A stretch of DNA of 64,000 nucleotides, from NCBI RefSeq assembly GCF_014055025.1, contig NZ_CP059571.1, positions 1,178,001 through 1,242,000 of the forward strand. The letters run 5' to 3'. Below the pieces are notes generated by a model, which was not told the DNA's origin, searched no databases, and worked only from the letters and a program-made list of their open reading frames with translations. The stretch's first letter is position 1, and each line of letters begins with the position of its first letter. This DNA is from Neisseria bacilliformis. Lineage in GTDB: Bacteria; Pseudomonadota; Gammaproteobacteria; Burkholderiales; Neisseriaceae. Below are positions 1-64,000 of the stretch, piece after piece. The position numbers and the translations under genes are program-made.

Positions 1-93
1 ACGGCAGGCAACAAAAACCGCTAAATCTTTGTCGGATTAGCGGTTTTTGTCATTCCTGCATACGCCGGAATAGTGGGTTTGGTGGAGGCGGGG
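1..93. repeat. attL: left direct repeat of the ssrA-integrated element
   Basis: Positions 13-93 are identical over 81 bp to 9908-9988, and positions 1-12 match 9894-9905 imperfectly. The repeat holds a hairpin terminator (about 13-47) and the last bases of the tmRNA 3' end, the complement of ..GCCTCCACCA, at 80-93. After 93 the sequence leaves the tmRNA, so this is a duplicated ssrA tail and not a second tmRNA gene. The repeat may extend beyond the window. Confidence 0.9.
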
Positions 94-156
94 TACTTCG
101 TACTTTTTAATTAAATAATTGATTTAAATAATTTTAATTTTTATAAATCTGCAAAT

Positions 157-175
157 GTTACCCCAAAAGTTACCC
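157..175. other. int: Candidate integrase arm-type sites, left
   Basis: GTTACCCCAAAA at 157-168 is followed at once by GTTACCC at 169-175. The same tandem arrangement occurs at 9841-9861 near the right end, and inverted copies lie at 9708-9719 and 9764-9775. Repeated short motifs close to both attachment sites are the usual form of the arm sites bound by the N-terminal domain of tyrosine integrases. Binding is inferred. Confidence 0.55.
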
Positions 176-327
176 TATAATCGCTTGGTAGGGGGTGTTT
201 GCCGCTTCTGTGTGTGGCCGTCTGAAAATACGGTTTCAGGATGATGAAGCGGTTGGATGGGCAAAGGTGTTATTGTTAATTTAATGTTAAGATTGCAGGG
301 TGTGAAATATATAAATTGCGCAAAAAT

Positions 328-435
328 GGTTGTTATGGTTGTTATGGTTGTTATGGTTGTTATGGTTGTTATGGCTTTGTTTTTAATGTATAAATTTATA
401 ACATCCTGAAAAAGCCTGGTTGTTATAGTTGTTAT
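328..435 (+). repeat. Left iteron cluster, GGTTGTTAT
   Basis: Five perfect head-to-tail copies of the 9-mer GGTTGTTAT occupy 328-372. A sixth lies at 418-426, followed by AGTTGTTAT at 427-435. The surrounding DNA is A+T-rich. The same 9-mer recurs in both orientations at 8254-8357. Clustered short repeats in a satellite carrying its own primase and helicase resemble the ori and crr iterons of phage P4. The role in replication is inferred. Confidence 0.6.
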
Positions 436-618
436 AATTTTGACTTTTTTGCTGGTATTTTTGAGATAAAAGTCTCATCTATGCTTTTGGTATTTATCAT
501 TATGATATTACTAAATTAGGCTGTTTTCTTAACGTTAGTTTAACAAATGGTCTTTTGCGGGTTTGGCAAAAAAAAAACCGCCCTTTTCGGGGGCGGTTTA
601 CGATAGTTGTGTTCTTTG

Positions 619-631
619 AGGCCGTCTGAAA
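619..631 (+). repeat. AG-type DNA uptake sequence (example of a window-wide family)
   Basis: AGGCCGTCTGAAA and its complement occur dozens of times, in most intergenic gaps and inside several genes (for example mpl, comA, gabD-like, earP). This is the AG-DUS dialect known from several Neisseria species and recognised by the pilin ComP during natural transformation. Inverted pairs spaced 2-35 bp apart act as terminators. The density is clearly lower inside the island. Confidence 0.95.
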
Positions 632-658
632 CCTTGCAACGGGATTTTCAGACGGCCT
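619..658. terminator. Uptake-sequence hairpin terminator at the end of the helicase gene
   Basis: An inverted pair of AG-type uptake sequences (619-631 and 646-658) is followed by T residues. The hairpin overlaps the stop codon of the DUF927 gene. A 47-bp segment spanning it (615-661) is repeated exactly at 8062-8108. Confidence 0.7.
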
Positions 659-2354
659 TTTTCATTCCTCGGGCGGTTTCTGCGCCTGCCAGTACATAAA
701 AGCGGCCTTTGCCGTATTTCTTGCATTTCCAGCGGCCATCCGCCGCTTTCATCATCCAGCCGATGCCGTGCAAGACGGCGCAGGCTTTGTTTTTGTCTCT
801 GCCCTTCATGATTTCGTCCTCGAAAATGACGGGGATTATCCAGTATTCGGCCTTTTCGCCCTGCCCGTTGTCTTTGCGGTAGCCTGCATGGTCGCGGTTG
901 GTGTATTCGTCGCGCCAGTCGGCAAAGCGCAGGCCGTGGGCGTGTTGCTGCATGAAGGCGGCCATGTTGCGGATGATTTGGTGGTCTTCATGTTTGCCGC
1001 TGCCGTTGTCGGCGTGCCATTCGTCAAAGCATTGCTTGATACCGGCCATGCCGACACCGGCAGGCAGGGCGGTTATGTCGGCGGCCAGTTCCAGCGCGGC
1101 GGCGGCAAGGGCGAAGCGGCGGGCGACGCGGGCGGCTTGGCCGTCCATCTCGGGCAGGGCGGCAAGGAATGCTTCAAAGGCGGCGCGGATGGTGTCGGCG
1201 GGCAGGGTTTGCAGTTTGGCTATCCATGCGCGGATGGCCGTGCCGTGGTATTGCCGGGCGGCCTGTTGCAGGTGGTCGGCAAGGGCTGCGCCGTTGGGGT
1301 GGCCGTGCAGGGTGTCGAAGATGCCGTAGCGGGCGGCGGCGCGGATGCTGGGAAGGCGCACGGCCTGCCCTGCTTCCCATGTTTCGCCCGCCCGTTCCAT
1401 GTAGGCTTGCAGGGCGTATTCGCCGGTTGAGAACAGCAGGATGCGCCATTCTTGGGCGGGGCGGTTGCCGCCCTCTTTCGCGCCCTGAATCTTGGATTTG
1501 CCGTTGATGACGGAATAGGCGGTTTTGCTTACGGTTTTGGGGTGGGCTTCGCCGATTTCGTCGAGAACAAGCAAACCGTCGTTGCGGGCAAGGGCGGCAT
1601 TGGAAAAGCCTAAATCCGTGCCGCGCCATGCGAGTTTGAGGGCGGCGGGCGTGCCGTAGACGGACAGGCCGACAAGGGCGGCGGTGGTTTTGCCGTCGGA
1701 TGAGTCGCCGTAGATGTGGAAGCCGCCGTTTGCTTCGCCGAACAGGTGCAGCAGCGGGGCGGCCAGTGCCGTGCCGATTGCCAGCAGCAAGCGGGAATTA
1801 CCGGCGGCGCGGGCGGCTATTTCGCGCTGCCAGTCGGCAAGGCTGCCGCTTTGGGTGTAGGCGGGGGCGGGGTCGCCGTTGTAGATGATGTGTTCTTTGT
1901 CTGAAACGATGGTTTCGCCGTTGGGCAGGATGTAGCCGCCGCCGTGCCAGCCTGCTTTATCGGTTACGGTGTATGGGGTGGTTTGGCCGTCTGTTTGCAG
2001 GTAGTCGGCCAGCAGTTCGCGTTTGCGCCGTCCGCTCATGACGGTTATGCCCCATCCTTGCAGACGCTGCCAGCTTGGCGGTGTGCCGATGTCGGCGCAG
2101 GATAGCGCGGCGGTTTTGCTTTGGCGGGTGAGGGTGTCCCGCCATTGGATGATGCGGTAGTAGTGGCCGCCCGCGTCGATGCCCCGCCCGATTAGTTCGA
2201 TTTGGTCGGACAGGCGCAGGGGCGGTTTTTCGATGATGCCGCCGTCTTTGTCGGTTTCAATGTGGCAGTAGTAAACGCCGCTGCGGGTGCAGTCGTAGTA
2301 GGGGCGGTCGGCCACGGGTTCAAAGTGGGCTAACGGGTCGTTTGCTGCGCTCAT
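648..2354 (-). CDS. DUF927-domain helicase-like ATPase of the satellite
   Basis: 568 residues. A Walker A motif GDSSDGKT lies at 216-223 and a Walker B-like segment LLVLDEIGE at 261-269. These sit in a block (about 180-400) typical of DUF927, the domain found downstream of primase modules in P4-like and other satellite replication proteins. The likely role is the helicase part of element replication, with the TOPRIM and zinc modules encoded just upstream (2450-3502). The ATG at 2354 has a weak AGAAAG ribosome site. The last three residues and the stop are an uptake sequence (Lys-Ala-Val-stop). The family assignment is firm; helicase activity is inferred. Confidence 0.85.
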   Translation of the reverse strand: MSAANDPLAHFEPVADRPYYDCTRSGVYYCHIETDKDGGIIEKPPLRLSDQIELIGRGIDAGGHYYRIIQWRDTLTRQSKTAALSCADIGTPPSWQRLQGWGITVMSGRRKRELLADYLQTDGQTTPYTVTDKAGWHGGGYILPNGETIVSDKEHIIYNGDPAPAYTQSGSLADWQREIAARAAGNSRLLLAIGTALAAPLLHLFGEANGGFHIYGDSSDGKTTAALVGLSVYGTPAALKLAWRGTDLGFSNAALARNDGLLVLDEIGEAHPKTVSKTAYSVINGKSKIQGAKEGGNRPAQEWRILLFSTGEYALQAYMERAGETWEAGQAVRLPSIRAAARYGIFDTLHGHPNGAALADHLQQAARQYHGTAIRAWIAKLQTLPADTIRAAFEAFLAALPEMDGQAARVARRFALAAAALELAADITALPAGVGMAGIKQCFDEWHADNGSGKHEDHQIIRNMAAFMQQHAHGLRFADWRDEYTNRDHAGYRKDNGQGEKAEYWIIPVIFEDEIMKGRDKNKACAVLHGIGWMMKAADGRWKCKKYGKGRFYVLAGAETARGMKKAV

Positions 2355-2449
2355 GGTGTCTGCTTTCTGTGTTTGCTGCGCCTCTGTTGCGTTTTCCTGC
2401 GGTTTGGGCGCATGGGTAAGGGGGTGGGACGTCTGAATGGGGAAGCGGG

Positions 2450-3235
2450 CTATACGGGCGGTTTTGGGGCGTTTGTAGCGGCCTGCCGCCTGTTCAGTTC
2501 GTCCAGTGCGTCAAAGCCCGCTGTTTCAGGCTGCCAGATGCCGCCGCCTATGCCTGCGCGGGCAGCGCGGCGGGTGAGGGCTTCGGCGGCCTTGCGGCCT
2601 GTTTGACTATGGTCGTTGTCGGCGGCGATTAGCAGGGTTTCCGTGCCGTGCGGCCATTGCAGGTTTTGCAGGCCGTGGGCGGACAGGGCGGCTATGGCCG
2701 GTGTTTGGAACAGCTGCCATGCGGCAAGGGCGGTTTCTATGCCCTCCGCTGCGATGATGCGGCCTTGAAAATCGGGCGGGTAAAGGTGTACCGCCGCGCC
2801 GTGCAATGCTCCGCCGTAGCGGGCGGCCATTTTCTTGGCGGGCAGGGGGTCGCCCGTGTCGGGGTGGATGCCTGCGAACTTGCGCCCGTCTGTTTGCAGG
2901 TAGGTTTTGTGCAAGCCCTGCAATGTGCCGTCGGGGGTGCGGATGGCGGCCAGCATGGCGGGGCAGCTGCCGATGCAGGCGGGGCGGTTGTCGGCGCAGC
3001 GGGTTATCCAGTAGGGCAAGGCGGGGCAGTAGCGCAAATCGGGGCAGGCGTCGAACAGTTCGGGCGAAAGGCCGCGCCCTTTGAGGTACAGGGCGGCGGG
3101 CGTGCCGTCTATCGGGGCGGCGGCGTTGAAAAGGCGGATTAGTTCGGGCTGTTTGTCGGGTTTCGGCTCGGGGCTTTCAGGCTGCCTTGCGGCGGGCGGG
3201 TTTTCAGACGGACTCATGCCAAGCAAGGCGGCCAC
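2450..3235 (-). CDS. TOPRIM primase module (C-terminal part of a split P4-like primase)
   Basis: About 261 residues if read from the GTG at 3235; an ATG lies at 3217. The segment AAEGIETALAA followed by ADND fits the metal-binding acid residues of a TOPRIM primase core. The reading frame is the same as the zinc-binding module upstream, and only the TAA at 3238-3236 separates them, directly before this GTG. In P4-type primases the two domains form one chain, and the join EAAR-stop-VAALLG reads as such a chain with one codon changed. The protein may be made by reinitiation, readthrough or not at all. Domain call fairly sure; the start is uncertain. Confidence 0.75.
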   Translation of the reverse strand: MAALLGMSPSENPPAARQPESPEPKPDKQPELIRLFNAAAPIDGTPAALYLKGRGLSPELFDACPDLRYCPALPYWITRCADNRPACIGSCPAMLAAIRTPDGTLQGLHKTYLQTDGRKFAGIHPDTGDPLPAKKMAARYGGALHGAAVHLYPPDFQGRIIAAEGIETALAAWQLFQTPAIAALSAHGLQNLQWPHGTETLLIAADNDHSQTGRKAAEALTRRAARAGIGGGIWQPETAGFDALDELNRRQAATNAPKPPV

Positions 3236-3502
3236 TTAGCGGGCGGCTTCGGCAAATGTCCAGCCATACACCAGCATGAGTAAATCAAAGCCGCTGCCGC
3301 CTTCGGGGGTGCATTGGTTGCAGATGTAGCCGCCGCCGTCTTGGTAGTCTGTGTAGCGGTAGCGGTCTTTGCCTCCGCAATGGGGGCAGGGACGGTGTCT
3401 GCGTTTGTCCAGCAGGTCGGCGGGGATGCCTAGCGCGGCATGGATGGCAGGCCAGCGGCCTTGCGCGGCGGCTTTGAGGTCGGATAAGTCGGGGCGGTTC
3501 AT
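3236..3502 (-). CDS. Zinc-binding primase module (N-terminal part of a split P4-like primase)
   Basis: 88 residues from the ATG at 3502. CPHCGGKDRYRY followed about 15 residues later by YICNQC is the CX2C...CX2C zinc ribbon of P4-like primases, which helps template recognition. The preceding WPAIHAALGI and following GFDLLMLVYGWTF also match the usual N-terminal module. It ends at a TAA that directly precedes, in frame, the GTG of the TOPRIM module. The reading frame is open upstream to the small gene starting at 3736, so a fusion of both (166 residues) cannot be excluded. Confidence 0.75.
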   Translation of the reverse strand: MNRPDLSDLKAAAQGRWPAIHAALGIPADLLDKRRHRPCPHCGGKDRYRYTDYQDGGGYICNQCTPEGGSGFDLLMLVYGWTFAEAAR

Positions 3503-3736
3503 TCGGCGGCCCCTATCAGGATGGCGTCGGGGGCTTGCGCCGCGAAAGAAGAAGGGCGGCAGGGTTTGGCTGATGTGCCGTTTGATAACGGGATGGCGGG
3601 CGGCGTAGATGTCGCAGGCGGCTTCCGCTTCTTCGCGGGTGGGAAACTCGCCGATGGGGGCGTAGCACTCTGTGTAGGCTTCTCCGGCCACGGGGCGGGG
3701 GTTGGGGATGGTTACAACGGCGATATAGGGTTTCAT
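3503..3736 (-). CDS. Small island protein, paralogous to the gene at 5096
   Basis: The ATG at 3736 has a good AAAGGAG site and overlaps the previous gene's stop (ATGA). The protein begins MKPYIAVVTIPNP and contains IGEFPTREEAEAAC, close to LGYFPTKRAAKAAL in the island gene at 5096, so the two look like duplicated members of one family. The frame has no stop before the zinc-binding module, giving a 166-residue chain ending at 3236. The end is set here at the ATG of that module because the arginine-rich join looks unlike a real linker. No function is recognised. A frameshift near 3530 could give a separate stop at 3500-3502. Confidence 0.45.
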
Positions 3737-3987
3737 TGCGTTCTCCTTTCGGGCGTTTCGGGCAGGATGCCCATGCTTTCGGGGCTTGCGCCTGCCGCTT
3801 CCAGCACGGCATGCAGCAGGCTGCGCATTTGGGCGGCGGTTGCTTGGTTTTCGGGATGCGGGCAGGATGTTTTGCCGCATATCGGGCAGGGCGGCAGATC
3901 GGCGATGCGTTGCAGTTCGGCAAAGTCTAGATTCAGCCTGCGCAGGCCGTCGGCCAAAATGGCGCGGTTGGCGGCTTCGGTGTCCAT
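3733..3987 (-). CDS. Small protein with a Cys/His cluster
   Basis: 84 residues, ATG at 3987 preceded by GGGAGAAAGG. CPICGKTSCPH at residues 34-44 could bind one zinc ion; the rest is helical and acidic. The stop overlaps the next start (ATGA), so translation is probably coupled. I do not recognise a family. The position among replication and packaging genes suggests an accessory regulator, but this is only context. Confidence 0.6.
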   Translation of the reverse strand: MDTEAANRAILADGLRRLNLDFAELQRIADLPPCPICGKTSCPHPENQATAAQMRSLLHAVLEAAGASPESMGILPETPERRTQ

Positions 3988-4094
3988 GTGCGGCCTTTCT
4001 CCCGCCGTGGGGGCGCAATACGGGCTTTTGTGCGGCGGGGATGGGTAGGGGGGATGCCCGCAAAGGCCGTCTGAAAGCCTCTGCGGGGGTGGGA

Positions 4095-4424
4095 TTAGGC
4101 TGCTTCGCTATCGGATTGCGCTGCCGCTTCGGGAAGCTCCCAAAGGGCGGTAGCCAAATCAAAGCCGTTTATGTCGTCGGCTTTGGCGATAAGGTCGTCA
4201 AGTATGATTAGCTGCCGTGCGATAAGCGGGTCGCAGTCGCCCAAAAGACGGAAAACGGTGTCTTTGATGGTGGAAGCGTGTTGCACGAATCCCGCCAAAT
4301 CATTCAGGCCGTGAGCGGCCTGTTCGGCAAGGGCGCGGGGAATGGTTACGGTTTTTTCCTGATGGGAAACGGGGGAAGTTTGGATTGAAGATTGCGCGGC
4401 TGCGCTGGTTTGAAGTTTTGCCAT
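4095..4424 (-). CDS. Hypothetical island protein
   Basis: 109 residues. The ATG at 4424 has a strong AGGAGG site, which sets the start. The N-terminal 25 residues are Ser/Gln/Thr-rich, followed by KTVTIPRALAEQAAHGLNDLAGF and a helical domain with an acidic tail. No known domain is recognised. It lies 11 bases after the 89-residue gene and about 100 bases before the Cys/His protein, in the same transcription unit. Confidence 0.6.
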   Translation of the reverse strand: MAKLQTSAAAQSSIQTSPVSHQEKTVTIPRALAEQAAHGLNDLAGFVQHASTIKDTVFRLLGDCDPLIARQLIILDDLIAKADDINGFDLATALWELPEAAAQSDSEAA

Positions 4425-4435
4425 TTGATGGCCTC

Positions 4436-4705
4436 CTATACGGTTTGAGATTTGAGAATGCCCATATGGGGGCGGGTGCTCTCTCCGGCGTATAGTCCGG
4501 CGCGGTCGTTGCCGATACCGCACACCCGCCATAACTTGACGGCTGCGCCTGAAACAGGCGGCCTTTGGGAAATGGTGGCGCAAAAAAATCTGCAAGCCGT
4601 GCAGATTTCGGCTATACGTGTTGAGAGAGAATCTGCATTCTGCAATCTCTGCGGGGGTTTGTCAAGCATGGCAAGGCCGCTGTAGTCGAGTATCAGGGCG
4701 TTCAC
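4436..4705 (-). CDS. Hypothetical 89-residue island protein with GTG start
   Basis: It starts at GTG 4705, whose TGA overlap (GTGA) with the stop of the terminase-like gene implies coupled translation. The C-terminal segment WRVCGIGNDRAGLYAGE is distinctive, with a basic, short tail. No domain is recognised. Support is the coupling and the tight packing between two well-supported genes. Confidence 0.45.
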   Translation of the reverse strand: MNALILDYSGLAMLDKPPQRLQNADSLSTRIAEICTACRFFCATISQRPPVSGAAVKLWRVCGIGNDRAGLYAGESTRPHMGILKSQTV

Positions 4706-5109
4706 GGCTGCCCCTCCGTCTTTTGCGGCTCGCTGAAAATGTCGGCAAGGCTGCGCGTTTCCACTTTGACGGCCACGCCTGCGGATACGTCCACGCGGTC
4801 GCCGTATTTCTTGGGCGCAAGGCGGGCGGCCAGCCATTTGCGGGCATCTATCCGCGCTTTGGCTTTAGCTACTGCGGCGGCTTCCGGCTCGCATGAATCG
4901 GCAATCTCGATGATTTCATCTGCCAGCATATCGGCCTGCATCTCGCGCGCGTGCGCGTATCTCTCCGAAAATTCCGCGCTTTCGGCTATCCAGCGGTAAA
5001 CGGTGGACTGCGCCGGCATGGCTTTGCTGCGGCAGATTTGCGCCATGCTCTGCCCTGCGGCCAGCAGCTCGCAGATGCGTTCCATGATGTCGGCTTTATC
5101 GGTTTTCAT
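4702..5109 (-). CDS. Small terminase (TerS)-like DNA-binding protein
   Basis: 135 residues, ATG at 5109 with GGAGAA site, overlapping the previous stop. The N-terminal 45 residues form a helix-turn-helix (ICELLAAGQSMAQICRSKAM, then STVYRW) like small terminase subunits of phages. The middle is a charged helical region (EMQADMLADEIIEIAD) and KYGDRVDVS matches the end of the core seen in terminase-like proteins. In phage satellites a dedicated TerS redirects a helper's packaging motor to satellite DNA. No large terminase is present, which fits that reading. The alternative is a plain phage regulator with the same fold. Confidence 0.7.
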   Translation of the reverse strand: MKTDKADIMERICELLAAGQSMAQICRSKAMPAQSTVYRWIAESAEFSERYAHAREMQADMLADEIIEIADSCEPEAAAVAKAKARIDARKWLAARLAPKKYGDRVDVSAGVAVKVETRSLADIFSEPQKTEGQP

Positions 5110-5401
5110 GCTGCTTCTCCGTGCTTTCGGTTGTGGGGCCTATACCGCGTTTTTGCGCCTCCGATGCCAGCAGGTCGAAAACCGCGCTAGGGGTTTTGCG
5201 CTTGGTTTCCAACACCAGCCAAACGGCGGCGGGGTGCTGCGCGATGATGTCGGCAAGGGCGGCTTTTGCGGCGCGTTTGGTCGGGAAATAGCCTAATGGG
5301 GTAAAGGTGTAATTCAGGCTGCCTTCTCCGCTTGGCAGGGCATAGGCGGCAAGGCAGGGTTTGGGGGCGGGCGGGTTGCGCTTGGGTTGTTTGGCTTGCA
5401 T
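5096..5401 (-). CDS. Small island protein, paralogous to the gene at 3503
   Basis: 101 residues from the ATG at 5401; an in-frame TTG or ATG upstream is possible. Contains YALPSGEGSLNYTFTPLGYF and PTKRAAKAALADIIAQHP, matching the arrangement in the gene at 3503-3736. Function unknown. A 20-codon mini-ORF with an AAAGG site (5413-5475) precedes it and could be a leader. The gene overlaps the TerS start. Confidence 0.55.
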   Translation of the reverse strand: MQAKQPKRNPPAPKPCLAAYALPSGEGSLNYTFTPLGYFPTKRAAKAALADIIAQHPAAVWLVLETKRKTPSAVFDLLASEAQKRGIGPTTESTEKQHENR

Positions 5402-5482
5402 GGGGTTGTCTTTCAAATCGGGGACTGCATGGGATTGACGTTGCAAACGGGGTTTGCATGGGGTTGTTTTCGCATTTGCCTT

Positions 5483-5770
5483 TCAGGCTGCCAGCGTGAA
5501 TACTCCGCGCTTGACGGTGTGGCCGTGTTTGTTTTCAAACGGGCGCATGGTGCAGACAACGGGGAAGCCTGCCGCCCTGATTTCGTTGATGCGGGCAGTA
5601 AAGGCCATGATGCCCATCTGCGCGGCCTCGTAATGGGTGAGGCTTTTGCCGCTTTGCAGGACGGCCAGAATTTCGGCGCATTGGCTGTTGGGGCGGAAGG
5701 GGTTACAATGGCGGCTCGCTTTCTGTGCCGCGCCTGAAATGCCTTTGCCGGTGTTTCGGGCGTTTTTCAT
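5483..5770 (-). CDS. Small helix-turn-helix protein of the island
   Basis: 95 residues, ATG at 5770 with AGGAAA site and overlap with the preceding stop (ATGA). The centre (QCAEILAVLQSGKSLTHYEA then GIMAFTARINEIRAAGF) is a winged-helix-like pattern seen in small phage proteins. The N-terminus is basic. Probably a DNA-binding regulator, translated together with the AlpA-like gene. Family recognition is by pattern only. Confidence 0.65.
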   Translation of the reverse strand: MKNARNTGKGISGAAQKASRHCNPFRPNSQCAEILAVLQSGKSLTHYEAAQMGIMAFTARINEIRAAGFPVVCTMRPFENKHGHTVKRGVFTLAA

Positions 5771-5868
5771 GCGGTTTCCTCCATTGGCGCAACTACATAG
5801 GGTTTGCCGTCGGCATCTATCAGGCATAGGGGCCTGCTGTGGAATGGGATGTTTATCAGGGTATTCAT
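5767..5868 (-). CDS. 33-residue island peptide, coupled to alpA
   Basis: The ATG at 5868 overlaps the alpA stop (ATGA) and its own TGA overlaps the start of the next gene. The peptide begins MNTLINIPFHSRPLCLIDAD. It contains the ribosome site for the following gene. Both overlaps are exact, which argues that it is translated. Function unknown; it may only serve coupling. Confidence 0.5.
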   Translation of the reverse strand: MNTLINIPFHSRPLCLIDADGKPYVVAPMEETA

Positions 5869-6098
5869 GCCTGCCCCTCCGCTTGCTGTTGCAGCCATGC
5901 TTTGATTTCGCCCGCCACATAGAAACGGCTGCGCGTGCCGGTGATTTGGCGGCTTTGGGGGAATAGGCCGCGCGATTCAAGGCGGCGGATTTGTGAGGCG
6001 GACAGGCGGGTAAGCCCGCGCCGTTTGCGTGCCGCGCTGGTTTCCAGTTCGGCAATGGTAAGCTGCGCGTTGTTGTCGATGTTGTCTAGGTTTTGCAC
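5865..6098 (-). CDS. alpA: AlpA-family regulator / excisionase
   Basis: 77 residues from the GTG at 6098, chosen because AAAGGA lies 7 bases upstream; longer readings have no ribosome site. LSASQIRRLESRGLFPQSRQ followed by RFYVAGEIKAWLQQQ is the winged-helix pattern of AlpA/MerR-like excisionases that bind near att sites and turn on satellite genes. It heads a chain of overlapping genes (33-residue peptide, then the 95-residue protein). In Gram-negative satellites AlpA controls integrase expression and excision; that role here is inferred. Confidence 0.8.
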   Translation of the reverse strand: MQNLDNIDNNAQLTIAELETSAARKRRGLTRLSASQIRRLESRGLFPQSRQITGTRSRFYVAGEIKAWLQQQAEGQA

Positions 6099-6268
6099 GG
6101 GTTGTCCTTTCGTTGCTGGTGTTGCGATGGGCGAAAGAATAGCCGCCCTTGCGGGGCGGCGTGAATGTTGGCAAATCGGTTTTTCAGGGGATTTTTTGCA
6201 ACGTGAAAAACGGGTTTTTCGGGCTTTGGCCGTTACGGACAAAATGCCTTTTTTGGGGGTTTGGTCGT

Positions 6269-7051
6269 TTACTCTTTGTATTGCAAGATGATTTCGTCTA
6301 ATGCGTATATCATGGCGTTGCCCATTTCGGGGCGGGTTTCGGCAATGGCCGTCAGCATCTGCCGCACGGCTGCCAGCATCTCGGGCAGGGGGCGGGCTGC
6401 GGGCAGGGTGGCGGCCTGCCGCAATGTTTCAAGATGCCGCCTGTGTTCCAGCTCCGCCCGCGCGGCCTTTTCGTTTTCGGCCTGTTGCCTGATTTTTTCC
6501 TTTACCCGTTCGGTGAGGTGGTCGGCAATCCATCTTTCCGTTATGTCCTGCTTTTCGTCTTCGCGGATTTCGCGGTACATGGCGGCGCGGTACAAATCGA
6601 AGGTTTGGCGGTTGTCAGGCTCTATGCTCAATTCCGTTCGGACAATCTGCCATATGTTGAACAGTATCTGCCGCCTGCGCGGGTTGCCTTTGGCGTTGCT
6701 CTGCGGGTTGGTGTGCGGGAATGATTCAAGGGCTTGCAATAGGCCGTCGGCACGGATTCTGAACAGTTGGCCGCTGTATGTGTGGGCGTGAAAGCGCAGC
6801 AGGTCGGCAATACCGGCTTTTGTCCGCTCTGCCGCCTTGCAGATTTCGGGAAGGGTGTAGCCCGGATTGTCCGGCAGGGCGGCCAGCCGTTTTGCGCAGT
6901 ATTGCAGGGAAGGTTTCGGAAGGCGGATGCCGCGTGATTTGGTTATGCGTTCCAAAATGTCCAGCAGCATGGCGGCGGGATGGATGCGGAAGGCTTCGTG
7001 ATTGGTTTCTGAAATTTGCGGGGTGAGGATTTCACGGTCTGCAAAAAACAT
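6269..7051 (-). CDS. Hypothetical 260-residue island protein
   Basis: ATG at 7051 with AGGA seven bases upstream; an in-frame TTG lies two codons earlier. The protein is soluble and helical, with a charged coiled-coil-like stretch in the last third (ERVKEKIRQQAENEKAARAE). No known domain is recognised and it has no signal peptide. It is the first gene after the HigA terminator, so it may begin the early transcription unit. A unique accessory gene of this island is as likely as a replication factor. Confidence 0.6.
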   Translation of the reverse strand: MFFADREILTPQISETNHEAFRIHPAAMLLDILERITKSRGIRLPKPSLQYCAKRLAALPDNPGYTLPEICKAAERTKAGIADLLRFHAHTYSGQLFRIRADGLLQALESFPHTNPQSNAKGNPRRRQILFNIWQIVRTELSIEPDNRQTFDLYRAAMYREIREDEKQDITERWIADHLTERVKEKIRQQAENEKAARAELEHRRHLETLRQAATLPAARPLPEMLAAVRQMLTAIAETRPEMGNAMIYALDEIILQYKE

Positions 7052-7079
7052 ATTCAAGTCCTATCGGGGGAAGGGGTAA

Positions 7080-7106
7080 AGGCCGTCTGAAAATTTCAGA
7101 CGGCCT
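7080..7106. terminator. Uptake-sequence hairpin after higA
   Basis: Two uptake sequences inverted with almost no loop, AGGCCGTCTGAAAA then TTTCAGACGGCCT, between higA and the hypothetical gene at 6269. It probably separates the toxin-antitoxin transcript from the downstream unit. Confidence 0.65.
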
Positions 7107-7198
7107 CGATATTTTCAATAATCCAAGCAAAAACGGGCTGCCGGATAAGGCCGCATAAGCGCAAAAAACACCGGCGCGGGGGCTGGTGTTTTCAGACG

Positions 7199-7564
7199 CT
7201 ACACGGTTCGTATCAGGATGTCGGCGGATATGCCAAGCTCCGAATGCAGGCGGCGGATCATGGCAAGGCTTAACGGGCGTTTGCCGCTGAACACTTCGTA
7301 AACGCGGTTCGGCCTGCCGATGATGCCGCCCATGTCTTTCACGGTCAGGCCGCCTTGCTCCATGCGGAACTTGATGGCCTCGATGGGGTCGGGCGGATCA
7401 ATCGGGCAGTGTTTGGCCTCGTATTGCTCCACAAGCGCGGCCAGCACTTCGCAGCGGTCGGCCTCGTCTTGGGTCGCGTTGTCGGGGTCGTTGTCGAAAA
7501 ACACGCCCAATTCTTGCAGGGCGGCGCGGTAGTCCGCATCGGTTCGTATGGGTTTGATGTTCAT
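7199..7564 (-). CDS. higA: HigA-type antitoxin
   Basis: 121 residues, ATG overlapping the toxin stop (ATGA). The C-terminal half is an Xre-like helix-turn-helix (GGLTVKDMGGIIGRPNRVYE then VFSGKRPLSLAMIRRL), characteristic of HigA. The N-terminal half (EYEAKHCPIDPPDPIEAIKF) is the usual segment of this subgroup. It neutralises HigB and represses its own promoter. Probably stabilises the island in the host. Confidence 0.85.
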   Translation of the reverse strand: MNIKPIRTDADYRAALQELGVFFDNDPDNATQDEADRCEVLAALVEQYEAKHCPIDPPDPIEAIKFRMEQGGLTVKDMGGIIGRPNRVYEVFSGKRPLSLAMIRRLHSELGISADILIRTV

Positions 7565-7869
7565 GATTGCGGCCTTTCTACCGTTTCCGCGTCCACTTTG
7601 TCATATTCGGCATGTGTGCCGATGAATTTGATGTAGCCGTATTGGGCGGCAAACCAAAACGCCACGATCAGGCGGTAGCGGTTGCCCTTGATGTTGAAAA
7701 CAACGCGGTTGTTTTTCAGGATGCTTGCGCTGCCGAACTGCCGCTTGATGTCGTGCATGGTGCACCATTGGGCGGTCTTCGCTTCTTCATGCCACGCTTT
7801 CAGGGGCTGTTCCGCGTCGGGGTGCGTTTCCCAAAATGCCCGCAGGGCGGATACGGATATGATTTTCAT
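7561..7869 (-). CDS. higB: HigB-type mRNA interferase toxin
   Basis: 102 residues, ATG at 7869. The sequence MKIISVSALRAFWETHPDAE with NNRVVFNIKGNRYRLI and YIKFIGTHAEYDKV matches the HigB branch of the RelE fold, which cleaves ribosome-bound mRNA. Toxin-first order is normal for higBA. There is no ribosome site; a strong promoter ends 6 bases before the ATG, so the mRNA is probably leaderless. Confidence 0.9.
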   Translation of the reverse strand: MKIISVSALRAFWETHPDAEQPLKAWHEEAKTAQWCTMHDIKRQFGSASILKNNRVVFNIKGNRYRLIVAFWFAAQYGYIKFIGTHAEYDKVDAETVERPQS

Positions 7870-7875
7870 GCGGGC

Positions 7876-7904
7876 AATATAATCCCGTTTCGGGGTGTAG
7901 TCAA
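7876..7904 (-). promoter_or_regulatory. higBA promoter and HigA operator
   Basis: On the minus strand, TTGACT (7904-7899) is separated by 17 bases from TATATT (7881-7876). The perfect palindrome CCCGTTTCGGG (7884-7894) sits in the spacer. The -10 box ends 6 bases before the higB ATG. HigA binding to the palindrome is inferred from position. Confidence 0.7.
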
Positions 7905-8064
7905 CCGCGTTCTTGCGTATGCTGGGATATTCGCAAAAATCCCGCCCCTGTTAGCAAATGTTATTATTCAAACACTATCGGGCGGCGATTATGGCGGGGG
8001 ACAGTGCGGAGACGGCAAATTGGCGAGTAGAACTTGAAAAAACTTGAAATTCAAAACGGCATTT

Positions 8065-8108
8065 GAGGCCGTCTGAAACCTTGCAACGGGATTTTCAGAC
8101 GGCCTTTT
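8065..8108. terminator. Uptake-sequence hairpin, second copy of the 47-bp repeat
   Basis: Same sequence as 618-661, with inverted uptake sequences and a T run. With the copy at 615-661 it brackets the coding cassette of the island (about 650-7870). Confidence 0.7.
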
Positions 8109-8253
8109 CAAGTGCGATGCCGTTTCCCGCCCCTATGTTGCGTTTTTAGCGCGGTTAAATGCGCTGGCAATGGTAGGTAGCGGGCAGGGTGCAAAATCAA
8201 TCCTAGCGCGTTCTGGGGGTATTGGCGGCGGTTTGGCTTTTCAGGCTGAAAAC

Positions 8254-8357
8254 ATAACAACCATAACAACCTGAAAACGGCAGTTGTTATGCAGGTTGTT
8301 ATGTTTTTTTCTTTTAAAAATAAATAAGTTAATACCAAACATAACAACATAACAACC
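8254..8357. repeat. Right iteron cluster
   Basis: ATAACAACC occurs at 8254-8262, 8263-8271 and 8349-8357, and ATAACAACA at 8341-8349. The other orientation occurs as AGTTGTTAT (8282-8290) and GGTTGTTAT (8294-8302). An A+T-rich stretch (8303-8340) lies between. These are the same 9-mers as at 328-435 but in mixed orientation, as expected of a second replication or binding site. Confidence 0.6.
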
Positions 8358-8520
8358 TAAAACGCGTTTTTTCTCGCGCGTATAGCGTTTTCGGAAGAAA
8401 CAATCAGGCATGATTGTTTCCTGATGGGAAACTTTTGCGCGCAAAAACAGCGTTTCTAGCGCGATTCCCTTGTGCATGGGAAAGCGGCAGAAACGCCGTG
8501 CATTTCCGGGGCGGGAAACG

Positions 8521-9696
8521 CTATTTTTTCAGCTCGTCCAGATAATCCGCCCATGCCTGCATCATCTGCGCCCGTTGCGGCAGGTATTGCGCTTTGTTGT
8601 AGGCGGCGCGGGTTTGGTTCGGCTCTTTATGGGCAAGCTGCCGTTCTATCCAGTCGCGGTTAAAACCCATCTCGTTCAGCCGCGTGCTTGCGATATGGCG
8701 GAAGCCGTGCGCCGTCTGCCTGCCCTTATAGCCCATGCGTTCAAGGGCTTTCCTGATTGCCCCTTCGCTCAATACCCGCCCGCTGCGGGCAAACACAAAT
8801 TCATAATGCCCCGTAAAAGGGCGCAAATCCTCAATCAGCTTCACGGCTTGGCTGCTTAACGGCACGGCAAAATCCAGCCCGTTTTTCATATCCCGCCCGT
8901 CTTTCTCCCAAAGGGCGGCGGGCAAGTCCAGTTCCGCCCATCTCATCAAACGCAATTCAGACGGCCTTGCAAACGCCAGCGGGGAAAGCCGTAACAGCGT
9001 CCGCACCTGCGGGCTGCCCGTGTAGCCGTCAAAATCCAGCAGCATCTGCCGTAACTCTGCCGTGTCGGACAAATGGGCAAAGTTCCGCTGTTGCACCTCT
9101 GCCAGTTCCGCCCGCAGCTCGGATGCAGGGTTGTAGGGAATCAGGTGCAGGCGCACGGCATAGCCGAAAACCTGATTTACCACGTCAAACACTTTGCGGG
9201 CGGTATCGTTCTTGCCTGCCGCTTCCAGCCTTTGCAGCGTTTCCAATACCCGCAGCGGCTCGATACCGTCCACGGGCAGGCCGCCAAAAGCGGGGAAAAC
9301 GTGCAATTCCAAGCTGCGCAAAACGCGCTTTGCATGGCCATCCGTCCACTTGTCCGGCTTGGCGCACTGGTCGGCGTGCCAGCGGCGGGCAACAGCCTCA
9401 AAGCTGCCCAAAGCCTGATTATTGCGTTGTTTCGGGTCTATGCCCTGTTCGATCAGGCGGCGCACCTCCTCACGTTTTGCCCGTGCCGCCCGCAGGCTTA
9501 CCGCCGGATAAACGCCTAAGCGCATCTCCTCACGCTTTCCCGTCTGCGGATGGTAGTAGCGCAGCCGCCAGTACTTCCCGCCCCTGCCAGCCTGCAAAGT
9601 CAGCCCGCCGCCGTCGGCAAGCTGCGCCGTGCCGCTTTCGGGGATGGCAAGGCGTTTACATTGGGCGTCAGTCAAAGGGGTAACGGCTTTCGGCAT
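8521..9696 (-). CDS. int: P4-type tyrosine integrase
   Basis: 391 residues from the ATG at 9696; the frame is open further (to 9750) but homologues of this type begin shortly before the LTD motif seen at 8-10. The N-terminal DUF4102-like arm domain covers about 1-90, a SAM-like core-binding domain about 100-190 and the catalytic domain about 200-391. Catalytic residues fit Arg244 (ARPSELR), His330 and Arg333 (HGFRH), His356 and Tyr366. It recombines the element with the ssrA 3' end, which lies directly downstream of its promoter region. No clear ribosome site is seen before any start; candidate arm sites overlap the promoter region, which would allow self-control. Confidence 0.93.
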   Translation of the reverse strand: MPKAVTPLTDAQCKRLAIPESGTAQLADGGGLTLQAGRGGKYWRLRYYHPQTGKREEMRLGVYPAVSLRAARAKREEVRRLIEQGIDPKQRNNQALGSFEAVARRWHADQCAKPDKWTDGHAKRVLRSLELHVFPAFGGLPVDGIEPLRVLETLQRLEAAGKNDTARKVFDVVNQVFGYAVRLHLIPYNPASELRAELAEVQQRNFAHLSDTAELRQMLLDFDGYTGSPQVRTLLRLSPLAFARPSELRLMRWAELDLPAALWEKDGRDMKNGLDFAVPLSSQAVKLIEDLRPFTGHYEFVFARSGRVLSEGAIRKALERMGYKGRQTAHGFRHIASTRLNEMGFNRDWIERQLAHKEPNQTRAAYNKAQYLPQRAQMMQAWADYLDELKK

Positions 9697-9861
9697 TTTG
9701 GGGTAGCTTTTGGGGTAACATGAAAAACCGCTGCAAGCATTGCGGCACAATGGATTGCGCGGTTTTTGGGGTAACTTTCGGCAAAAAACGGCCTGTAATT
9801 TGCCTGCTTTTTAGGCAGGTTTTAGGGTGGTTTCGAAAAAGTTACCCCAAAAGTTACCCCA
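9696..9861. other. int: Candidate integrase arm-type sites, right
   Basis: TTTTGGGGTA at 9696-9705, TTTTGGGGTAAC at 9708-9719 and 9764-9775, then GTTACCCCAAAA at 9841-9852 and GTTACCCCA at 9853-9861. The last two repeat the tandem arrangement of the left end (157-175). The cluster overlaps the integrase start and promoter region. Confidence 0.55.
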
Positions 9862-9893
9862 TAAAGCACGGATACGCAAGAATACGCCAGCAC

Positions 9894-9988
9894 ACGGCAG
9901 GTAATAAAAAAACCGCTAAATCTTTGTCGGATTAGCGGTTTTTGTCATTCCTGCATACGCCGGAATAGTGGGTTTGGTGGAGGCGGGG
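9894..9988. repeat. attR: right direct repeat at the intact ssrA
   Basis: 9908-9988 equals 13-93. The part from 9975 on belongs to the tmRNA 3' end, and the terminator hairpin precedes it. The integrase gene is on this side, facing away from ssrA. Confidence 0.9.
9908..9943 (-). terminator. ssrA terminator
   Basis: The hairpin AACCGCTAA...TTAGCGGTT is flanked by A and T runs, 32 bases after the tmRNA CCA end on the minus strand. The island carries a duplicate of it at attL. Confidence 0.8.
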
Positions 9989-10337
9989 GGAATTGAACCC
10001 CCGTCCGAAAGTCCTCTACAAAGCGTTCTACATACTTAGTCTTGCCAACTTGGAATCTTGTTCCCCTCGCGCCGGCAGACGGGCTCTCGGGAAACCAGTT
10101 ACCTTAGATCTTATTTCCCGCCAAGTAACCCGGCGGAAAACCAGTCAATGTGGGATGACGTTGCGGCGGGTTGCCCCGCACAGCCCATTGACAAGCTGCT
10201 GCAACGGCAGGCCTTAGGCGGCCAGTGCGTAAGATTCGTCGTTTGCGACTATTTTCGTTCAGTGTTTTACGGGAAATCTGAGACCCCGGTATGCCCGCAT
10301 CTGCTTCGCAACCCCCGTCGAAACCAAGATCGCCCCC
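9975..10337 (-). ncRNA. ssrA: tmRNA
   Basis: 363 nt, from GGGGGCGATCTTGG at the 5' end to GCCTCCACCA. The T arm GTTCAATTCCCCCCGCC is present near the 3' end, and 5' and 3' ends pair as an alanine-tRNA-like domain. The tag frame at 10246-10214 encodes ANDESYALAA and a stop; other Neisseria are usually listed with ANDETYALAA. It rescues ribosomes stalled on broken mRNA. The island next to it keeps the gene intact because the integrated end restores the 3' sequence. Confidence 0.97.
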
Positions 10338-10352
10338 AGATAGGAAGGGCGG

Positions 10353-10358
10353 ATTATA
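10353..10358 (-). promoter_or_regulatory. ssrA: ssrA promoter -10 box
   Basis: A perfect TATAAT on the minus strand lies 15 bases upstream of the tmRNA 5' end. The -35 region is weak (ATGGAA at 17 bases). Confidence 0.6.
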
Positions 10359-10411
10359 CAGGATTCGGCCGAAGTTTCCATATTCTGTATTTCTGTTGCG
10401 GCGCGATGGTA

Positions 10412-10457
10412 AAGAGGCCGTCTGAAAACCGTGTTTTATGGTTTTCAGACGGCCTCT
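10412..10457. terminator. Uptake-sequence terminator between icd and ssrA
   Basis: Inverted uptake sequences with flanking AAGAG/CTCTT extend the stem. It lies just after the icd stop and separates icd from ssrA. Confidence 0.75.
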
Positions 10458-10474
10458 TGTCGCTCGTGGCGTGT

Positions 10475-11713
<1,239 letters not shown>

Positions 11714-11742
11714 GGTGTCTCCTGTTTGGTCGTTTTCTTGTA

Positions 11743-11903
11743 GGGCGTGTTGACATTCAACTTTTGAAGCGAACTTTGCGGCATAAAATGGCAGATGCAA
11801 GGCGGAAACACGAGCCTATGCCGTCCATAGGCGAGTGTTTCCAACGCGGCAGATGCCGTTTTAGGGCGTAAAGGCCGCCAAAATGTTGAATGTCGGCACG
11901 CCC
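11743..11903. repeat. MITE-like element A (TA-flanked), upstream of icd
   Basis: 161 bp with imperfect inverted ends: GGGCGTGTTGACATTCAAC at the left and GGGCGTGCCGACATTCAAC as the complement of the right end. It has TA on both sides (11741-11742 and 11904-11905). The interior aligns along its whole length with the reverse complement of 23086-23245. It carries no gene. Confidence 0.75.
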
Positions 11904-12016
11904 TAAAAACGCACGCGTCTTGTAAGCGGCGTGCAGCCGCGCGATTATGCGGGATTTGGTAAATTTTTGCCAGCGGCGGTTACAATAGGCCGTCTGAAAA
12001 ACGGTTTGCGTAAAAA

Positions 12017-12577
12017 ATGGATGATTTGATTGTGTTCAACAAGCCCTGCGGCGTGGTCTGCCAGTTTGGCGCGCACGAAAAACACCGCAGTTTGAAAGAC
12101 TTTATCGACGCGCCGGGCTTTTATCCGGCGGGGCGGCTGGATACCGACAGCGAAGGGCTGCTGCTTTTGACGTGCAACGGGCGCATGCAGGCACGGATTG
12201 CGCATCCGAAGTTCAAGCTGGAAAAAACCTATTGGGCGCAGCTCGAAGGCAGCCCGCAGGCGGACAAACTCGCCGCGCTGCAAAGGCCGATGGATTTGGG
12301 GGACTTTGTCGCGCGTCCGGCCAAAATCCGCCTGCCCGATGCGGGTGAAACAGACGCGCTGTGGCCGCGCGTGCCGCCGGTGCGCTTGCGCAAAACCGTG
12401 CCGGATTTCTGGCTGGAAATCAAAATTGCGGAGGGAAAAAACCGGCAGGTGCGGCGGATGACGGCCAAGGCGGGCTATCCCTGCCTGCGGCTGGTGCGGG
12501 TGGGGATAGGCCGTCTGAATCTGTCCGGCTGCGCGCTGCGGCCGGGCGAATGGCGGTTTGCGCCGCATCTGCCGTAG
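12017..12577 (+). CDS. rluE: 23S rRNA pseudouridine synthase RluE-type
   Basis: 186 residues. The motif GRLDTDSEGLLLL places the catalytic aspartate at 42, and KNRQVRRMTAK is the second conserved block of the RsuA/RluE branch. There is no S4 domain, as in RluE, which modifies U2457 of 23S rRNA. It starts about 20 bases after an uptake sequence. TACAAT at 11981-11986 may be the -10 box. RluF or RsuA relatives are the alternative. Confidence 0.85.
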   Translation: MDDLIVFNKPCGVVCQFGAHEKHRSLKDFIDAPGFYPAGRLDTDSEGLLLLTCNGRMQARIAHPKFKLEKTYWAQLEGSPQADKLAALQRPMDLGDFVARPAKIRLPDAGETDALWPRVPPVRLRKTVPDFWLEIKIAEGKNRQVRRMTAKAGYPCLRLVRVGIGRLNLSGCALRPGEWRFAPHLP

Positions 12578-12590
12578 TAGGCCGCGCAAA

Positions 12591-12632
12591 GACAAAGGCC
12601 GTCTGAAAAACGCTTTTCAGACGGCCTTTGTC
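12591..12632. terminator. Terminator between rluE and rpmJ
   Basis: Inverted uptake sequences extended by GACAAA/TTTGTC. It lies between converging genes and can serve both strands. Confidence 0.75.
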
Positions 12633-12653
12633 TGTGAACGCAACGTCTCGGAA

Positions 12654-12779
12654 TCAACGCTGCCGTGCTTTGAAACGGGGATTGCTCTTGCAAATCACAT
12701 AAACCTTGCCCCGGCGGCGCACGATTTGGCAGTCGCGGTGGCGGGTTTTCGCGGTTTTCAGGGAGGATAGAACCTGCAT
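12654..12779 (-). CDS. rpmJ: Ribosomal protein L36, zinc-free paralogue
   Basis: 41 residues, ATG overlapping the L31 stop by one base (TAATG) with AAAGGA upstream. The protein ends [17 protein letters not shown]. Of the four zinc ligands of ordinary L36, the first cysteine is His or Arg and the last histidine is Phe, so this is the zinc-independent form. It forms a two-gene unit with L31 and replaces the zinc-containing protein when zinc is scarce. Confidence 0.93.
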
Positions 12780-13054
12780 TATTTGTCCTTTCTTACGGAA
12801 TCGAACAGGCCGCCGAAACGCTGCTGGAAGCGGCTGGCGCGGCCTTCGTTGGCAAACTCGCGGCGTTTGCCGGTGTACACGGGATGGGAGGCCGACGAGG
12901 TGTCGAGCATAAAGACGGGATACTCGTTGCCGTCGCGCCACACCATCGTTTTGCCGTGCGTGTCGGCGCACGAGCGGATGAGCCAGCCCTCGTCCGCGCC
13001 GCTGTCGAAAAACAGCACGGTGCGGTAGTTTTCCGGATGGATGCCTGCTTTCAT
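12779..13054 (-). CDS. rpmE2: Ribosomal protein L31 type B, zinc-free paralogue
   Basis: 91 residues, [19 protein letters not shown] at the start and [17 protein letters not shown] near the end. The CxxC zinc motif of ordinary L31 is absent and the protein is longer, as in type B. The ATG at 13054 has a weak AGGAG spaced at 10 bases. A Zur-type palindrome lies 20 bases upstream, in keeping with induction on zinc starvation and release of zinc from displaced L31. Confidence 0.95.
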
Positions 13055-13074
13055 ATCGGTAACACTCCTTGTTT

Positions 13075-13089
13075 TGTTATGCTGTAACA
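13075..13089 (-). promoter_or_regulatory. Zur operator candidate upstream of rpmE2-rpmJ
   Basis: TGTTATGCTGTAACA (13075-13089) fits the neisserial Zur box TGTTAT-N3-ATAACA with one mismatch. It lies just upstream of a pair of zinc-free ribosomal proteins, the classic Zur target. Confidence 0.75.
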
Positions 13090-13187
13090 TTCTAAACGCA
13101 CCGTCGCGCATTGGCAAGCGTTTTTATCCGCGCATGGCAAGGCCGTCTGAAAACTGCTATCTTCGCGGCCTTTGTCCTCACACGCAA

Positions 13188-13228
13188 AGGCCGTCTGAAA
13201 AAGCGCGAAACGGTTTTTCAGACGGCCT
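13188..13228. terminator. Uptake-sequence hairpin upstream of the yejE-like gene
   Basis: Inverted uptake sequences 25 bases before the ABC permease start. It may insulate the gene from the region upstream. Confidence 0.6.
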
Positions 13229-13252
13229 CAAATTCAAAAACGGAACGACAAC

Positions 13253-14275
13253 ATGCCCGACACCCCGAACCGCAGCGCGTGGCAGGCGTTCAAACGCCAC
13301 AAACGCGGCTATTGCAGCCTCCTGCTGCTCGCCGCCCTCTTTGCCGCCGCGCTGGCCGCCCCGCTGTGGAGCAACGACAAACCCCTGTGGATACAGTATC
13401 GCGGCGCGCATTATTTCCCGCTGTTTGCCGGCTACCACGACCGCGACTTCGGCGGCGATTTCGACACCCCTGCCGACTACCTCGACCCGCTGACACGCCG
13501 CAACATCACCACCGGCGGCAATCACGCCCTCTACCCGCCCAACCCCTACGCCGCCGCCACCCTCAACGATTCCGACACCGCCCCCGACCCCGCCGCCCCC
13601 TCGGCCGCCCACCTTCTGGGCACCGACGACCGCGGGCGCGACGTACTGGCGCGGCTGGTATACGGCTTCCGCGACTCGCTGCTGTTCGCCCTCGCCCTCA
13701 CCGCCCTCACCACCGCCATCGGCACCGCCGCCGGCGCGGTGCAGGGCTACTTCGGCGGCAAAACCGACCTCGTCATGCAACGCCTGATCGAAATTTGGAG
13801 CGGCATGCCCGAACTCTACCTGCTGATCATCCTCTCCTCGTTTTTCAACCCCGGCCTGCTCCTGCTGCTGGCCCTGCTGTCGCTGTTCGGCTGGATGGGG
13901 CTTTCTGACTACGTGCGCGCCGAATTTCTCAAAAACCGCCAGGCCGACTACGTGCTGGCCGCCCGCGCGATGGGCGCGGGCAGCGGCGCGATTATGTGGC
14001 GGCACATCCTGCCCAACAGCCTCACCCCCGTGCTCGCCTTCCTGCCCTTCCGCATCTGTGGCGCGGTGCTCGCCCTCACCAGCCTCGACTTCCTCGGCCT
14101 GGGCGTGCCCGCATCGCAGGCCAGCCTTGGCGAAATGCTCGCGCAGGGCAAAGACAACCTCGACGCCTGGTGGATCGGCCTGCCCGCCGTCGCCACACTC
14201 ACCGTCATGCTGCTGCTGCTGGTGATGATAGGCGAAGGACTGCGCCAGGCATTCGACGTGCGCGCCAGAGCATAA
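13253..14275 (+). CDS. yejE: Peptide ABC transporter permease, YejE-like
   Basis: 340 residues, ATG at 13253. One membrane segment lies at about 20-40, a periplasmic insert of about 80 residues rich in Asp and Pro follows, then five segments from about 130 on. GTDDRGRDVLARLVYGFRDS is the mark of the OppC/DppC/YejE group, and ARAMGAGSGAIMWRHILPN near 245 is the EAA loop that meets the ATPase. It would bring peptides such as microcin-C-like compounds inward. No yejA, yejB or yejF partner is next to it; the gene stands alone between the ribosomal pair and repeats. Confidence 0.85.
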   Translation: MPDTPNRSAWQAFKRHKRGYCSLLLLAALFAAALAAPLWSNDKPLWIQYRGAHYFPLFAGYHDRDFGGDFDTPADYLDPLTRRNITTGGNHALYPPNPYAAATLNDSDTAPDPAAPSAAHLLGTDDRGRDVLARLVYGFRDSLLFALALTALTTAIGTAAGAVQGYFGGKTDLVMQRLIEIWSGMPELYLLIILSSFFNPGLLLLLALLSLFGWMGLSDYVRAEFLKNRQADYVLAARAMGAGSGAIMWRHILPNSLTPVLAFLPFRICGAVLALTSLDFLGLGVPASQASLGEMLAQGKDNLDAWWIGLPAVATLTVMLLLLVMIGEGLRQAFDVRARA

Positions 14276-14653
14276 GGCCGTCTGAAAAGGTTTGTTTTTT
14301 TCAGACGGCCTCTGCCGTCAAGGTAGGGTGTGTCGCCCCAAGGCAACGCACGCGGTTTCCGTTGCACAACGCATCCGCGCGTTCCAATACGGGAAACACG
14401 AAAGGCCGTCTGAAAAAACAAAATCCGTTTTTCAGACGGCCTCTTGCCGCCGAGGTAGGGTGTGTCGCCCCGAGGCGACGCACGCGTTCCATGCGCCGCA
14501 ACGAATCTGCCCGTTCCCCCAAACAGCAACCGCGTGCGTGGTTTGCGCCACACACCCTGCATCAGCCTCACCCGCCGCCGTGCCGCAACCGTTGCGCGGT
14601 TCGGTGCGGACAAAACGGTAAGAGGCCGTCTGAAAACATAAAAAAACCGTTTT
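14276..14653. other. Repeat-filled gap after the yejE-like gene
   Basis: No gene seen. It holds three uptake-sequence hairpins (14275-14311, 14403-14441, 14623-14664), a left half of the 106-bp repeat family (from 14323) and a full copy (14455-14560). Confidence 0.7.
14455..14560. repeat. 106-bp palindromic repeat, copy 1
   Basis: It begins GTAGGGTGTGTCGCCCCGAG and ends with the inverted form ..TTTGCGCCACACACCCTGC. Each end is itself a small hairpin (GTCGCC..GGCGAC at the left). Related full copies are at 17117-17222 and 54301-54407; single ends occur at 14323, 20213, 20360, 20451, 23591, 62265 and 62517. Uptake sequences flank nearly every copy. Confidence 0.7.
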
Positions 14654-15034
14654 TCAGACGGCCTGTGCCGCCAGCAGCAGCATTTGCGCCGCCGTGAGGT
14701 ACAGGTATTTGCGCCACAGGGACAGTGCGCCCGCGCCGCGCCGCGCCATGGGGCGGGCGGGCGGAATTTTGCGGCGCAGGCCGCTTTGCGCGAGGGCTTG
14801 GTCGAAGGCTGCGGGCGTGCAGAGGCCGAGGGCGAAGTCTGCAAAGATGCGGCGGTCGAAATCGAGGCGGATGTGGCAGCAGGCCAGCGCGGCGGCCAGC
14901 GGCAGGTGCAGGGCGAAACCGAGGCCGCCCGCCTGTGCCGAGAGGGCGAACAGCAGGGCGTTGGCGGCGGCGGTGTAGGGCAGGGTGGCCAGCAGGCGGG
15001 CGGTGAGCAGGGCTTGGGTTTGGTCGTCGGTCAT
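14654..15034 (-). CDS. Hypothetical membrane protein
   Basis: 126 residues, ATG at 15034. Hydrophobic segments at about 12-35 and 35-55 and a C-terminal one (YLTAAQMLLLAAQ) suggest a small inner-membrane protein. A C-terminal uptake sequence gives Ala-Val-stop. It follows the phosphatase fusion by 39 bases and is probably cotranscribed. The family is not recognised. Confidence 0.6.
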   Translation of the reverse strand: MTDDQTQALLTARLLATLPYTAAANALLFALSAQAGGLGFALHLPLAAALACCHIRLDFDRRIFADFALGLCTPAAFDQALAQSGLRRKIPPARPMARRGAGALSLWRKYLYLTAAQMLLLAAQAV

Positions 15035-15073
15035 GGTCGGCTTTCGCGGGTATGGGCGGGCGTTTGGGGTTTT

Positions 15074-16369
15074 TCAGACGGCCTCAGCCTTGCGGACGAG
15101 GGCGGCGGCCGTTTCGGCGGCGGTAACGGCGGGTGTCAAAACCGCATGCGGCCTTGCCTGTTGCAGAACGGCGGCGGCTTCGCCGATGTTTTTGCAGCCG
15201 CCGCAGGCCGCCAGCCAGGCCAGCACGGCCGCCGCGCTGCGTCCGTAGCCCAAGGCGCAGCAGACCAATACGCGCCCGTGCGTGCGGCGCATCTGTTCGA
15301 TCTCGGCGGCGGCGCGTGCCAGGTCGTTTGGGGTAGGAACAAGCAGATCGAGCAGCGGCATGGCGCGGTAGGCGGCGGCATGGTGGCGGCAGGGGTATTC
15401 GGCGCAGAGGTCGAACACGGCGGGAAAACCGGCGGCGTGATGGACGCTGCCGACAAACACGCCGCCTTGCACGGCGGAATTTTTCTCGCGGCCGCGCAGC
15501 CAAACCGCCCAGACCGCCCGCGCGGCGGCCAGATAAGGCAGCAGCAGGACGGCGGCGGCGGGGGAGAGCCTGCCGTTTTGCTGTTTTTGGAACACGGCGG
15601 GGTTGGCGCAAAAATAGGCGCAGGCAACCATCAGCAGTGCCGCACTCAGCCACAGCGTCCACAGCCATGCGCCGCCGCAAAAGGCGGGCAGGGCGGCCAA
15701 AACCGCGCCCGCCAGATAACGGCCGGCATAACGGCCGTTTCGGTTGAAAGGCCGTCTGAAAAACTGTTTTAACGGGCTTTCACCGTGCTGCGGCAACGCC
15801 CACAACACTCCGAAACCCAGCAGCGCACCGGTGGGAACGTCGATAAAATGGTGCTGGTAGGTGGTCAGCACCGACAGCGCAATCAGCCCCAGCCAGGCAA
15901 GCAGCGGCAGGCGGATTTTGGGAAACCGCCGCCAATAAAACGCGCCGACGATCACCGTGAGCGCGATGTGCAGCGACGGGGCCTGGTTATACGGCGCGTC
16001 AAACGCCAGCAGCGCGTCGAACAGCAGTCCAGCAAGGCCGCCATAGGGCGGTTTTTCCCAAGAAAAATGCAGCGGAAACAAGACAAAGCAGACAAATGCG
16101 ACGCACTGCGCCGCCACCAGCCGCGAAACATAGCGGTTTTGTCCGCGCACGCTGCGGCAGAGGAAAAACGCCGCCGCATACATCAGGTTCAGCGACCAGT
16201 AGGGCACGACCGTCCACGCCCAAAACGGAATGCCGCGCTCCCAGCCGAACGCGATTTCGGGCACAAAAGCGCGGCGCGAGGCAAGGAAATTGGCCAGGCC
16301 GTAGCTGCTGTAAAACAGCACGCCGACGGCAAACAGTTTGAGCAAGGTGGGTTTGAAAGCCGGTTTCAT
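15074..16369 (-). CDS. Membrane PAP2 phosphatase fused to a dual-specificity phosphatase
   Basis: 431 residues. Residues 1-200 hold six membrane segments and the PAP2 signature (PSLHIALTVIVGAFYW, then QHHFIDVPTGA). Residues about 300-431 hold a dual-specificity phosphatase with the CX5R loop (VCCALGYGRSA). E. coli YnbD has the same architecture and acts with a CDP-alcohol phosphatidyltransferase; one such gene is at 54446. It may handle phosphatidylglycerol phosphate- or inositol-type lipids. An uptake sequence inside the gene encodes FFRRPFN, and another ends it. Lipid substrate unknown. Confidence 0.85.
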   Translation of the reverse strand: MKPAFKPTLLKLFAVGVLFYSSYGLANFLASRRAFVPEIAFGWERGIPFWAWTVVPYWSLNLMYAAAFFLCRSVRGQNRYVSRLVAAQCVAFVCFVLFPLHFSWEKPPYGGLAGLLFDALLAFDAPYNQAPSLHIALTVIVGAFYWRRFPKIRLPLLAWLGLIALSVLTTYQHHFIDVPTGALLGFGVLWALPQHGESPLKQFFRRPFNRNGRYAGRYLAGAVLAALPAFCGGAWLWTLWLSAALLMVACAYFCANPAVFQKQQNGRLSPAAAVLLLPYLAAARAVWAVWLRGREKNSAVQGGVFVGSVHHAAGFPAVFDLCAEYPCRHHAAAYRAMPLLDLLVPTPNDLARAAAEIEQMRRTHGRVLVCCALGYGRSAAAVLAWLAACGGCKNIGEAAAVLQQARPHAVLTPAVTAAETAAALVRKAEAV

Positions 16370-16390
16370 GGCGGGGGATTCCGTATTCGG

Positions 16391-16419
16391 AGGCCGTCTG
16401 AAAAGGTTTCAGACGGCCT
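16391..16419. terminator. Uptake-sequence hairpin upstream of the phosphatase gene
   Basis: Short-loop inverted uptake sequences between divergent genes. It probably blocks stray transcription. Confidence 0.5.
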
Positions 16420-16448
16420 ATAATGATATGGTGAAACAACACAAAATG

Positions 16449-16515
16449 TAGGGTGTGCAGCGTAAGACACACCCGTTTTGCAGTAACGGCGGTGTGCGTC
16501 TTGCGCCACACCCTA
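16449..16515. repeat. Short variant of the palindromic repeat family
   Basis: Starts GTAGGGTGTGCAGCGTAAG and ends ..TTGCGCCACACCCTA. The central spacer is short, giving about 67 bp. It overlaps the region upstream of mobB. Confidence 0.5.
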
Positions 16516-16556
16516 TGCAAAGTTTGAAACAGATAAATCAGTTACAGGAGGACAAC

Positions 16557-17075
16557 ATGCTCCCCATCCTCGGCATCACCGGATACAGCGGCAGCGGCAA
16601 AACCACGCTGCTGGAAAAACTGCTGCCGCAGCTTCGCGTCCTCGGCCTGCGTGCGGCGGTGGTCAAACACAGCCACCACGACGCGCAGACCGACCGCCCC
16701 GGCAAAGACAGCCGCCGCATGACCGAAGCGGGCGCGGCGCAGGTGATCATGGCCTGCGGCAACCGCTGGGCACTGATGACCGAAACGCCGCAAGAGCCCG
16801 CTCCATTTGATTATCTGGCGCGGCAGTTCGACCCCGCGCTGGCGGATTTGGTGCTGGTGGAGGGTTTCAAACACGAGCCGCTGCCGAAAATCATGCTGCA
16901 CCGCAAAGGCATAGACAAACCGCTGCCCGAAATGGACGGCCATGTGCTGGCGGTGGCGGCGGACTACACGCCAAACTGCGCCTGCCCGCTGCTGGACATC
17001 AACGACGCGGCGCAGATTGCGCGTTTTGTGGCCGACTGGTATGCGGGTGCGGTTTTTGCCGTTCAGGCCGTCTGA
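16557..17075 (+). CDS. mobB: Molybdopterin-guanine dinucleotide biosynthesis adaptor MobB
   Basis: 172 residues. The ATG at 16557 follows AGGAGGA, which excludes a longer reading. GYSGSGKTTL at 9-18 is the P-loop, and KHSHHDAQTDRPGKDSRRM follows, as in MobB. GTP binding helps MobA attach GMP to the molybdenum cofactor. The last codons and stop are an uptake sequence (QAV-stop). mobA is not adjacent. Confidence 0.9.
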   Translation: MLPILGITGYSGSGKTTLLEKLLPQLRVLGLRAAVVKHSHHDAQTDRPGKDSRRMTEAGAAQVIMACGNRWALMTETPQEPAPFDYLARQFDPALADLVLVEGFKHEPLPKIMLHRKGIDKPLPEMDGHVLAVAADYTPNCACPLLDINDAAQIARFVADWYAGAVFAVQAV

Positions 17076-17116
17076 AAAAACGAAACCTTGCCGTATCCGC
17101 CCATGCCGAACCTTTT

Positions 17117-17222
17117 GTAGGGTGTGTGGCGCAAGCCACGCACGCGGTCTTTGACGCATCACGAAATCCGAGCCTTCCCGCAAATCCGAAACCGCGTGCG
17201 CGGTTTGCGCCACACATCCTAC
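17117..17222. repeat. 106-bp palindromic repeat, copy 2
   Basis: Starts GTAGGGTGTGTGGCGCAAGC and ends with its inverted counterpart GCGCCACACATCCTAC. About 32 bp at each end pair. It lies between mobB and xthA, with uptake sequences on both sides. Confidence 0.7.
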
Positions 17223-17241
17223 ACCAGCTGCCTCAGGGCAG

Positions 17242-17271
17242 AGGCCGTCTGAAAACCTTTTCAGACGGCCT
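17242..17271. terminator. xthA terminator overlapping its stop codon
   Basis: Inverted uptake sequences; the right arm supplies the TGA that ends xthA. Confidence 0.7.
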
Positions 17272-18052
17272 GATCCGTTGGCTGCAAAGCAAACTCCGCC
17301 CACACCGGCGCGTGGTCGCTGGGGCGTTCCTGGGCGCGGGCGTCCAAATCCACGGCCGCGTTTTGCAACGCGGCGGCGAGGGCGGGGGTGGTGAGCAGAT
17401 GGTCGATGCGCAGGCCGAGGCCGCGTTGGAACATCGCGCCGCGATAGTCGAACCAGGTGTAAAACGCGCCTTCGGGGTGGATGCGGCGCAGGCTGTCGGT
17501 CAAGCCCAAACCGAGCAGGGTTTGGAACCAGCCGCGTTCTTGGTCGGTGCAGAGGATTTTGCCGCGCCATTTTTCCGGGTCGTAGCAGTCGGCGTCGGCG
17601 GGGGCGATGTTGAAGTCGCCGAGCAGAACCAGTTTGTCATGGCGGGCAAGCTCGCCGCGCACGAATTCGGTGAGCGCGGCAAACCATTGTTTTTTATATT
17701 GGAACTTGGGGCTGTCGGGGGCTTCGCCGTTGACGCAGTAGACATTGATGACGCGCACGCCGCCAATGGTGGCGGCGATGACGCGCCGCTGCGGGTCGTC
17801 GGGCAGGGCGGGCAGGCCGGTGCGCACGTCGTGCAGCGGGTGGAGGCTGACGATGGCCACGCCGTTGTAGGTTTTCTGGCCGCTCCACGCGCATTGCCAG
17901 CCCATCATGGCGAGGGCGGCGGCGGGGAATTTGTCTTGGTCGAGTTTGAGTTCCTGCAAGGCGAGGATGTCGGGTTGGTGTTCGGCGAGCCAGTTTTGCA
18001 CCTGCGGCAGGCGCACGTTGAGGGAATTGACGTTCCAGGTGGCGATTTTCAT
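17261..18052 (-). CDS. xthA: Exodeoxyribonuclease III family AP endonuclease
   Basis: 263 residues, ATG at 18052 overlapping the ArsR gene's stop (ATGA). WNVNSLNVRLPQV at the start, LLGDFNIAP near 145 and SDHAPVWAEF near 245 contain the Asn, Asp and His of the metal active site. It cuts DNA at abasic sites in base-excision repair. The coupling to a regulator of the ArsR type is unusual. The final QAV-stop is an uptake sequence. Confidence 0.93.
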   Translation of the reverse strand: MKIATWNVNSLNVRLPQVQNWLAEHQPDILALQELKLDQDKFPAAALAMMGWQCAWSGQKTYNGVAIVSLHPLHDVRTGLPALPDDPQRRVIAATIGGVRVINVYCVNGEAPDSPKFQYKKQWFAALTEFVRGELARHDKLVLLGDFNIAPADADCYDPEKWRGKILCTDQERGWFQTLLGLGLTDSLRRIHPEGAFYTWFDYRGAMFQRGLGLRIDHLLTTPALAAALQNAAVDLDARAQERPSDHAPVWAEFALQPTDQAV

Positions 18053-18468
18053 GGTTTGCGGGGCGGTTTTTTGTCGGCGGAAAAGGGACACTGCGGCGCG
18101 GGGGCTTCGGCAGGGGCGGCGGGGTCGGAATCGGCTTTCGGGCTGCGGTTGAGGCACATGCCGCTCAATACGTCGAGGATGGTTTGCGCTTCGGGCGCGG
18201 CGAGGCGGTATTCGAGGATGCGGTGGTAGCGGTTGTAGTCGACGAGTTTGGCGTCGCGCAGCTTGGTGAGGTGGTTGGAGAGGGTGGTTTGGCTGATGCC
18301 GAGGATGTCGGCCAGCTCGCTCACGCTGCGCTGGCCTTCTGAGAGCAGGCACAGCAGCATCAGGCGGTGGGGGTGCGCCATCAGTTTGAGCATGGAGGCG
18401 ACGTGTTCGGCGTTGCGCAGTGGGTTGCCGCCGCCGGCGGGGTTGAGGCGTTGGAGGTTTTCGTTCAT
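18049..18468 (-). CDS. ArsR/SmtB-family transcriptional regulator
   Basis: 139 residues from the ATG at 18468; an ATG 12 codons earlier is possible. Residues 30-105 form the winged helix (SVSELADILGISQTTLSNHL is the recognition region). No ELCVC-type metal site is visible, and the signal may be thiol- or redox-based. The C-terminal tail is Pro/Ala-rich with one cysteine. It overlaps xthA and may regulate it and the gene pair's own promoter. Confidence 0.85.
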   Translation of the reverse strand: MNENLQRLNPAGGGNPLRNAEHVASMLKLMAHPHRLMLLCLLSEGQRSVSELADILGISQTTLSNHLTKLRDAKLVDYNRYHRILEYRLAAPEAQTILDVLSGMCLNRSPKADSDPAAPAEAPAPQCPFSADKKPPRKP

Positions 18469-18512
18469 GCGCGGCATTTTATGGAGGATTGGCGGGCGGC
18501 GCAATGCGGCAG

Positions 18513-18554
18513 AGGCCGTCTGAAAAAAGGGAAAACCCGTTTTTCAGACGGCCT
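18513..18554. terminator. Uptake-sequence hairpin upstream of the ArsR gene
   Basis: An inverted pair between the ArsR-type gene and MITE copy B. A third, damaged uptake sequence (TTTTTCAGACGGT) touches the MITE. Confidence 0.55.
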
Positions 18555-18579
18555 GTGTGCGTGTTTTTCAGACGGTCTA

Positions 18580-18674
18580 GGGTCTGTTGGCATTCGGCTT
18601 GCGAGCATTTTTGACGCGGCAGGCGGGTGTTTTTTGCCAAAAACACCGCCGCAAAGCTGATTGTCAACAGACCC
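18580..18674. repeat. MITE-like element B (short, TA-flanked)
   Basis: 95 bp, ends GGGTCTGTTGGCATTCGGC and, as complement of the right end, GGGTCTGTTGACAATCAGC. Flanked by TA at 18578-18579 and 18675-18676. The interior differs from copies A and C, so it is a second size class. Its edge provides the stop codon of the dehydrogenase gene. Confidence 0.7.
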
Positions 18675-20122
18675 TACGCCCCGATGCCCGCAGTTACGAT
18701 GTATTTCATTTCCAGATATTCGTCCATGCCGTAGCGCGAGCCTTCGCGGCCGATACCCGACTGCTTCACGCCGCCGAAGGGGGCGGCGGCGTTGGAGAGC
18801 GCGCCGGTGTTGACGGCGGCCATGCCGTATTCGAGGGCTTCGGACACGCGGGTGATGCGGCCGATGTCGCGGCTGTAAAAATAGGCGGCCAGGCCGTATT
18901 CGGTGTCGTTGGCCAGCGCGACGGCTTCTTCTTCGGTGTGGAAACGGAACAGCGGTGCGAGCGGGCCGAAGATTTCTTCGCGCGATACGGCCATCTCTGC
19001 CGCAGCATCGGCAATCACGGCGGGGGTGATGAAGAGGCCGTCTGAAACGCCGCCGCACAAGAGCCGGCCGCCTTTGGCCAGCGCGTCGTCCAGCAGGCGG
19101 CGCACGTTGGCGGCGGCGGCTTCGTCGATTAGGGGGCCGATGTCGGTGTCCGGCTTCATGCCGTTGCCGGTTTTCAGACGGCCTGCGGCGGCGGCGAACT
19201 TGGCGGCAAACTCGTCGTACACGCCGCTTTGCACGTAAAAGCGGTTGGCGCACACGCAGGTCTGCCCCGCGTTGCGGAACTTGCTGGCGATCGCGCCGGC
19301 CACCGCCGCGTCGATGTCGGCGTCGTCAAACACGATAAAGGGCGCGTTGCCGCCCAGTTCCAGCGACACTTTTTTCACCGTGGCCGCGCACTGCGCCATC
19401 AGTTCGCGGCCGACTTCGGTCGAGCCGGTGAAGCTGAATTTGCGCACCCGCGCGTCGCCGGTGAGCACGCCGCCGATGGCGCGCGAGGAGCCGGTCAGCA
19501 CGTTGAACACCCCCGCCGGAATGCCCGCCCTTTGCGCCAACTCGGCCAGCGCGAGGGCGGAGAGCGGCGTTTTCGAGGCCGGGCGCACGATAAAGGCGCA
19601 GCCGGCGGCCAGCGCGGGCGCGGCCTTGCGCGTAATCATCGCATTGGGGAAGTTCCACGGCGTAACCGCCGCGCACACGCCGACCGGCTGGCGGATGACG
19701 CTGATGCGCTGGTCGGCGTTGAGCGCGGGAATGGTGTCGCCGTAAACCCGTTTGGCCTCTTCGGCGAACCATTCGACATACGACGCGCCGTAGGCAATCT
19801 CGCCCTTCGCTTCGGCGAGCGGCTTGCCCTGCTCGGCGGTGAGGATGGCGGCGAGGTCGTCTTGATGCCGCGTCATCAGATCGAACCAGCGGCGCAGCAG
19901 GCGGCCGCGTTCGGCGGCGGGGCGCGATGCCCATTCTTTCTGCGCGGCGCATGCGGCATCCACGGCGCGGCGCGTTTCCGCTTCGTCCATATCGGGCACG
20001 GCGGCGACGGTTTGACCCGTGGCGGGGTTGGCAACGGGCAGGGTGCGGCCGCTGTCGGCATCGCGCCACTGCCCGCCGATCAGGCAGCGGGTCTGCAACA
20101 GGGCGGGATCGGCAAGCTGCAT
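18674..20122 (-). CDS. gabD: NAD(P)-dependent aldehyde dehydrogenase, GabD-like
   Basis: 482 residues. [20 protein letters not shown] is the cofactor region; ELGGNAP holds the general-base Glu and [14 protein letters not shown] the nucleophilic Cys, as in succinate-semialdehyde dehydrogenase. It would oxidise succinate semialdehyde to succinate. The last bases are GGGGCG followed by TAG, and this TAG lies at the boundary of MITE copy B, so the insertion may have set the C-terminus. Uptake sequences inside encode GRLKTG and VSDGLF. Confidence 0.9.
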
Positions 20123-20555
20123 GGCGGTTTCCTTTCAAAACGGTTGGAACGGGATACGGCGGCACTATACCCGCGATTGCTCCGCTTGTCTGTGCCGCCA
20201 AGGCAGGGTGTGTGGCGCAGCCGCGCACGCGGTTTTTGCCGCAACCCAAAGGCCGTCTGAAAGCCGCGTGGTGCAGTTTTCAGACGGCCTTTCGTGTTTC
20301 TGCCATTGGAAAGCGCGGATTTGTCGAAGCGGCATAAAACGCGTGCGTCGCCTTGAGGCGACACACCCTACCCAAGGGCGGAGGCCGTCTGAAAAAATGA
20401 AATCTTTTCAGACGGCCTGTTGCCGTTCCGCCCATGCCGAATCCGTTGTAGGGTGTGTGGCGCAGCCGCGCACGCGGTTTTTGCCGCAAACCCAAAGGCC
20501 GTCTGAAAAACCGTGTCTGCCGTTTTTCAGACGGCCTCTCCGTTATCGGGGCGGC
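20123..20555. other. Repeat-filled gap upstream of the gabD-like gene
   Basis: No gene seen. It has three uptake-sequence hairpins (20251-20290, 20383-20420, 20497-20537) and three single ends of the 106-bp family (from 20213, about 20335 and 20451). Confidence 0.7.
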
Positions 20556-22802
20556 TTAATCGTCAAACGGTTTCTGCTGCCAGTAAAACCGTTTGGGCGC
20601 GGCGGGACGGGCGGAGACGGTGTCGCCGACGGTGTCGAACTGCCACGCGCCTTGGCGGTCGGTGCGCAGCAGGGTGATGCCGTGGGCGGACAGGCGGGTC
20701 TGCACTTCGCGGGCGGGGTGGCCGTAGGGGTTGCCGAAGCCGGCGGAGGCGACGGCGTATTGCGGGGCGACGGTGTTGAGGAACGCGCCGGAGGACGCGC
20801 TTTTGCTGCCGTGGTGGCCGAGCACCAGCACCTGCGCGCGCAGTTTCGCGCCGTAGCGGCGGATGAGTTCGGCTTCGCCGCGCGCGTCCAAATCGCCCGT
20901 TACCAGCACGGCCGTGCCGCCCGCGACGACGCGCAGCACGCAGCTGAGGCCGTTGTCGCCCGCGCCGCCGCCGCCGGTGTCCAGCCACTCAAAGCGCACG
21001 CCGTCCCATTCCCAGGCCGCTTCGCTGCGGCAGCTTTGCGCCTGCGGGTAATACTGCGGCTGTCCGGCCAGCACGGCGCGGGGGGCGAGGGCGGCGGCGA
21101 TGAGCGGCGCGCCGCCGTCGTGGTCGGCGTCGTGGTGGGAGAGGGCGAGGATGTCGGGGCGGCGCACGCCCGCGCCGCGCAGGGCGGGCAGGGTCTGCAT
21201 CTGCGCCGCGCCTGCGGTGCCGGTGTCGAATATCAGGCTGTGGGAGGCCGTCTGAAAAGACACCGACAAACCCTGTCCCACATCAATCACGACGGTTTTC
21301 AGACGGCCTTTCTCCGGCGGCGCGGGGCGGTAAAACACAAAACCCGCCAGCACCAACGCCGCCCACGGCCGCAGCCCCGCGCCGCGCGGCAGCATGAGGA
21401 CGGAGCAGGCGGCGCAGGCCAAGAGCAGCAGCGGCAGCGGGGCGGCGGCCACGCCCCATTCGGGCGCGTAACGCGCCGCCCAAGCCAGCGCGTGCAGGGT
21501 CTGCCCGCCCAGCCATGATGCCGCGTATTGCAGCGGGTAAAACGGCAGCAGCGAACCGGCCAGCGCGAGGGGGACGAGTATCCATGAAAACCACGGAATC
21601 GCCGGGGCGTTGGCCAGCGGCGAGGCGGCGGGCAGGGCGGAAAACAGGCGGCCGGCGGCGGGGACGGTGGCAAGGGTGGCCGCCCACTGGGCGCGCAGGG
21701 CGGTGCCGTACCATGTGCCGCCGCCGACGCGCCAGGCGTCCGTCCACAACAGCGCGGCGACGAGGCCGAAGGAGAGCCAGCTTCCGGCCGAGAGCGCGGC
21801 GGCGGGGTCGGCAAACAGCACGGCGGCCAGCGCGAACCACCAGCCGCGCCAGGCCAGCGCGGTGCCGCCCGCGAGCCAGGCGGCGGACACGGCGGCAATC
21901 ATCAGCAGCGAGCGCACGGTGGGCACGGCGAAACCGGCCAGCGCGGTGTAAAACAAAGCCGCCGCCGCGCCCGCGCCCAGCACCCACGCGCGGGGGCGGT
22001 GCGGTGGGGCGGGCAGCAGGCGCAAAAGGCCGTGCGCCAGCCAGCCGAACAGCACCGCCACCATGGTAACGTGCAGGCCGGACACGCTCACCAGATGGTT
22101 GAGGCCGAGCGGGCGGAACGCCTGCCACCATTGGTTGTCCAGCGCGTCCTGCTCGCCCACCGCCAGCGCGCGCATCAGTGCCGCGCCCTCGGCGGCCTCG
22201 GGCGGCATACGTTGCCAGCTTGCACTGATGCGTTCGCGCAGGCGCAGCAGGCCGTCTGAAAACGCGTCGGACAAACCGCCTGGCCACTGCGCCGCCTGCC
22301 GCGCCGCCCCCGCTGTGCCCAGCGCGTCGATGCCGTTGGCCAAAGCCCAGGCTTCGCGGTCGAAACCGCGCAGATTGGCTTCGCCGACGGGCGCGCGCAG
22401 GCGCACGTTCAGCCGCCAGGTGCTGCCCGCCGGCCACTCGCGCCGCCCGAAATCGGCCAGCTGCACGCGGTAGCGGCGGCCGTCGTCGGCGAGTGCGTCG
22501 GCCAAAACGCGCACGCGGCGGCCGTCGTCCTGCGCCAAACCGGCCACATGCACGGTGAGCGCGACGCTCTGCCCCTGTTTTTCAGACGGCCAGCGGGCAT
22601 CGAGCGCGGCTTCGGTGCGCCACACGCCCCACAGCGCGCCCGCCACAAACACCGCCGCCCACAAACCCGCCCGCCTGCGCCGCCAAAACACCGCCGCCGC
22701 GCAGCAGAAAGCCGCCGCCCAAACGGGAAGCGGCGGCACGGAAGGCAGCGCGAAGGAAAGGACGATGCCGGCGGCAAGGGCACTGAGCAGGTAAAACGGC
22801 AT
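20556..22802 (-). CDS. comA: DNA uptake channel ComA (ComEC/Rec2 family)
   Basis: 748 residues from the ATG at 22802; the frame extends upstream but only through repeat sequence. N-terminal membrane segments, a soluble competence insert (ALTVHVAGLAQDDGRR..), a multi-helix competence domain (MALALVGEQDALDNQW to the loop LNHLVSVSGLHVTMVA) and a C-terminal metallo-beta-lactamase-like domain with LSHHDADHDGG are in the usual order. It carries single strands across the inner membrane during transformation. Without it the abundant uptake sequences have no use. Three uptake sequences lie in the coding region itself. Confidence 0.92.
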   Translation of the reverse strand: MPFYLLSALAAGIVLSFALPSVPPLPVWAAAFCCAAAVFWRRRRAGLWAAVFVAGALWGVWRTEAALDARWPSEKQGQSVALTVHVAGLAQDDGRRVRVLADALADDGRRYRVQLADFGRREWPAGSTWRLNVRLRAPVGEANLRGFDREAWALANGIDALGTAGAARQAAQWPGGLSDAFSDGLLRLRERISASWQRMPPEAAEGAALMRALAVGEQDALDNQWWQAFRPLGLNHLVSVSGLHVTMVAVLFGWLAHGLLRLLPAPPHRPRAWVLGAGAAAALFYTALAGFAVPTVRSLLMIAAVSAAWLAGGTALAWRGWWFALAAVLFADPAAALSAGSWLSFGLVAALLWTDAWRVGGGTWYGTALRAQWAATLATVPAAGRLFSALPAASPLANAPAIPWFSWILVPLALAGSLLPFYPLQYAASWLGGQTLHALAWAARYAPEWGVAAAPLPLLLLACAACSVLMLPRGAGLRPWAALVLAGFVFYRPAPPEKGRLKTVVIDVGQGLSVSFQTASHSLIFDTGTAGAAQMQTLPALRGAGVRRPDILALSHHDADHDGGAPLIAAALAPRAVLAGQPQYYPQAQSCRSEAAWEWDGVRFEWLDTGGGGAGDNGLSCVLRVVAGGTAVLVTGDLDARGEAELIRRYGAKLRAQVLVLGHHGSKSASSGAFLNTVAPQYAVASAGFGNPYGHPAREVQTRLSAHGITLLRTDRQGAWQFDTVGDTVSARPAAPKRFYWQQKPFDD

Positions 22803-23085
22803 GGCGGCTGGCGGAAAAAGGCCGTCCCCGCCTGCGCGGGGATGACATTTCTGAAAACGGAGACGGCGGCAGGATAGCACGGCGCAGGCGGCGGGCAAAC
22901 CGTGTGGGGCGTAGAAAAGATAAAGAGGCCGTCTGAAAAGCCATGCGGGGTGGTCTTGACCCACCCTGCATGGCTGCCGTTTTTTTCTCCCCTGCGAAAG
23001 CGCGGAGGAGGGGCGGGGGCAGTTTGCAGAACCGCTTGGCCGCCGCGCCGCAAAGGGTTTCCAAACCGCAACCGCTCCCACCCTA

Positions 23086-23245
23086 GGGTCTGTTGACAAT
23101 CAACGTTTTGGCGGCTTTTACGCCCTAAAACGGCATCTGCCGCGTTGAAAATACCCGCAATGGACGGCATAGGCTCGCATTTTCGCCTTGCATCTGCCGT
23201 TTTATGACGCAAAATCCGCTGCAAAAGTTGAATGTCAACAGACCC
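23086..23245. repeat. MITE-like element C (TA-flanked)
   Basis: 160 bp, ends GGGTCTGTTGACAATCAAC and complement of the right end GGGTCTGTTGACATTCAAC. TA lies on both sides (23084-23085, 23246-23247). It sits in the repeat R2; the matching uninterrupted copy at 25244-25262 has a single TA there, an empty-site comparison. Confidence 0.8.
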
Positions 23246-23320
23246 TAGCCCTCCCCCACGAGCGGGAGAGGAGATGGCCTTTGCAGGGCATGTGGCGCAG
23301 CCAAAACGCAGCGGGTAGTC

Positions 23321-23391
23321 GTAGGTCGGGCATTTATGCCCGACGTTTTTGAAATGTGCCGGTGCCTGTCGGGCATAAATGCCCGACCTAC
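23321..23391. repeat. 71-bp hairpin repeat, copy 1
   Basis: GTAGGTCGGGCATTTATGCC at the left end and the complement at the right form a long hairpin with an inner loop. Identical to 23674-23744. Related hairpins occur at 56110-56177 and 56330-56418. Confidence 0.8.
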
Positions 23392-23673
23392 TTACTGGAA
23401 ATCTGTTTTTCAGCGGGTAGCTTGGGTTGTCAAACCCGACATCGGCGGGTTGCGCGGGCGTTGGGTCTTAACCCAGACTGCCTTGTTTTCCCGCAGAATA
23501 ATCTTGGCACACAGGATGTTGCGGATACAAGTATCCGACCTACGGCTTTTCAGACGGCCTGTTCTCATACGGCACATGCCGAATCTGACGCAGGGTGTGC
23601 CGCCCCGAGGCGACGCACGCGTTCCCTGCTACACAACGAATCCGCGCGTTTTCCCAAAGCCCGAACCGTTGTT

Positions 23674-23744
23674 GTAGGTCGGGCATTTATGCCCGACGTT
23701 TTTGAAATGTGCCGGTGCCTGTCGGGCATAAATGCCCGACCTAC
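23674..23744. repeat. 71-bp hairpin repeat, copy 2
   Basis: Identical to 23321-23391 over all 71 bases, 353 bases away. Recent duplication or gene conversion is implied. Confidence 0.8.
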
Positions 23745-23753
23745 TAGCGGCGG

Positions 23754-23787
23754 AGGCCGTCTGAAAAATCCGTTTTTCAGACGGCCT
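23754..23787. terminator. Terminator after the frameshifted gene
   Basis: Inverted uptake sequences with a T run, 16 bases past the stop at 23803 on the minus strand. Confidence 0.7.
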
Positions 23788-23802
23788 TTCGGTTTGCGGC
23801 CA

Positions 23803-24926
23803 TCAGTCTTCTTCGGCTGCGTGGTCGTATTCTTCCTGCGTTGCCAGCCGGATGCCGCGTTTTTGCAATTCGGCTACGAGGGCGGGGGGCGGGTTGAGGT
23901 TTTCGAGGCCGGTGATGCGTCGGAGTTCGGGCAGATGGGCGAGGTCTTCGATGGCAGCTTGGGCGGCGGGGATCAGACCGCGCAGGACGGCGGCGGCGGG
24001 GGTGTCGGGGGCGGCTTCGGCGAGCAGGCGGATGTTGTCGCGCACGACGCGGCTTCGTTTGAGCCATTTGACGAGGCCGGGGCGGGTGTCGGCGATGTCG
24101 CTTGCGCCGTTCTCTGTCAATTCAAATTCTTCCAGCACTTGTTGTTGCAGGGTTTCGATTTGTGCCGCGCCGCATTGGGGCAGGGCGGTTTGGAGGATGG
24201 CGGCGGCGTGGCGGTAGGGGAAGCTGTCGGTGTCGCCGTCGCCGAACATTTGGCTGAGGCAGTAGTCCTGCCGGTTTTGCGCACCGAGGGCGAGCAGGGT
24301 GGCGAAGGCGGCGGCGGGGTCGGGGGCTTGTTCGAGGTAGCTTTCAAAGAAGCCGCTGTATTGTTCGGGGAAGCGTTGCAGGTAGGGGCGGACGAGGGCA
24401 GCGGCGGGGGTGAGGTTTTCGGGCTGGTCGTGGGTGCTGTGGTGGAAGTAGAGGTCGAGCAGGCTGCCGAGCCAGTTTGCGGCGCGGGTGTCGCTCGGCA
24501 GCGGGGCGGCGGTGGCGGCGGCGAGGTGTTTGGCCAGTTGTGCGCCGTATTCGGCGAGGACTTCGCCGGTTTGGCGGGTGTTGTCGTAGCGTTCGGCGAT
24601 GAATTTGCGCTGGGCAAACAGGGCGGCGAATTCGTCCAAGCCCTGCCATTGCTGCCATTGCTGCGCGGCGGCCTGTTCGAGGATGGGGAAGAGGAAGGTG
24701 TAGTAGTGGCGCAGGTCGGCTATCGGGTGCTGCTCGAAATATTTGAGCCATTCGCGGCGCACGGCTTTGCGGGAGGTGGGGTCTTGTTGGAGCTGGGCGA
24801 GGTTGCGGCCGAGCATGGCGGCTAGGGGGTTGGCTTCGGGTGTGTTATGGCCGTCTGAAAGCTGGGTTTCGGGCGGGGTTTCGGCTTGGGCGGTGTGGGC
24901 GGTTTTTTGCGGAAGAAGGAAAACAT
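23803..24926 (-). CDS. Conserved hypothetical protein with a probable frameshift near its start
   Basis: The open frame that reads down to 23803 has no good start upstream of the ATG at 24816. Another frame starts ATG (24926), MFSFFRKK, and reaches the tract of six A (minus strand 24908-24903). A single -1 step there joins it to the long frame, giving a sensible chain MFSFFRKK-T-AHTAQAETPP. The body (about 345 residues) is helical and aromatic-rich (LKYFEQHPIADLRHYYTFLF), with no known domain. Either a base is missing (sequence error or mutation), or frameshifting occurs, or the true start is at 24816. Uptake sequence inside. Confidence 0.55.
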
Positions 24927-25416
24927 GGCGGGTAGGGCTTTCTTGGATGGGGTTTAGGCCGTCTGAAAAACGGATTGGACGGTTTTTGCTTTGTTGAGGC
25001 CGTGTTTTCAGACGGCCTTTGGGTTGTGCGGCACGTGCTGAACGGTTTTTTGTTTGAACGGAAGAGACCGCGTGCGTGGCTTGCAGCACACCCTGCAAAG
25101 GCCGTCTGAAAAAGCAAAAAACAGTCTGAAAACCTATACTATCCGTTTCCATCCCCTGCGAGAGCGCGGGGGAAGGTCGGGGTAGGGGCGGTTCGCAGAA
25201 CCGCTTGGCCGCCGCGCCGCAAAGGTTTCCGCAGCGGTGGCAGCTTCCCACCCTAACCCTCCCCCGCGAGCGGGAGAGGGGGCAAGGTTTCAGACGGCCT
25301 CTGAACGGCATGAACCGCGTGCGTGGCTGTGCCACACGTCCTGCTTGGCGGCGGAGGCCGTCTGAAAGTGCGGTTTCACAGGGGAAAACGGTTCCAGACG
25401 GCCTTCGGCGGTGTTT
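24927..25416. other. Repeat-filled gap upstream of the frameshifted gene
   Basis: No gene seen. It includes uptake sequences at 24957-25017, an R2 repeat (about 25144-25283) and damaged ends of the 106-bp family near 25060-25100 and 25320-25345. Confidence 0.65.
25144..25283. repeat. G+C-rich repeat R2, uninterrupted copy
   Basis: It contains GGTTCGCAGAACCGCTTGGC and ends CCCACCCTAACCCTCCCCCG. The other copy (from 22984, ending near 23276) is interrupted by MITE copy C at the CCACCC-TA position. Confidence 0.7.
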
Positions 25417-27291
25417 TCAGACGGCCTTTTTCTTTTTGGCGGGGGCGGCTTTGCCTTTGCTTTTGCCGGTGTCGGCGGCGGGTTTGTCGGCACTCAGGCC
25501 GAGGCGGCGCAGGGTGTCTTGCAGGGTGCGGTGGCCGGCATCGAGGCTTTGGCCTTGTTTGAGGATGGCGCGGGCTTCGTCTTTTCTGCCCAGTGTCCAC
25601 AGGACTTCGCCGAGGTGGGCGGCAACTTCGGCTTCGGGCTGTTCTTGGAAGGCGTATTGCAGGTAGGGCAGGGCGGCTTGGGGGTCGCCTTTGAGGAAGT
25701 AGGCCCAGCCGATGCTGTCGTTGACGGCGGGTTCTTCGGGCACTTGCTCGAAGGCCGCGCTGATGAGGGCAAAGGCTTCGTCGGTTTGCGGTTTGGGCAG
25801 GGTGAGCAGGGTGTAGCCGAGGGCGTTTTGGGCGTTGGGGTCGCCCGGGGCGAGTTGGATGAAGCGGCGCAGGTCGGCGACGGCTTTTTCGGGCTGGTGC
25901 AGGCGGTCGCTGTATACGAGGGCGCGTTGGTAGAGGATGTTGCCGAGGATGTCGGGTTCGGCTTTTTCTTTGACGGCGCGGGTGTAGAGGCGGTTGAGGG
26001 CGGCGAGTGCCTGCTGGGGGGTGCTGAGGCGGGCGGCGGTGAGGGTTTCGATGCGGTCGAGGTGGCTGCTGTCGAAGAAGCGTCCCTGTTTGGCGGTCAT
26101 GGCGCGGGCGCGGCGCACTTGGGCGGCGGCCTGCGGCCATTTGCGCTCTTCGGCGTCGAGGGAGGCGGTGAGGACGGCTTTGTCGAAGGCGTAGTCGGGG
26201 GCGTGGATTTTTTCCACCCATTTGCGGGCGGCGGCGAAGTTTTTGTTGTCGGCGTTGCGCAAAACGGCGATGACGGCGGCGCGGCTTTGTTGTTCCTGTG
26301 TGCCGCTCTGGTAGGCTTTGGTGAGGTAGCCGACGGTTTCTTCGAGCGGGGCTTTGCGGTTGGCGGCGAGGAGGGCGGCCTGGATGTAGAGGTCGGCACT
26401 GGGGCGTTTGTCGATCAGGTTTTGCAGCAGGCGGCCGGCTTCGTCTTTTTTGCCGGCGTAAACGAGGGCTTCGATTTGCAGCTCCTGCCACACGGGGGAG
26501 AGTTGGTCGGTGTCGGTTTCGGCGAAGAAGCGGTTGATGGTGTCGGGTTTGCGCTGGCCGATGAGGCGCAGGGTGAGGTAGGTGGGGGGGAGGATTTCGC
26601 TGTCGAGCGCGGCCAGGCGTTGCAGGGCGGCGACGGCGGCGGAGGGTTTGTCGTTGAGCGCGCTGAGGATGGCGTCGGCGATGACGGCGTCGGGTTTGTC
26701 CTGGTGGGCGGCGGCCTGCCGGTGGACGGTTTCTTCCATGATTTTGGCCACTTCGGGGTTTTGCGCGGCGATTTGGGCGACGAGCAGGAAGATGCGGCTG
26801 CGCTGGGCTTCGTCCGCGCCTTCGAGGGCGGCGGTGAAGCCGTCGCGGGCGTTGGCGTAGTTGCCGCGCACCATGTCGCGCATCCAGGTGATGCGTTGCA
26901 GGGCGGGGCCGGGGGCGGGTTCGATTTTGAGCCAGCTTTGGTAAACCTGTTCGGCGTATTGGTATGCGCCCAGGCCGACGGCCATGTCGATGGCGCGTTC
27001 GGCCACTTCGGGGTCGCGGGTGCGTTCGAGCATGGCGATGTAGGTGCCCAGCGCGGTGCCGGGGTCGCCTTTTTGCAGTGCGAGTTCCGCGCCGAAGAGG
27101 GTGAAGGTGTCGTTGGTGTGGCGCACGACGGCTTCGCGGCGGGCGGCTTCGGCCGCGTCGATGTGGGTGTGGCGCACGCGGGCGACTTTGGCGACGGGCT
27201 GTTTGGTTTTGCCGGCGGCTTGGAGCGCGGGGGCGGCGAGCAGGAGCAGGGCGCAGGCGGCGGCGGTGAGGCGGGGTGTGGCGGCAGGCAT
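25417..27291 (-). CDS. Exported tetratricopeptide-repeat protein
   Basis: 624 residues with an N-terminal signal (LTAAACALLLLAAPALQAAG, cleavage after about residue 26). TPR-like helix pairs fill the rest; the clearest run is from about 420 to 610 (KAVADLRRFIQLAPGDPNAQ, GDPQAALPYLQYAF). The tail is lysine-rich and ends in an uptake sequence (KKKKAV-stop). A scaffold role in the periplasm or outer membrane is likely; no specific partner is evident. A conserved neisserial gene of this size exists but I do not claim its name. Confidence 0.85.
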   Translation of the reverse strand: MPAATPRLTAAACALLLLAAPALQAAGKTKQPVAKVARVRHTHIDAAEAARREAVVRHTNDTFTLFGAELALQKGDPGTALGTYIAMLERTRDPEVAERAIDMAVGLGAYQYAEQVYQSWLKIEPAPGPALQRITWMRDMVRGNYANARDGFTAALEGADEAQRSRIFLLVAQIAAQNPEVAKIMEETVHRQAAAHQDKPDAVIADAILSALNDKPSAAVAALQRLAALDSEILPPTYLTLRLIGQRKPDTINRFFAETDTDQLSPVWQELQIEALVYAGKKDEAGRLLQNLIDKRPSADLYIQAALLAANRKAPLEETVGYLTKAYQSGTQEQQSRAAVIAVLRNADNKNFAAARKWVEKIHAPDYAFDKAVLTASLDAEERKWPQAAAQVRRARAMTAKQGRFFDSSHLDRIETLTAARLSTPQQALAALNRLYTRAVKEKAEPDILGNILYQRALVYSDRLHQPEKAVADLRRFIQLAPGDPNAQNALGYTLLTLPKPQTDEAFALISAAFEQVPEEPAVNDSIGWAYFLKGDPQAALPYLQYAFQEQPEAEVAAHLGEVLWTLGRKDEARAILKQGQSLDAGHRTLQDTLRRLGLSADKPAADTGKSKGKAAPAKKKKAV

Positions 27292-27586
27292 GTTTTGTCC
27301 TCGTGCGGTCGGCCGCTGGGCAGGGTTGGCCGGTGTCCGGCTTTGGCGGTGTTTCGGGCGGAAACCGTTGCGCAGGCCAGATGGCGGCAGACCTTGTGTT
27401 TTCAGACGGCCTGTAAGCGTTTGTCCGGCGTTCGGCGGCCGGACAGGTCGAAAAAAAGGGGGCTACTTTAACACAGGATGGCGGCGGCGGCAGAGCCGTG
27501 TGCGGCCGGCGTGCGGATTTTGAAAAACCGCGCCTTCGGCGGGGAACGGGTTCCGTCAGAAGGCGCGGTCGGGCGGGTGCGGGGCA

Positions 27587-30355
27587 TCAGGCGAGTTTGC
27601 CGTGGCACTGTTTGTATTTCAGGCCGCTGCCGCAGGGGCAGGGTTCGTTGCGGTGGACGACGATGCCGCGCGCGGCCAGTGCTTCGGGGGTGTAGTCGCC
27701 GTCGCCGCCGTTGGGGTCGAAGGCTTCGGCGGCTAGTTCGGTGCGCGACTGCGACAGCACTTCTTCCATGTCGGGCGCGTCAGCATGGACGGCGTGGGCG
27801 TGCAGGTCGGAGAGTTCGGCCGGTTCGCTTTCTTCGGCCAGCGGCTCGTTCATCTGGATCTGCACGGAGCTGAGGAAGGAGGCGATTTGGTATTTGATGC
27901 CGCTCCACAGGTTTTGGAACATTTCAAAGGCTTCGCGCTTGTATTCCTGCTTGGGGTTTTTCTGCGCGTAGCCGCGCAGGTGGATGCCCTGGCGCAGGTA
28001 GTCCATGGCGGCGAGGTGGTCGCGCCATTGGCCGTCGATGACCTGCAACATGACGTTGCGCTCGAATTCCTGCATTTCTTCGCGGCCGACCAGCTCGGTT
28101 TTGGCGGCGTATTCCTGCTCGGCCTGGGCGATCAGGCGTTCTTTGACGTCTTGGTTGTCGAGGGTGTTGTCAGCTTTGAGCCAGCCCTGGATGTCGGCAT
28201 GGATGCGGAAGTCGGCGGCGAGGCGGGCTTCGAGCGCGGGCAGGTCCCATTGTTCTTCCATGCTTTCGGGCGGCATGTGGGTGTCCACCACCGAGGCGAT
28301 GGTTTCTTCGCGGAATTCTTTGGCCAGCCCGGAGATTTCCTGCGAGGACAGGATGTCGTTGCGCTGGAAATAGATGACTTTGCGCTGGTCGTTGGCCACG
28401 TCGTCGTATTCCAACACCTGTTTGCGCATGTCGAAGTTGCGGCCTTCCACTTTGCGCTGCGCGCCTTCGATCTGGCGGGTGAGCATGCCCGCTTCGATGG
28501 CCACGCCGCGTTCGGGGGCGAGGCGGTTGAGGATGGCGGCGGCGCGGTCGAGGGCGAAGAGGCGCAGGAGCGGGTCTTCAAACGAGAGGTAGAAGCGGCT
28601 GGAACCGGGGTCGCCCTGGCGGCCGGCGCGGCCGCGCAGCTGGTTGTCGATGCGGCGGCTTTCGTGGCGTTCCGTACCGATGATGTGCAGGCCGCCGGCT
28701 TCCATGACTTTGTCGTGTTCTTCCTGCCAGCCGTTTTCCAGCTTGGCGATGCGGTCGGCTTTTTCTTCCTCGCTGAGGGTTTCGTCGGCGCGGACGGCTT
28801 CGGACTGGTGCTTGACGTTGCCGCCGAGCACGATGTCGGTGCCGCGTCCGGCCATGTTGGTGGCGACGGTGATCGCGCCGACTTTGCCCGCCTGCGCCAC
28901 AATCAGGGCTTCGCGCTGGTGTTCTTTGGCGTTTAACACGTTGTGCGGGATGCCTTCCTGATTGAGCAGGTTGGAAACCAGCTCGGAGTTTTCGATGCTG
29001 GTGGTGCCGACCAGCACCGGCTGGCCGCGCTTGTAGCATTCGATGATGTCTTTGACGACGGCTTCGTATTTTTCTTCCGTCGAGCGGAAAATCTGGTCGT
29101 TGTAGTCTTTGCGCTGGACGGGGCGGTTGGTGGGGATGATGACGGTTTCGAGGTTGTAGATGCTTTGGAATTCAAAGGCTTCGGTGTCGGCCGTGCCGGT
29201 CATGCCCGCGAGTTTGGTGTAGAGGCGGAAGTAGTTTTGGAATGTGATGGAGGCGAGGGTTTGGTTTTCGCGTTTGATTTCCACTCCTTCTTTGGCTTCC
29301 ACAGCCTGATGCAGGCCGTCCGACCAGCGGCGGCCGGACATCAGGCGGCCGGTGAATTCGTCGACAATCACGATTTCGCCGTCTTGGATGACGTAGTGCT
29401 GGTCTTTGTGGAACAGGGAATGCGCGCGCAGCGAGGCCATCAGGTGGTGCATCAGGGCGATGTTGGAAACGGAGTAGAGCGAGTCGCCTTCTTCCAAAAG
29501 CCCCATGCGGACAAGCACGGCTTCGGCGTGTTCGTGTCCGGCCTCGCTCAAAATCACGCTGTGGTTTTTTTCGTCCACCCAGTAGTCGCCTTCGCCTTCT
29601 TCACTTTCCTGGCGGAACAGCAGGGGGGGGACTTGGTTCATGATTTGGTACAGGCTGACATTGTCGTCGGCCTGGCCGGAAATAATCAGCGGGGTGCGCG
29701 CTTCGTCGATCAGGATGGAGTCCACTTCGTCCACCACGGCGAAGTTCAGGCCGCGCTGCACTTTTCTGTCCAGCGTGGTAACCATGTTGTCGCGCAGGTA
29801 GTCGAAGCCGAATTCGTTGTTGGTGCCGTAGGTGATGTCCGCGCCGTAGGCGTCCTGCCGCTCGTGCGGTTCCAAATCGCTGATGATGACGCCCACTTGC
29901 AAGCCGAGGAAGTTGTACAGCGGCTCCATGGTGGCGGCGTCGCGCTGGGCGAGGTAGTCGTTGACGGTTACGACGTGCACGCCTTTGCCCGAGAGCGCGT
30001 TGAGGTACACCGGCAGGGTGGCCACCAGCGTTTTGCCCTCGCCGGTGCGCATTTCGGCGATTTTGCCGTAGTGCAGCACCATGCCGCCGATCAGCTGCAC
30101 GTCGAAATGGCGCATGCCCAGCACGCGGCGCGAAGCCTCGCGGCAGACGGCGAACGCTTCGGGCAGGATGCTGTCCAAATCCGCGCCCTCGGCGATGCGC
30201 TGTTTGAATTCGGCCGTTTTGGCTTGCAGCGCGGCATCGTCCGATTCCTGCATCTGCGCTTCTAGCGCGTTGATTTTCGCAACGGTTTTGCGGTACTGTT
30301 TCAGCAGGCGGTCGTTGCGGCTGCCGAATACTTTTTTGGCGAGTTGTGTGAGCAT
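27587..30355 (-). CDS. secA: Preprotein translocase ATPase SecA
   Basis: 922 residues, ATG at 30355; a longer reading begins 14 codons upstream. The DEAD-motor has [11 protein letters not shown] (Walker A) and [16 protein letters not shown] (Walker B). Preprotein cross-linking and helical scaffold domains follow. The C-terminal zinc motif [16 protein letters not shown] that binds SecB and lipid is intact. It drives Sec-dependent export. An AGGA site is 14 bases upstream of the ATG. Confidence 0.98.
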
Positions 30356-30488
30356 GTGAGAAAAATTCCTGAACCTTGTAAGGTTTTCCAAAGGCAATAG
30401 CCGCGCATTTTAACACAGGCCGTCTGAAAACCGATAATCAGGCGGGATAAGGCGGCGGGGCGCGTTTTTGGGGCAAAACGGATGGGAA

Positions 30489-30517
30489 AGGCCGTCTGAA
30501 AAGTTTTCAGACGGCCT
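30489..30517. terminator. Uptake-sequence terminator after efp
   Basis: Tight inverted pair with T run between efp and secA. Confidence 0.7.
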
Positions 30518-30539
30518 TTTGCTGCTGTTTTTAAACGGA

Positions 30540-31100
30540 TTAGGCGCGTTTGCGGAATTCGCCGGTGCGGGTGTCGATTTCCACTTTGTCGCCGTTTTCG
30601 ATGTAGGACATCACTTGGATTTCGGTGCCGCCGACCAGACGCGCGGTTTTCATCACTTTGCCGGAGGTGTCGCCTTTGACGGCCGGCTCGGTGTATTCTA
30701 CTTCGCGCACGATGATGGTGGGCAGTTCCACGGAAATCGGGTTGCCTTCGTAGAAGGTAACTTCGCACACGTCTTCCATGCCGTCAACGATGAATTTGAG
30801 TGCGTCGCCGATGTTTTCGGCTTCGATTTCGTATTGGTTGAACTCGTCGTCCATGAAGACGTACATCGGGTCGGCAAAGTAGCTGTATGTGCAGTTTTTG
30901 CGCGCCAAAACGACCACGTCGAATTTGTCGTCGGCTTTGTAGATGGTTTCGGAGGCCGCGCCGGTGAGCAGGTTTTTCAGCTTCATGCTCACTTTGGCCG
31001 AGGAGCGGCCGCCTTTGATGTATTCGGTTTTCTGCACCACCATCGGGTCGTTGCCGACCATAAATACGTTACCGGCGCGCAGTTCTTGTGCGGTTTTCAT
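30540..31100 (-). CDS. efp: Elongation factor P, arginine-32 type
   Basis: 186 residues, ATG at 31100. The tip loop KGGRSSAKV has Arg32, the residue that EarP rhamnosylates in Neisseria and Pseudomonas; lysine-type EF-P would have Lys here. It relieves ribosome stalling at polyproline stretches. It lies downstream of earP with a gap of 45 bases, so both are probably cotranscribed. Confidence 0.97.
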
Positions 31101-31145
31101 GCTGTTGTGTCCAATCTGTCTGGTCAAAAATAAAAGCGCGGCATT

Positions 31146-32282
31146 TTAGCGGCGTTTGATGAAGTTTGCCAGTTTTTCCGCCGCCGTCGGCTGCGCAAAG
31201 AGCTTTTGCCGCCACGCCTGCGCGGCTTGCCGCCATGCGCTCATGTGTTCGTTTAAAAACAGCCAGTGCGCCAGCCGCTCTTCGTTTTTCAGACGGCCTT
31301 TTCCGTTGATTTCTTCCGATAGGGCGCGGTGGGTGGCGGCGGCTTCGGGCGGAAACAGCGGGTAAACCTTCTGCCAGAAGGCGGACAGTTTGTCCAAATG
31401 CGCCATTTCGTCCTGCGGGTAGATGTGCCAGAAAAACGGCTTGCCGGCGAGCTGGGCGCGCACGAAGCTGTCTTCGCCGCGCACGATGAGGCCGTCTGAA
31501 AGATGCAGCAGGCGGTCGAAATCGTGTTGCGGCACAAAGGGCAGGCGCGCGAGGCGCACACAGGCCGTCTGAAAAACGTCGCCGTCGCGGTTGAGGCACT
31601 CCTGCGGGATGATGCCGGACTGTTTCAGGCTGTCTGCAACTTGAGTGCCGCAGAGCAGCAGCGTCATCGCTTCGCCCGCCGCCTGCCAGGTGCGCAGCCA
31701 GTCGGCCCACACGCCGCTGCGGTAGCCGAACAGCAGCCATTCGGGCGCGTTTCTTTCCGGCAAACCGAGCTGCCGTCTGAAAAGCGGCGGGTCGCAGCGG
31801 CAGAGTTCGGTATAGTTTTTTTCGCGCAGCAGTCCGCCGCCGCGTTCGTCGAAACCCATCAGCCAGAAAAACTTTTCCGTACCGTCGGCCTGCGGCGAAG
31901 GCTTGCCGTGCATGGCCGCCGCCCATTCCTCCGCGCTGAGGTATTCCCAGTTCAGCCACAGGGCTTTTTGCCGCGCGATGCTTTTTTTCACATCCTCGGG
32001 CAGATTGCAGCCGAAGGTTTCGATAACGATGTCGGCAGTTTCGTCCCACTGCGGCATGTCGCCGCCTTCGCGCCACAGCCGCAAATCCGTGTCGCGGTAG
32101 CGGCAGGGCAGCGCGGGCAGGCCGGGGCAGAGGGCGCGCAAGGCCGCTTCGTCGTCCAGCCACAGGGTAACGCGCCAGCGGCATTCGTTTTGCAGAATGC
32201 GCGCCAGCCGCCAGCTGACGCCGATGTCGCCGAAATTGTCGATCACCGTGCAGAAAATATGGCAGGAAGGGGACGTGTTCAT
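31146..32282 (-). CDS. earP: EF-P arginine rhamnosyltransferase EarP
   Basis: 378 residues, ATG at 32282. DNFGDIGVSWRLARIL at the N-terminus holds the catalytic Asp near 16, and GEDSFVRAQ near 277 contributes to dTDP-rhamnose binding, both typical of EarP (GT-B fold). The product links rhamnose to Arg32 of EF-P, encoded next. Uptake sequences inside encode LSDGLI and GRLKNEE. Confidence 0.95.
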   Translation of the reverse strand: MNTSPSCHIFCTVIDNFGDIGVSWRLARILQNECRWRVTLWLDDEAALRALCPGLPALPCRYRDTDLRLWREGGDMPQWDETADIVIETFGCNLPEDVKKSIARQKALWLNWEYLSAEEWAAAMHGKPSPQADGTEKFFWLMGFDERGGGLLREKNYTELCRCDPPLFRRQLGLPERNAPEWLLFGYRSGVWADWLRTWQAAGEAMTLLLCGTQVADSLKQSGIIPQECLNRDGDVFQTACVRLARLPFVPQHDFDRLLHLSDGLIVRGEDSFVRAQLAGKPFFWHIYPQDEMAHLDKLSAFWQKVYPLFPPEAAATHRALSEEINGKGRLKNEERLAHWLFLNEHMSAWRQAAQAWRQKLFAQPTAAEKLANFIKRR

Positions 32283-32944
32283 CGGGGGTCATCCGTAAAG
32301 TCTAATCGGACGGCGGTTTTACCCCCTTGCGCCGTTTTGTCAAGCGCAAACGGGCGGAAAAATATCTTTTTATCCACACCAAACGGAAATATCTGAATGC
32401 CATAAGAAAATTTCAAATCTGCCTCTTGACAAGGTATTATGTTATTTAACAATATGATTATAAAAGATTTATTTAAATGCCTATTTTTTAATCAAAACGG
32501 GGAGAACCACAGATAATTGGCAAAATCCGCCGCCGCCCACAAAAAACCCACAAACTTATCCACAACTTTTGTGGGCAACTCGGCGAAGCCTTGTTTTATC
32601 GCGGATTTGCCGCAAAACGCACGTTCGGCTTTGCGTTTGAACGGCATCCGAACCGTGGCAGAGGCCGTCCCCGTCAGTACTCCTGCGGAGCATAAACGCG
32701 GGGATGACGTTTCTGAAAGCGCAGCTTCGGCGTGGCCACAACGCCGCTGCCGCTTGGAACATAGCGGACAAGGCATACCCGCCTGCGCCCGTCGGCGGCA
32801 AAATCCGGCAACCTGCCGCCGGTTTTATTATTTGCGGTAAATATTTGGTTAGAAAAAACAGGAAACTGAAAATTCTCCATCGGATTTTTCTTTCAAAACG
32901 CTTGCGGCGGCGGGGAAAAATACGCATAATGCGCCCTTCTTTCA
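32283..32944. other. Gap upstream of earP with A+T-rich core and two DnaA-box matches
   Basis: A+T-rich core 32400-32500. TTATCCACA occurs at 32370-32378 and 32556-32564. TTGACA at 32426 might be a -35 box. An unlikely short frame starting TTG at 32517 follows a GGGGAG. A small repeat (32662-32720) recurs inverted at 62196-62256. Confidence 0.5.
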
Positions 32945-33020
32945 GCCGGTGTAGCTCAGTTGGTAGAGCACCTGACTTGTAATCAGGGGGTCGCGAGTTC
33001 GAATCCTGCCGCCGGCACCA
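32945..33020 (+). tRNA. tRNA-Thr (anticodon TGT)
   Basis: 76 bases including the encoded CCA. GCCGGTG/CACCGGC-type acceptor stem, D arm GTAGCTCAGTTGGTAGAGC, anticodon loop CTTGTAA with TGT, T loop GTTCGAATC. It decodes ACA and related threonine codons. Confidence 0.97.
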
Positions 33021-33024
33021 ATAC

Positions 33025-33057
33025 AAAACAGCCCGATTTTGCAATCGGGCTGTTTTT
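33025..33057. terminator. Bidirectional terminator between tRNA-Thr and the lipoprotein gene
   Basis: The stem ACAGCCCGAT..ATCGGGCTGT, loop TTTGCA, has A and T runs at its ends. It serves both convergent genes. Confidence 0.85.
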
Positions 33058-33068
33058 CCGCGTGCCGT

Positions 33069-33530
33069 TTACGGGCGGGCGGCGGGGCGGCCGTTGCGGT
33101 AGAGCTGGTGGCGCAGGATTTTGCCGTCGGGGGCGTAGACGGTGAGGGTGCCGTCTTGGGGGTGCGCGTCGGCGGTGAACAGGGTGGCGCGGGTGAGCGG
33201 CATGGGGTCGGTGCGTTTTGCGCCGCCCTCTTCGTAGAAGTCCTGCACCAGGTATTCGTTGTCGCCGCGTTTGCTAAGCAGCTGGCGGTAGCTGCCGCCT
33301 TTTGCGGGGTTGTCGGTGGGTTGTCCGTCGGCGGTAAAGCGGACAACAACGGTTTCTTCTTTGGAGTCGGGGGTGTAGGCGTCGGGAGCTTTTTTGCCGC
33401 CGACGGGGATGCTGACGGATGTGCCGAGGCCGAGATGGCGGCCGAAGCCACCGATGCCGAGGTTGACGGACGAGCCGGAACAGGCGGCGAGGGTGGCGGC
33501 GGCGAGGGTGAGAAGGACGGTTTTTTTCAT
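33069..33530 (-). CDS. Conserved lipoprotein of unknown function
   Basis: 153 residues. The lipobox LAAC (residues 14-17) follows a short signal, so Cys17 would be lipidated. The mature part is short and Gly/Ser-rich at first (GSSVNLGIGGFG), then a compact domain ending at RPAARP. No family is recognised; an outer-membrane or periplasmic location is inferred. ATG at 33530 faces away from tRNA-Thr. Confidence 0.75.
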   Translation of the reverse strand: MKKTVLLTLAAATLAACSGSSVNLGIGGFGRHLGLGTSVSIPVGGKKAPDAYTPDSKEETVVVRFTADGQPTDNPAKGGSYRQLLSKRGDNEYLVQDFYEEGGAKRTDPMPLTRATLFTADAHPQDGTLTVYAPDGKILRHQLYRNGRPAARP

Positions 33531-33855
33531 GTGTTTGATCCTTGCGGTTGGAAATGCGGGCAGTATAGCGGAAACGGCGGGGCAGGGGATGGAAAGGGGT
33601 TTGCGTTTTTGTTTGCGGCGTTGGGGACGGCGGTTTTTTTAAGTGAAGAGGCCGTCTGAAAACTGTTTTTCAGACGGCCTTTTTGGGTGTTAATGGTCGG
33701 GAATCTGTGATGCGGCGGGGAACGTGTGCGTCGCTTTGGGGCGATGCGCCCTACCTCGTTATCCGTTTGTCCGTTGCCGGTTGTTTTTTTTAAAGAAGAG
33801 GCCGTCTGAAAAACTGTTTTTCAGACGGCCTTTTTGCTTTGCTGCGTTTGCCGGT
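33531..33855. other. Gap between hisD and the lipoprotein gene
   Basis: Two uptake-sequence hairpins (33649-33680 and 33799-33831) and a remnant of the 106-bp family around 33725-33757. No gene seen. Confidence 0.65.
33799..33831. terminator. hisD terminator
   Basis: Inverted uptake sequences with T run, 24 bases after the hisD stop on the minus strand. Confidence 0.7.
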
Positions 33856-35148
33856 TTACTCTTTCAAACGGAATTCGGCGGCGCGGGCGTGGGCGGTGAG
33901 GCTTTCGCCGTGCGCGAGCAGGCTGGCGGTGCGGCCGAGTTTTTGCGCGCCGGCTTCGGAAACCTGTATTAGGCTGGAACGTTTTTGGAAGTCGTATGTG
34001 CCCAGCGGGGAGGAGAAGCGGGCGGTGCGGCTGGTGGGCAGGACGTGGTTGGGGCCGGCGCAGTAGTCGCCGAGGCTTTCGCTGGTGTAGCGTCCCATGA
34101 AGATTGCGCCGGCGTGGCGGATTTTTTGCGCCCAGTGCTGCGGGTTTTCCACGGAGAGTTCGAGGTGTTCGGGGGCGATGTGGTTGGCGATTTCGCAGGC
34201 TTCGTCCAGGTCGCGCGCGAGTATCGTTGCGCCACGGCCGCTGAGGGAGGCTTCGATGATGGCGCGGCGGGGCATGGTTTGTATCAGGCGGTTCATGGCG
34301 GCTTCAACGTCGTCGAGATACTGCTGCGAGGTGGCGATGAGGATGGCTTGGGCGATTTCGTCGTGTTCGGCCTGGCTGAACAGGTCCATCGCCACCCAGT
34401 CGGCGGGGGTGCTGCCGTCGGCGATGACGAGGATTTCGGAGGGGCCGGCCACCATGTCGATGCCGACGACGCCGAACACGCGGCGTTTGGCGGCGGCGAC
34501 GAAGGCGTTGCCCGGGCCGGTGATTTTGTCCACTTGGGGGATGCTTTGGGTGCCGTAGGCCAGTGCGGCGACGGCCTGCGCGCCGCCGACGGTGTAGGCG
34601 CGGGTTACGCCGGCGACGTGGGCGGCGGCCAGTACGATGTCGTTGCGCTCGCCTTTGGGGGTGGGGACGACCATGATGATTTCGCCGACGCCGACAACGT
34701 GGGCGGGCATGGCGTTCATGATGACGGAGCTGGGGTAGGCGGCTTTGCCGCCGGGGACGTAGATGCCGACGGAATCGAGCGGGGTGATTTGCTGGCCGAG
34801 CAGGGTGCCGTCTTCGTCGGTGTAGCTCCACGATTCCATTTTCTGGCGGCGGTGGTAGCTTTCTACGCGGTGGGCGGCGGTTTGCAGGGCGGTTTGGATG
34901 TCGCGCGGCAGGCGGTCGAAGGCGGCCTGCAATTCGTGCTGCGTCAATGTGAGGTCGGCCATGCTTTGCGCGTCGGTGCCGTCGAAGCGGTTGGTGTATT
35001 CGATGAGGGCATCGTCGCCGCGCCGCTGTACGTCGGCGCAGATGTCGGCGACGATGCGTTCGGTTTCGGGGTTTTGCGCGGTTTCAAAGGCGAGCAGGGC
35101 TTGGAGTTCGGCTTGGAAGGCGGGGGAGCGGGTGTCGAGTTTTTTCAT
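33856..35148 (-). CDS. hisD: Histidinol dehydrogenase
   Basis: 430 residues, ATG at 35148; an open frame continues upstream through repeats but without a start of its own. It oxidises L-histidinol to histidine in two NAD steps. [20 protein letters not shown] and [10 protein letters not shown] are the family signatures, and a zinc-binding histidine and aspartate lie near [11 protein letters not shown]. No other his gene is adjacent, so the pathway is dispersed. Confidence 0.97.
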
Positions 35149-35487
35149 GGTGTTGTTCCGTGGGCGGATTTGGTTTGGGTGTGGCGCACATGTTTTCAGA
35201 CGGCCTTTGCGGTGTTTGAGGCCGTCTGAAAATGTTTGCGCGGCGGGCGGGAGGCGGGCTGCTTTATACCATTTGCCGCAGGGGACGGACAACGGGGCGG
35301 GGGGCAAAAGGTTGAGGCTGTCTGCAAAACGGTTTCGGTTGGGCAAACCTGCTTTCAGACGGCCTCTGCCGCTGAGGCCGGTGCGTTGCGGGCGGTGTGG
35401 CGAACCGGTTTGAAACCCGTATCGTGCGGACGGGAAACAGGCCGTCTGAAAAGGCGGAAACTGCGTTTTCAGACGGCCTGTGCAACA
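35149..35487. other. Gap between exbD and hisD
   Basis: It holds single uptake sequences near 35190, 35218 and 35355, and a hairpin at 35439-35479 which may end exbD transcription. No coding sequence. Confidence 0.65.
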
Positions 35488-35949
35488 CTATCGTGCCGGA
35501 ATATTTTTTAGCTCGAAGTTGAAGCCTATTTTGTCGATTTTTGCTTCTTTGGCAATTTCTACCGCAGAGATTACTGTTTCATAATCGGCATCTTTTGAGG
35601 CATCAACCGCCAAAACAGCATTATTTTTTGGGTTTTTTGCTTTTATTTCAGCAACTACCTGCTCAAATGCCGATTTTAAATTTTCTTTGGCGATAGGTGT
35701 GGTCTCTCGGTTTAGATAGTATTTTCCTGCATCATCAACGGTAAGCCACACGGGATCAGTTGGTTGCTTCCCATCTACATCTTGCGCATTTTCTGATGCA
35801 GTGGGCAAATCAATTTGGATGGAGTGGGTCAGCACGGGCATGGTGATCATGAAGACGATGAGCAGCACGAGCATCACGTCTACCAGCGGGGTTACGTTGA
35901 TGTCGCTTACCGGTGCGTCATCGCCGCCTTCGTTCATGGAAAAGGACAT
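35488..35949 (-). CDS. exbD: Biopolymer transport protein ExbD
   Basis: 153 residues. One membrane segment (LVDVMLVLLIVFMITMPVL, about 22-42) with Asp24 of the proton path after a cytosolic NVTP stretch. The rest is periplasmic. With ExbB it couples the proton gradient to TonB. It starts 4 bases after exbB. The coding sequence for residues about 50-153 (35490-35800) is visibly more A+T-rich than its first third, suggesting a mosaic gene. Confidence 0.96.
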   Translation of the reverse strand: MSFSMNEGGDDAPVSDINVTPLVDVMLVLLIVFMITMPVLTHSIQIDLPTASENAQDVDGKQPTDPVWLTVDDAGKYYLNRETTPIAKENLKSAFEQVVAEIKAKNPKNNAVLAVDASKDADYETVISAVEIAKEAKIDKIGFNFELKNIPAR

Positions 35950-35952
35950 GGC

Positions 35953-36615
35953 TTATTCTCCGTTTTTGTTGAGGATTTGCGCGTGCAGGTCGTGGCCGAA
36001 GGCGTTTAAGTCCTGCAACAGGGTTTTGTTGCCGCGCACGAGGAAGTTGTAGGCCAAAACGGCGGGGATGGCGGCGAAGAGGCCGACGGCGGTGGCGATC
36101 AGGGCTTCGCCGATGGGGCCGGCCACGGCGGCAATGCTGACCTGGCCGCTCTGGCCGATGTTGAGCAGGGCTTTGTGGATGCCCCACACGGTGCCGAACA
36201 GGCCGATGAAGGGCGCGCTCGAGCCGATGGAGGCCAGCGCGGTGAGGCCGCCGTCGAAGCGGCGCATGATTTGACTGATGTTGTATTGGATCTGGCGCAT
36301 CAGGTAGGGGCCGAAGGGCACGCCGGAGGCGAGGTTGGCGTCTTTGTTGCGGTGGAAGGCTTCGTCGGTTTTGACCGCGTCCAGCAGCATGTCGCTCATC
36401 GGCGATTCGTTCTCGCGGGCGATTTTCACCGCTTCGTCGAGGGATTTTGCGTTCCAGATGAGGTCTTTGACGCGGGCGTTGCCCGCTTTGGCCTGGCGCA
36501 GTTTGATGGCGCGGACGATCATCACCGCCCAGGTGGCCATGCTCATGATGATGAGGATGATGAAGGCGGTGATGAGAACGAAGTCGCCTTGTTGGAAAAC
36601 GTGTAATAAATTCAT
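35953..36615 (-). CDS. exbB: Proton channel subunit ExbB
   Basis: 220 residues, three membrane segments at about 13-36, 125-150 and 165-195. SIGSSAPFIGLFGTVWGI and IATAVGLFAAIPAVLAYN are the typical pore regions. Works with ExbD and TonB in energising outer-membrane receptors, mostly for iron. It is about 105 bases after tonB. Confidence 0.97.
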   Translation of the reverse strand: MNLLHVFQQGDFVLITAFIILIIMSMATWAVMIVRAIKLRQAKAGNARVKDLIWNAKSLDEAVKIARENESPMSDMLLDAVKTDEAFHRNKDANLASGVPFGPYLMRQIQYNISQIMRRFDGGLTALASIGSSAPFIGLFGTVWGIHKALLNIGQSGQVSIAAVAGPIGEALIATAVGLFAAIPAVLAYNFLVRGNKTLLQDLNAFGHDLHAQILNKNGE

Positions 36616-36659
36616 GTTGTCATGCTTCCTTGGTTGTTGATTTGAAAATTTTTCCGTTG

Positions 36660-36698
36660 AGGCCGTCTGAAAAGGGAGCTGCGGTTTTTCAGACGGCC
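36660..36698. terminator. Uptake-sequence hairpin between tonB and exbB
   Basis: Inverted pair in the tonB-exbB gap; read-through to exbB could be reduced. Confidence 0.5.
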
Positions 36699-36720
36699 CG
36701 TATGCGGTGTCGGCAAAAGG

Positions 36721-37641
36721 CTATTTTGAAAGTTCGAAGACGATTTTCGCGCCTTTGAAACGCACCCATTTGCCGTTGGTTTGGTAGTGGCCGCCGCGCG
36801 CGCCGCGTTCGGCGGCTTTGTCGAGGCGGGCGAAGCCGCTGCGTTTGACGATCTTCACGTCGGTTACACGGCCGCTGGGATCGACCAGCAGATCCATGAC
36901 GACCGTGCCTTCTTCGTCGTTTTCCAGCGACATGGAAGGATATTCGGGGGTGGCGAGGCGGCCGCCGGCTTTGACGATGGCGTTGCCGACACTGCTGCCC
37001 GCGCCGTCGCCGCCGCCCGATCCGCCGCCGTCTCCCGGGCCTTTGCCCGGGCCGCTGCCGGAGCCTTCGCCCGTGCCGTCGCCGCCGCCTTTGCCGCCGC
37101 CCGTGCCGGTGCTGCCGGGTTTGCCGTGGGCTTTTGGGTCGGTGCCCTGGCCTTCGCCGCTGCCGGTGCCGCCGGGGGCGGTGAATTCGGGTTTTTTCGC
37201 CGGCTGCGGGGCAGGGGGCGCGGGGCGGGGTTCGGGCTTGGGAACTGGCTTGGGCTCGGATTCCGGCTTGGGCTCGGGTTTGGGTTTTTCTTCTTTCGGC
37301 ACGCGGATGTCGGCCTTTTTGTCACGGGTGATCACCGGCTTAATTTTCGGTTTTTCCGGCTCTTTCACCACGGGCTTGGGTTTTTCCACGGGCTTGGGCG
37401 GCTCGGGTTTTTCCGGTTCGGGCTTGGCCGCTTCCGGCTGGGGCTCGGGGGCGGGCGCGGCTTCGGGCTCGCCGCCGCCCCCGCCGCCGGGCGGGCCGAA
37501 GCCGGCCAGATCGACAAACTCCATCTCCTCCACGGGCGGCGGAGGAGCGGTGGTGAGCAGCATGAGCAGGGCGAACAGAGCCGCGTGCATCAGTGCGACA
37601 AATACGGTTACGGAGAAGATTAGTAGGCGGTCGTTTTTCAT
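36721..37641 (-). CDS. tonB: TonB energy transducer with a long Pro/Gly linker
   Basis: 306 residues. Membrane anchor at about 7-28, a Pro/Glu/Lys stretch (about 60-150) and then a Gly-rich run of about 65 residues (about 150-225) before a C-terminal domain (TPEYPSMSLENDEEGTVVMD). The C-terminal domain touches the receptor plugs. The Gly-rich run is longer than in most TonB proteins. The promoter has a candidate Fur site. Confidence 0.95.
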   Translation of the reverse strand: MKNDRLLIFSVTVFVALMHAALFALLMLLTTAPPPPVEEMEFVDLAGFGPPGGGGGGEPEAAPAPEPQPEAAKPEPEKPEPPKPVEKPKPVVKEPEKPKIKPVITRDKKADIRVPKEEKPKPEPKPESEPKPVPKPEPRPAPPAPQPAKKPEFTAPGGTGSGEGQGTDPKAHGKPGSTGTGGGKGGGDGTGEGSGSGPGKGPGDGGGSGGGDGAGSSVGNAIVKAGGRLATPEYPSMSLENDEEGTVVMDLLVDPSGRVTDVKIVKRSGFARLDKAAERGARGGHYQTNGKWVRFKGAKIVFELSK

Positions 37642-37650
37642 AGGGGCGGC

Positions 37651-37679
37651 ATACTAATTAATACTATTACTCGTTGCAA
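37651..37679 (-). promoter_or_regulatory. tonB promoter with Fur-box-like sequence
   Basis: On the minus strand, TTGCAA (37679-37674) and TAGTAT (37656-37651) are separated by 17 bases. AGTAATAGTATTAATTAGT overlaps both and resembles the A/T palindrome of the Fur box. The start codon follows 10 bases on. Confidence 0.55.
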
Positions 37680-37837
37680 GCTGTTTTTTTTCAATCCGTT
37701 GTTTTCTCTTTACATAATAATTTTTTTATTCGGACGGGGTGGGGTTGCGGGAGCGGCAGCAGGCCGTCTGAAAACATGTCTTCGGCACGGCGAAAGATTC
37801 CCGCCGGTGCACCCGCAGCAGGCGGAAAAACATAAAA

Positions 37838-37878
37838 AGGCCGTCTGAAAACCGGATTTTGTGGTTTTCAGACGGCCT
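37838..37878. terminator. Terminator after ftsB
   Basis: Uptake sequences inverted around a 14-base loop, 20 bases after the ftsB stop on the minus strand. Confidence 0.7.
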
Positions 37879-37898
37879 GTCGTACTGTCTGATGCTGC

Positions 37899-38177
37899 TT
37901 ATTCGCTGCGTTTGACAAAGCGGTAGTAGATTTCGCCCTCTGCGATGTAGCCCAAGTCGGTGCGGGCGATTTCTTCGATGGCGTCGCGGCCGTTTTGCAG
38001 GTCGGCCACTTCGGCGGCGAGGGCGTTGTTGCGCAGCTCCAATACGCGGTTGGCAGCAAGCTGCGCCTGCACGCGCCGATCGATCTGCGCAAGGTCTTCA
38101 TAGCTGCCCTTGCCTGCCCACAGTTTGTATTGGAAATGACCCAGCGCGGCCAGCAGCACCAGCGTTACCCACTTCAT
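37899..38177 (-). CDS. ftsB: Cell division protein FtsB
   Basis: 92 residues. Membrane segment at 2-20, then a leucine-zipper-like coiled coil (QLAANRVLELRNNALAAEVADLQNGRDAIEE) and the usual end ARTDLGYIAEGEIYYRFV. It bridges FtsL and FtsQ in the divisome. It lies 9 bases after eno, as is common in bacteria. Confidence 0.94.
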   Translation of the reverse strand: MKWVTLVLLAALGHFQYKLWAGKGSYEDLAQIDRRVQAQLAANRVLELRNNALAAEVADLQNGRDAIEEIARTDLGYIAEGEIYYRFVKRSE

Positions 38178-38186
38178 AACGCGGCC

Positions 38187-40987
<2,801 letters not shown>

Positions 40988-41120
40988 TTATTCGGTAAAC
41001 AAAACGGCGTGCATTGTAAACGATTTTAAAGCGGGGAAAAACGGCGCGGCGGGCGTTTCAGACGGCCTCTGCCTATGGGCGGCAGAGAAAAGTCCAATCG
41101 GCGCGGCGGCGCGTTGCGGG

Positions 41121-41126
41121 TACAAT
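41121..41126 (+). promoter_or_regulatory. Probable sodB -10 box
   Basis: TACAAT 58 bases before the ATG, preceded by GGG; the -35 is weak. An uptake sequence follows at about 41142. Confidence 0.4.
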
Positions 41127-41183
41127 CCGCCCCGGCCGTTTTCAGACGGCCTCTTTCATAAAACACATAACAGGAGCACCAAA

Positions 41184-41765
41184 ATGGAACACAAACTGCC
41201 CGAACTGCCCTACGCCTTGGACGCGCTCGAACCGCACCTGTCCAAAGAAACGCTGGAATACCACTACGGCAAGCACCACCAAACCTACATCACCAACCTC
41301 AACAACCAAATCAAAGGCACCGAATTTGAAAACGCGTCTTTGGAAGAGATTGTGAAAAAAGCCGAAGGCGGCGTGTTCAACAACGCCGCGCAAACCTGGA
41401 ACCACACCTTCTACTGGCTCGGCTTCACCCCCAAAGGCCAGGGCCGCCCCTCCGGAGCACTCGCCGAAGCCATCGACGCCAAATGGGGCAGTTTTGAAGC
41501 CTTCCAAAAAGCCTTCGACACCTGCGCCGTCGGCACCTTCGGCTCGGGCTGGGCATGGCTGGTGAAAACCCCGTCGGGCGAGTTGGATTTGGTCTCCACC
41601 TCCAACGCCGCCACCCCGCTCAACAGCGGCAACATCCCGCTGCTGACCTGCGACGTGTGGGAACACGCCTACTACATCGACTACCGCAACAGCCGCCCGA
41701 ACTACCTCAACGGCTTCTGGGAAATCGTCAACTGGGACGAAGTCGCCCGCCGCTTCGCCGCATAA
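41184..41765 (+). CDS. sodB: Iron superoxide dismutase
   Basis: 193 residues, ATG at 41184 with CAGGAG. The metal ligands His27, His74, Asp157 and His161 are all present, and [10 protein letters not shown] with GSGWAWLV fits the Fe/Mn class; the Gln at position 70 (AAQTWNHTF) fits the iron type. It removes superoxide in the cytoplasm. Confidence 0.96.
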
Positions 41766-41792
41766 GGCTTCCGAATCCGGCATAAGCCGAAA

Positions 41793-41833
41793 AGGCCGTC
41801 TGAAAACCTGTTTTACGGGTTTTCAGACGGCCT
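41793..41833. terminator. Terminator between sodB and the pseudogene
   Basis: Inverted uptake sequences with T run between converging genes; usable from both sides. Confidence 0.75.
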
Positions 41834-41877
41834 TTTTGATTGGGAAAATCCGGCAACACTTTGATTGTTAAAACGCT

Positions 41878-42205
41878 CTACATACACCAGTTAGATATTT
41901 CCCCGTCTTCATCCCGGATGGTAAGGCGGGTGTGTTTTTTGATTTCGGCAAACAGTTTCAGCAAGTCATCTTTCACGGGCGGCGGGTGGGCGTTGATTTC
42001 CATCATGGCGGCGCACGAGGCGTGGTCGAAGCGGAATACGACATCCGGCATGGTCTGTCTGCCTGCGCCTTTGTTTGCCAACAGATAGACATCGTCGGAT
42101 TGTTTTTCAAACGAGTCCGGCTTGGTAAAAAAATTCGACAAGCAGATCAAAGTTGTCCCTTATCCGGCATTTCGGTTCGGTGAAAATATACAGTTCGCAC
42201 GACAT
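41878..42205 (-). pseudogene. Frameshifted small gene
   Basis: An ATG at 42205 opens MSCELYIFTEPKCRIRDNFD and reads into seven T on the minus strand (42133-42127), soon meeting a stop. Removing one T joins it to the other frame (TKPDSFEKQSDDVYLLANKG... to NWCM), giving about 108 residues without interruption. So the gene has lost its frame by one base in a homopolymer, or is switched by slippage. Fold and function unknown; Glu- and Asp-rich composition resembles small immunity or effector-linked proteins, but that is a guess. Confidence 0.6.
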
Positions 42206-42245
42206 ATCGGTTTTCTTCGCTTGTTTCGGGCAGGGAAATCGTAAG

Positions 42246-42286
42246 AGGCCGTCTGAAAACCTGTTTTATGGGTTTTCAGACGGCCT
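42246..42286. terminator. lpdA terminator
   Basis: Uptake sequence pair 28 bases beyond the lpdA stop on the minus strand. Confidence 0.7.
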
Positions 42287-42313
42287 GTGTTGTGCGTTTA
42301 TGGGTTTAAACGC

Positions 42314-44107
42314 TTATTTCTTCTTCTGCGGCGGCAGGTCGGTACAAGTACCCATCGCTACTTCGGCGGCCATGCCGATGCTCTCGCCCAAAGTCGGGTG
42401 CGGGTGGATGGTTTTGCCGATGTCGGTCGCGTCGCAGCCCATTTCGATGGCCAGACAGATTTCGCCGATCATGTCGCCCGCGTGTGTGCCGACGATGCCG
42501 CCGCCGATAATCAGGCCGGTTTCGGCGTCGAAAATCAGCTTGGTAAAGCCTTCGTCGCGGCCGTTGGCAATCGCGCGGCCGGAAGCCGCCCACGGGAATA
42601 CCGATTTGGTAATCTTGATGCCGTCGCGTTTTGCAATTTCTTCGGTAACGCCCACCCAAGCCACTTCAGGGTCGGTGTAGGCCACGCCCGGAATCACGCG
42701 GGCATCGAAGTAGGCTTTGTGGCCGGCGCAGTTTTCGGCGGCAACATGGCCTTCGTGTACGGCTTTGTGCGCCAGCATGGGCTGGCCAACCACGTCGCCG
42801 ATGGCGTAGATGTGCGGCACGTTGGTGCGCATCTGTTTGTCCACTTCAATGAAACCACGTTCGGTAACGGCCACACCGGCTTTTTCCGCGCCGCACAGTT
42901 TGCCGTTGGGCGCACGGCCTGCGGCCACCAGCACCAAATCGTAACGCTGAGGCTCTTTCGGGGCTTTTTCGCCCTCGAAGCTCACATAAATGCCGTCTTC
43001 TTTGGCTTCAACCGCGACGGTTTTGGTGTTGGTCATGATGTTGTCGAAACGGTGTTCGTTCATCTTCTGCCACACTTTGACCAAATCGCGGTCTGCGCCC
43101 TGCATCAGGCCGTCCATCATTTCGACCACATCGAGGCGTGCGCCCAGCGTGCTGTACACCGTGCCCATTTCAAGGCCGATGATGCCGCCGCCGATCATCA
43201 GCATTTTCTGCGGTACTTGGCGCAATTCGAGCGCGCCGGTGGAATCGACAATGCGCGGATCTTGCGGGATAAACGGCAGGTTCACCACGCGGCTGCCCAC
43301 GGCGATGATGGCGTTTTTGAACGCGATGGTTTTTTTCGCGCCGGTTTCGGTGATTTCGCCGTCGTATTTGGCCGCTTCGGTCAGTTTCACTTCGATGTGG
43401 TTCGCGCCGACAAATTCGCCTTTGCCCTGAATCACATCCACTTTGCGGCCTTTGGCCATGCCTGCCAAACCGCCGGTCAGACGGGCGACCACTTTTTCTT
43501 TATAGCCGCGCAACTCGTCGATATTGATTTCAGGCTCGGGGTATTTGATGCCGTTGGCGGCGAGGTGTTTCACTTCGTCGATGACCGCCGCATTGTGCAG
43601 CAGTGCTTTGGACGGGATACAGCCCACGTTCAGGCACACGCCGCCGAGGGTTTTGTACTGCTCGACGATGGCGACTTTCAAGCCTTCGTCGGCTGCGGCA
43701 AACGCGGCGGAATATCCGCCCGGGCCGCCGCCCAATACCACCACGTCGTATTCCGCGTCGGCTGTGCCTGCAAACGCGGCAGCCTGCGGCGCGGGGGCGG
43801 CGGCTTTGGGGGCTTCGGCCTGCGCTGCGGGCGCGGGTGCAACTTCGGCTTTGGGGGCTTCGGCCGCACCGGCCGCTTCAATCACGGCAATCAGGCCGCC
43901 TTCGGAGATTTTGTCGCCGACTTTGACTTTCACTTCTTTCACCACGCCTGCGGCTTCGGCAGGCACGTCCATCGTGGCTTTGTCGGTTTCCAAAGTAATC
44001 AGGGTGTCGTCAACGGCAATCGTGTCGCCGGCTTTGATTTCCACGGCAATGATGTCTACGTTTTCATGTCCGCCGATGTCGGGGACTTTTAATTCGATTA
44101 AACTCAT
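42314..44107 (-). CDS. lpdA: Dihydrolipoyl dehydrogenase with N-terminal lipoyl domain
   Basis: 597 residues. The lipoyl domain (about 1-80, lipoyl lysine in ETDKATMDVP near 43) is followed by an Ala/Pro linker (about 80-120), then the flavoprotein: FAD site VLGGGPGGYSAAFAA, redox disulfide CLNVGCIPSKAL and the C-terminal HPHPTLGES with the active-site His. It is the E3 of pyruvate dehydrogenase; the extra lipoyl domain lets it be recruited to the complex. Confidence 0.96.
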   Translation of the reverse strand: MSLIELKVPDIGGHENVDIIAVEIKAGDTIAVDDTLITLETDKATMDVPAEAAGVVKEVKVKVGDKISEGGLIAVIEAAGAAEAPKAEVAPAPAAQAEAPKAAAPAPQAAAFAGTADAEYDVVVLGGGPGGYSAAFAAADEGLKVAIVEQYKTLGGVCLNVGCIPSKALLHNAAVIDEVKHLAANGIKYPEPEINIDELRGYKEKVVARLTGGLAGMAKGRKVDVIQGKGEFVGANHIEVKLTEAAKYDGEITETGAKKTIAFKNAIIAVGSRVVNLPFIPQDPRIVDSTGALELRQVPQKMLMIGGGIIGLEMGTVYSTLGARLDVVEMMDGLMQGADRDLVKVWQKMNEHRFDNIMTNTKTVAVEAKEDGIYVSFEGEKAPKEPQRYDLVLVAAGRAPNGKLCGAEKAGVAVTERGFIEVDKQMRTNVPHIYAIGDVVGQPMLAHKAVHEGHVAAENCAGHKAYFDARVIPGVAYTDPEVAWVGVTEEIAKRDGIKITKSVFPWAASGRAIANGRDEGFTKLIFDAETGLIIGGGIVGTHAGDMIGEICLAIEMGCDATDIGKTIHPHPTLGESIGMAAEVAMGTCTDLPPQKKK

Positions 44108-44161
44108 TTCAAACCTTTCGCGGGCAGGCCGGTGTTTTCAGACGGCCTGCCGAATTCGATA

Positions 44162-44419
44162 TTAAAAACTGGTTATGAAGGCAAATAATCCCAACACGAT
44201 GCCTGGCGCGTTGGCGATGGCCACCGGCAGGTCGCGCGGTTTTTTGAATAATCCGTAAGCTACCCACAACGTACAGTTTATCGCCGCAGCCAAAGGTTGC
44301 CATGGCGAGCCTTTGTGTCCGGCCAGGTTGGCCTGAATCTGCGGGATGTAGGCCACATACATACACACGGCGGTGATGGTGGCGACAACAGACAGGATGC
44401 GGATCTGTTTTTCGTTCAT
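44162..44419 (-). CDS. SemiSWEET-type small sugar transporter
   Basis: 85 residues, three membrane segments, with the PQ motif AYIPQIQANL in the first and LWVAYGLFK in the second, typical of SemiSWEET proteins, which dimerise to move sugars by facilitated diffusion. Located between aceF and lpdA. Substrate unknown. A role linked to pyruvate dehydrogenase is not shown by sequence. Confidence 0.8.
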   Translation of the reverse strand: MNEKQIRILSVVATITAVCMYVAYIPQIQANLAGHKGSPWQPLAAAINCTLWVAYGLFKKPRDLPVAIANAPGIVLGLFAFITSF

Positions 44420-44444
44420 TGATATCTCGATTTTAAAAGGAGGA

Positions 44445-44485
44445 AGGCCGTCTGAAACCGCCGGATTCGCGTTTTCAGACGGCCT
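44445..44485. terminator. Uptake-sequence hairpin between aceF and the SemiSWEET gene
   Basis: Inverted uptake sequences right after the aceF stop (minus strand), with T run. Confidence 0.65.
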
Positions 44486-44511
44486 TTTGCATCAAGAACC
44501 GTCCGAAATGC

Positions 44512-46146
44512 TTACAGCGTGATGCGGCGGAAATCTTTCAGCAGATTGGCCAAGAACACGGTGAAGCGCATACCGGCCGCGCCGTCGATGACGCGGTGGT
44601 CGAAGGACAGCGACAGCGGGCACATCAGGCGCGGCTCGAATGATGCGCCGTTCCATACCGGCTTCATCTGCGATTTGCACACGCCCAAAATGGCCACTTC
44701 GGGGGCGTTCACAATCGGGGTGAAGCCGGTGCCGCCGATGCCGCCGAGGCTGGAAATGGTGAAGCACGCACCCTGCATTTCCTGCGGTTTGAGCTTGCCT
44801 TCGCGGGCTTTTTTGCTCAACTCGGTCAGCTCTTGGCTGATTTGTTTCAAGCCTTTTTGGTCCACGTCTTTAATCACGGGCACAACCAGGCCGTTGGGGG
44901 TGTCGGCGGCGAAGCCGATATGGAAGTATTTTTTCAATACCAGATTGTCGCCGTCGAGCGATGCGTTGAAATCGGGGAAGGCTTTGAGGGCGGAGACGCT
45001 GGCTTTGATGATGAAGGCCAGCGGCGAGAGTTTCACGCCTTCGCGCTCCCATTCTTTGTTGAGCTGTTTGCGGAATTCTTCCAGCTCGGTCATGTCGGCG
45101 TCTTCGTGGACGGTAACGTGCGGGATCACCACCCAGTTGCGCGAGAGGTTTTGGCCGGAAATTTTCTTAATGCGCGACAACTCTTTGACTTCGATTTCGC
45201 CGAATTTGGCGAAATCGACTTTCGGCCAGGGCAGCAGGTCGAGGCCGCCGCCGAGGGATGCGCCTGCGGCGGCGGGTTTGCCCGCGCCGCCCTGCATGGC
45301 GGCTTTGACGAAGGATTTGATGTCGTCTTTGGTGATGCGGCCTTTGTTGCCGCTGCCTTTGACGAGGCTGAGATCCACGCCCAGTTCGCGGGCGAGTTTG
45401 CGGGCGGAGGGGCCGGCGTGGGCTTTGGCGAAACCGGCTTCGTTGACGGGGGTGCTGCCGAAGGCGGCAACGGGCGCAGCGGCCGCTACGGGGGCTGCGG
45501 CGGGCGCGGGGGCAGCCTGAACGGGTGCGGCCGGTGCGGGAGCAGGTGCTGCTGCGGCCGGTGCGGGTGCGGCGGCTGCGCCGGTGGTTTCGACTTCGAT
45601 AATGGCGGTGCCTTCGGATACTTTGTCGCCCACTTTCAGGTAAACGGTTTTGACGACACCGGCGGCGGTGCAGGGCACGTCCATGGTGGCTTTGTCGGTT
45701 TCCAGGGTGATCAGGGTCTGGTCTTCGGCCACGGTGTCGCCGACTTTGATTTCGACGGCGATGACATCCACGTCGGTATGGCCGCCGATGTCGGGTACGA
45801 CAACCTGCACGGTTGCGCCGCCTGCGGGGGCGGGGGCAGCCTGAACGGGGGCGGCGGGCTGTTCGGCCGGAGCGGCTGCGGCAGGCGCGGGGGCGGCTGC
45901 GGCGGCTGCGCCGGTTTCGACGGTGAGGATGACGCCGCCTTCGGAGATTTTGTCGCCGACTTTGACGCGCACTTCTTTGACGACGCCGGCATCGGTGGCG
46001 GGCACGTCCATGGTGGCTTTGTCGGTTTCGAGGGTGATCAGGGTGTCGTCCACGGCGATGGTGTCGCCGGCTTTGACTTCTACGGCGATGATGTCCACGT
46101 TTTCGTGGCCGCCGATGTCGGGGACTTTGATTTCTACAATGCTCAT
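44512..46146 (-). CDS. aceF: Dihydrolipoamide acetyltransferase (E2) with two lipoyl domains
   Basis: 544 residues. Two lipoyl domains (about 1-80 and 110-190, each with ETDKATMDVP), Ala/Pro linkers, a peripheral-subunit-binding domain (SARKLARELGVDLSLVKGSG) and the catalytic domain ending in FDHRVIDGAAG (His and Asp). It transfers the acetyl group to CoA. The linkers are G+C-rich repeats. Confidence 0.97.
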   Translation of the reverse strand: MSIVEIKVPDIGGHENVDIIAVEVKAGDTIAVDDTLITLETDKATMDVPATDAGVVKEVRVKVGDKISEGGVILTVETGAAAAAAPAPAAAAPAEQPAAPVQAAPAPAGGATVQVVVPDIGGHTDVDVIAVEIKVGDTVAEDQTLITLETDKATMDVPCTAAGVVKTVYLKVGDKVSEGTAIIEVETTGAAAAPAPAAAAPAPAPAAPVQAAPAPAAAPVAAAAPVAAFGSTPVNEAGFAKAHAGPSARKLARELGVDLSLVKGSGNKGRITKDDIKSFVKAAMQGGAGKPAAAGASLGGGLDLLPWPKVDFAKFGEIEVKELSRIKKISGQNLSRNWVVIPHVTVHEDADMTELEEFRKQLNKEWEREGVKLSPLAFIIKASVSALKAFPDFNASLDGDNLVLKKYFHIGFAADTPNGLVVPVIKDVDQKGLKQISQELTELSKKAREGKLKPQEMQGACFTISSLGGIGGTGFTPIVNAPEVAILGVCKSQMKPVWNGASFEPRLMCPLSLSFDHRVIDGAAGMRFTVFLANLLKDFRRITL

Positions 46147-46269
46147 GATTTTCCTTAGTTTATTCGTTAGGGAAAGGGTTTCAGGCTGCTTTGGAGGCCG
46201 TCTGAAAGCCTTTCGGAGGCAGCCTGAAAACGGTAAAGCGGGTTTTCAGACTGCCTTGTCTGCCACGGA

Positions 46270-48945
46270 TCAGCGTTTCCAGCTGGGGGCGACGTCGGCT
46301 TGGATGCCGTATTTTTCGATGGCCTGCTGGACGGTTTTTTTGTCGATTTTGCCCTGGTCGGCCAGTGCACTGAGGGCGGTTACGGCGACGTGGTAGCGGT
46401 CGACTTCAAAGAAGGAGCGCAGGTTGGCGCGGCTGTCGGAGCGGCCGAATCCGTCGGTGCCGAGGACGTGGTAGTCGTTGGGGATGTAGGCACGGATGCG
46501 GTCGGCGAAGCTGCGGATGTAGTCGGTGGCGGCGACTACGGGGCCTTCGTGGCCTTGAAGCTGGGCGGTTACGAAGGGGGTTTTGCGCTCGCCCAGCGGG
46601 TGCAGGCGGTTGTAGCGTTCGGCTTCGATGGCGTCGCGGTGCAGCAGGTTGAAGGAGGGGCAGGACCAAATGTCGGCTTCGATGCCGAAGTCGTTTTTCA
46701 GCAGGTCGGCGGCGTGGATGACTTCCCGTAAGATGGTGCCGGAACCCATGAGCTGTACGCGTTTGTCGCCTTTGCCGCCTTCGCGCAGCAGGTACATGCC
46801 TTTGAGGATCTGTTCTTCGATGCCTTCGCGCTGCGGCAGGGCGGGATGGGTGTAGTTTTCGTTCATCAGGGTGATGTAGAAGAAGACGTCTTCGTTATCG
46901 ACGTACATTCTCTGCAAGCCGCTGTGGACGATTACGGCCACTTCGTAGGAGAAGGTGGGGTCGTAGGACACGCAGTTGGGGATGATGTCGGCCTGTACCT
47001 GGCTGTGGCCGTCTTCGTGCTGCAAGCCTTCGCCGTTGAGGGTAGTGCGGCCGGCGGTGCCGCCCAGGAGGAAGCCGCGCGCGTGCATGTCGCCCGCCGC
47101 CCAGGCCAAGTCGCCGACGCGCTGGAAGCCGAACATGGAGTAGTAGATGTAGAACGGGATCATGGCGAAGCGGTTGTTGGCGTAGCTGCTGGCTGCGGCA
47201 ATCCAGTCGGCCATCGCGCCGGGTTCGTTGATGCCTTCCTGCAAAATCTGGCCGTCCACGCTCTCTTTGTAGAACATGAGCTGGTCTTTGTCCTGCGGGG
47301 TGTACTGCTGGCCTTTGGGGTTCCAGATGCCGTATTGGCGGAACATGCCCTCCATGCCGAAGGTGCGGCTTTCGTCGGGGACGATGGGGACGATGCGGCG
47401 ACCGATTTGTTTGTCTTTGAGCAGGGTGGCGAGGATGCGCACGAAAGCCATGGTGGTGGAGAATTCGCGCTCGCCGCTGGATTGGAGCTGGGCGTCGAAG
47501 TCGCCCAGGGCGGGGATGGGCAGGGCTTCGGTGTTGGGGTTGCGCTGGGGCAGGTAGCCGCCGAGGCTGCTGCGGCGTTCGCGCAGGTACTGCATTTCGG
47601 GGCTGTCTTCGGGGAAGCGGAAGTAGGGCAGATCGCCGCTTTCAATTTGCTCGTCGCTTACGTCGATGCCGAAGCGGTCGCGGAACTGTTTGAGCGAGGC
47701 TTTGTCCATTTTTTTCGCCTGGTGGGCGATGTTCTGGCCTTCGCCGGACGCGCCCATGCCGTAGCCTTTGATGGTTTTGGCGAGGATAACGGTGGGGCGG
47801 CCGTCGGGATGGTTCACGGCTTCATAGTAGGCGGCATAGACTTTGTGCGGGTCGTGGCCACCACGGTTCAGCGCCCAGATTTCGTCGTCGGACATGTCGG
47901 CAACGAGGGCTTTGAGTTCGGGGGTGTTGAAGAAGTGCTCGCGCACATACGCGCCGTCTTTGGATTTGAAGGTCTGGTAGTCGCCGTCGAGACATTCTTC
48001 CATGCGCTGTTTGAGGGCGTTGTTGGTGTCGCGGGCGAGCAGGCCGTCCCAGCGGCTGCCCCAGATAACTTTCAGCACGTTCCAGCCCGCGCCACGGAAG
48101 TTGCCTTCCAGTTCTTGGATGATTTTGCCGTTGCCGCGCACCGGGCCGTCGAGGCGTTGCAGGTTGCAGTTGATGACGAAAATCAGGTTATCCAAGCCTT
48201 CGCGGGCGGCCAGCGCGATCGCGCCCTGGCTTTCGGGCTCGTCCATTTCACCGTCGCCGCAGAAACACCACACTTTGCGGCCTTTGGTTTTGGCCAGGCC
48301 GCGCGATTCCAGATATTTTAGGAAACGCGCCTGATAAATCGCCATCAAAGGGCCCAGACCCATCGATACGGTGGGGAACTGCCAGAAGTCGGGCAACAGG
48401 TGCGGGTGCGGGTAGGAGGGCAGACCTTTGCCGGCGGCCTCTTGGCGGAAGTTGTCGAGCTGTTCGTCGGTGAGGCGGCCTTCAACGTAGGCGCGGGCGT
48501 AGAAGCCGGGCGCGGAGTGGCCTTGAATGTAGATCAAATCGCCTTCTTCACCGGCCGCTTCGTTTTTGGCGCGCCAGAAGTGGTTGAAGCCCACGTCGTA
48601 CAGGGTGGCGGCAGACTGGAAGGAGGCGATGTGGCCGCCCAGTTCCAGATTTTTCTTGCCTGCGCGCAGCACCATCGCCGCCGCGTTCCAGCGGATGATG
48701 GAGCGGATGCGGTGTTCGAGCTCGTGGTTGCCGGGCGATTTCTGCTCTTTGCCGGCGGGAATGGTGTTCAGATAGGCGGTCGTCGCATCAAACGGCAGGT
48801 GTACCCCGCGCCGGCGGGTGTATTTCACCAGGTTTTCCAATAGGAAATGCGCCCGTTCCGAGCCTTCGTTTTCCAGCACGGAACTGAGCGCATCCAGCCA
48901 TTCTTGGGTTTCGATCGGGTCGATGTCGTTGGGTTTGTTGGACAT
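46270..48945 (-). CDS. aceE: Pyruvate dehydrogenase E1 component
   Basis: 891 residues, ATG with AGAAGGAA. The thiamine diphosphate motif GDGEMDEPESQGA runs near 230, and the homodimeric-E1 pattern (single chain) is clear. It decarboxylates pyruvate and passes the acetyl group to E2. First gene of the aceE-aceF-(SemiSWEET)-lpdA group. About 125 bases separate it from aceF. Confidence 0.98.
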   Translation of the reverse strand: MSNKPNDIDPIETQEWLDALSSVLENEGSERAHFLLENLVKYTRRRGVHLPFDATTAYLNTIPAGKEQKSPGNHELEHRIRSIIRWNAAAMVLRAGKKNLELGGHIASFQSAATLYDVGFNHFWRAKNEAAGEEGDLIYIQGHSAPGFYARAYVEGRLTDEQLDNFRQEAAGKGLPSYPHPHLLPDFWQFPTVSMGLGPLMAIYQARFLKYLESRGLAKTKGRKVWCFCGDGEMDEPESQGAIALAAREGLDNLIFVINCNLQRLDGPVRGNGKIIQELEGNFRGAGWNVLKVIWGSRWDGLLARDTNNALKQRMEECLDGDYQTFKSKDGAYVREHFFNTPELKALVADMSDDEIWALNRGGHDPHKVYAAYYEAVNHPDGRPTVILAKTIKGYGMGASGEGQNIAHQAKKMDKASLKQFRDRFGIDVSDEQIESGDLPYFRFPEDSPEMQYLRERRSSLGGYLPQRNPNTEALPIPALGDFDAQLQSSGEREFSTTMAFVRILATLLKDKQIGRRIVPIVPDESRTFGMEGMFRQYGIWNPKGQQYTPQDKDQLMFYKESVDGQILQEGINEPGAMADWIAAASSYANNRFAMIPFYIYYSMFGFQRVGDLAWAAGDMHARGFLLGGTAGRTTLNGEGLQHEDGHSQVQADIIPNCVSYDPTFSYEVAVIVHSGLQRMYVDNEDVFFYITLMNENYTHPALPQREGIEEQILKGMYLLREGGKGDKRVQLMGSGTILREVIHAADLLKNDFGIEADIWSCPSFNLLHRDAIEAERYNRLHPLGERKTPFVTAQLQGHEGPVVAATDYIRSFADRIRAYIPNDYHVLGTDGFGRSDSRANLRSFFEVDRYHVAVTALSALADQGKIDKKTVQQAIEKYGIQADVAPSWKR

Positions 48946-49371
48946 GGATTATTCCTTCTATATTTGAGAGTTACGGAACACGGCGGAGCCGCCCTTGTGA
49001 TGCAGCGGGGCAGGCCGTCTGAAAAAAGAGAAAACGGCCTGCGCCCGTGTGTCGGTTCTCCGACTGCCTGCCGCGCGTTTGCGGCGGTTGGGCAGGCGGG
49101 ATTGATTGGTGCAAAATGCTATCAGTTATCGGCGGGGATTGCAAATCCGGCGGCGGGTTTGTTTGTGCGGAATCAAAAAACACGCGCGGGCAAAACGGGC
49201 GGTTTTTCGTTTGTGAACGCGCAAGGGACGGGATTGGCGGGATTCGGTTTCGGAAAGGCTGCAAAACGATGAAAAACGAAAACGCGGCGGGCGTAGCGGG
49301 AACGGTTTTCAGACGGCCTGAGGCAGGTTAAAAAGGGTAAAGACGGACGACTCGGGCGCGGCGGCGGGCAA
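48946..49371. other. Gap upstream of aceE
   Basis: Single uptake sequences at about 49013 and 49308. No convincing gene; short frames are shadows. The aceE promoter should lie in the first 200 bases. Confidence 0.55.
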
Positions 49372-50019
49372 TCAGTATGCGCCGCCGTTTTTGCCGTTGT
49401 CGTTGTCTTCGCCGCGCCGCCGTTTGAGCAGGATGCGCACTGCGCCGTCGTTGTTCTTGTGCGGTTCGGCGTAGGCCAGCACTTCGGGGTGGAGCATCAG
49501 CCAGCGGCGGACGAGGTTTTTCAGTTTGGGTTGGTAGCCGGCCGAGCCCAAGCCGCTGCCGTGGATGATTTCGCCGCACACGCCGCGTTTTTGCACGAAG
49601 GCGATGAATTCGTTGAGCACCTGCTGGGCTTCTTCTTGGGTGTAGCCGTGCAGGTCGACGTCGGCGGCGACGGTGTAGTAGCCGCTTTGCAGGCGTTTGA
49701 TGTCGGCTTGGCCGCGTCCGTTTTTGCTGAATTGGGCGGGGATGTCGAGCCATTGGCCGTCGCCGACGTAGAAGTTGCCCTCGCCGTTGTCGGCGGCTGT
49801 GTCTTTGGGGCGGGGTTTGATGGGGGCGGTGTCGCGCTCGGGTTCGCGGCGGTTGGTGTTTTTCAGCGGGGTTACGTCGGCCATGAGGGCGGCGAAATCG
49901 GGTTCTTCGGCCTGTTTTCGGGCGGCGGCGCGGCGTTGTTGTTCTGCGGCTTCGCTTTGTTTTTTCGCCTGTTTGCCGAGGGCTTGGAGGGTGTCTTGGA
50001 AGCTGTTTTTCGGGTTCAT
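49372..50019 (-). CDS. Smr-domain protein
   Basis: 215 residues, ATG at 50019 (MNPKNSFQDTLQALGKQ). A charged N-terminal half is followed by the Smr domain with VDLHGYTQEEAQQVLNEFI and EIIHGSGLGSAG, the DLHG and HGxG motifs of the MutS2 Smr nuclease family. A role in nucleic-acid cleavage, possibly ribosome rescue, is known for relatives. Just downstream of nusB. Confidence 0.88.
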   Translation of the reverse strand: MNPKNSFQDTLQALGKQAKKQSEAAEQQRRAAARKQAEEPDFAALMADVTPLKNTNRREPERDTAPIKPRPKDTAADNGEGNFYVGDGQWLDIPAQFSKNGRGQADIKRLQSGYYTVAADVDLHGYTQEEAQQVLNEFIAFVQKRGVCGEIIHGSGLGSAGYQPKLKNLVRRWLMLHPEVLAYAEPHKNNDGAVRILLKRRRGEDNDNGKNGGAY

Positions 50020-50047
50020 GGTTTTCTGCTGCGGGTGGGAACGGTTG

Positions 50048-50088
50048 AGGCCGTCTGAAAAGCTGTAAAACCGGCGTTCAGACGGCCT
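50048..50088. terminator. Terminator between nusB and smr gene
   Basis: Inverted uptake sequences, followed by a second damaged pair. Confidence 0.55.
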
Positions 50089-50124
50089 CAAACTGCTGGT
50101 TCAGACGGCCTTTTTCAAACGGCC

Positions 50125-50553
50125 TCAGTGGCGTTTGGGGTCGTCGGGGCGCAGTTCGGCGGCGAGGCGGTCGAGGATGCCGTTGACGAATTTGTGGCTG
50201 TCGGTGCCGCCGTAGGTTTTGGTTACTTCGATGGCTTCGTTGATGATGACGGGGTAGGGGGTTTCGGGCATGGCGGCCAGTTCGTGGCAGGCCATGAGGA
50301 GGATGGCGCGTTCGACGGGGTTGATGTCTTTTTCGTCGCGGTCGAGCAGGGGGCGGATGCGCTGCATGTATTCGCCGCCGTTGTCGTGCGCGCCGAAGAA
50401 GAGAGCGGTGAAGAGTTCGCCGTCGGCGCGGGGGTAGTCGGAGGCTTCGCGGATGTTTTGCGCCACTTGGACGGCGGACGCGCCGTTGAGGGCGCATTGG
50501 TAGAGTGCCTGCACGGCGAATTCGCGGGCGCGGCGGCGGGGGCTGGTTTTCAT
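50125..50553 (-). CDS. nusB: Transcription antitermination factor NusB
   Basis: 142 residues. RRRAREFAVQALYQCALNG at the start, PVERAILLMACHELA and GTDSHKFVNGILDRLA are typical. It helps form the rRNA antitermination complex with NusE. It is downstream of ribH, an arrangement found in many bacteria. Confidence 0.96.
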   Translation of the reverse strand: MKTSPRRRAREFAVQALYQCALNGASAVQVAQNIREASDYPRADGELFTALFFGAHDNGGEYMQRIRPLLDRDEKDINPVERAILLMACHELAAMPETPYPVIINEAIEVTKTYGGTDSHKFVNGILDRLAAELRPDDPKRH

Positions 50554-50634
50554 GGGTTTCCTTTGTTCGGGGTCGGCGGCGGGCTGCGTTTTTCAGACGG
50601 CCTGTACGGCGGCGGGGCGGGGCGGTTGTGCCGG

Positions 50635-51102
50635 TCAGTCGTCCTGTTCGCCGAGCAGGAGGTTGACGAGGTTGCCGCATTCGACGGCGGCTATGGCGGC
50701 TTCCCGGGCTTTTTCGATGATGCGCGCGTGCGCCTGTTCGTCGTTTTCGGTGGTGAGCACGGCGTTGGCGATCGGGATGCTGTAATCGAGGACGGTGCGG
50801 GTGATGCCGGAGGCCGATTCGTTGGACACGAGTTCGAAGTGGTAGGTTTCGCCCCGGATGACGCAGCCGATGGCGATGAGGGCGTCAAACTGCTGGGTGC
50901 CGGCCATGGATTGCAGCACCAGCGGGATTTCCAGCGCGCCGGGGACGGTGGCGGCGGTGATGTTTTCGTCTTTCACGCCCAATTCGTGCAGCTTGGCGGC
51001 GGCGGCTTCGAGCATGGCGGAGCCGACTTCGTTGGTGAAACGGGCTTGGACGATGCCGATGCGCAGGTGGGTGCCGTCGAGGTTTCGGGGGATGGTGTTC
51101 AT
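50635..51102 (-). CDS. ribH: 6,7-dimethyl-8-ribityllumazine synthase
   Basis: 155 residues, ATG at 51102. RGETYHFELVSNESASGI includes the active-site His, and IGIVQARFTNEVGSAMLE is the start region. It condenses a ribityl-uracil with dihydroxybutanone phosphate in riboflavin synthesis. Confidence 0.97.
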   Translation of the reverse strand: MNTIPRNLDGTHLRIGIVQARFTNEVGSAMLEAAAAKLHELGVKDENITAATVPGALEIPLVLQSMAGTQQFDALIAIGCVIRGETYHFELVSNESASGITRTVLDYSIPIANAVLTTENDEQAHARIIEKAREAAIAAVECGNLVNLLLGEQDD

Positions 51103-51254
51103 GAGGTTTCCTTTTTTGTTTGCCATTGGGGCGGACGGGGGTTTGAGGCCGTCTGAAAAGAATATCCGGCGCGTTCGAAAGCCTGTTTCGGCTTTTCCGA
51201 AGCTGTGCTTTCAGACGGCCTGTTGCGTTGGGGGCGCGATTTTACACGAAAAAT

Positions 51255-52136
51255 TCAGTGCGCCCCGCTTTTGGACGAGCCCAGGTAGATGGCCAGCAGG
51301 GTGAGTGCTGCGCCGCACCACTGCACGGTGGTAATCGGTTTGCCCAGCAGCAGGCAGTCGATGGCCAGCGCGGCCACGGGTTCGCTCAGCAGCAGCAGGC
51401 CGGTGAGCGAGAGCGAGAGCAGGGGGATGGCGTAGGCGATCAGCCCCCAGGCGAAACACTGCATCACGATGCCGTACACCAGTATCAGCGCGATGTCGCG
51501 GGGCGTGGCGGGGAAAAAACGCTGCGCGTCGGCTAGGAGGGCGGGGGCGGAGAGGGCGAGCACGCCGCCCGCGCTCACCAGAAACATCAGCGGAAACAGG
51601 GCGGTGGGTTCGGCCTGGTGGGTTTTTCGCACGCAGGCCATCGACAAGGCCAGCATCGCGCCCGAGGCGATGCCGCTGGCAAAGCCCCAGGCCGCGCCGG
51701 CGTTGCGGCCGAACTCGGGCGCGGCAATCATCGCCACGCCGGCGGCGGCGAGAAACAGATTGGCCGTTTGCAGGCGCGAGAGTTTCTCGCCGAAAAAGAA
51801 AAAGCCGGCGGCGGCGAGAAAGAAGATTTGCAGGCTGTTGAGCAGGGTGGAAATACCCGGGCCGACGGCGCGTATGCTTTCGTGCCACAGCGCGAGATCG
51901 AAGCCCAGAGCCGCGCCCGAGAGCAGGGCGTAGCGCACGGCGGCGCGGCTTTGCGGCAGGCGTTGGCCGAAACGGCGCATCAGCAGCAAGAACACCGCCC
52001 CCGCCACCAAAAGCCGCCACCACGCGGCGGCATAGCTGCCCACGGGCACGAATTTGACAATCAGGCTGCCCAGCCCGAACACCACGCAGCCGAGCACCAA
52101 AAGCGGCGCGGCGTATTTTTGCGGTTTTGCAGACAT
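51255..52136 (-). CDS. EamA-family (DMT) membrane transporter
   Basis: 293 residues, ten membrane segments in two EamA repeats. The typical end repeat GLLLLSEPVAALAIDCLLLGK is present. Exports or imports small metabolites; the substrate is not visible. It has a divergent neighbour (52253). Confidence 0.88.
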   Translation of the reverse strand: MSAKPQKYAAPLLVLGCVVFGLGSLIVKFVPVGSYAAAWWRLLVAGAVFLLLMRRFGQRLPQSRAAVRYALLSGAALGFDLALWHESIRAVGPGISTLLNSLQIFFLAAAGFFFFGEKLSRLQTANLFLAAAGVAMIAAPEFGRNAGAAWGFASGIASGAMLALSMACVRKTHQAEPTALFPLMFLVSAGGVLALSAPALLADAQRFFPATPRDIALILVYGIVMQCFAWGLIAYAIPLLSLSLTGLLLLSEPVAALAIDCLLLGKPITTVQWCGAALTLLAIYLGSSKSGAH

Positions 52137-52216
52137 ATTGCGTTTTTCTTATTGGAGATTGCATTGGCGGCGAATTATAAAGCGTTTTTCTGTTTTTCAG
52201 ACGGCCTCACATCGTT

Positions 52217-52222
52217 TACAAT
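52217..52222 (+). promoter_or_regulatory. Probable -10 box of the phosphorylase-scpA operon
   Basis: TACAAT 31 bases upstream of the ATG at 52253. The -35 region (TTTTTC) is weak and lies beside an uptake sequence. Confidence 0.4.
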
Positions 52223-52252
52223 GCCGCCTTTTTTCGCAACGGACACCCCGCC

Positions 52253-52969
52253 ATGCTGGCAGTTATCGGAGGCAGCGGCCTTACCCACATCCCCGAACTC
52301 GAAATCACCGGACGGCGCATCGTGCGCACGCCCTACGGCCTGCCCTCCGCCCCGCTGCTCTTCGGACGCGTGTCCGGCCGCGAAATCCTCTTCCTCGCCC
52401 GCCACGGCCTCAACCACAGCCTCGCCCCGCACGAAATCAACTACCACGCCAACATTTGGGCGTTGCGCGAAGCCGGCGCAGAAGAAATCGTCGCCGTGTC
52501 CGCCGCCGTCTCGCTGGATGACACCCTGCCCGCTGGCGCGCTGGTACTGCCGCACGACTTAATCGACTATACCTGCGGCCGCGCCGCCACCTTCTTCGAG
52601 CGCGACGGCCGCGAAGTGGTGCGCACCGACTTCACCGAACCCTACGACCCCCGCCTGCGCCAAGCCCTGCTCGACCACGCCGCCGAACGCGCCGCCCCCC
52701 TCCTGCCGCACGCCGTTTACGCCTGCATCCAAGGCCCGCGCAGCCCAACCCGCACCGAAGCCCGCCGCCTGCGCCAAGACGGCGCAGACATCTACGGCAT
52801 GACCGGCATGCCCGAAGCCGTCCTCGCCCGCGAAGCCCGCCTGCCCTACGCCTGCCTGTGCGGCATCGTTGCCGCCGCCTGCGACCCCGACCCACAACAG
52901 CGCGAACGCCATTCGCGCGACACCATCGCCCAAATCCGCCGCCTGCTGGCAGACTGGCCGCACGCATGA
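52253..52969 (+). CDS. Methylthioinosine/methylthioadenosine phosphorylase family protein
   Basis: 238 residues. GGSGLTHIPEL, ARHGLNHSLAPHEINYHANI and YGMTGMPEAVLAREARLPYA are the marks of the MTAP/PNP family; the short size and the ending fit the methylthioinosine phosphorylase type of Pseudomonas. In the QGPRxET region the sequence reads QGPRSPTRTEA, slightly altered. It removes methylthio-nucleosides from polyamine and SAM metabolism. The stop overlaps the scpA start (ATGA). Confidence 0.85.
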   Translation: MLAVIGGSGLTHIPELEITGRRIVRTPYGLPSAPLLFGRVSGREILFLARHGLNHSLAPHEINYHANIWALREAGAEEIVAVSAAVSLDDTLPAGALVLPHDLIDYTCGRAATFFERDGREVVRTDFTEPYDPRLRQALLDHAAERAAPLLPHAVYACIQGPRSPTRTEARRLRQDGADIYGMTGMPEAVLAREARLPYACLCGIVAAACDPDPQQRERHSRDTIAQIRRLLADWPHA

Positions 52970-53835
52970 ACACGTCCGCCGCAACGCAGCCGCCGCAACA
53001 GAGGCCGTCTGAAAACGCCGTCGCCTGGATATTCGGCCAACCCGTAACCGACGTCCCCCAAGACCTCTTTATCCCCCCCGACGCCCTGCACGTCATCCTC
53101 GGCAGCTTCCAAGGCCCGCTCGATCTGCTGCTCTACCTCATCCGCAAGCAAAACATCGACGTGCTCGACATCCCCATGCTGCGCATCACCCAGCAATACC
53201 TGCACTACATCGCCGGCATCCAAGCGCAGCAGTTCGACCTTGCCGCCGAATACCTCCTCATGGCCGCCGTCCTTATCGAAATCAAATCCCGCCTCCTCCT
53301 GCCACGGCAGCCCAACCCCGAAGAAGAGGCCGAAGAAGACCCCCGCGCCGAACTTGTCCGCCGCCTCCTGGCCTACGAACAAATGAAACGCGCCGCGCAA
53401 AACCTCGACGCACTCCCCCGCGCCGGCCGCGACTTCGCCTGGGTGTACCTCTCCCTCGAAATTGCCGTCCAAACCCGCCTGCCCGAAGTGCACACCGCCG
53501 ACCTCACCCAAGCCTGGCTCGCCATCCTCTCCCGCGCCAGCCACAACAAAAGCCACCAAGTCGCGCGCGAAGCCCTCTCCGTACGCGCCCAAATGGCCGA
53601 CATCCTGCGCCGCCTCGCCGCCGCCCCCTGCCGCTTCACCCGGCTCCTGCGCCCCGAACGAGGCGCGGCCTACCTCGTCGTCAACTTCATCGCCCTGCTC
53701 GAACTGGCCAAAGAAGGACTCGTCCTCATCCGCCAAACCCACCCCGGCGGCGACATCGAAATCGCCCTGCACGAAGGCACGGAACACCAAAACCCACATT
53801 TTCAGACGGCCTCCGATACCGCAGAGGCCGTCTGA
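52966..53835 (+). CDS. scpA: Segregation and condensation protein ScpA
   Basis: 289 residues. GSFQGPLDLLLYLIRKQNID is the kleisin N-terminal motif and ILRRLA..FTRLLRPERG the C-terminal part. It bridges the SMC heads with ScpB. The N-terminal codons contain an uptake sequence (QRPSENAV) and the end is HFQTASDTAEAV-stop, also uptake sequence. No scpB follows. Confidence 0.92.
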   Translation: MNTSAATQPPQQRPSENAVAWIFGQPVTDVPQDLFIPPDALHVILGSFQGPLDLLLYLIRKQNIDVLDIPMLRITQQYLHYIAGIQAQQFDLAAEYLLMAAVLIEIKSRLLLPRQPNPEEEAEEDPRAELVRRLLAYEQMKRAAQNLDALPRAGRDFAWVYLSLEIAVQTRLPEVHTADLTQAWLAILSRASHNKSHQVAREALSVRAQMADILRRLAAAPCRFTRLLRPERGAAYLVVNFIALLELAKEGLVLIRQTHPGGDIEIALHEGTEHQNPHFQTASDTAEAV

Positions 53836-53867
53836 AAACCCAAACCCAACCCGAACAAAGGCCGAAC

Positions 53868-54188
53868 ATGAACACCCTCCCATACCAGCCCGAAATTGCC
53901 GCCCGCATGCTCGCAGGCGGCGAAGCAAACGACACCATCCGCCCCGACGCCCGCTTCATCCAAACCGCCAACGGCCACTGGATCGCCTGGCACGACCCCG
54001 ACACCCCCGCCGCCGTCCTCCCCCCCGACACTCCCGCCGGCGAACCCTGCTTCTGGGTAGAAGGTGCGGAAGATTTGGCCGAACTCGTACACATGGCCGA
54101 AAACGGCGACTTCGACCACCTCGACGACGCAGACGACGGCACAGAACCCCCGCCCCACACCTGCACCTGCGGCTGCGCCCACGACTGA
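53868..54188 (+). CDS. Hypothetical acidic protein with Cys-rich tail
   Basis: 106 residues. Residues 30-70 form a Trp-containing domain (GHWIAWHDPDTP); the tail is acidic (ENGDFDHLDDADDG) and ends CTCGCAHD, three closely spaced cysteines with a His, possibly metal-binding. It lies 32 bases after scpA, probably cotranscribed. No known family. Confidence 0.6.
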   Translation: MNTLPYQPEIAARMLAGGEANDTIRPDARFIQTANGHWIAWHDPDTPAAVLPPDTPAGEPCFWVEGAEDLAELVHMAENGDFDHLDDADDGTEPPPHTCTCGCAHD

Positions 54189-54215
54189 ACCAAAACCACG
54201 CGCGGCATCACAAAC

Positions 54216-54269
54216 AGGCCGTCTGAAAACGCAGTTTCGGCGCAGCCAAAACCCGTTTTCAGACGGCCT
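54216..54269. terminator. Terminator after the Cys-rich gene
   Basis: Inverted uptake sequences 28 bases past the stop at 54188, before a palindromic repeat. Confidence 0.6.
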
Positions 54270-54300
54270 GTTTTCCCATTCGGCCCATGCCGAACCTGTT

Positions 54301-54407
54301 GTAGGTGTGTCGCCCCAAGGCGACGCACGCGGTCTGCGCCGCATAACGGATCCGTGCCTTTCCCTCAAAGCCCAAACCGCGTGCGCATCTTGCGCCACAC
54401 ACCCTAC
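54301..54407. repeat. 106-bp palindromic repeat, copy 3
   Basis: Starts GTAGGTGTGTCGCCCCAAGG and ends ..CTTGCGCCACACACCCTAC (inverted). About 107 bp, between uptake sequences. Same class as 14455 and 17117. Confidence 0.65.
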
Positions 54408-54445
54408 CCAACGGCAGAGGCCGTCTGAAAAGCGCGGCGGGATGT

Positions 54446-55045
54446 TTAAGCGGGTTGCAAGCCGTTTTTCACCCGTTTGTAACAGGTAAACGCCAGCGCG
54501 GCGCAGGCCGCCCACATCAGCCAGTAAAACGCCGGATGGAAGCCGCCGAACGCGGCGTACCACACCGCCAGCGCGCCGGTGAAGAAGGCGCGGTCGCTTT
54601 TGCCGAAAGGGCCGTCGTAACGCCGCCCGTTGCCGTGCACCTGCCCGAGCACGCCGCAGAATTCGGTCATTGCCGCAAGCCAGACGAACAGGGCGGTTTG
54701 CAGGCCGCCGAAGGGGGCGATGAAGGCGAAGGGCAGGTAGAGCGCGGCGTCGGCCAGCACGTCGGTGGTTTCGTTCAGATAGCCGCCCAGCGCGGATTTC
54801 TGGCCGAACTCGCGCGCCAGCATGCCGTCGGCGGCGTTCAGTGCCATGCGCACGAACAGCCACACGGGCAGCAGCCAGAACAGCGGCGCAATCCGTGCGA
54901 GCACGGTGAGGAACAGCCCCAGTAGCAGCGAGACGGCGCAGGCGGCCAGCGTTACCTGGTTGGCGGTAACGCCGTTTTCGTACAGGCGGCGCACCAGCGG
55001 GCGCAGCAGGTTTTGGAATTTGGGTTTGAGGGCGTAAATGCTCAT
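54446..55045 (-). CDS. CDP-alcohol phosphatidyltransferase family protein (YnbA-like)
   Basis: 199 residues, ATG at 55045 (MSIYALKPKFQNLLRPL). DGMLAREFGQKSALGGYLNETTD is the DGx2ARx7-9Gx3D-type motif of CDP-alcohol phosphotransferases, with five membrane segments. It would make a phosphatidyl alcohol. The phosphatase fusion at 15074 has the architecture of a YnbD-type partner, but it is 39 kb away. Confidence 0.85.
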   Translation of the reverse strand: MSIYALKPKFQNLLRPLVRRLYENGVTANQVTLAACAVSLLLGLFLTVLARIAPLFWLLPVWLFVRMALNAADGMLAREFGQKSALGGYLNETTDVLADAALYLPFAFIAPFGGLQTALFVWLAAMTEFCGVLGQVHGNGRRYDGPFGKSDRAFFTGALAVWYAAFGGFHPAFYWLMWAACAALAFTCYKRVKNGLQPA

Positions 55046-55390
55046 GATGAGGCCGTCTGAAAACAGGTTGGAGAAGGCGCGATTATAGCCAAACGCCGGG
55101 TTTAAACAGTAAACGTCGGGCATGAATGCCCGGCCTGCCCATTTTTCAGACGGCCTCTCCGCATATGGTATCAGCCCCCGTAGGTTGGGTCGCGACCCAA
55201 CGAAACAGCCGCCAATGTTGGGGCAAGACCCAATATGCCTGCTGCGGGCGGAGACGGCAAGGAAAAGGCCGTCTGAAAAACCGTTTGCACGCTTTTCAGA
55301 CGGCCTCTTGCCACAGGGGCTCGTGCGGCACAGTTCGCCCGCGCCGCCGGTTTGCCATACAATCCGCCGTTTCCGCCCCGCCCAACCGTC
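55046..55390. other. Gap between the CDP-alcohol gene and the WYL regulator
   Basis: It holds a half of the 71-bp hairpin family near 55108-55135, a perfect palindrome GTTGGGTCGCGACCCAAC (55184-55201) and inverted uptake sequences 55266-55306. TACAAT near 55358 may be the regulator's -10 box. Confidence 0.6.
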
Positions 55391-56092
55391 ATGTCCAAAA
55401 CCCGCCGCCTGCTCGCCCTGTTAGACCTGCTCCGCCGCCAACGCCGCCCGCTTGCTGCCGAAACGCTGGCGGCGCGGCTGGGGGTCAGCACGCGCACGGT
55501 GTACCGCGACATCGCCGATTTGGTCGCACAGGGCGCGGACATACGCGGCGAAGCGGGCGTGGGCTTTGTTTTAAAACACGATTTCGGCCTGCCGCCCCTG
55601 ATGTTTACCGAAGCCGAAATCGAAGCACTGGTGTTCGGCATGCGCTGGGCGGCGGCGCGTGCCGATGATGAAACCGCGCAAAACGCCCGCGCCGTGCTGG
55701 CGAAAATCCGCGCCGTGCTGCCCGAAAAACTGCGCGAAAGCGCAAACGCGCAATCGTTTTACCCGCTCGCCGCGCACGCTTGCCCCGCCGCCGAACAGCC
55801 CGCGCTGCAACAAATCCGCACCGCCATGCGCGGCAACCGCACGCTCGTTTTCGACTACACCGACGCGCAAAACCGCCGTAGCCGCCGCCAAGTCTGCCCA
55901 CTGGCGGTAGGCTGGTTCGACGATGCCCGCGTGCTCGCCGCATGGTGCACGCTGCGCGGAGACTTCCGCCACTTCCGCGCCGAGCGCATGGAAAACATCA
56001 CGGTCGGCGAAGCGTTTTCCACACCGCGCACCGTGCTGCTGCGCCAATGGCAGCGGCGCGAAGAGATTGATTTGTCGGCGTTTGAGATTTGA
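55391..56092 (+). CDS. WYL-domain transcriptional regulator (YafY-like)
   Basis: 233 residues. N-terminal HTH (RPLAAETLAARLGVSTRTVY), then a WYL-type C-terminal domain (TLVFDYTDAQNRRSRRQV, WFDDARVLAAWCTLRGDFRH). Such proteins sense a ligand and control nearby or DNA-damage-related genes. No obvious target is adjacent, the next gene is a GST. Confidence 0.85.
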   Translation: MSKTRRLLALLDLLRRQRRPLAAETLAARLGVSTRTVYRDIADLVAQGADIRGEAGVGFVLKHDFGLPPLMFTEAEIEALVFGMRWAAARADDETAQNARAVLAKIRAVLPEKLRESANAQSFYPLAAHACPAAEQPALQQIRTAMRGNRTLVFDYTDAQNRRSRRQVCPLAVGWFDDARVLAAWCTLRGDFRHFRAERMENITVGEAFSTPRTVLLRQWQRREEIDLSAFEI

Positions 56093-56551
56093 AGGCCGTC
56101 TGAAAGGCCGTAGGTCGGGCATTTATGCCCGACAAATCCCGACAACAAAAAACGTCGGGCATGAATGCCCGACCTGCTGCACTCACTGCCGTCATTCCCG
56201 CGCAGGCGGGAATCTTGGCGGAATTTGGGCAACAGTTTGTTTTTTTTTTTACATATTGCCGCGCACCAAACAAGATTCCCGCCTGCGCGGGAATGACGGC
56301 GTAAAGGTGGCAAACGCCGTCTGAAACCCGTAGGTCGGATACTCGTATCCGACATTTTTCCCGCAAGGGAAAACCCCCGCGCCCGAGCCTGATCGTCGGA
56401 TTCGAGAATCCGACCTGCGGCCTGCGGGGGAGGGGATAGAGGCGGCAACCGTTTCAGACGACCTTTCAGGCAGCCTGAAACCCTGCTGACAAAACCTGAC
56501 ACAGCCTCCGTGTATCATCACGTTTTCCCCCAACCAACGAAAGGCAACACC
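56093..56551. other. Gap with dRS3 and hairpin repeats
   Basis: Hairpin 56110-56177, dRS3 repeats ATTCCCGCGCAGGCGGGAAT at 56194-56213 and the inverted type at 56273-56292 enclosing an RS-like segment with a T run, and a hairpin at 56330-56418. No gene seen. Confidence 0.65.
56194..56292. repeat. RS element bounded by dRS3 repeats
   Basis: dRS3 has the form ATTCCC-N8-GGGAAT, as known in Neisseria. Both copies match, with a 59-base RS segment including a run of T between. A third solitary dRS3 is at 59054-59073. Confidence 0.8.
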
Positions 56552-57202
56552 ATGAAAAACCTCACCCTCTACACCTACCCCAAATCGCGCGGCATAAGCG
56601 TGGTATGGATGCTCAAAGAATGCGGCGCAACGTTTGACACCGTGCTGCTGTCCTACGGCGACACCACCCAATCCCCCGACCACCTCGCCGTAAAATCCGC
56701 CGACTATCTCGCCGTGAACCCGATGGGCAAAGTGCCTGCGCTCAAAGCAGACGACACCGTCATCACCGAAGCCGCCGCCATCGTTACCTTTCTTGCCGAG
56801 CAGTTTCCCGAGCGCGGCTTGATTCCCGCCGCAGGCAGCTTGGCGCGGGGCGAATACTACCGCTGGCTCTGCTTCGCCATCAATTTGGAATACGCCGCAT
56901 TTGACCGCCGCGATCAAACCACCAGCGATGCCGAACGGCACAAACGCATCGGCTACGGCGACTGCGACACCGCCTTCGGTGTGTTGCGCGACCATTTGGC
57001 GCGGCACGACTTTATCGTCGGCAAGCAATTTTCCGCGCTGGATATCTACTACACCATGTTGCTGGTGCAGTTCACTCGCGTGATGCCCGTGGAAGGCATC
57101 GCCTGTGACGTGTTTGATGCCTACATCGCCCGCCACACCGCCCGCGCCGCCTTTGGCGAAACCATGGCTTGGGTGGAAGCGGAAATGGCGAAGATGGGCT
57201 AA
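56552..57202 (+). CDS. Glutathione S-transferase family protein
   Basis: 216 residues, ATG at 56552 after GAAAGG. LYTYPKSRGISVVWMLKECG is the thioredoxin-fold start, NPMGKVPALKADDTVITEAA is the glutathione site, and the rest is the helical domain. Likely a detoxification enzyme; substrate unknown. Confidence 0.88.
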   Translation: MKNLTLYTYPKSRGISVVWMLKECGATFDTVLLSYGDTTQSPDHLAVKSADYLAVNPMGKVPALKADDTVITEAAAIVTFLAEQFPERGLIPAAGSLARGEYYRWLCFAINLEYAAFDRRDQTTSDAERHKRIGYGDCDTAFGVLRDHLARHDFIVGKQFSALDIYYTMLLVQFTRVMPVEGIACDVFDAYIARHTARAAFGETMAWVEAEMAKMG

Positions 57203-57218
57203 GGGTCAAAGCCGTAAA

Positions 57219-57250
57219 AGGCCGTCTGAAAAGCAGTTTTCAGACGGCCT
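57219..57250. terminator. Terminator after the GST gene
   Basis: Inverted uptake sequences 17 bases beyond the stop, with T run. Confidence 0.7.
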
Positions 57251-57256
57251 TTCACA

Positions 57257-57285
57257 TTGAACGGCGCAGCGTTTTTCCGTACAAT
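57257..57285 (+). promoter_or_regulatory. prfC promoter
   Basis: TTGAAC (57257-57262) and TACAAT (57280-57285) with a 17-base spacer; an uptake sequence lies between it and the ATG. Confidence 0.7.
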
Positions 57286-57353
57286 CCGCGCCTTTCCAAC
57301 ACCCGTCAGGCCGTCTGAAAAAACGGCCTGATATTTTTGATTTTCAAGAAACC

Positions 57354-58949
<1,596 letters not shown>

Positions 58950-58966
58950 GCACCGTGCAAACAAAG

Positions 58967-58999
58967 AGGCCGTCTGAAAAAACGTTTTTCAGACGGCCT
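58967..58999. terminator. prfC terminator
   Basis: Inverted uptake sequences after the stop at 58949. Confidence 0.75.
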
Positions 59000-59053
59000 C
59001 TTTGTTTGGCAGTCAGAAACCTTTGCCAAACCAGGAACCACGAAACACGCCGT

Positions 59054-59073
59054 CATTCCCGCGCAGGCGGGAA
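59054..59073 (+). repeat. Solitary dRS3 repeat
   Basis: ATTCCCGCGCAGGCGGGAAT, the same as at 56194-56213. Confidence 0.85.
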
Positions 59074-59126
59074 TGACGACATTTTTTGATTTGCAGGCTG
59101 CTATCGGGGTTTTGCAAAGGTTTCAG

Positions 59127-59474
59127 TCAGTCAAACAATACCGCGCCGATGCGTGCCAATACGTCGTCCAACACGTAATCGGGCACGGTTTCTTTGAATG
59201 TGGCGCGGCGGATTTTCCAATCCAACGATTTGAGTTGGTGGCAGTGGACATTGCCTTGTGTATGCGTGCCTGCGCCCGAGAGTGTGGAAATCATGCCGCT
59301 GCTTCTGGCCTGCGCCGCGCCGCCCTGTGAAATCGGGCAGGCGAAGACCAATCCCGCCGCGCGGTTAAACGCTTTTGGCGACAGAGCCAGCGCGTAATGC
59401 CCGCCCTTCATTTCACTGCCGGTGGCGGGGTCGAAAGAGAGATGGAAAATATCGCCTTTTTCCGGAATATACAT
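59127..59474 (-). CDS. MazF/ChpB-type endoribonuclease toxin
   Basis: 115 residues. MYIPEKGDIFHLSFDPATGS and GLVFACPISQGG with HCHQLKSLDWKIRRA match the PemK/MazF fold that cleaves mRNA. ATG overlaps the antitoxin stop by one base. Chromosomal toxin-antitoxin pair, independent of the island. Confidence 0.9.
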   Translation of the reverse strand: MYIPEKGDIFHLSFDPATGSEMKGGHYALALSPKAFNRAAGLVFACPISQGGAAQARSSGMISTLSGAGTHTQGNVHCHQLKSLDWKIRRATFKETVPDYVLDDVLARIGAVLFD

Positions 59475-59716
59475 CAGCGCGCCTCCGCGCCGGCGTCGGC
59501 CATTTCTTCCCATCCTGCCTCGCGCGGCGGCTCCTGCTGCATTTGCGCCAAAAGTTCGGCCAGGCGGTAGCGCGGGCGTTTGACGGCTCTGACCACCAGC
59601 TCGTTGTCGCGGATTTCGGTTTCTAATGTGTCGCCGATTTTCATGTCTAATTGTTTCAATATTTCGGCAGGCAGGCGCACGGCCGCGCTGTTGCCCCATT
59701 TTTGCAGTTTCAACAT
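59474..59716 (-). CDS. MazE/ChpS-type antitoxin
   Basis: 80 residues, ATG at 59716. LKLQKWGNSAAVRLPAEIL is the AbrB/SpoVT dimer domain that binds DNA; the Glu/Ala-rich tail binds the toxin. Likely represses its own promoter. Confidence 0.9.
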   Translation of the reverse strand: MLKLQKWGNSAAVRLPAEILKQLDMKIGDTLETEIRDNELVVRAVKRPRYRLAELLAQMQQEPPREAGWEEMADAGAEAR

Positions 59717-59780
59717 GCTTGGTTCTCCGTTAATTTGTCGATACATTGTAGAAACGCGCGGTGTCGCCGTCAATGATAAA

Positions 59781-59813
59781 AGGCCGTCTGAAAAAACGTT
59801 TTTCAGACGGCCT
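59781..59813. terminator. Terminator between mpl and the antitoxin gene
   Basis: Inverted uptake sequences in the gap (59781-59793 and 59801-59813). They lie just after the mpl stop on the minus strand. Confidence 0.7.
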
Positions 59814-59818
59814 CTGTC

Positions 59819-61198
59819 CTATTTCGCCAACGCGTCCAGCAGTTTGCCGTGTATGCCGCCGAAACCGCCGTTGCTCATCACCAAAATATGGTCGCCGCTT
59901 GCGGCGTTTTTCACGATTTCGGCCACGAAAGCATCAAAGTCTTTGCCCACATGCAGTTTGCCGCCCAGCGGGGCGAGGGCTTGGGCGACATCCCAGTCCA
60001 CGCCGCCTGCGTAGCAGAACACTTGGTCGGCTTCGGCGAGGCTTTCGGGCAGGGCGGCTTTCATCGTGCCCAGTTTCATGGTGTTGGAACGCGGCTCGAG
60101 CACGGCCAAAATTCTTGCGCCGCCGACGCGCTGGCGCAGGCCGGCGATGGTGGTGGCGATGGCGGTGGGGTGGTGGGCGAAATCGTCGTAAACGGTGATG
60201 CCGCGCGCCCGGCCTTTGATTTCCATGCGGCGTTTGACGTTTTTAAACGCGCTCAGGGCTTCGCAGGCGGTTTTGACATCGACACCGGCATGGCGGGCGG
60301 CGGCAATCACGGCCAGCGCGTTCATGCGGTTGTGTTCGCCCATCAAATCCCACGCCACGCGCCCTGCTTTTTCGCCGCGCAAGAATACGTCAAACGCGCC
60401 TTGTGCGTCCGCTTCGCTCGCCTGCCAGCCCTCGCTTGTGCCGAAGGCTTCCACGGGTGTCCAGCAGCCTTTTTCCAGCGTGTCTTTCAAACTCTGCTCG
60501 CGGCCGTTGGCGGCGATGAGGCCGTCTGAAGGAATGGTGCGCACCAGATGGTGAAACTGGGTTTGGATGGCGGCCAAATCGGGGAAAATGTCGGCATGGT
60601 CGTATTCGAGATTGTTCAACACGGCCGTGCGCGGGCGGTAGTGGACGAATTTGGAGCGTTTGTCGAAAAAGGCGGTGTCGTATTCGTCGGCCTCGATCAC
60701 GAAAAACGGCGATGTGGAGTCGGGGTCTTGCCGCGTTGCCTGCGGCAGTCGGGCGGACACGCTGAAATTCTGCGGCACGCCGCCGATGAGAAAACCGGGC
60801 GCAAGATTCGCGTATTCCAATACCCACGCGAGCATGGAGGCGGTGGTGGTTTTGCCGTGCGTGCCCGCTACGGCCAGCACCCAGTGTTTTTGCAACACGT
60901 TTTCCGCGAGCCACTGCGGGCCGGATGTGTAGGGCAGATTGCGGTTTAACACGGCTTCCACCACATCCATGCCGCGCTTGGCGACGTTGCCGATCACATA
61001 CATATCGGCGGGATATTGGTCGAGTTGGGCGGCATCGAAGCCTTCGTGCACTTCGATGCACAAGTTTTCAAGCTGGGTGCTCATCGGCGGATACATTTTT
61101 GCGTCGCAGCCGCTGACTTTAAAACCCGCTTCTTTGGCAATCGCGGCCACGCCGCCCATAAATGTGCCGCCGATACCGATAATGTGGATGTGTTTCAT
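59819..61198 (-). CDS. mpl: UDP-N-acetylmuramate:tripeptide ligase Mpl
   Basis: 459 residues, ATG at 61198. GIGGTFMGGVAAIAKEAG is the UDP-binding start and GTHGKTTTASM (near 110) the ATP loop. It attaches recycled L-Ala-D-Glu-meso-DAP to UDP-MurNAc, a recycling step of peptidoglycan. An internal uptake sequence encodes SDGLIAANG. Confidence 0.96.
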   Translation of the reverse strand: MKHIHIIGIGGTFMGGVAAIAKEAGFKVSGCDAKMYPPMSTQLENLCIEVHEGFDAAQLDQYPADMYVIGNVAKRGMDVVEAVLNRNLPYTSGPQWLAENVLQKHWVLAVAGTHGKTTTASMLAWVLEYANLAPGFLIGGVPQNFSVSARLPQATRQDPDSTSPFFVIEADEYDTAFFDKRSKFVHYRPRTAVLNNLEYDHADIFPDLAAIQTQFHHLVRTIPSDGLIAANGREQSLKDTLEKGCWTPVEAFGTSEGWQASEADAQGAFDVFLRGEKAGRVAWDLMGEHNRMNALAVIAAARHAGVDVKTACEALSAFKNVKRRMEIKGRARGITVYDDFAHHPTAIATTIAGLRQRVGGARILAVLEPRSNTMKLGTMKAALPESLAEADQVFCYAGGVDWDVAQALAPLGGKLHVGKDFDAFVAEIVKNAASGDHILVMSNGGFGGIHGKLLDALAK

Positions 61199-61316
61199 GA
61201 TGTGTTCCGAAAACAAAAAACAGCCGCGCATTATAAGCGAAACGGCCGCCGCGCCCGACCCTGCGGATATGGTATAGTCGGCCTTCCTTTTTTCAGACGG
61301 CCTCAGGAGCGGCAGC

Positions 61317-62180
61317 ATGGTGAAAAAATCCAAAACCCAACACAAAATCAGCCTGAAAAAATACCTGAAAGAACTCAAAACCCTGCACGGCGAACTCGTC
61401 GCCCTGCAACGCTGGGTGCAGCAGGAGGGGCTGAAAGTGTGCATCATCTTCGAGGGACGCGACGGCGCGGGCAAAGGCGGCACCATCAAAGCCCTCACCG
61501 AGCGCGTCAGCCCGCGCGTGTTCCGCACCATCGCCCTGCCCACCCCCACCGAGCGCGAAAAAAGCCAAATCTACCTGCAACGCTACATCCCCCACCTGCC
61601 CGCCGCCGGCGAAGTGGTGATTTTCGACCGCAGCTGGTACAACCGTGCCGGCGTCGAGCGCGTGATGGGCTTCTGCACCGAAGAGGACACCCGCAAATTC
61701 CTCACCATCATGCCCTTTTTTGAAAAAGCCCTGATCGACAGCGGCATCATCCTGTTGAAATACTGGCTGGAAATCGACATGGAGGAACAGGAACGCCGCC
61801 TGAAAAACCGCATCGCCGACCCGCGCAAAGTGTGGAAACTCTCGCCGATGGACATCGAATCCTACCGCCGCTGGGACGACTACTCCCAAGCCCGCGACGA
61901 CATGCTCGCCGCCACTGACACCTCCTGGTCGCCCTGGTTTGTGGCCGACAGCAACGACAAACGCACCGCCCGCCTCAACATCATCCGCCACATCCTCGCC
62001 CAAATCCCCTACCGCCACCTGCCCGTGCCCGAAGTGCACTTCCCCGCCCGCAAAAAAAACAAATCCTGCCGCGAAAGCAAAAACAGCCTGCGCATGGTGG
62101 CCGACCACTACGGCGCACCGCAGGGCCGTGGCGCGGACACAGACGGCGAAACGGCGCAAACGGCGCAAAAGGCCGTCTGA
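61317..62180 (+). CDS. ppk2: Polyphosphate kinase 2 family protein
   Basis: 287 residues. Walker A GRDGAGKGG at 47-55, Walker B and lid FDRSWYNRAG near 103-112, as in PPK2 proteins. It moves phosphate between polyphosphate and nucleotides. The C-terminal extension is rich in Ala and Gln and ends AQKAV-stop, with an uptake sequence as stop. Confidence 0.95.
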   Translation: MVKKSKTQHKISLKKYLKELKTLHGELVALQRWVQQEGLKVCIIFEGRDGAGKGGTIKALTERVSPRVFRTIALPTPTEREKSQIYLQRYIPHLPAAGEVVIFDRSWYNRAGVERVMGFCTEEDTRKFLTIMPFFEKALIDSGIILLKYWLEIDMEEQERRLKNRIADPRKVWKLSPMDIESYRRWDDYSQARDDMLAATDTSWSPWFVADSNDKRTARLNIIRHILAQIPYRHLPVPEVHFPARKKNKSCRESKNSLRMVADHYGAPQGRGADTDGETAQTAQKAV

Positions 62181-62643
62181 AAAACGAAAACCGCCTTTTC
62201 AGAAACGTCATCCCCGCGTTTATGCTCCGCAGGAGTACCGACGGGGACGGCCTCTACCACTAAGGTAGGGTGTGTGGCGCAGCCACGCACGCGGTCTCTC
62301 CGCCGCAACCGTCGCCCGCCAAGCAAACTAAGAGGCCGTCTGAAAACACCGACGAAACCCGCGCAACCGCTTTTTCAGACGGCCTCCGTCCTAAGGTAGG
62401 ATGTACGGCGCAAGCCACGCACACGGTTTTCCCCGCAACAGCCGTTTGCCCGATTAAGAAAACGAAAGGCCGTCTGAAAAACGAAAACAGCCTTTTCAGA
62501 CGGCCTCTAAACCTAAGGTAGGGTGTGTCGCCCCGAGGCGACGCACGCGTTCCCAGCTTCTACAGCCGTTTGCCCGACAAGCAAACAAAAGGCCGTCTGA
62601 AAGCGCAGCTTCAACGAAGTTAAAACCCAAAAAGGAAAACCCC
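62181..62643. other. Repeat-filled gap before the outer-membrane factor
   Basis: A repeat (62196-62256) shared in inverted form with 32662-32720, single ends of the 106-bp family at 62265, 62395 and 62517, and uptake-sequence hairpins at 62333-62385 and 62467-62506. No gene seen. Confidence 0.65.
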
Positions 62644-64000
62644 ATGCCCCGCCTCCCCCTTGCCGCCGCACTCGCCGCCGCCTGCCTCCTCGCCGCCTGC
62701 CGCAGCACCGACGTCAACCTCTCCGGCAGCGTCCCCGTCCCGCAAACCTTCGAGCAAAACCAAGCCGCGCACGGCAGCGAAAACCTCGCCCAATGGTGGC
62801 AAAACTGGCACGACCCCGTGTTAAACGCCCTCATCGAACGCGGCCTGCGCGAAAACCGCGACATCCTCGCCGCCCGCAGCCGCCTCACCGAAGCTGCCGA
62901 ACAAGCCCGCCTCGCCCGCGCCGACCTCGGCCCCACCCTCGGCGCGTCCGCCCTCGCCTCCGTCGGCAAAAGCCACATCGACAACCCCCTCGACGCAGCC
63001 GAACGCAACGCCCTCGCCCGCCTGCCGCAGGCCGCCGCCCTCGCCGACGACACCCTCGGCGGCCGCAGCAAAACCGCCGCCGTCGGCTTCACCGCCTCAT
63101 GGGAGCCCGACATCTTCGGCCAAAAACGCAGCGACGCCGACGCCGCCCGCTACGCCGCCCTCGGCCGGCAGGAACAACTCTACGGCACACAACTGCTCGT
63201 CGCCGGCGACATCGCCGACCACTACTTCCAAGCCCGCGCCGCCGAAGGCCGTCTGAAAACCGCCGAGCGCAGCATCAGTGCCCTGCAAAACATGCTGCGC
63301 TACGTCCAAGGCCGTTTCACCGCCGGCCACGCCACCGCCTACGACCTCGAACAAGCCCGTGCCGCCCTCGCCGCCATGCAGGCCAAACACAGCACCATTG
63401 CCGCCGAACGCGCCGCCCACGTGCGCAGCATCGCCGTCCTCACCGGCCAAGTGCCACAAGGCTACGCCCTGCCCGACAGCCCCGCCGCCGCGCTGGACAC
63501 CCCCCCCGCCGCCCCATCCGGCCAAACCCCGCAGGGCATGATCGAACGCCGCCCCGACATCCGCGCCAACGCCGCCCAAGTGCGCGCCTACGCCGCCCGC
63601 CTCGCCTCCGCCAAAGCCGACCTCCTGCCCCGCTTCACCCTCCGCTTCATGGGGCAGGACGGCCGCATCGAACTCGACGGCGACAGCGCGCTCAAAGGCT
63701 GGGGCAGCATGCTCTCGCTGGACATCCAAATCCCCATCTTCACCAACGGCCGCATCAAAGCCAACATCCGCGCCGCCGACGCCCGCCTGCAAACCGCCCT
63801 CCTCAGCTACGACCAAGTGCTGCTCACCGCCTTGGGCGAAGCCGACACCGCCTACCACGCCCAAACCGCCGCCACCCGCCAAACCGCCCTCCTGCGCACC
63901 GCCGAACAGGCTGCCGCCAAACAGGCCGCCGACGCGCAGGGGCTGTTCCGCTACGGCAAAATCACCCTCGACCAGGCCCTGCGTGCCGAAGTTTCCGCCC
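62644..64000 (+). CDS. RND efflux outer-membrane lipoprotein (OprM/NodT family), partial
   Basis: 452 residues are seen and the gene runs off the window. The lipobox LAAC gives Cys19 (residues 16-19). AQWWQNWHDPVLNALIERGL and ENRDILAARSRLTEA, SWEPDIFGQKRSDADAARYA and LLPRFTL belong to the OprM family, which forms the channel of efflux pumps. A partner pump and adaptor may be outside the window. The extended Ala/Asp composition is notable. Start ATG at 62644; an uptake sequence precedes it. Confidence 0.9.
   Translation, partial: MPRLPLAAALAAACLLAACRSTDVNLSGSVPVPQTFEQNQAAHGSENLAQWWQNWHDPVLNALIERGLRENRDILAARSRLTEAAEQARLARADLGPTLGASALASVGKSHIDNPLDAAERNALARLPQAAALADDTLGGRSKTAAVGFTASWEPDIFGQKRSDADAARYAALGRQEQLYGTQLLVAGDIADHYFQARAAEGRLKTAERSISALQNMLRYVQGRFTAGHATAYDLEQARAALAAMQAKHSTIAAERAAHVRSIAVLTGQVPQGYALPDSPAAALDTPPAAPSGQTPQGMIERRPDIRANAAQVRAYAARLASAKADLLPRFTLRFMGQDGRIELDGDSALKGWGSMLSLDIQIPIFTNGRIKANIRAADARLQTALLSYDQVLLTALGEADTAYHAQTAATRQTALLRTAEQAAAKQAADAQGLFRYGKITLDQALRAEVSA

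Follow-up and report, generated by a model that had tools for sequence, protein, structure and literature searches.

A satellite-like island in the ssrA gene of Neisseria bacilliformis with a predicted C4/CI-type antisense RNA switch

According to the available text of PMC6092414, Gram-negative PICIs such as EcCICFT073 and PmCI172 combine an integrase, an AlpA-type regulator and a primase/replication module with an origin, lack lytic genes, carry terS in some cases, are about 12–15 kb long, occupy att sites that prophages never use, depend on phage for induction and are packaged into infectious particles; the same text describes how the satellite-coded TerS of SaPI redirects helper packaging. 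In P4, immunity follows an RNA plan, seqA-CI-seqC, that precedes the replication genes (PMC4825925). C4/isrK immunity RNAs of the same RNA clan have been published for several Gram-negative PICIs in a paper that also treats helper-embedded PICIs (PMC10111431), and the C4 RNA of P1/P7 adopts a three-stem fold with a loop that covers a ribosome-binding site (PMC5320573). In the gonococcus, the prophage islands Ngo 1–3 have been speculated to cooperate, with P4/P2 as the example (PMC12186493). That speculation aside, no earlier description of a neisserial satellite or of the present island family was found in the literature searched, as the sequence-only reading of this DNA had expected.

We analysed a window of 64,000 nucleotides of the N. 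bacilliformis chromosome (NZ_CP059571.1, 1,178,001 to 1,242,000). Positions 1–9988 form a 9.9-kb island in ssrA with an integrase, AlpA, TerS, primase and DUF927 gene set. This satellite-like organization is well supported, and we file the island as a neisserial variant of the PICI-like satellites. Integrase, replication module and AlpA/MerR-type master regulator, the layout that marks PICIs in PMC6092414, are all present, and no lytic family was among the matches of the proteins scanned, in keeping with the Gram-negative PICIs, which the island would also resemble in depending on a helper. It differs from them in its neisserial lineage, its DUF927 helicase and Zn-Toprim primase, its size, its ssrA site and its C4/CI RNA. 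Ngo 3 is also neisserial and has no predicted structural genes, but it is described as a prophage island of lambda-like type that encodes a cI-type repressor and genes for the initiation of replication, which sets it apart (PMC12186493). According to the same paper, mitomycin C failed to induce gonococcal prophages, and knock-down of cI succeeded.

The island is like P4 in having a CI-type RNA of predicted function, with an upstream and a downstream target, before the replication genes and iterons in two clusters, and unlike P4 in its primase and helicase and in its own TerS. The iteron clusters of P4 are ori/crr, and the marker genes of P4-like satellites are psu, delta, sid and epsilon; none of these four families was among the island's Pfam and PHROGs matches. 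For comparison, we placed the element that we take to be EcCICFT073, judging by gene numbers, at int 1377930 to 1388654. Its annotation, as placed, lists a DNA primase family protein, a major capsid protein and proteins for head decoration; no Rfam family reached its gathering score there.

Boundaries and gene content

The island is bounded by a direct repeat of ~95 bp that spans the tmRNA 3′ end and has an exact core of 81 nt (13–93 and 9908–9988), which bears out the direct repeats and ssrA location proposed earlier. With the chromosome left of the window added, the repeat compares 1177998–1178093 with 1187891–1187988 at 96% identity, and it contains the last 14 nt of tmRNA. The features at the ends are as follows.

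1–93, no strand: distal attachment repeat, comprising the 3′ end of tmRNA and a terminator hairpin; true start 3 bp left of the window (repeat comparison)
153–180, no strand: integrase arm-type-like repeat GTTACCCCAAAAGTTACCC, putative function (repeat search)
9695–9721, no strand: arm-type-like repeat, inverted copy (repeat search)
9837–9864, no strand: arm-type-like repeat near attR (repeat search)
9894–9988, no strand: proximal attachment repeat, fused to tmRNA (repeat comparison)
9975–10337, minus strand: tmRNA gene (ssrA), tag ANDESYALAA (RNA search)

Integrase-like sequence lies close to tmRNA in four other genomes among the 30 loci examined (L121, L125, L133 and L134), and L134 is an island of the same family. 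No neat empty ssrA site was obtained from relatives, as a search of the 30 loci did not find the left-flank gene.

Apart from the replication genes, the island encodes the following.

8521–9750, minus strand: tyrosine integrase (phrog_1, E 2.5e-61)
7561–7869, minus strand: HigB-like toxin (PF09907, E 1.1e-31)
7199–7564, minus strand: HigA-like antitoxin (profile matches including PADLOC)
6269–7057, minus strand: 262-aa protein, no homologue in the other 82 genomes searched
5865–6242, minus strand: AlpA-like regulator/excisionase (PF05930, E 2.5e-4)
5483–5770, minus strand: small protein labelled hth39, kept in 12 of 39 islands
5096–5446, minus strand: 116-aa open reading frame
4702–5109, minus strand: TerS of the Sf6 gp1 type (PF20901 Sf6_terminase, E 5.5e-43)
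4095–4424, minus strand: 109-aa protein, first gene past the antisense RNA (open reading frame)
3733–3987, minus strand: 84-aa protein, also present in a sister island (island comparison)

Profile matches confirmed the integrase, AlpA, primase, helicase-like ATPase and TerS-like genes read from the sequence. The Pfam match of the AlpA-like protein is weak (21.3 bits, cut-off 21), and homologues at 73% and 70% are present in the other two tmRNA-site islands. Virion genes had been reported missing, and portal, capsid, tail and lysis families indeed gave no match among the island proteins scanned with Pfam and PHROGs (the 5483–5770 protein against PADLOC and NCBIfam only). In the search for defence cargo, PADLOC matches were limited to the HigBA pair.

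Antisense RNA and its two targets

An antisense RNA of the C4/CI type lies between terS and the replication genes, with a candidate target on either side.

4637–4665, minus strand: promoter-like site TTGACA-17-CAGAAT, a consensus match only (9 such sites in window positions 1–10500, 5.5 expected)
4612–4632, minus strand: upstream target, seqA-like, AUUCUCUCUC..CGUAUAG (loop complementarity)
4466–4533, minus strand: C4/CI-type antisense RNA core, loop CUAUACG (RF02944 28.5 bits, E 6e-4; model R1 111.8 bits)
4432–4442, minus strand: downstream target, seqC-like, CGUAUAG 4442–4436, overlapping the Shine-Dalgarno AGGAGG 4437–4432 (loop complementarity)

The downstream target sits at the Shine-Dalgarno of the next gene, which encodes the 109-aa protein ahead of the replication genes; in P1/P7 the next gene is that of the antirepressor. 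The RNA has the three-stem fold with covariation of C4 clan CL00128, and its c4-2 score of 28.5 bits is below the gathering score of 41. Two-sided changes were found in 13 of 18 pairs, which none of 500 shuffles equalled. In a second set of 12 elements outside model building (11 distinct), with the alignment fitted to the model, they affect 10 of 18 pairs, a count that a single one of 500 shuffles reached, while none of the 500 reached the covariation score. Model R1 detected the element in 16 of the 39 islands.

The loop follows its targets from island to island. A run of at least 6 complementary positions joins loop and downstream target in 17 of 19 elements and in 10 of 12 of the second set, and in each case none of 20000 permutations, uncorrected for relatedness, did as well. 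For the upstream target the figure is 27 of 31, against 18% among mismatched pairs (again 0 of 20000 permutations, relatedness uncorrected); the run of 6 is missing in L050, L159, L162 and L168. The permutation sets include identical RNA cores in L078/L081 and L144/L162. This joint variation of the loop with both targets is the seqA-CI-seqC plan of P4 immunity, and the function is predicted from it. We dropped C4 in satellites as a novelty, since C4/isrK RNAs in Gram-negative PICIs are published; the available text of PMC10111431 does not contain the word Neisseria, and the RNA in our window is below the Rfam threshold. What is new here is a predicted neisserial C4/CI-type RNA for which a co-varying loop and two targets were tested. 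A possible explanation for the silence of such islands is an antisense RNA specific to its own island, and natural loop/target pairs in which to examine this are numerous.

The resident prophage of this genome carries a C4 element too, of a specificity different from the island's. Cross-silencing between the prophage and island RNAs is unsupported, with complementary runs of only 3–5.

An island family and its replication block

The replication genes and the iterons are as follows.

329–435, no strand: putative replication origin with a cluster of 7 GTTGTTAT iterons (repeat search)
648–2354, minus strand: DUF927 replicative helicase (PF06048, E 5.5e-54; phrog_1139)
2450–3235, minus strand: Toprim primase part, GTG right behind the in-frame stop (PF13362, PF23639)
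3236–3502, minus strand: Zn-ribbon primase part, ending at TAA 3236–3238 (PF08273)
8254–8356, no strand: second iteron cluster, 6 copies (repeat search)

The wider search shows that the island is not an isolated candidate. Of 83 Neisseriaceae genomes, 35 carry DUF927 relatives, this one included (38 DUF927 places were fetched from the 53 rows of that search, some rows being fragments of one gene), and a sister island, a second family member, resides in the same chromosome. The proposed layout search recovered the same core in 39 island loci, with integrase in 36, primase in 37 and DUF927 in 39. The integrase adjoins a tRNA or tmRNA in 33 islands and iterons are located below DUF927 in 33; related islands span about 8.3–13.5 kb between longer repeats. 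Scans of genome and viral contigs with the single DUF927 protein gave no match. Alignment A5 found 131 relatives in genome contigs and 227 in viral contigs, of which the best 80 of each were retained. The layout of 63 among the best 80 genome loci included integrase in 49 and a Zn-ribbon in 42. Model R1 gave 5 matches in the best 80 of the 131 genome loci, in Neisseria, Bergeriella and Conchiformibius, and an Rfam scan took in 7 of those 80.

Close inspection of the block revealed two irregularities. The primase frame is cut in two by the in-frame TAA at 3236–3238, which separates the Zn-ribbon part from the Toprim part. Both parts are present in 37 loci, and of these the stop is confined to the two islands of this genome and is not found in the other 35 (the junction is missing in L081). 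In addition, a block of 3261 bp is 99.4% identical between island and sister, and the DUF927 C-termini are 99% identical, yet iteron similarity is 0.71, whereas the other 13 pairs with identity of at least 0.79 have iteron similarity of at least 0.86 (28 of 39 islands compared). The replication block looks imported. Because its DUF927 C-terminus resembles the sister's while the iterons differ, replication of the island may be poor. The sequence-only reading of a complete PICI/P4-like satellite stands in part: the island and its gene set are well supported and a candidate helper is resident, but completeness is doubtful, given the split primase and a replication block mismatched to the island's own iterons.

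All three features, stop, shared block and mismatched iterons, would fit a decayed satellite, formerly mobile and now fixed, with its replication genes overwritten by the sister's. We consider this rather unlikely. The attachment repeats, integrase, TerS and RNA switch with its targets appear intact, the GTG directly behind the TAA means that re-initiation could yield both primase parts, and EcCICFT073 without pri-rep moves, at low frequency, in the available account (PMC6092414).

Packaging, candidate helper and proposed mechanism

The island TerS has an open frame and, among solved structures, matches Sf6 gp1 best (E 3.4e-32); compared with SaPI, redirection of packaging by this protein is putative. 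Its closest relative among 46 Neisseria genomes, at 61%, belongs to the resident prophage of the same genome, where it neighbours TerL, portal, head, sheath and baseplate genes. In the tail (residues 106–126), 12 of 21 positions match the prophage TerS; the two other neisserial TerS match at 2 of 21 each. The resident prophage, about 46 kb at about 675.9–722 kb with approximate ends, is the candidate helper on sequence kinship. Repeats listed as candidate attachment sites of this prophage turned out to be uptake-sequence repeats.

Across the family, three TerS-like families (PF20901, PF03592, DUF1804) occur in at least 8 of 39 islands, a lower limit because the cargo scan used representatives. 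These were 87, from clusters in at least 2 islands or singles of at least 100 aa inside islands on the minus strand, and the matches considered were the best 25 of 86 and the best 25 of 36 families. Terminase_2 accounts for 6 islands (the L080 member alone was scanned), and other islands carry Mor, Gam and head-protease-like genes among the matches listed. A cargo-bearing integrative island unrelated to phages, with TerS as a chance prophage remnant, could explain the 31 islands without a TerS match, subject to that lower limit, and an integrase-AlpA-primase layout that may occur in other integrative elements; it is improbable in view of the recurrent TerS-like families, the phage-type genes elsewhere in the family, and an open TerS frame with a tail like the resident prophage's. 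Descent from a full prophage through loss of the late genes would account for TerS and a C4 element being common to island and prophage, and is very improbable given the same compact core in 35 of 83 genomes and C4 specificities unlike the prophage's.

We favour, with a probability of about 0.72, an integrated phage satellite that is silenced by RNA and whose TerS would present island DNA to the helper TerL. Against this reading stand the split primase, the iteron mismatch, the 262-aa protein with no homologue in the other 82 genomes, TerS matches in just 8 of 39 islands in a scan of representatives and a C4 element in just 16 of 39. Excision from the 3′ end of ssrA would be carried out by integrase and AlpA. 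While the island is quiet, a transcript from near 4630, a start suggested by the promoter-like site, would give the antisense RNA, expected as a processed product of about 70–80 nt that begins at the GG of stem P1. Its third loop would pair both with the site at the start of that transcript and with the ribosome-binding site of the gene that comes next downstream. This pairing would shut off the replication genes, like CI RNA in P4 and C4 on its P1 target. An active helper would bring about excision and read-through expression, followed by iteron-based replication, and the island TerS would hand the DNA to the TerL of a helper with an Sf6-type TerS, probably the resident prophage or its kin, for packaging into helper capsids. 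If this is correct, helper-dependent satellites extend to Neisseria, a naturally transformable genus.

More tentatively, the family may share a single replication core to which exchangeable packaging adaptors are joined, suited to helpers that are unrelated to one another: an Sf6-type TerS in the present island, Terminase_2 in six islands and a Mu-type set in the sister and others. Since the islands differ in antisense-RNA specificity, several could then share a cell without silencing one another. Satellites of Mu-like transposable phages would, if real, add a new type of relation between satellite and helper. The two sister islands share their replication block and differ in their packaging parts, a pair in which helper choice by a satellite could be studied; in the sister, a Mor-like activator adjoins DUF1804.

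Island ends and gene content

The genome is a single contig of 2.49 Mb. The window covers 1178001–1242000 of it, and its start nearly coincides with an end of the island. Sequence comparison placed the repeats at its ends.

Chromosome 1177998–1178093 and 1187891–1187988: att direct repeat, ~95 bp, 96%, with an exact core of 81 nt
Window 9975–10337: tmRNA gene, its 3' end inside the att repeat

Because the repeat includes both the tmRNA 3' end and the hairpin that follows the gene, the tmRNA would stay intact after integration. Immediately beyond the island there is a third copy of this hairpin, a partial one (chromosome 1177860–1177912), and within 1177860–1177990, left of the island, 58 bp resemble the sequence upstream of icd (approximately window 11835–11892); together they are perhaps the scar of an older event.

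All accepted island genes lie on the minus strand in the order integrase, HigB, HigA, a 262-aa protein, AlpA, small proteins, TerS (small terminase subunit), 109-aa and 84-aa proteins, primase pieces, and DUF927. Repeat search and profile matches thus recovered the direct repeats, integrase, AlpA, TerS, primase (in pieces), and DUF927 described in the sequence-only reading. Its claim that virion genes are missing also held, as no head, tail, or lysis family, TerS apart, was found among the profile matches of the scanned island proteins. It had further called the island a complete satellite; the satellite gene set stands, while completeness is in doubt because the primase is split and the replication block is mosaic. 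We read the island as a putative PICI-like (phage-inducible island-like) satellite, neisserial in lineage, whose immunity would be RNA-based in the style of P4. When descriptions of neisserial satellites were sought in the searchable literature, the nearest printed case was the gonococcal island Ngo 3, which likewise has no structural genes and for which the available text raises P4/P2-like cooperation between islands as a possibility (PMC12186493). In a PADLOC scan, the HigBA-like pair (window 7199–7869) corresponds to PD-Lambda-2, with matches to A at E 2.9e-39 and to B over its first 119 aa (E 1.3e-40; profile of 402 aa); none of the other island proteins scanned gave a match.

The island family and a mosaic replication block

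The related islands that the earlier reading proposed to look for do exist: of 83 Neisseriaceae genomes searched, counting the one studied here, 35 have a DUF927 relative at E 1e-20 or better. Among the 71 genomes with at least 90% completeness and at most 5% contamination, the figure is 33. Beyond Neisseriaceae, relatives at 34–38% were found in Enterobacterales and Pasteurellaceae loci. Among 39 islands (38 fetched loci, L049–L086, plus the window), DUF927 is present in all, primase pieces in 37, and integrase in 36. The integrase adjoins tRNA-Leu in 25 islands, tmRNA in three (the window, L049, and L060), tRNA-Met in two, and tRNA-Phe, tRNA-Arg, and tRNA-Thr in one each, with no such gene seen beside it in six. 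The three tmRNA-site islands share integrases of one kind (52–58%) and AlpA (70–73%), which suggests that the two genes travel jointly as a site-specific pair.

Chromosome ~1278.7–1287.3 kb: sister island (L069), at a tRNA-Leu site

The 3261-bp replication block of the sister island is 99.4% identical to window 641–3897, and its integrase differs from that of the window island. In both islands a TAA separates the Zn-ribbon and Toprim parts of the primase. The 35 remaining loci that have both parts showed no such stop, although L081 lacks the junction. Beyond DUF927, 33 of 39 islands carry 8-mer arrays (iterons) exceeding 30 shuffles each. In a comparison of 28 of the 39 islands, iteron sequence tracked the DUF927 C-terminus, with iteron similarity of at least 0.86 in 13 of 14 pairs whose C-terminal identity was at least 0.79. 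The sole exception was the window/sister pair (0.99 for the C-terminus versus 0.71 for the iterons). Because the C-termini are near-identical while the iterons differ, the block is read as imported into the window island, a direction that we infer, and on this reading full replication of the island is uncertain.

A putative antisense RNA with two predicted targets

Window 4466–4533 (minus strand) scores 28.5 bits with Rfam c4-2, under the gathering threshold of 41. In an alignment of the same element from 14 loci, 13 of 18 pairs show two-sided changes, 96% of cells pair, and the covariation was reached by none of 500 shuffles. R1, a model built here for neisserial C4/CI-type antisense RNA, matches 16 of 39 islands, three places in the resident prophage, and altogether 31 places in 20 of 83 genomes. 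For twelve places outside its training, 11 of them distinct, two-sided changes were seen at 10 of 18 pairs; in this alignment, which was fitted to R1, the pair count was equalled by one of 500 shuffles and the covariation score by none.

Window 4665–4637, minus: promoter-like site, consensus match
Window 4632–4612, minus: upstream target, between promoter-like site and RNA core
Window 4442–4436, minus: downstream target, over the Shine-Dalgarno at 4437–4432

The leader thus runs from promoter-like site through upstream target, RNA core, and downstream target to the ATG at 4424. The stem-3 loop is complementary to sequence immediately ahead of where the next gene starts, with a run of at least 6 in 17 of 19 elements of the first set (mean 6.6 versus 3.8 in mismatched pairs, where 6 is reached in 16 of 342; 0 of 20000 permutations as good) and in 10 of 12 of the second (6.4 versus 4.0; 20 of 132; 0 of 20000). 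A second target copy lies upstream, mostly ~85–125 nt before the RNA core, with a run of at least 6 in 27 of 31, compared with 18% when loops and targets are mismatched; none of 20000 permutations did as well. The permutation test ignores relatedness, though many of the loops are different from one another, and the second set of 12 has 11 distinct ones. One later R1 place, L159:1501–1612, has a C4 element whose loop gives only 4-nt complementary runs to both target regions, which also differ from one another.

In the available text of the sources, P4 replication genes are silenced by CI RNA pairing with the flanking seqA and seqC (PMC4825925), P1/P7 C4 has three stems, RNase P processing, and a loop partly covering ribosome-binding sites (PMC5320573), and several GN-PICIs (the Gram-negative kind) give C4 and isrK profile matches (PMC10111431). 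Our Rfam scan of non-neisserial DUF927 loci found C4 in 5 of 7 and isrK in 3 of 7. On this basis, RNA immunity in satellites is already known in kind; new here are the neisserial form of the RNA, its spread through the island family, and the tested co-variation of the loop with two targets. The putative window RNA resembles that of P4 in having targets on either side and lying ahead of replication genes. The C4-type RNAs of the resident prophage (chromosome 675853–722005; L015:11120–11232, L017:3590–3708, and L017:11904–12005) precede genes that by eye resemble KilA-N or Rha types.

Packaging genes and candidate helpers

The island TerS matches Sf6 gp1, a type found in 3 of 46 Neisseria genomes searched, own included. 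The second Sf6-type TerS of the genome, 61% identical to that of the island, is the first of the prophage late genes and is followed by TerL (the large terminase subunit), portal, protease, major head protein, sheath, and baseplate. TerS would dock on TerL through its tail. At residues 106–126 the island protein agrees with the prophage protein at 12 of 21 positions and with those of two other neisserial genomes (G023 and G014) at 2 of 21 each, and at residues 8–50 it agrees at 20 of 43 with the prophage and likewise with G023.

Other islands carry different packaging parts. A Terminase_2 TerS occurs in a cluster of six islands (one scanned member, PF03592, E 8e-16). The sister island carries DUF1804 (E 6.5e-42), immediately preceded by a Mor-like late activator (L069:10990–11993); both are known from Mu-like phages. 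Of the 83 genomes, 21 have a DUF1804 relative, and the search gave no further copy in the genome studied here; in another genome, G019, a terminase large subunit (E 3e-115) lies 0.2 kb beyond such a relative. Gam-like and head-protease-like genes were found in further islands. These genes, together with the Mu-like phages reported for N. meningitidis in the available text of PMC12186493, point to Mu-like phages as candidate helpers of some members of the family, our boldest reading, based on gene content alone. Five islands (L053, L054, L061, L070, and L071) share a protein resembling a head maturation protease (the L070 protein matches phrog_976 at E 5.8e-26), which might serve capsid remodelling.
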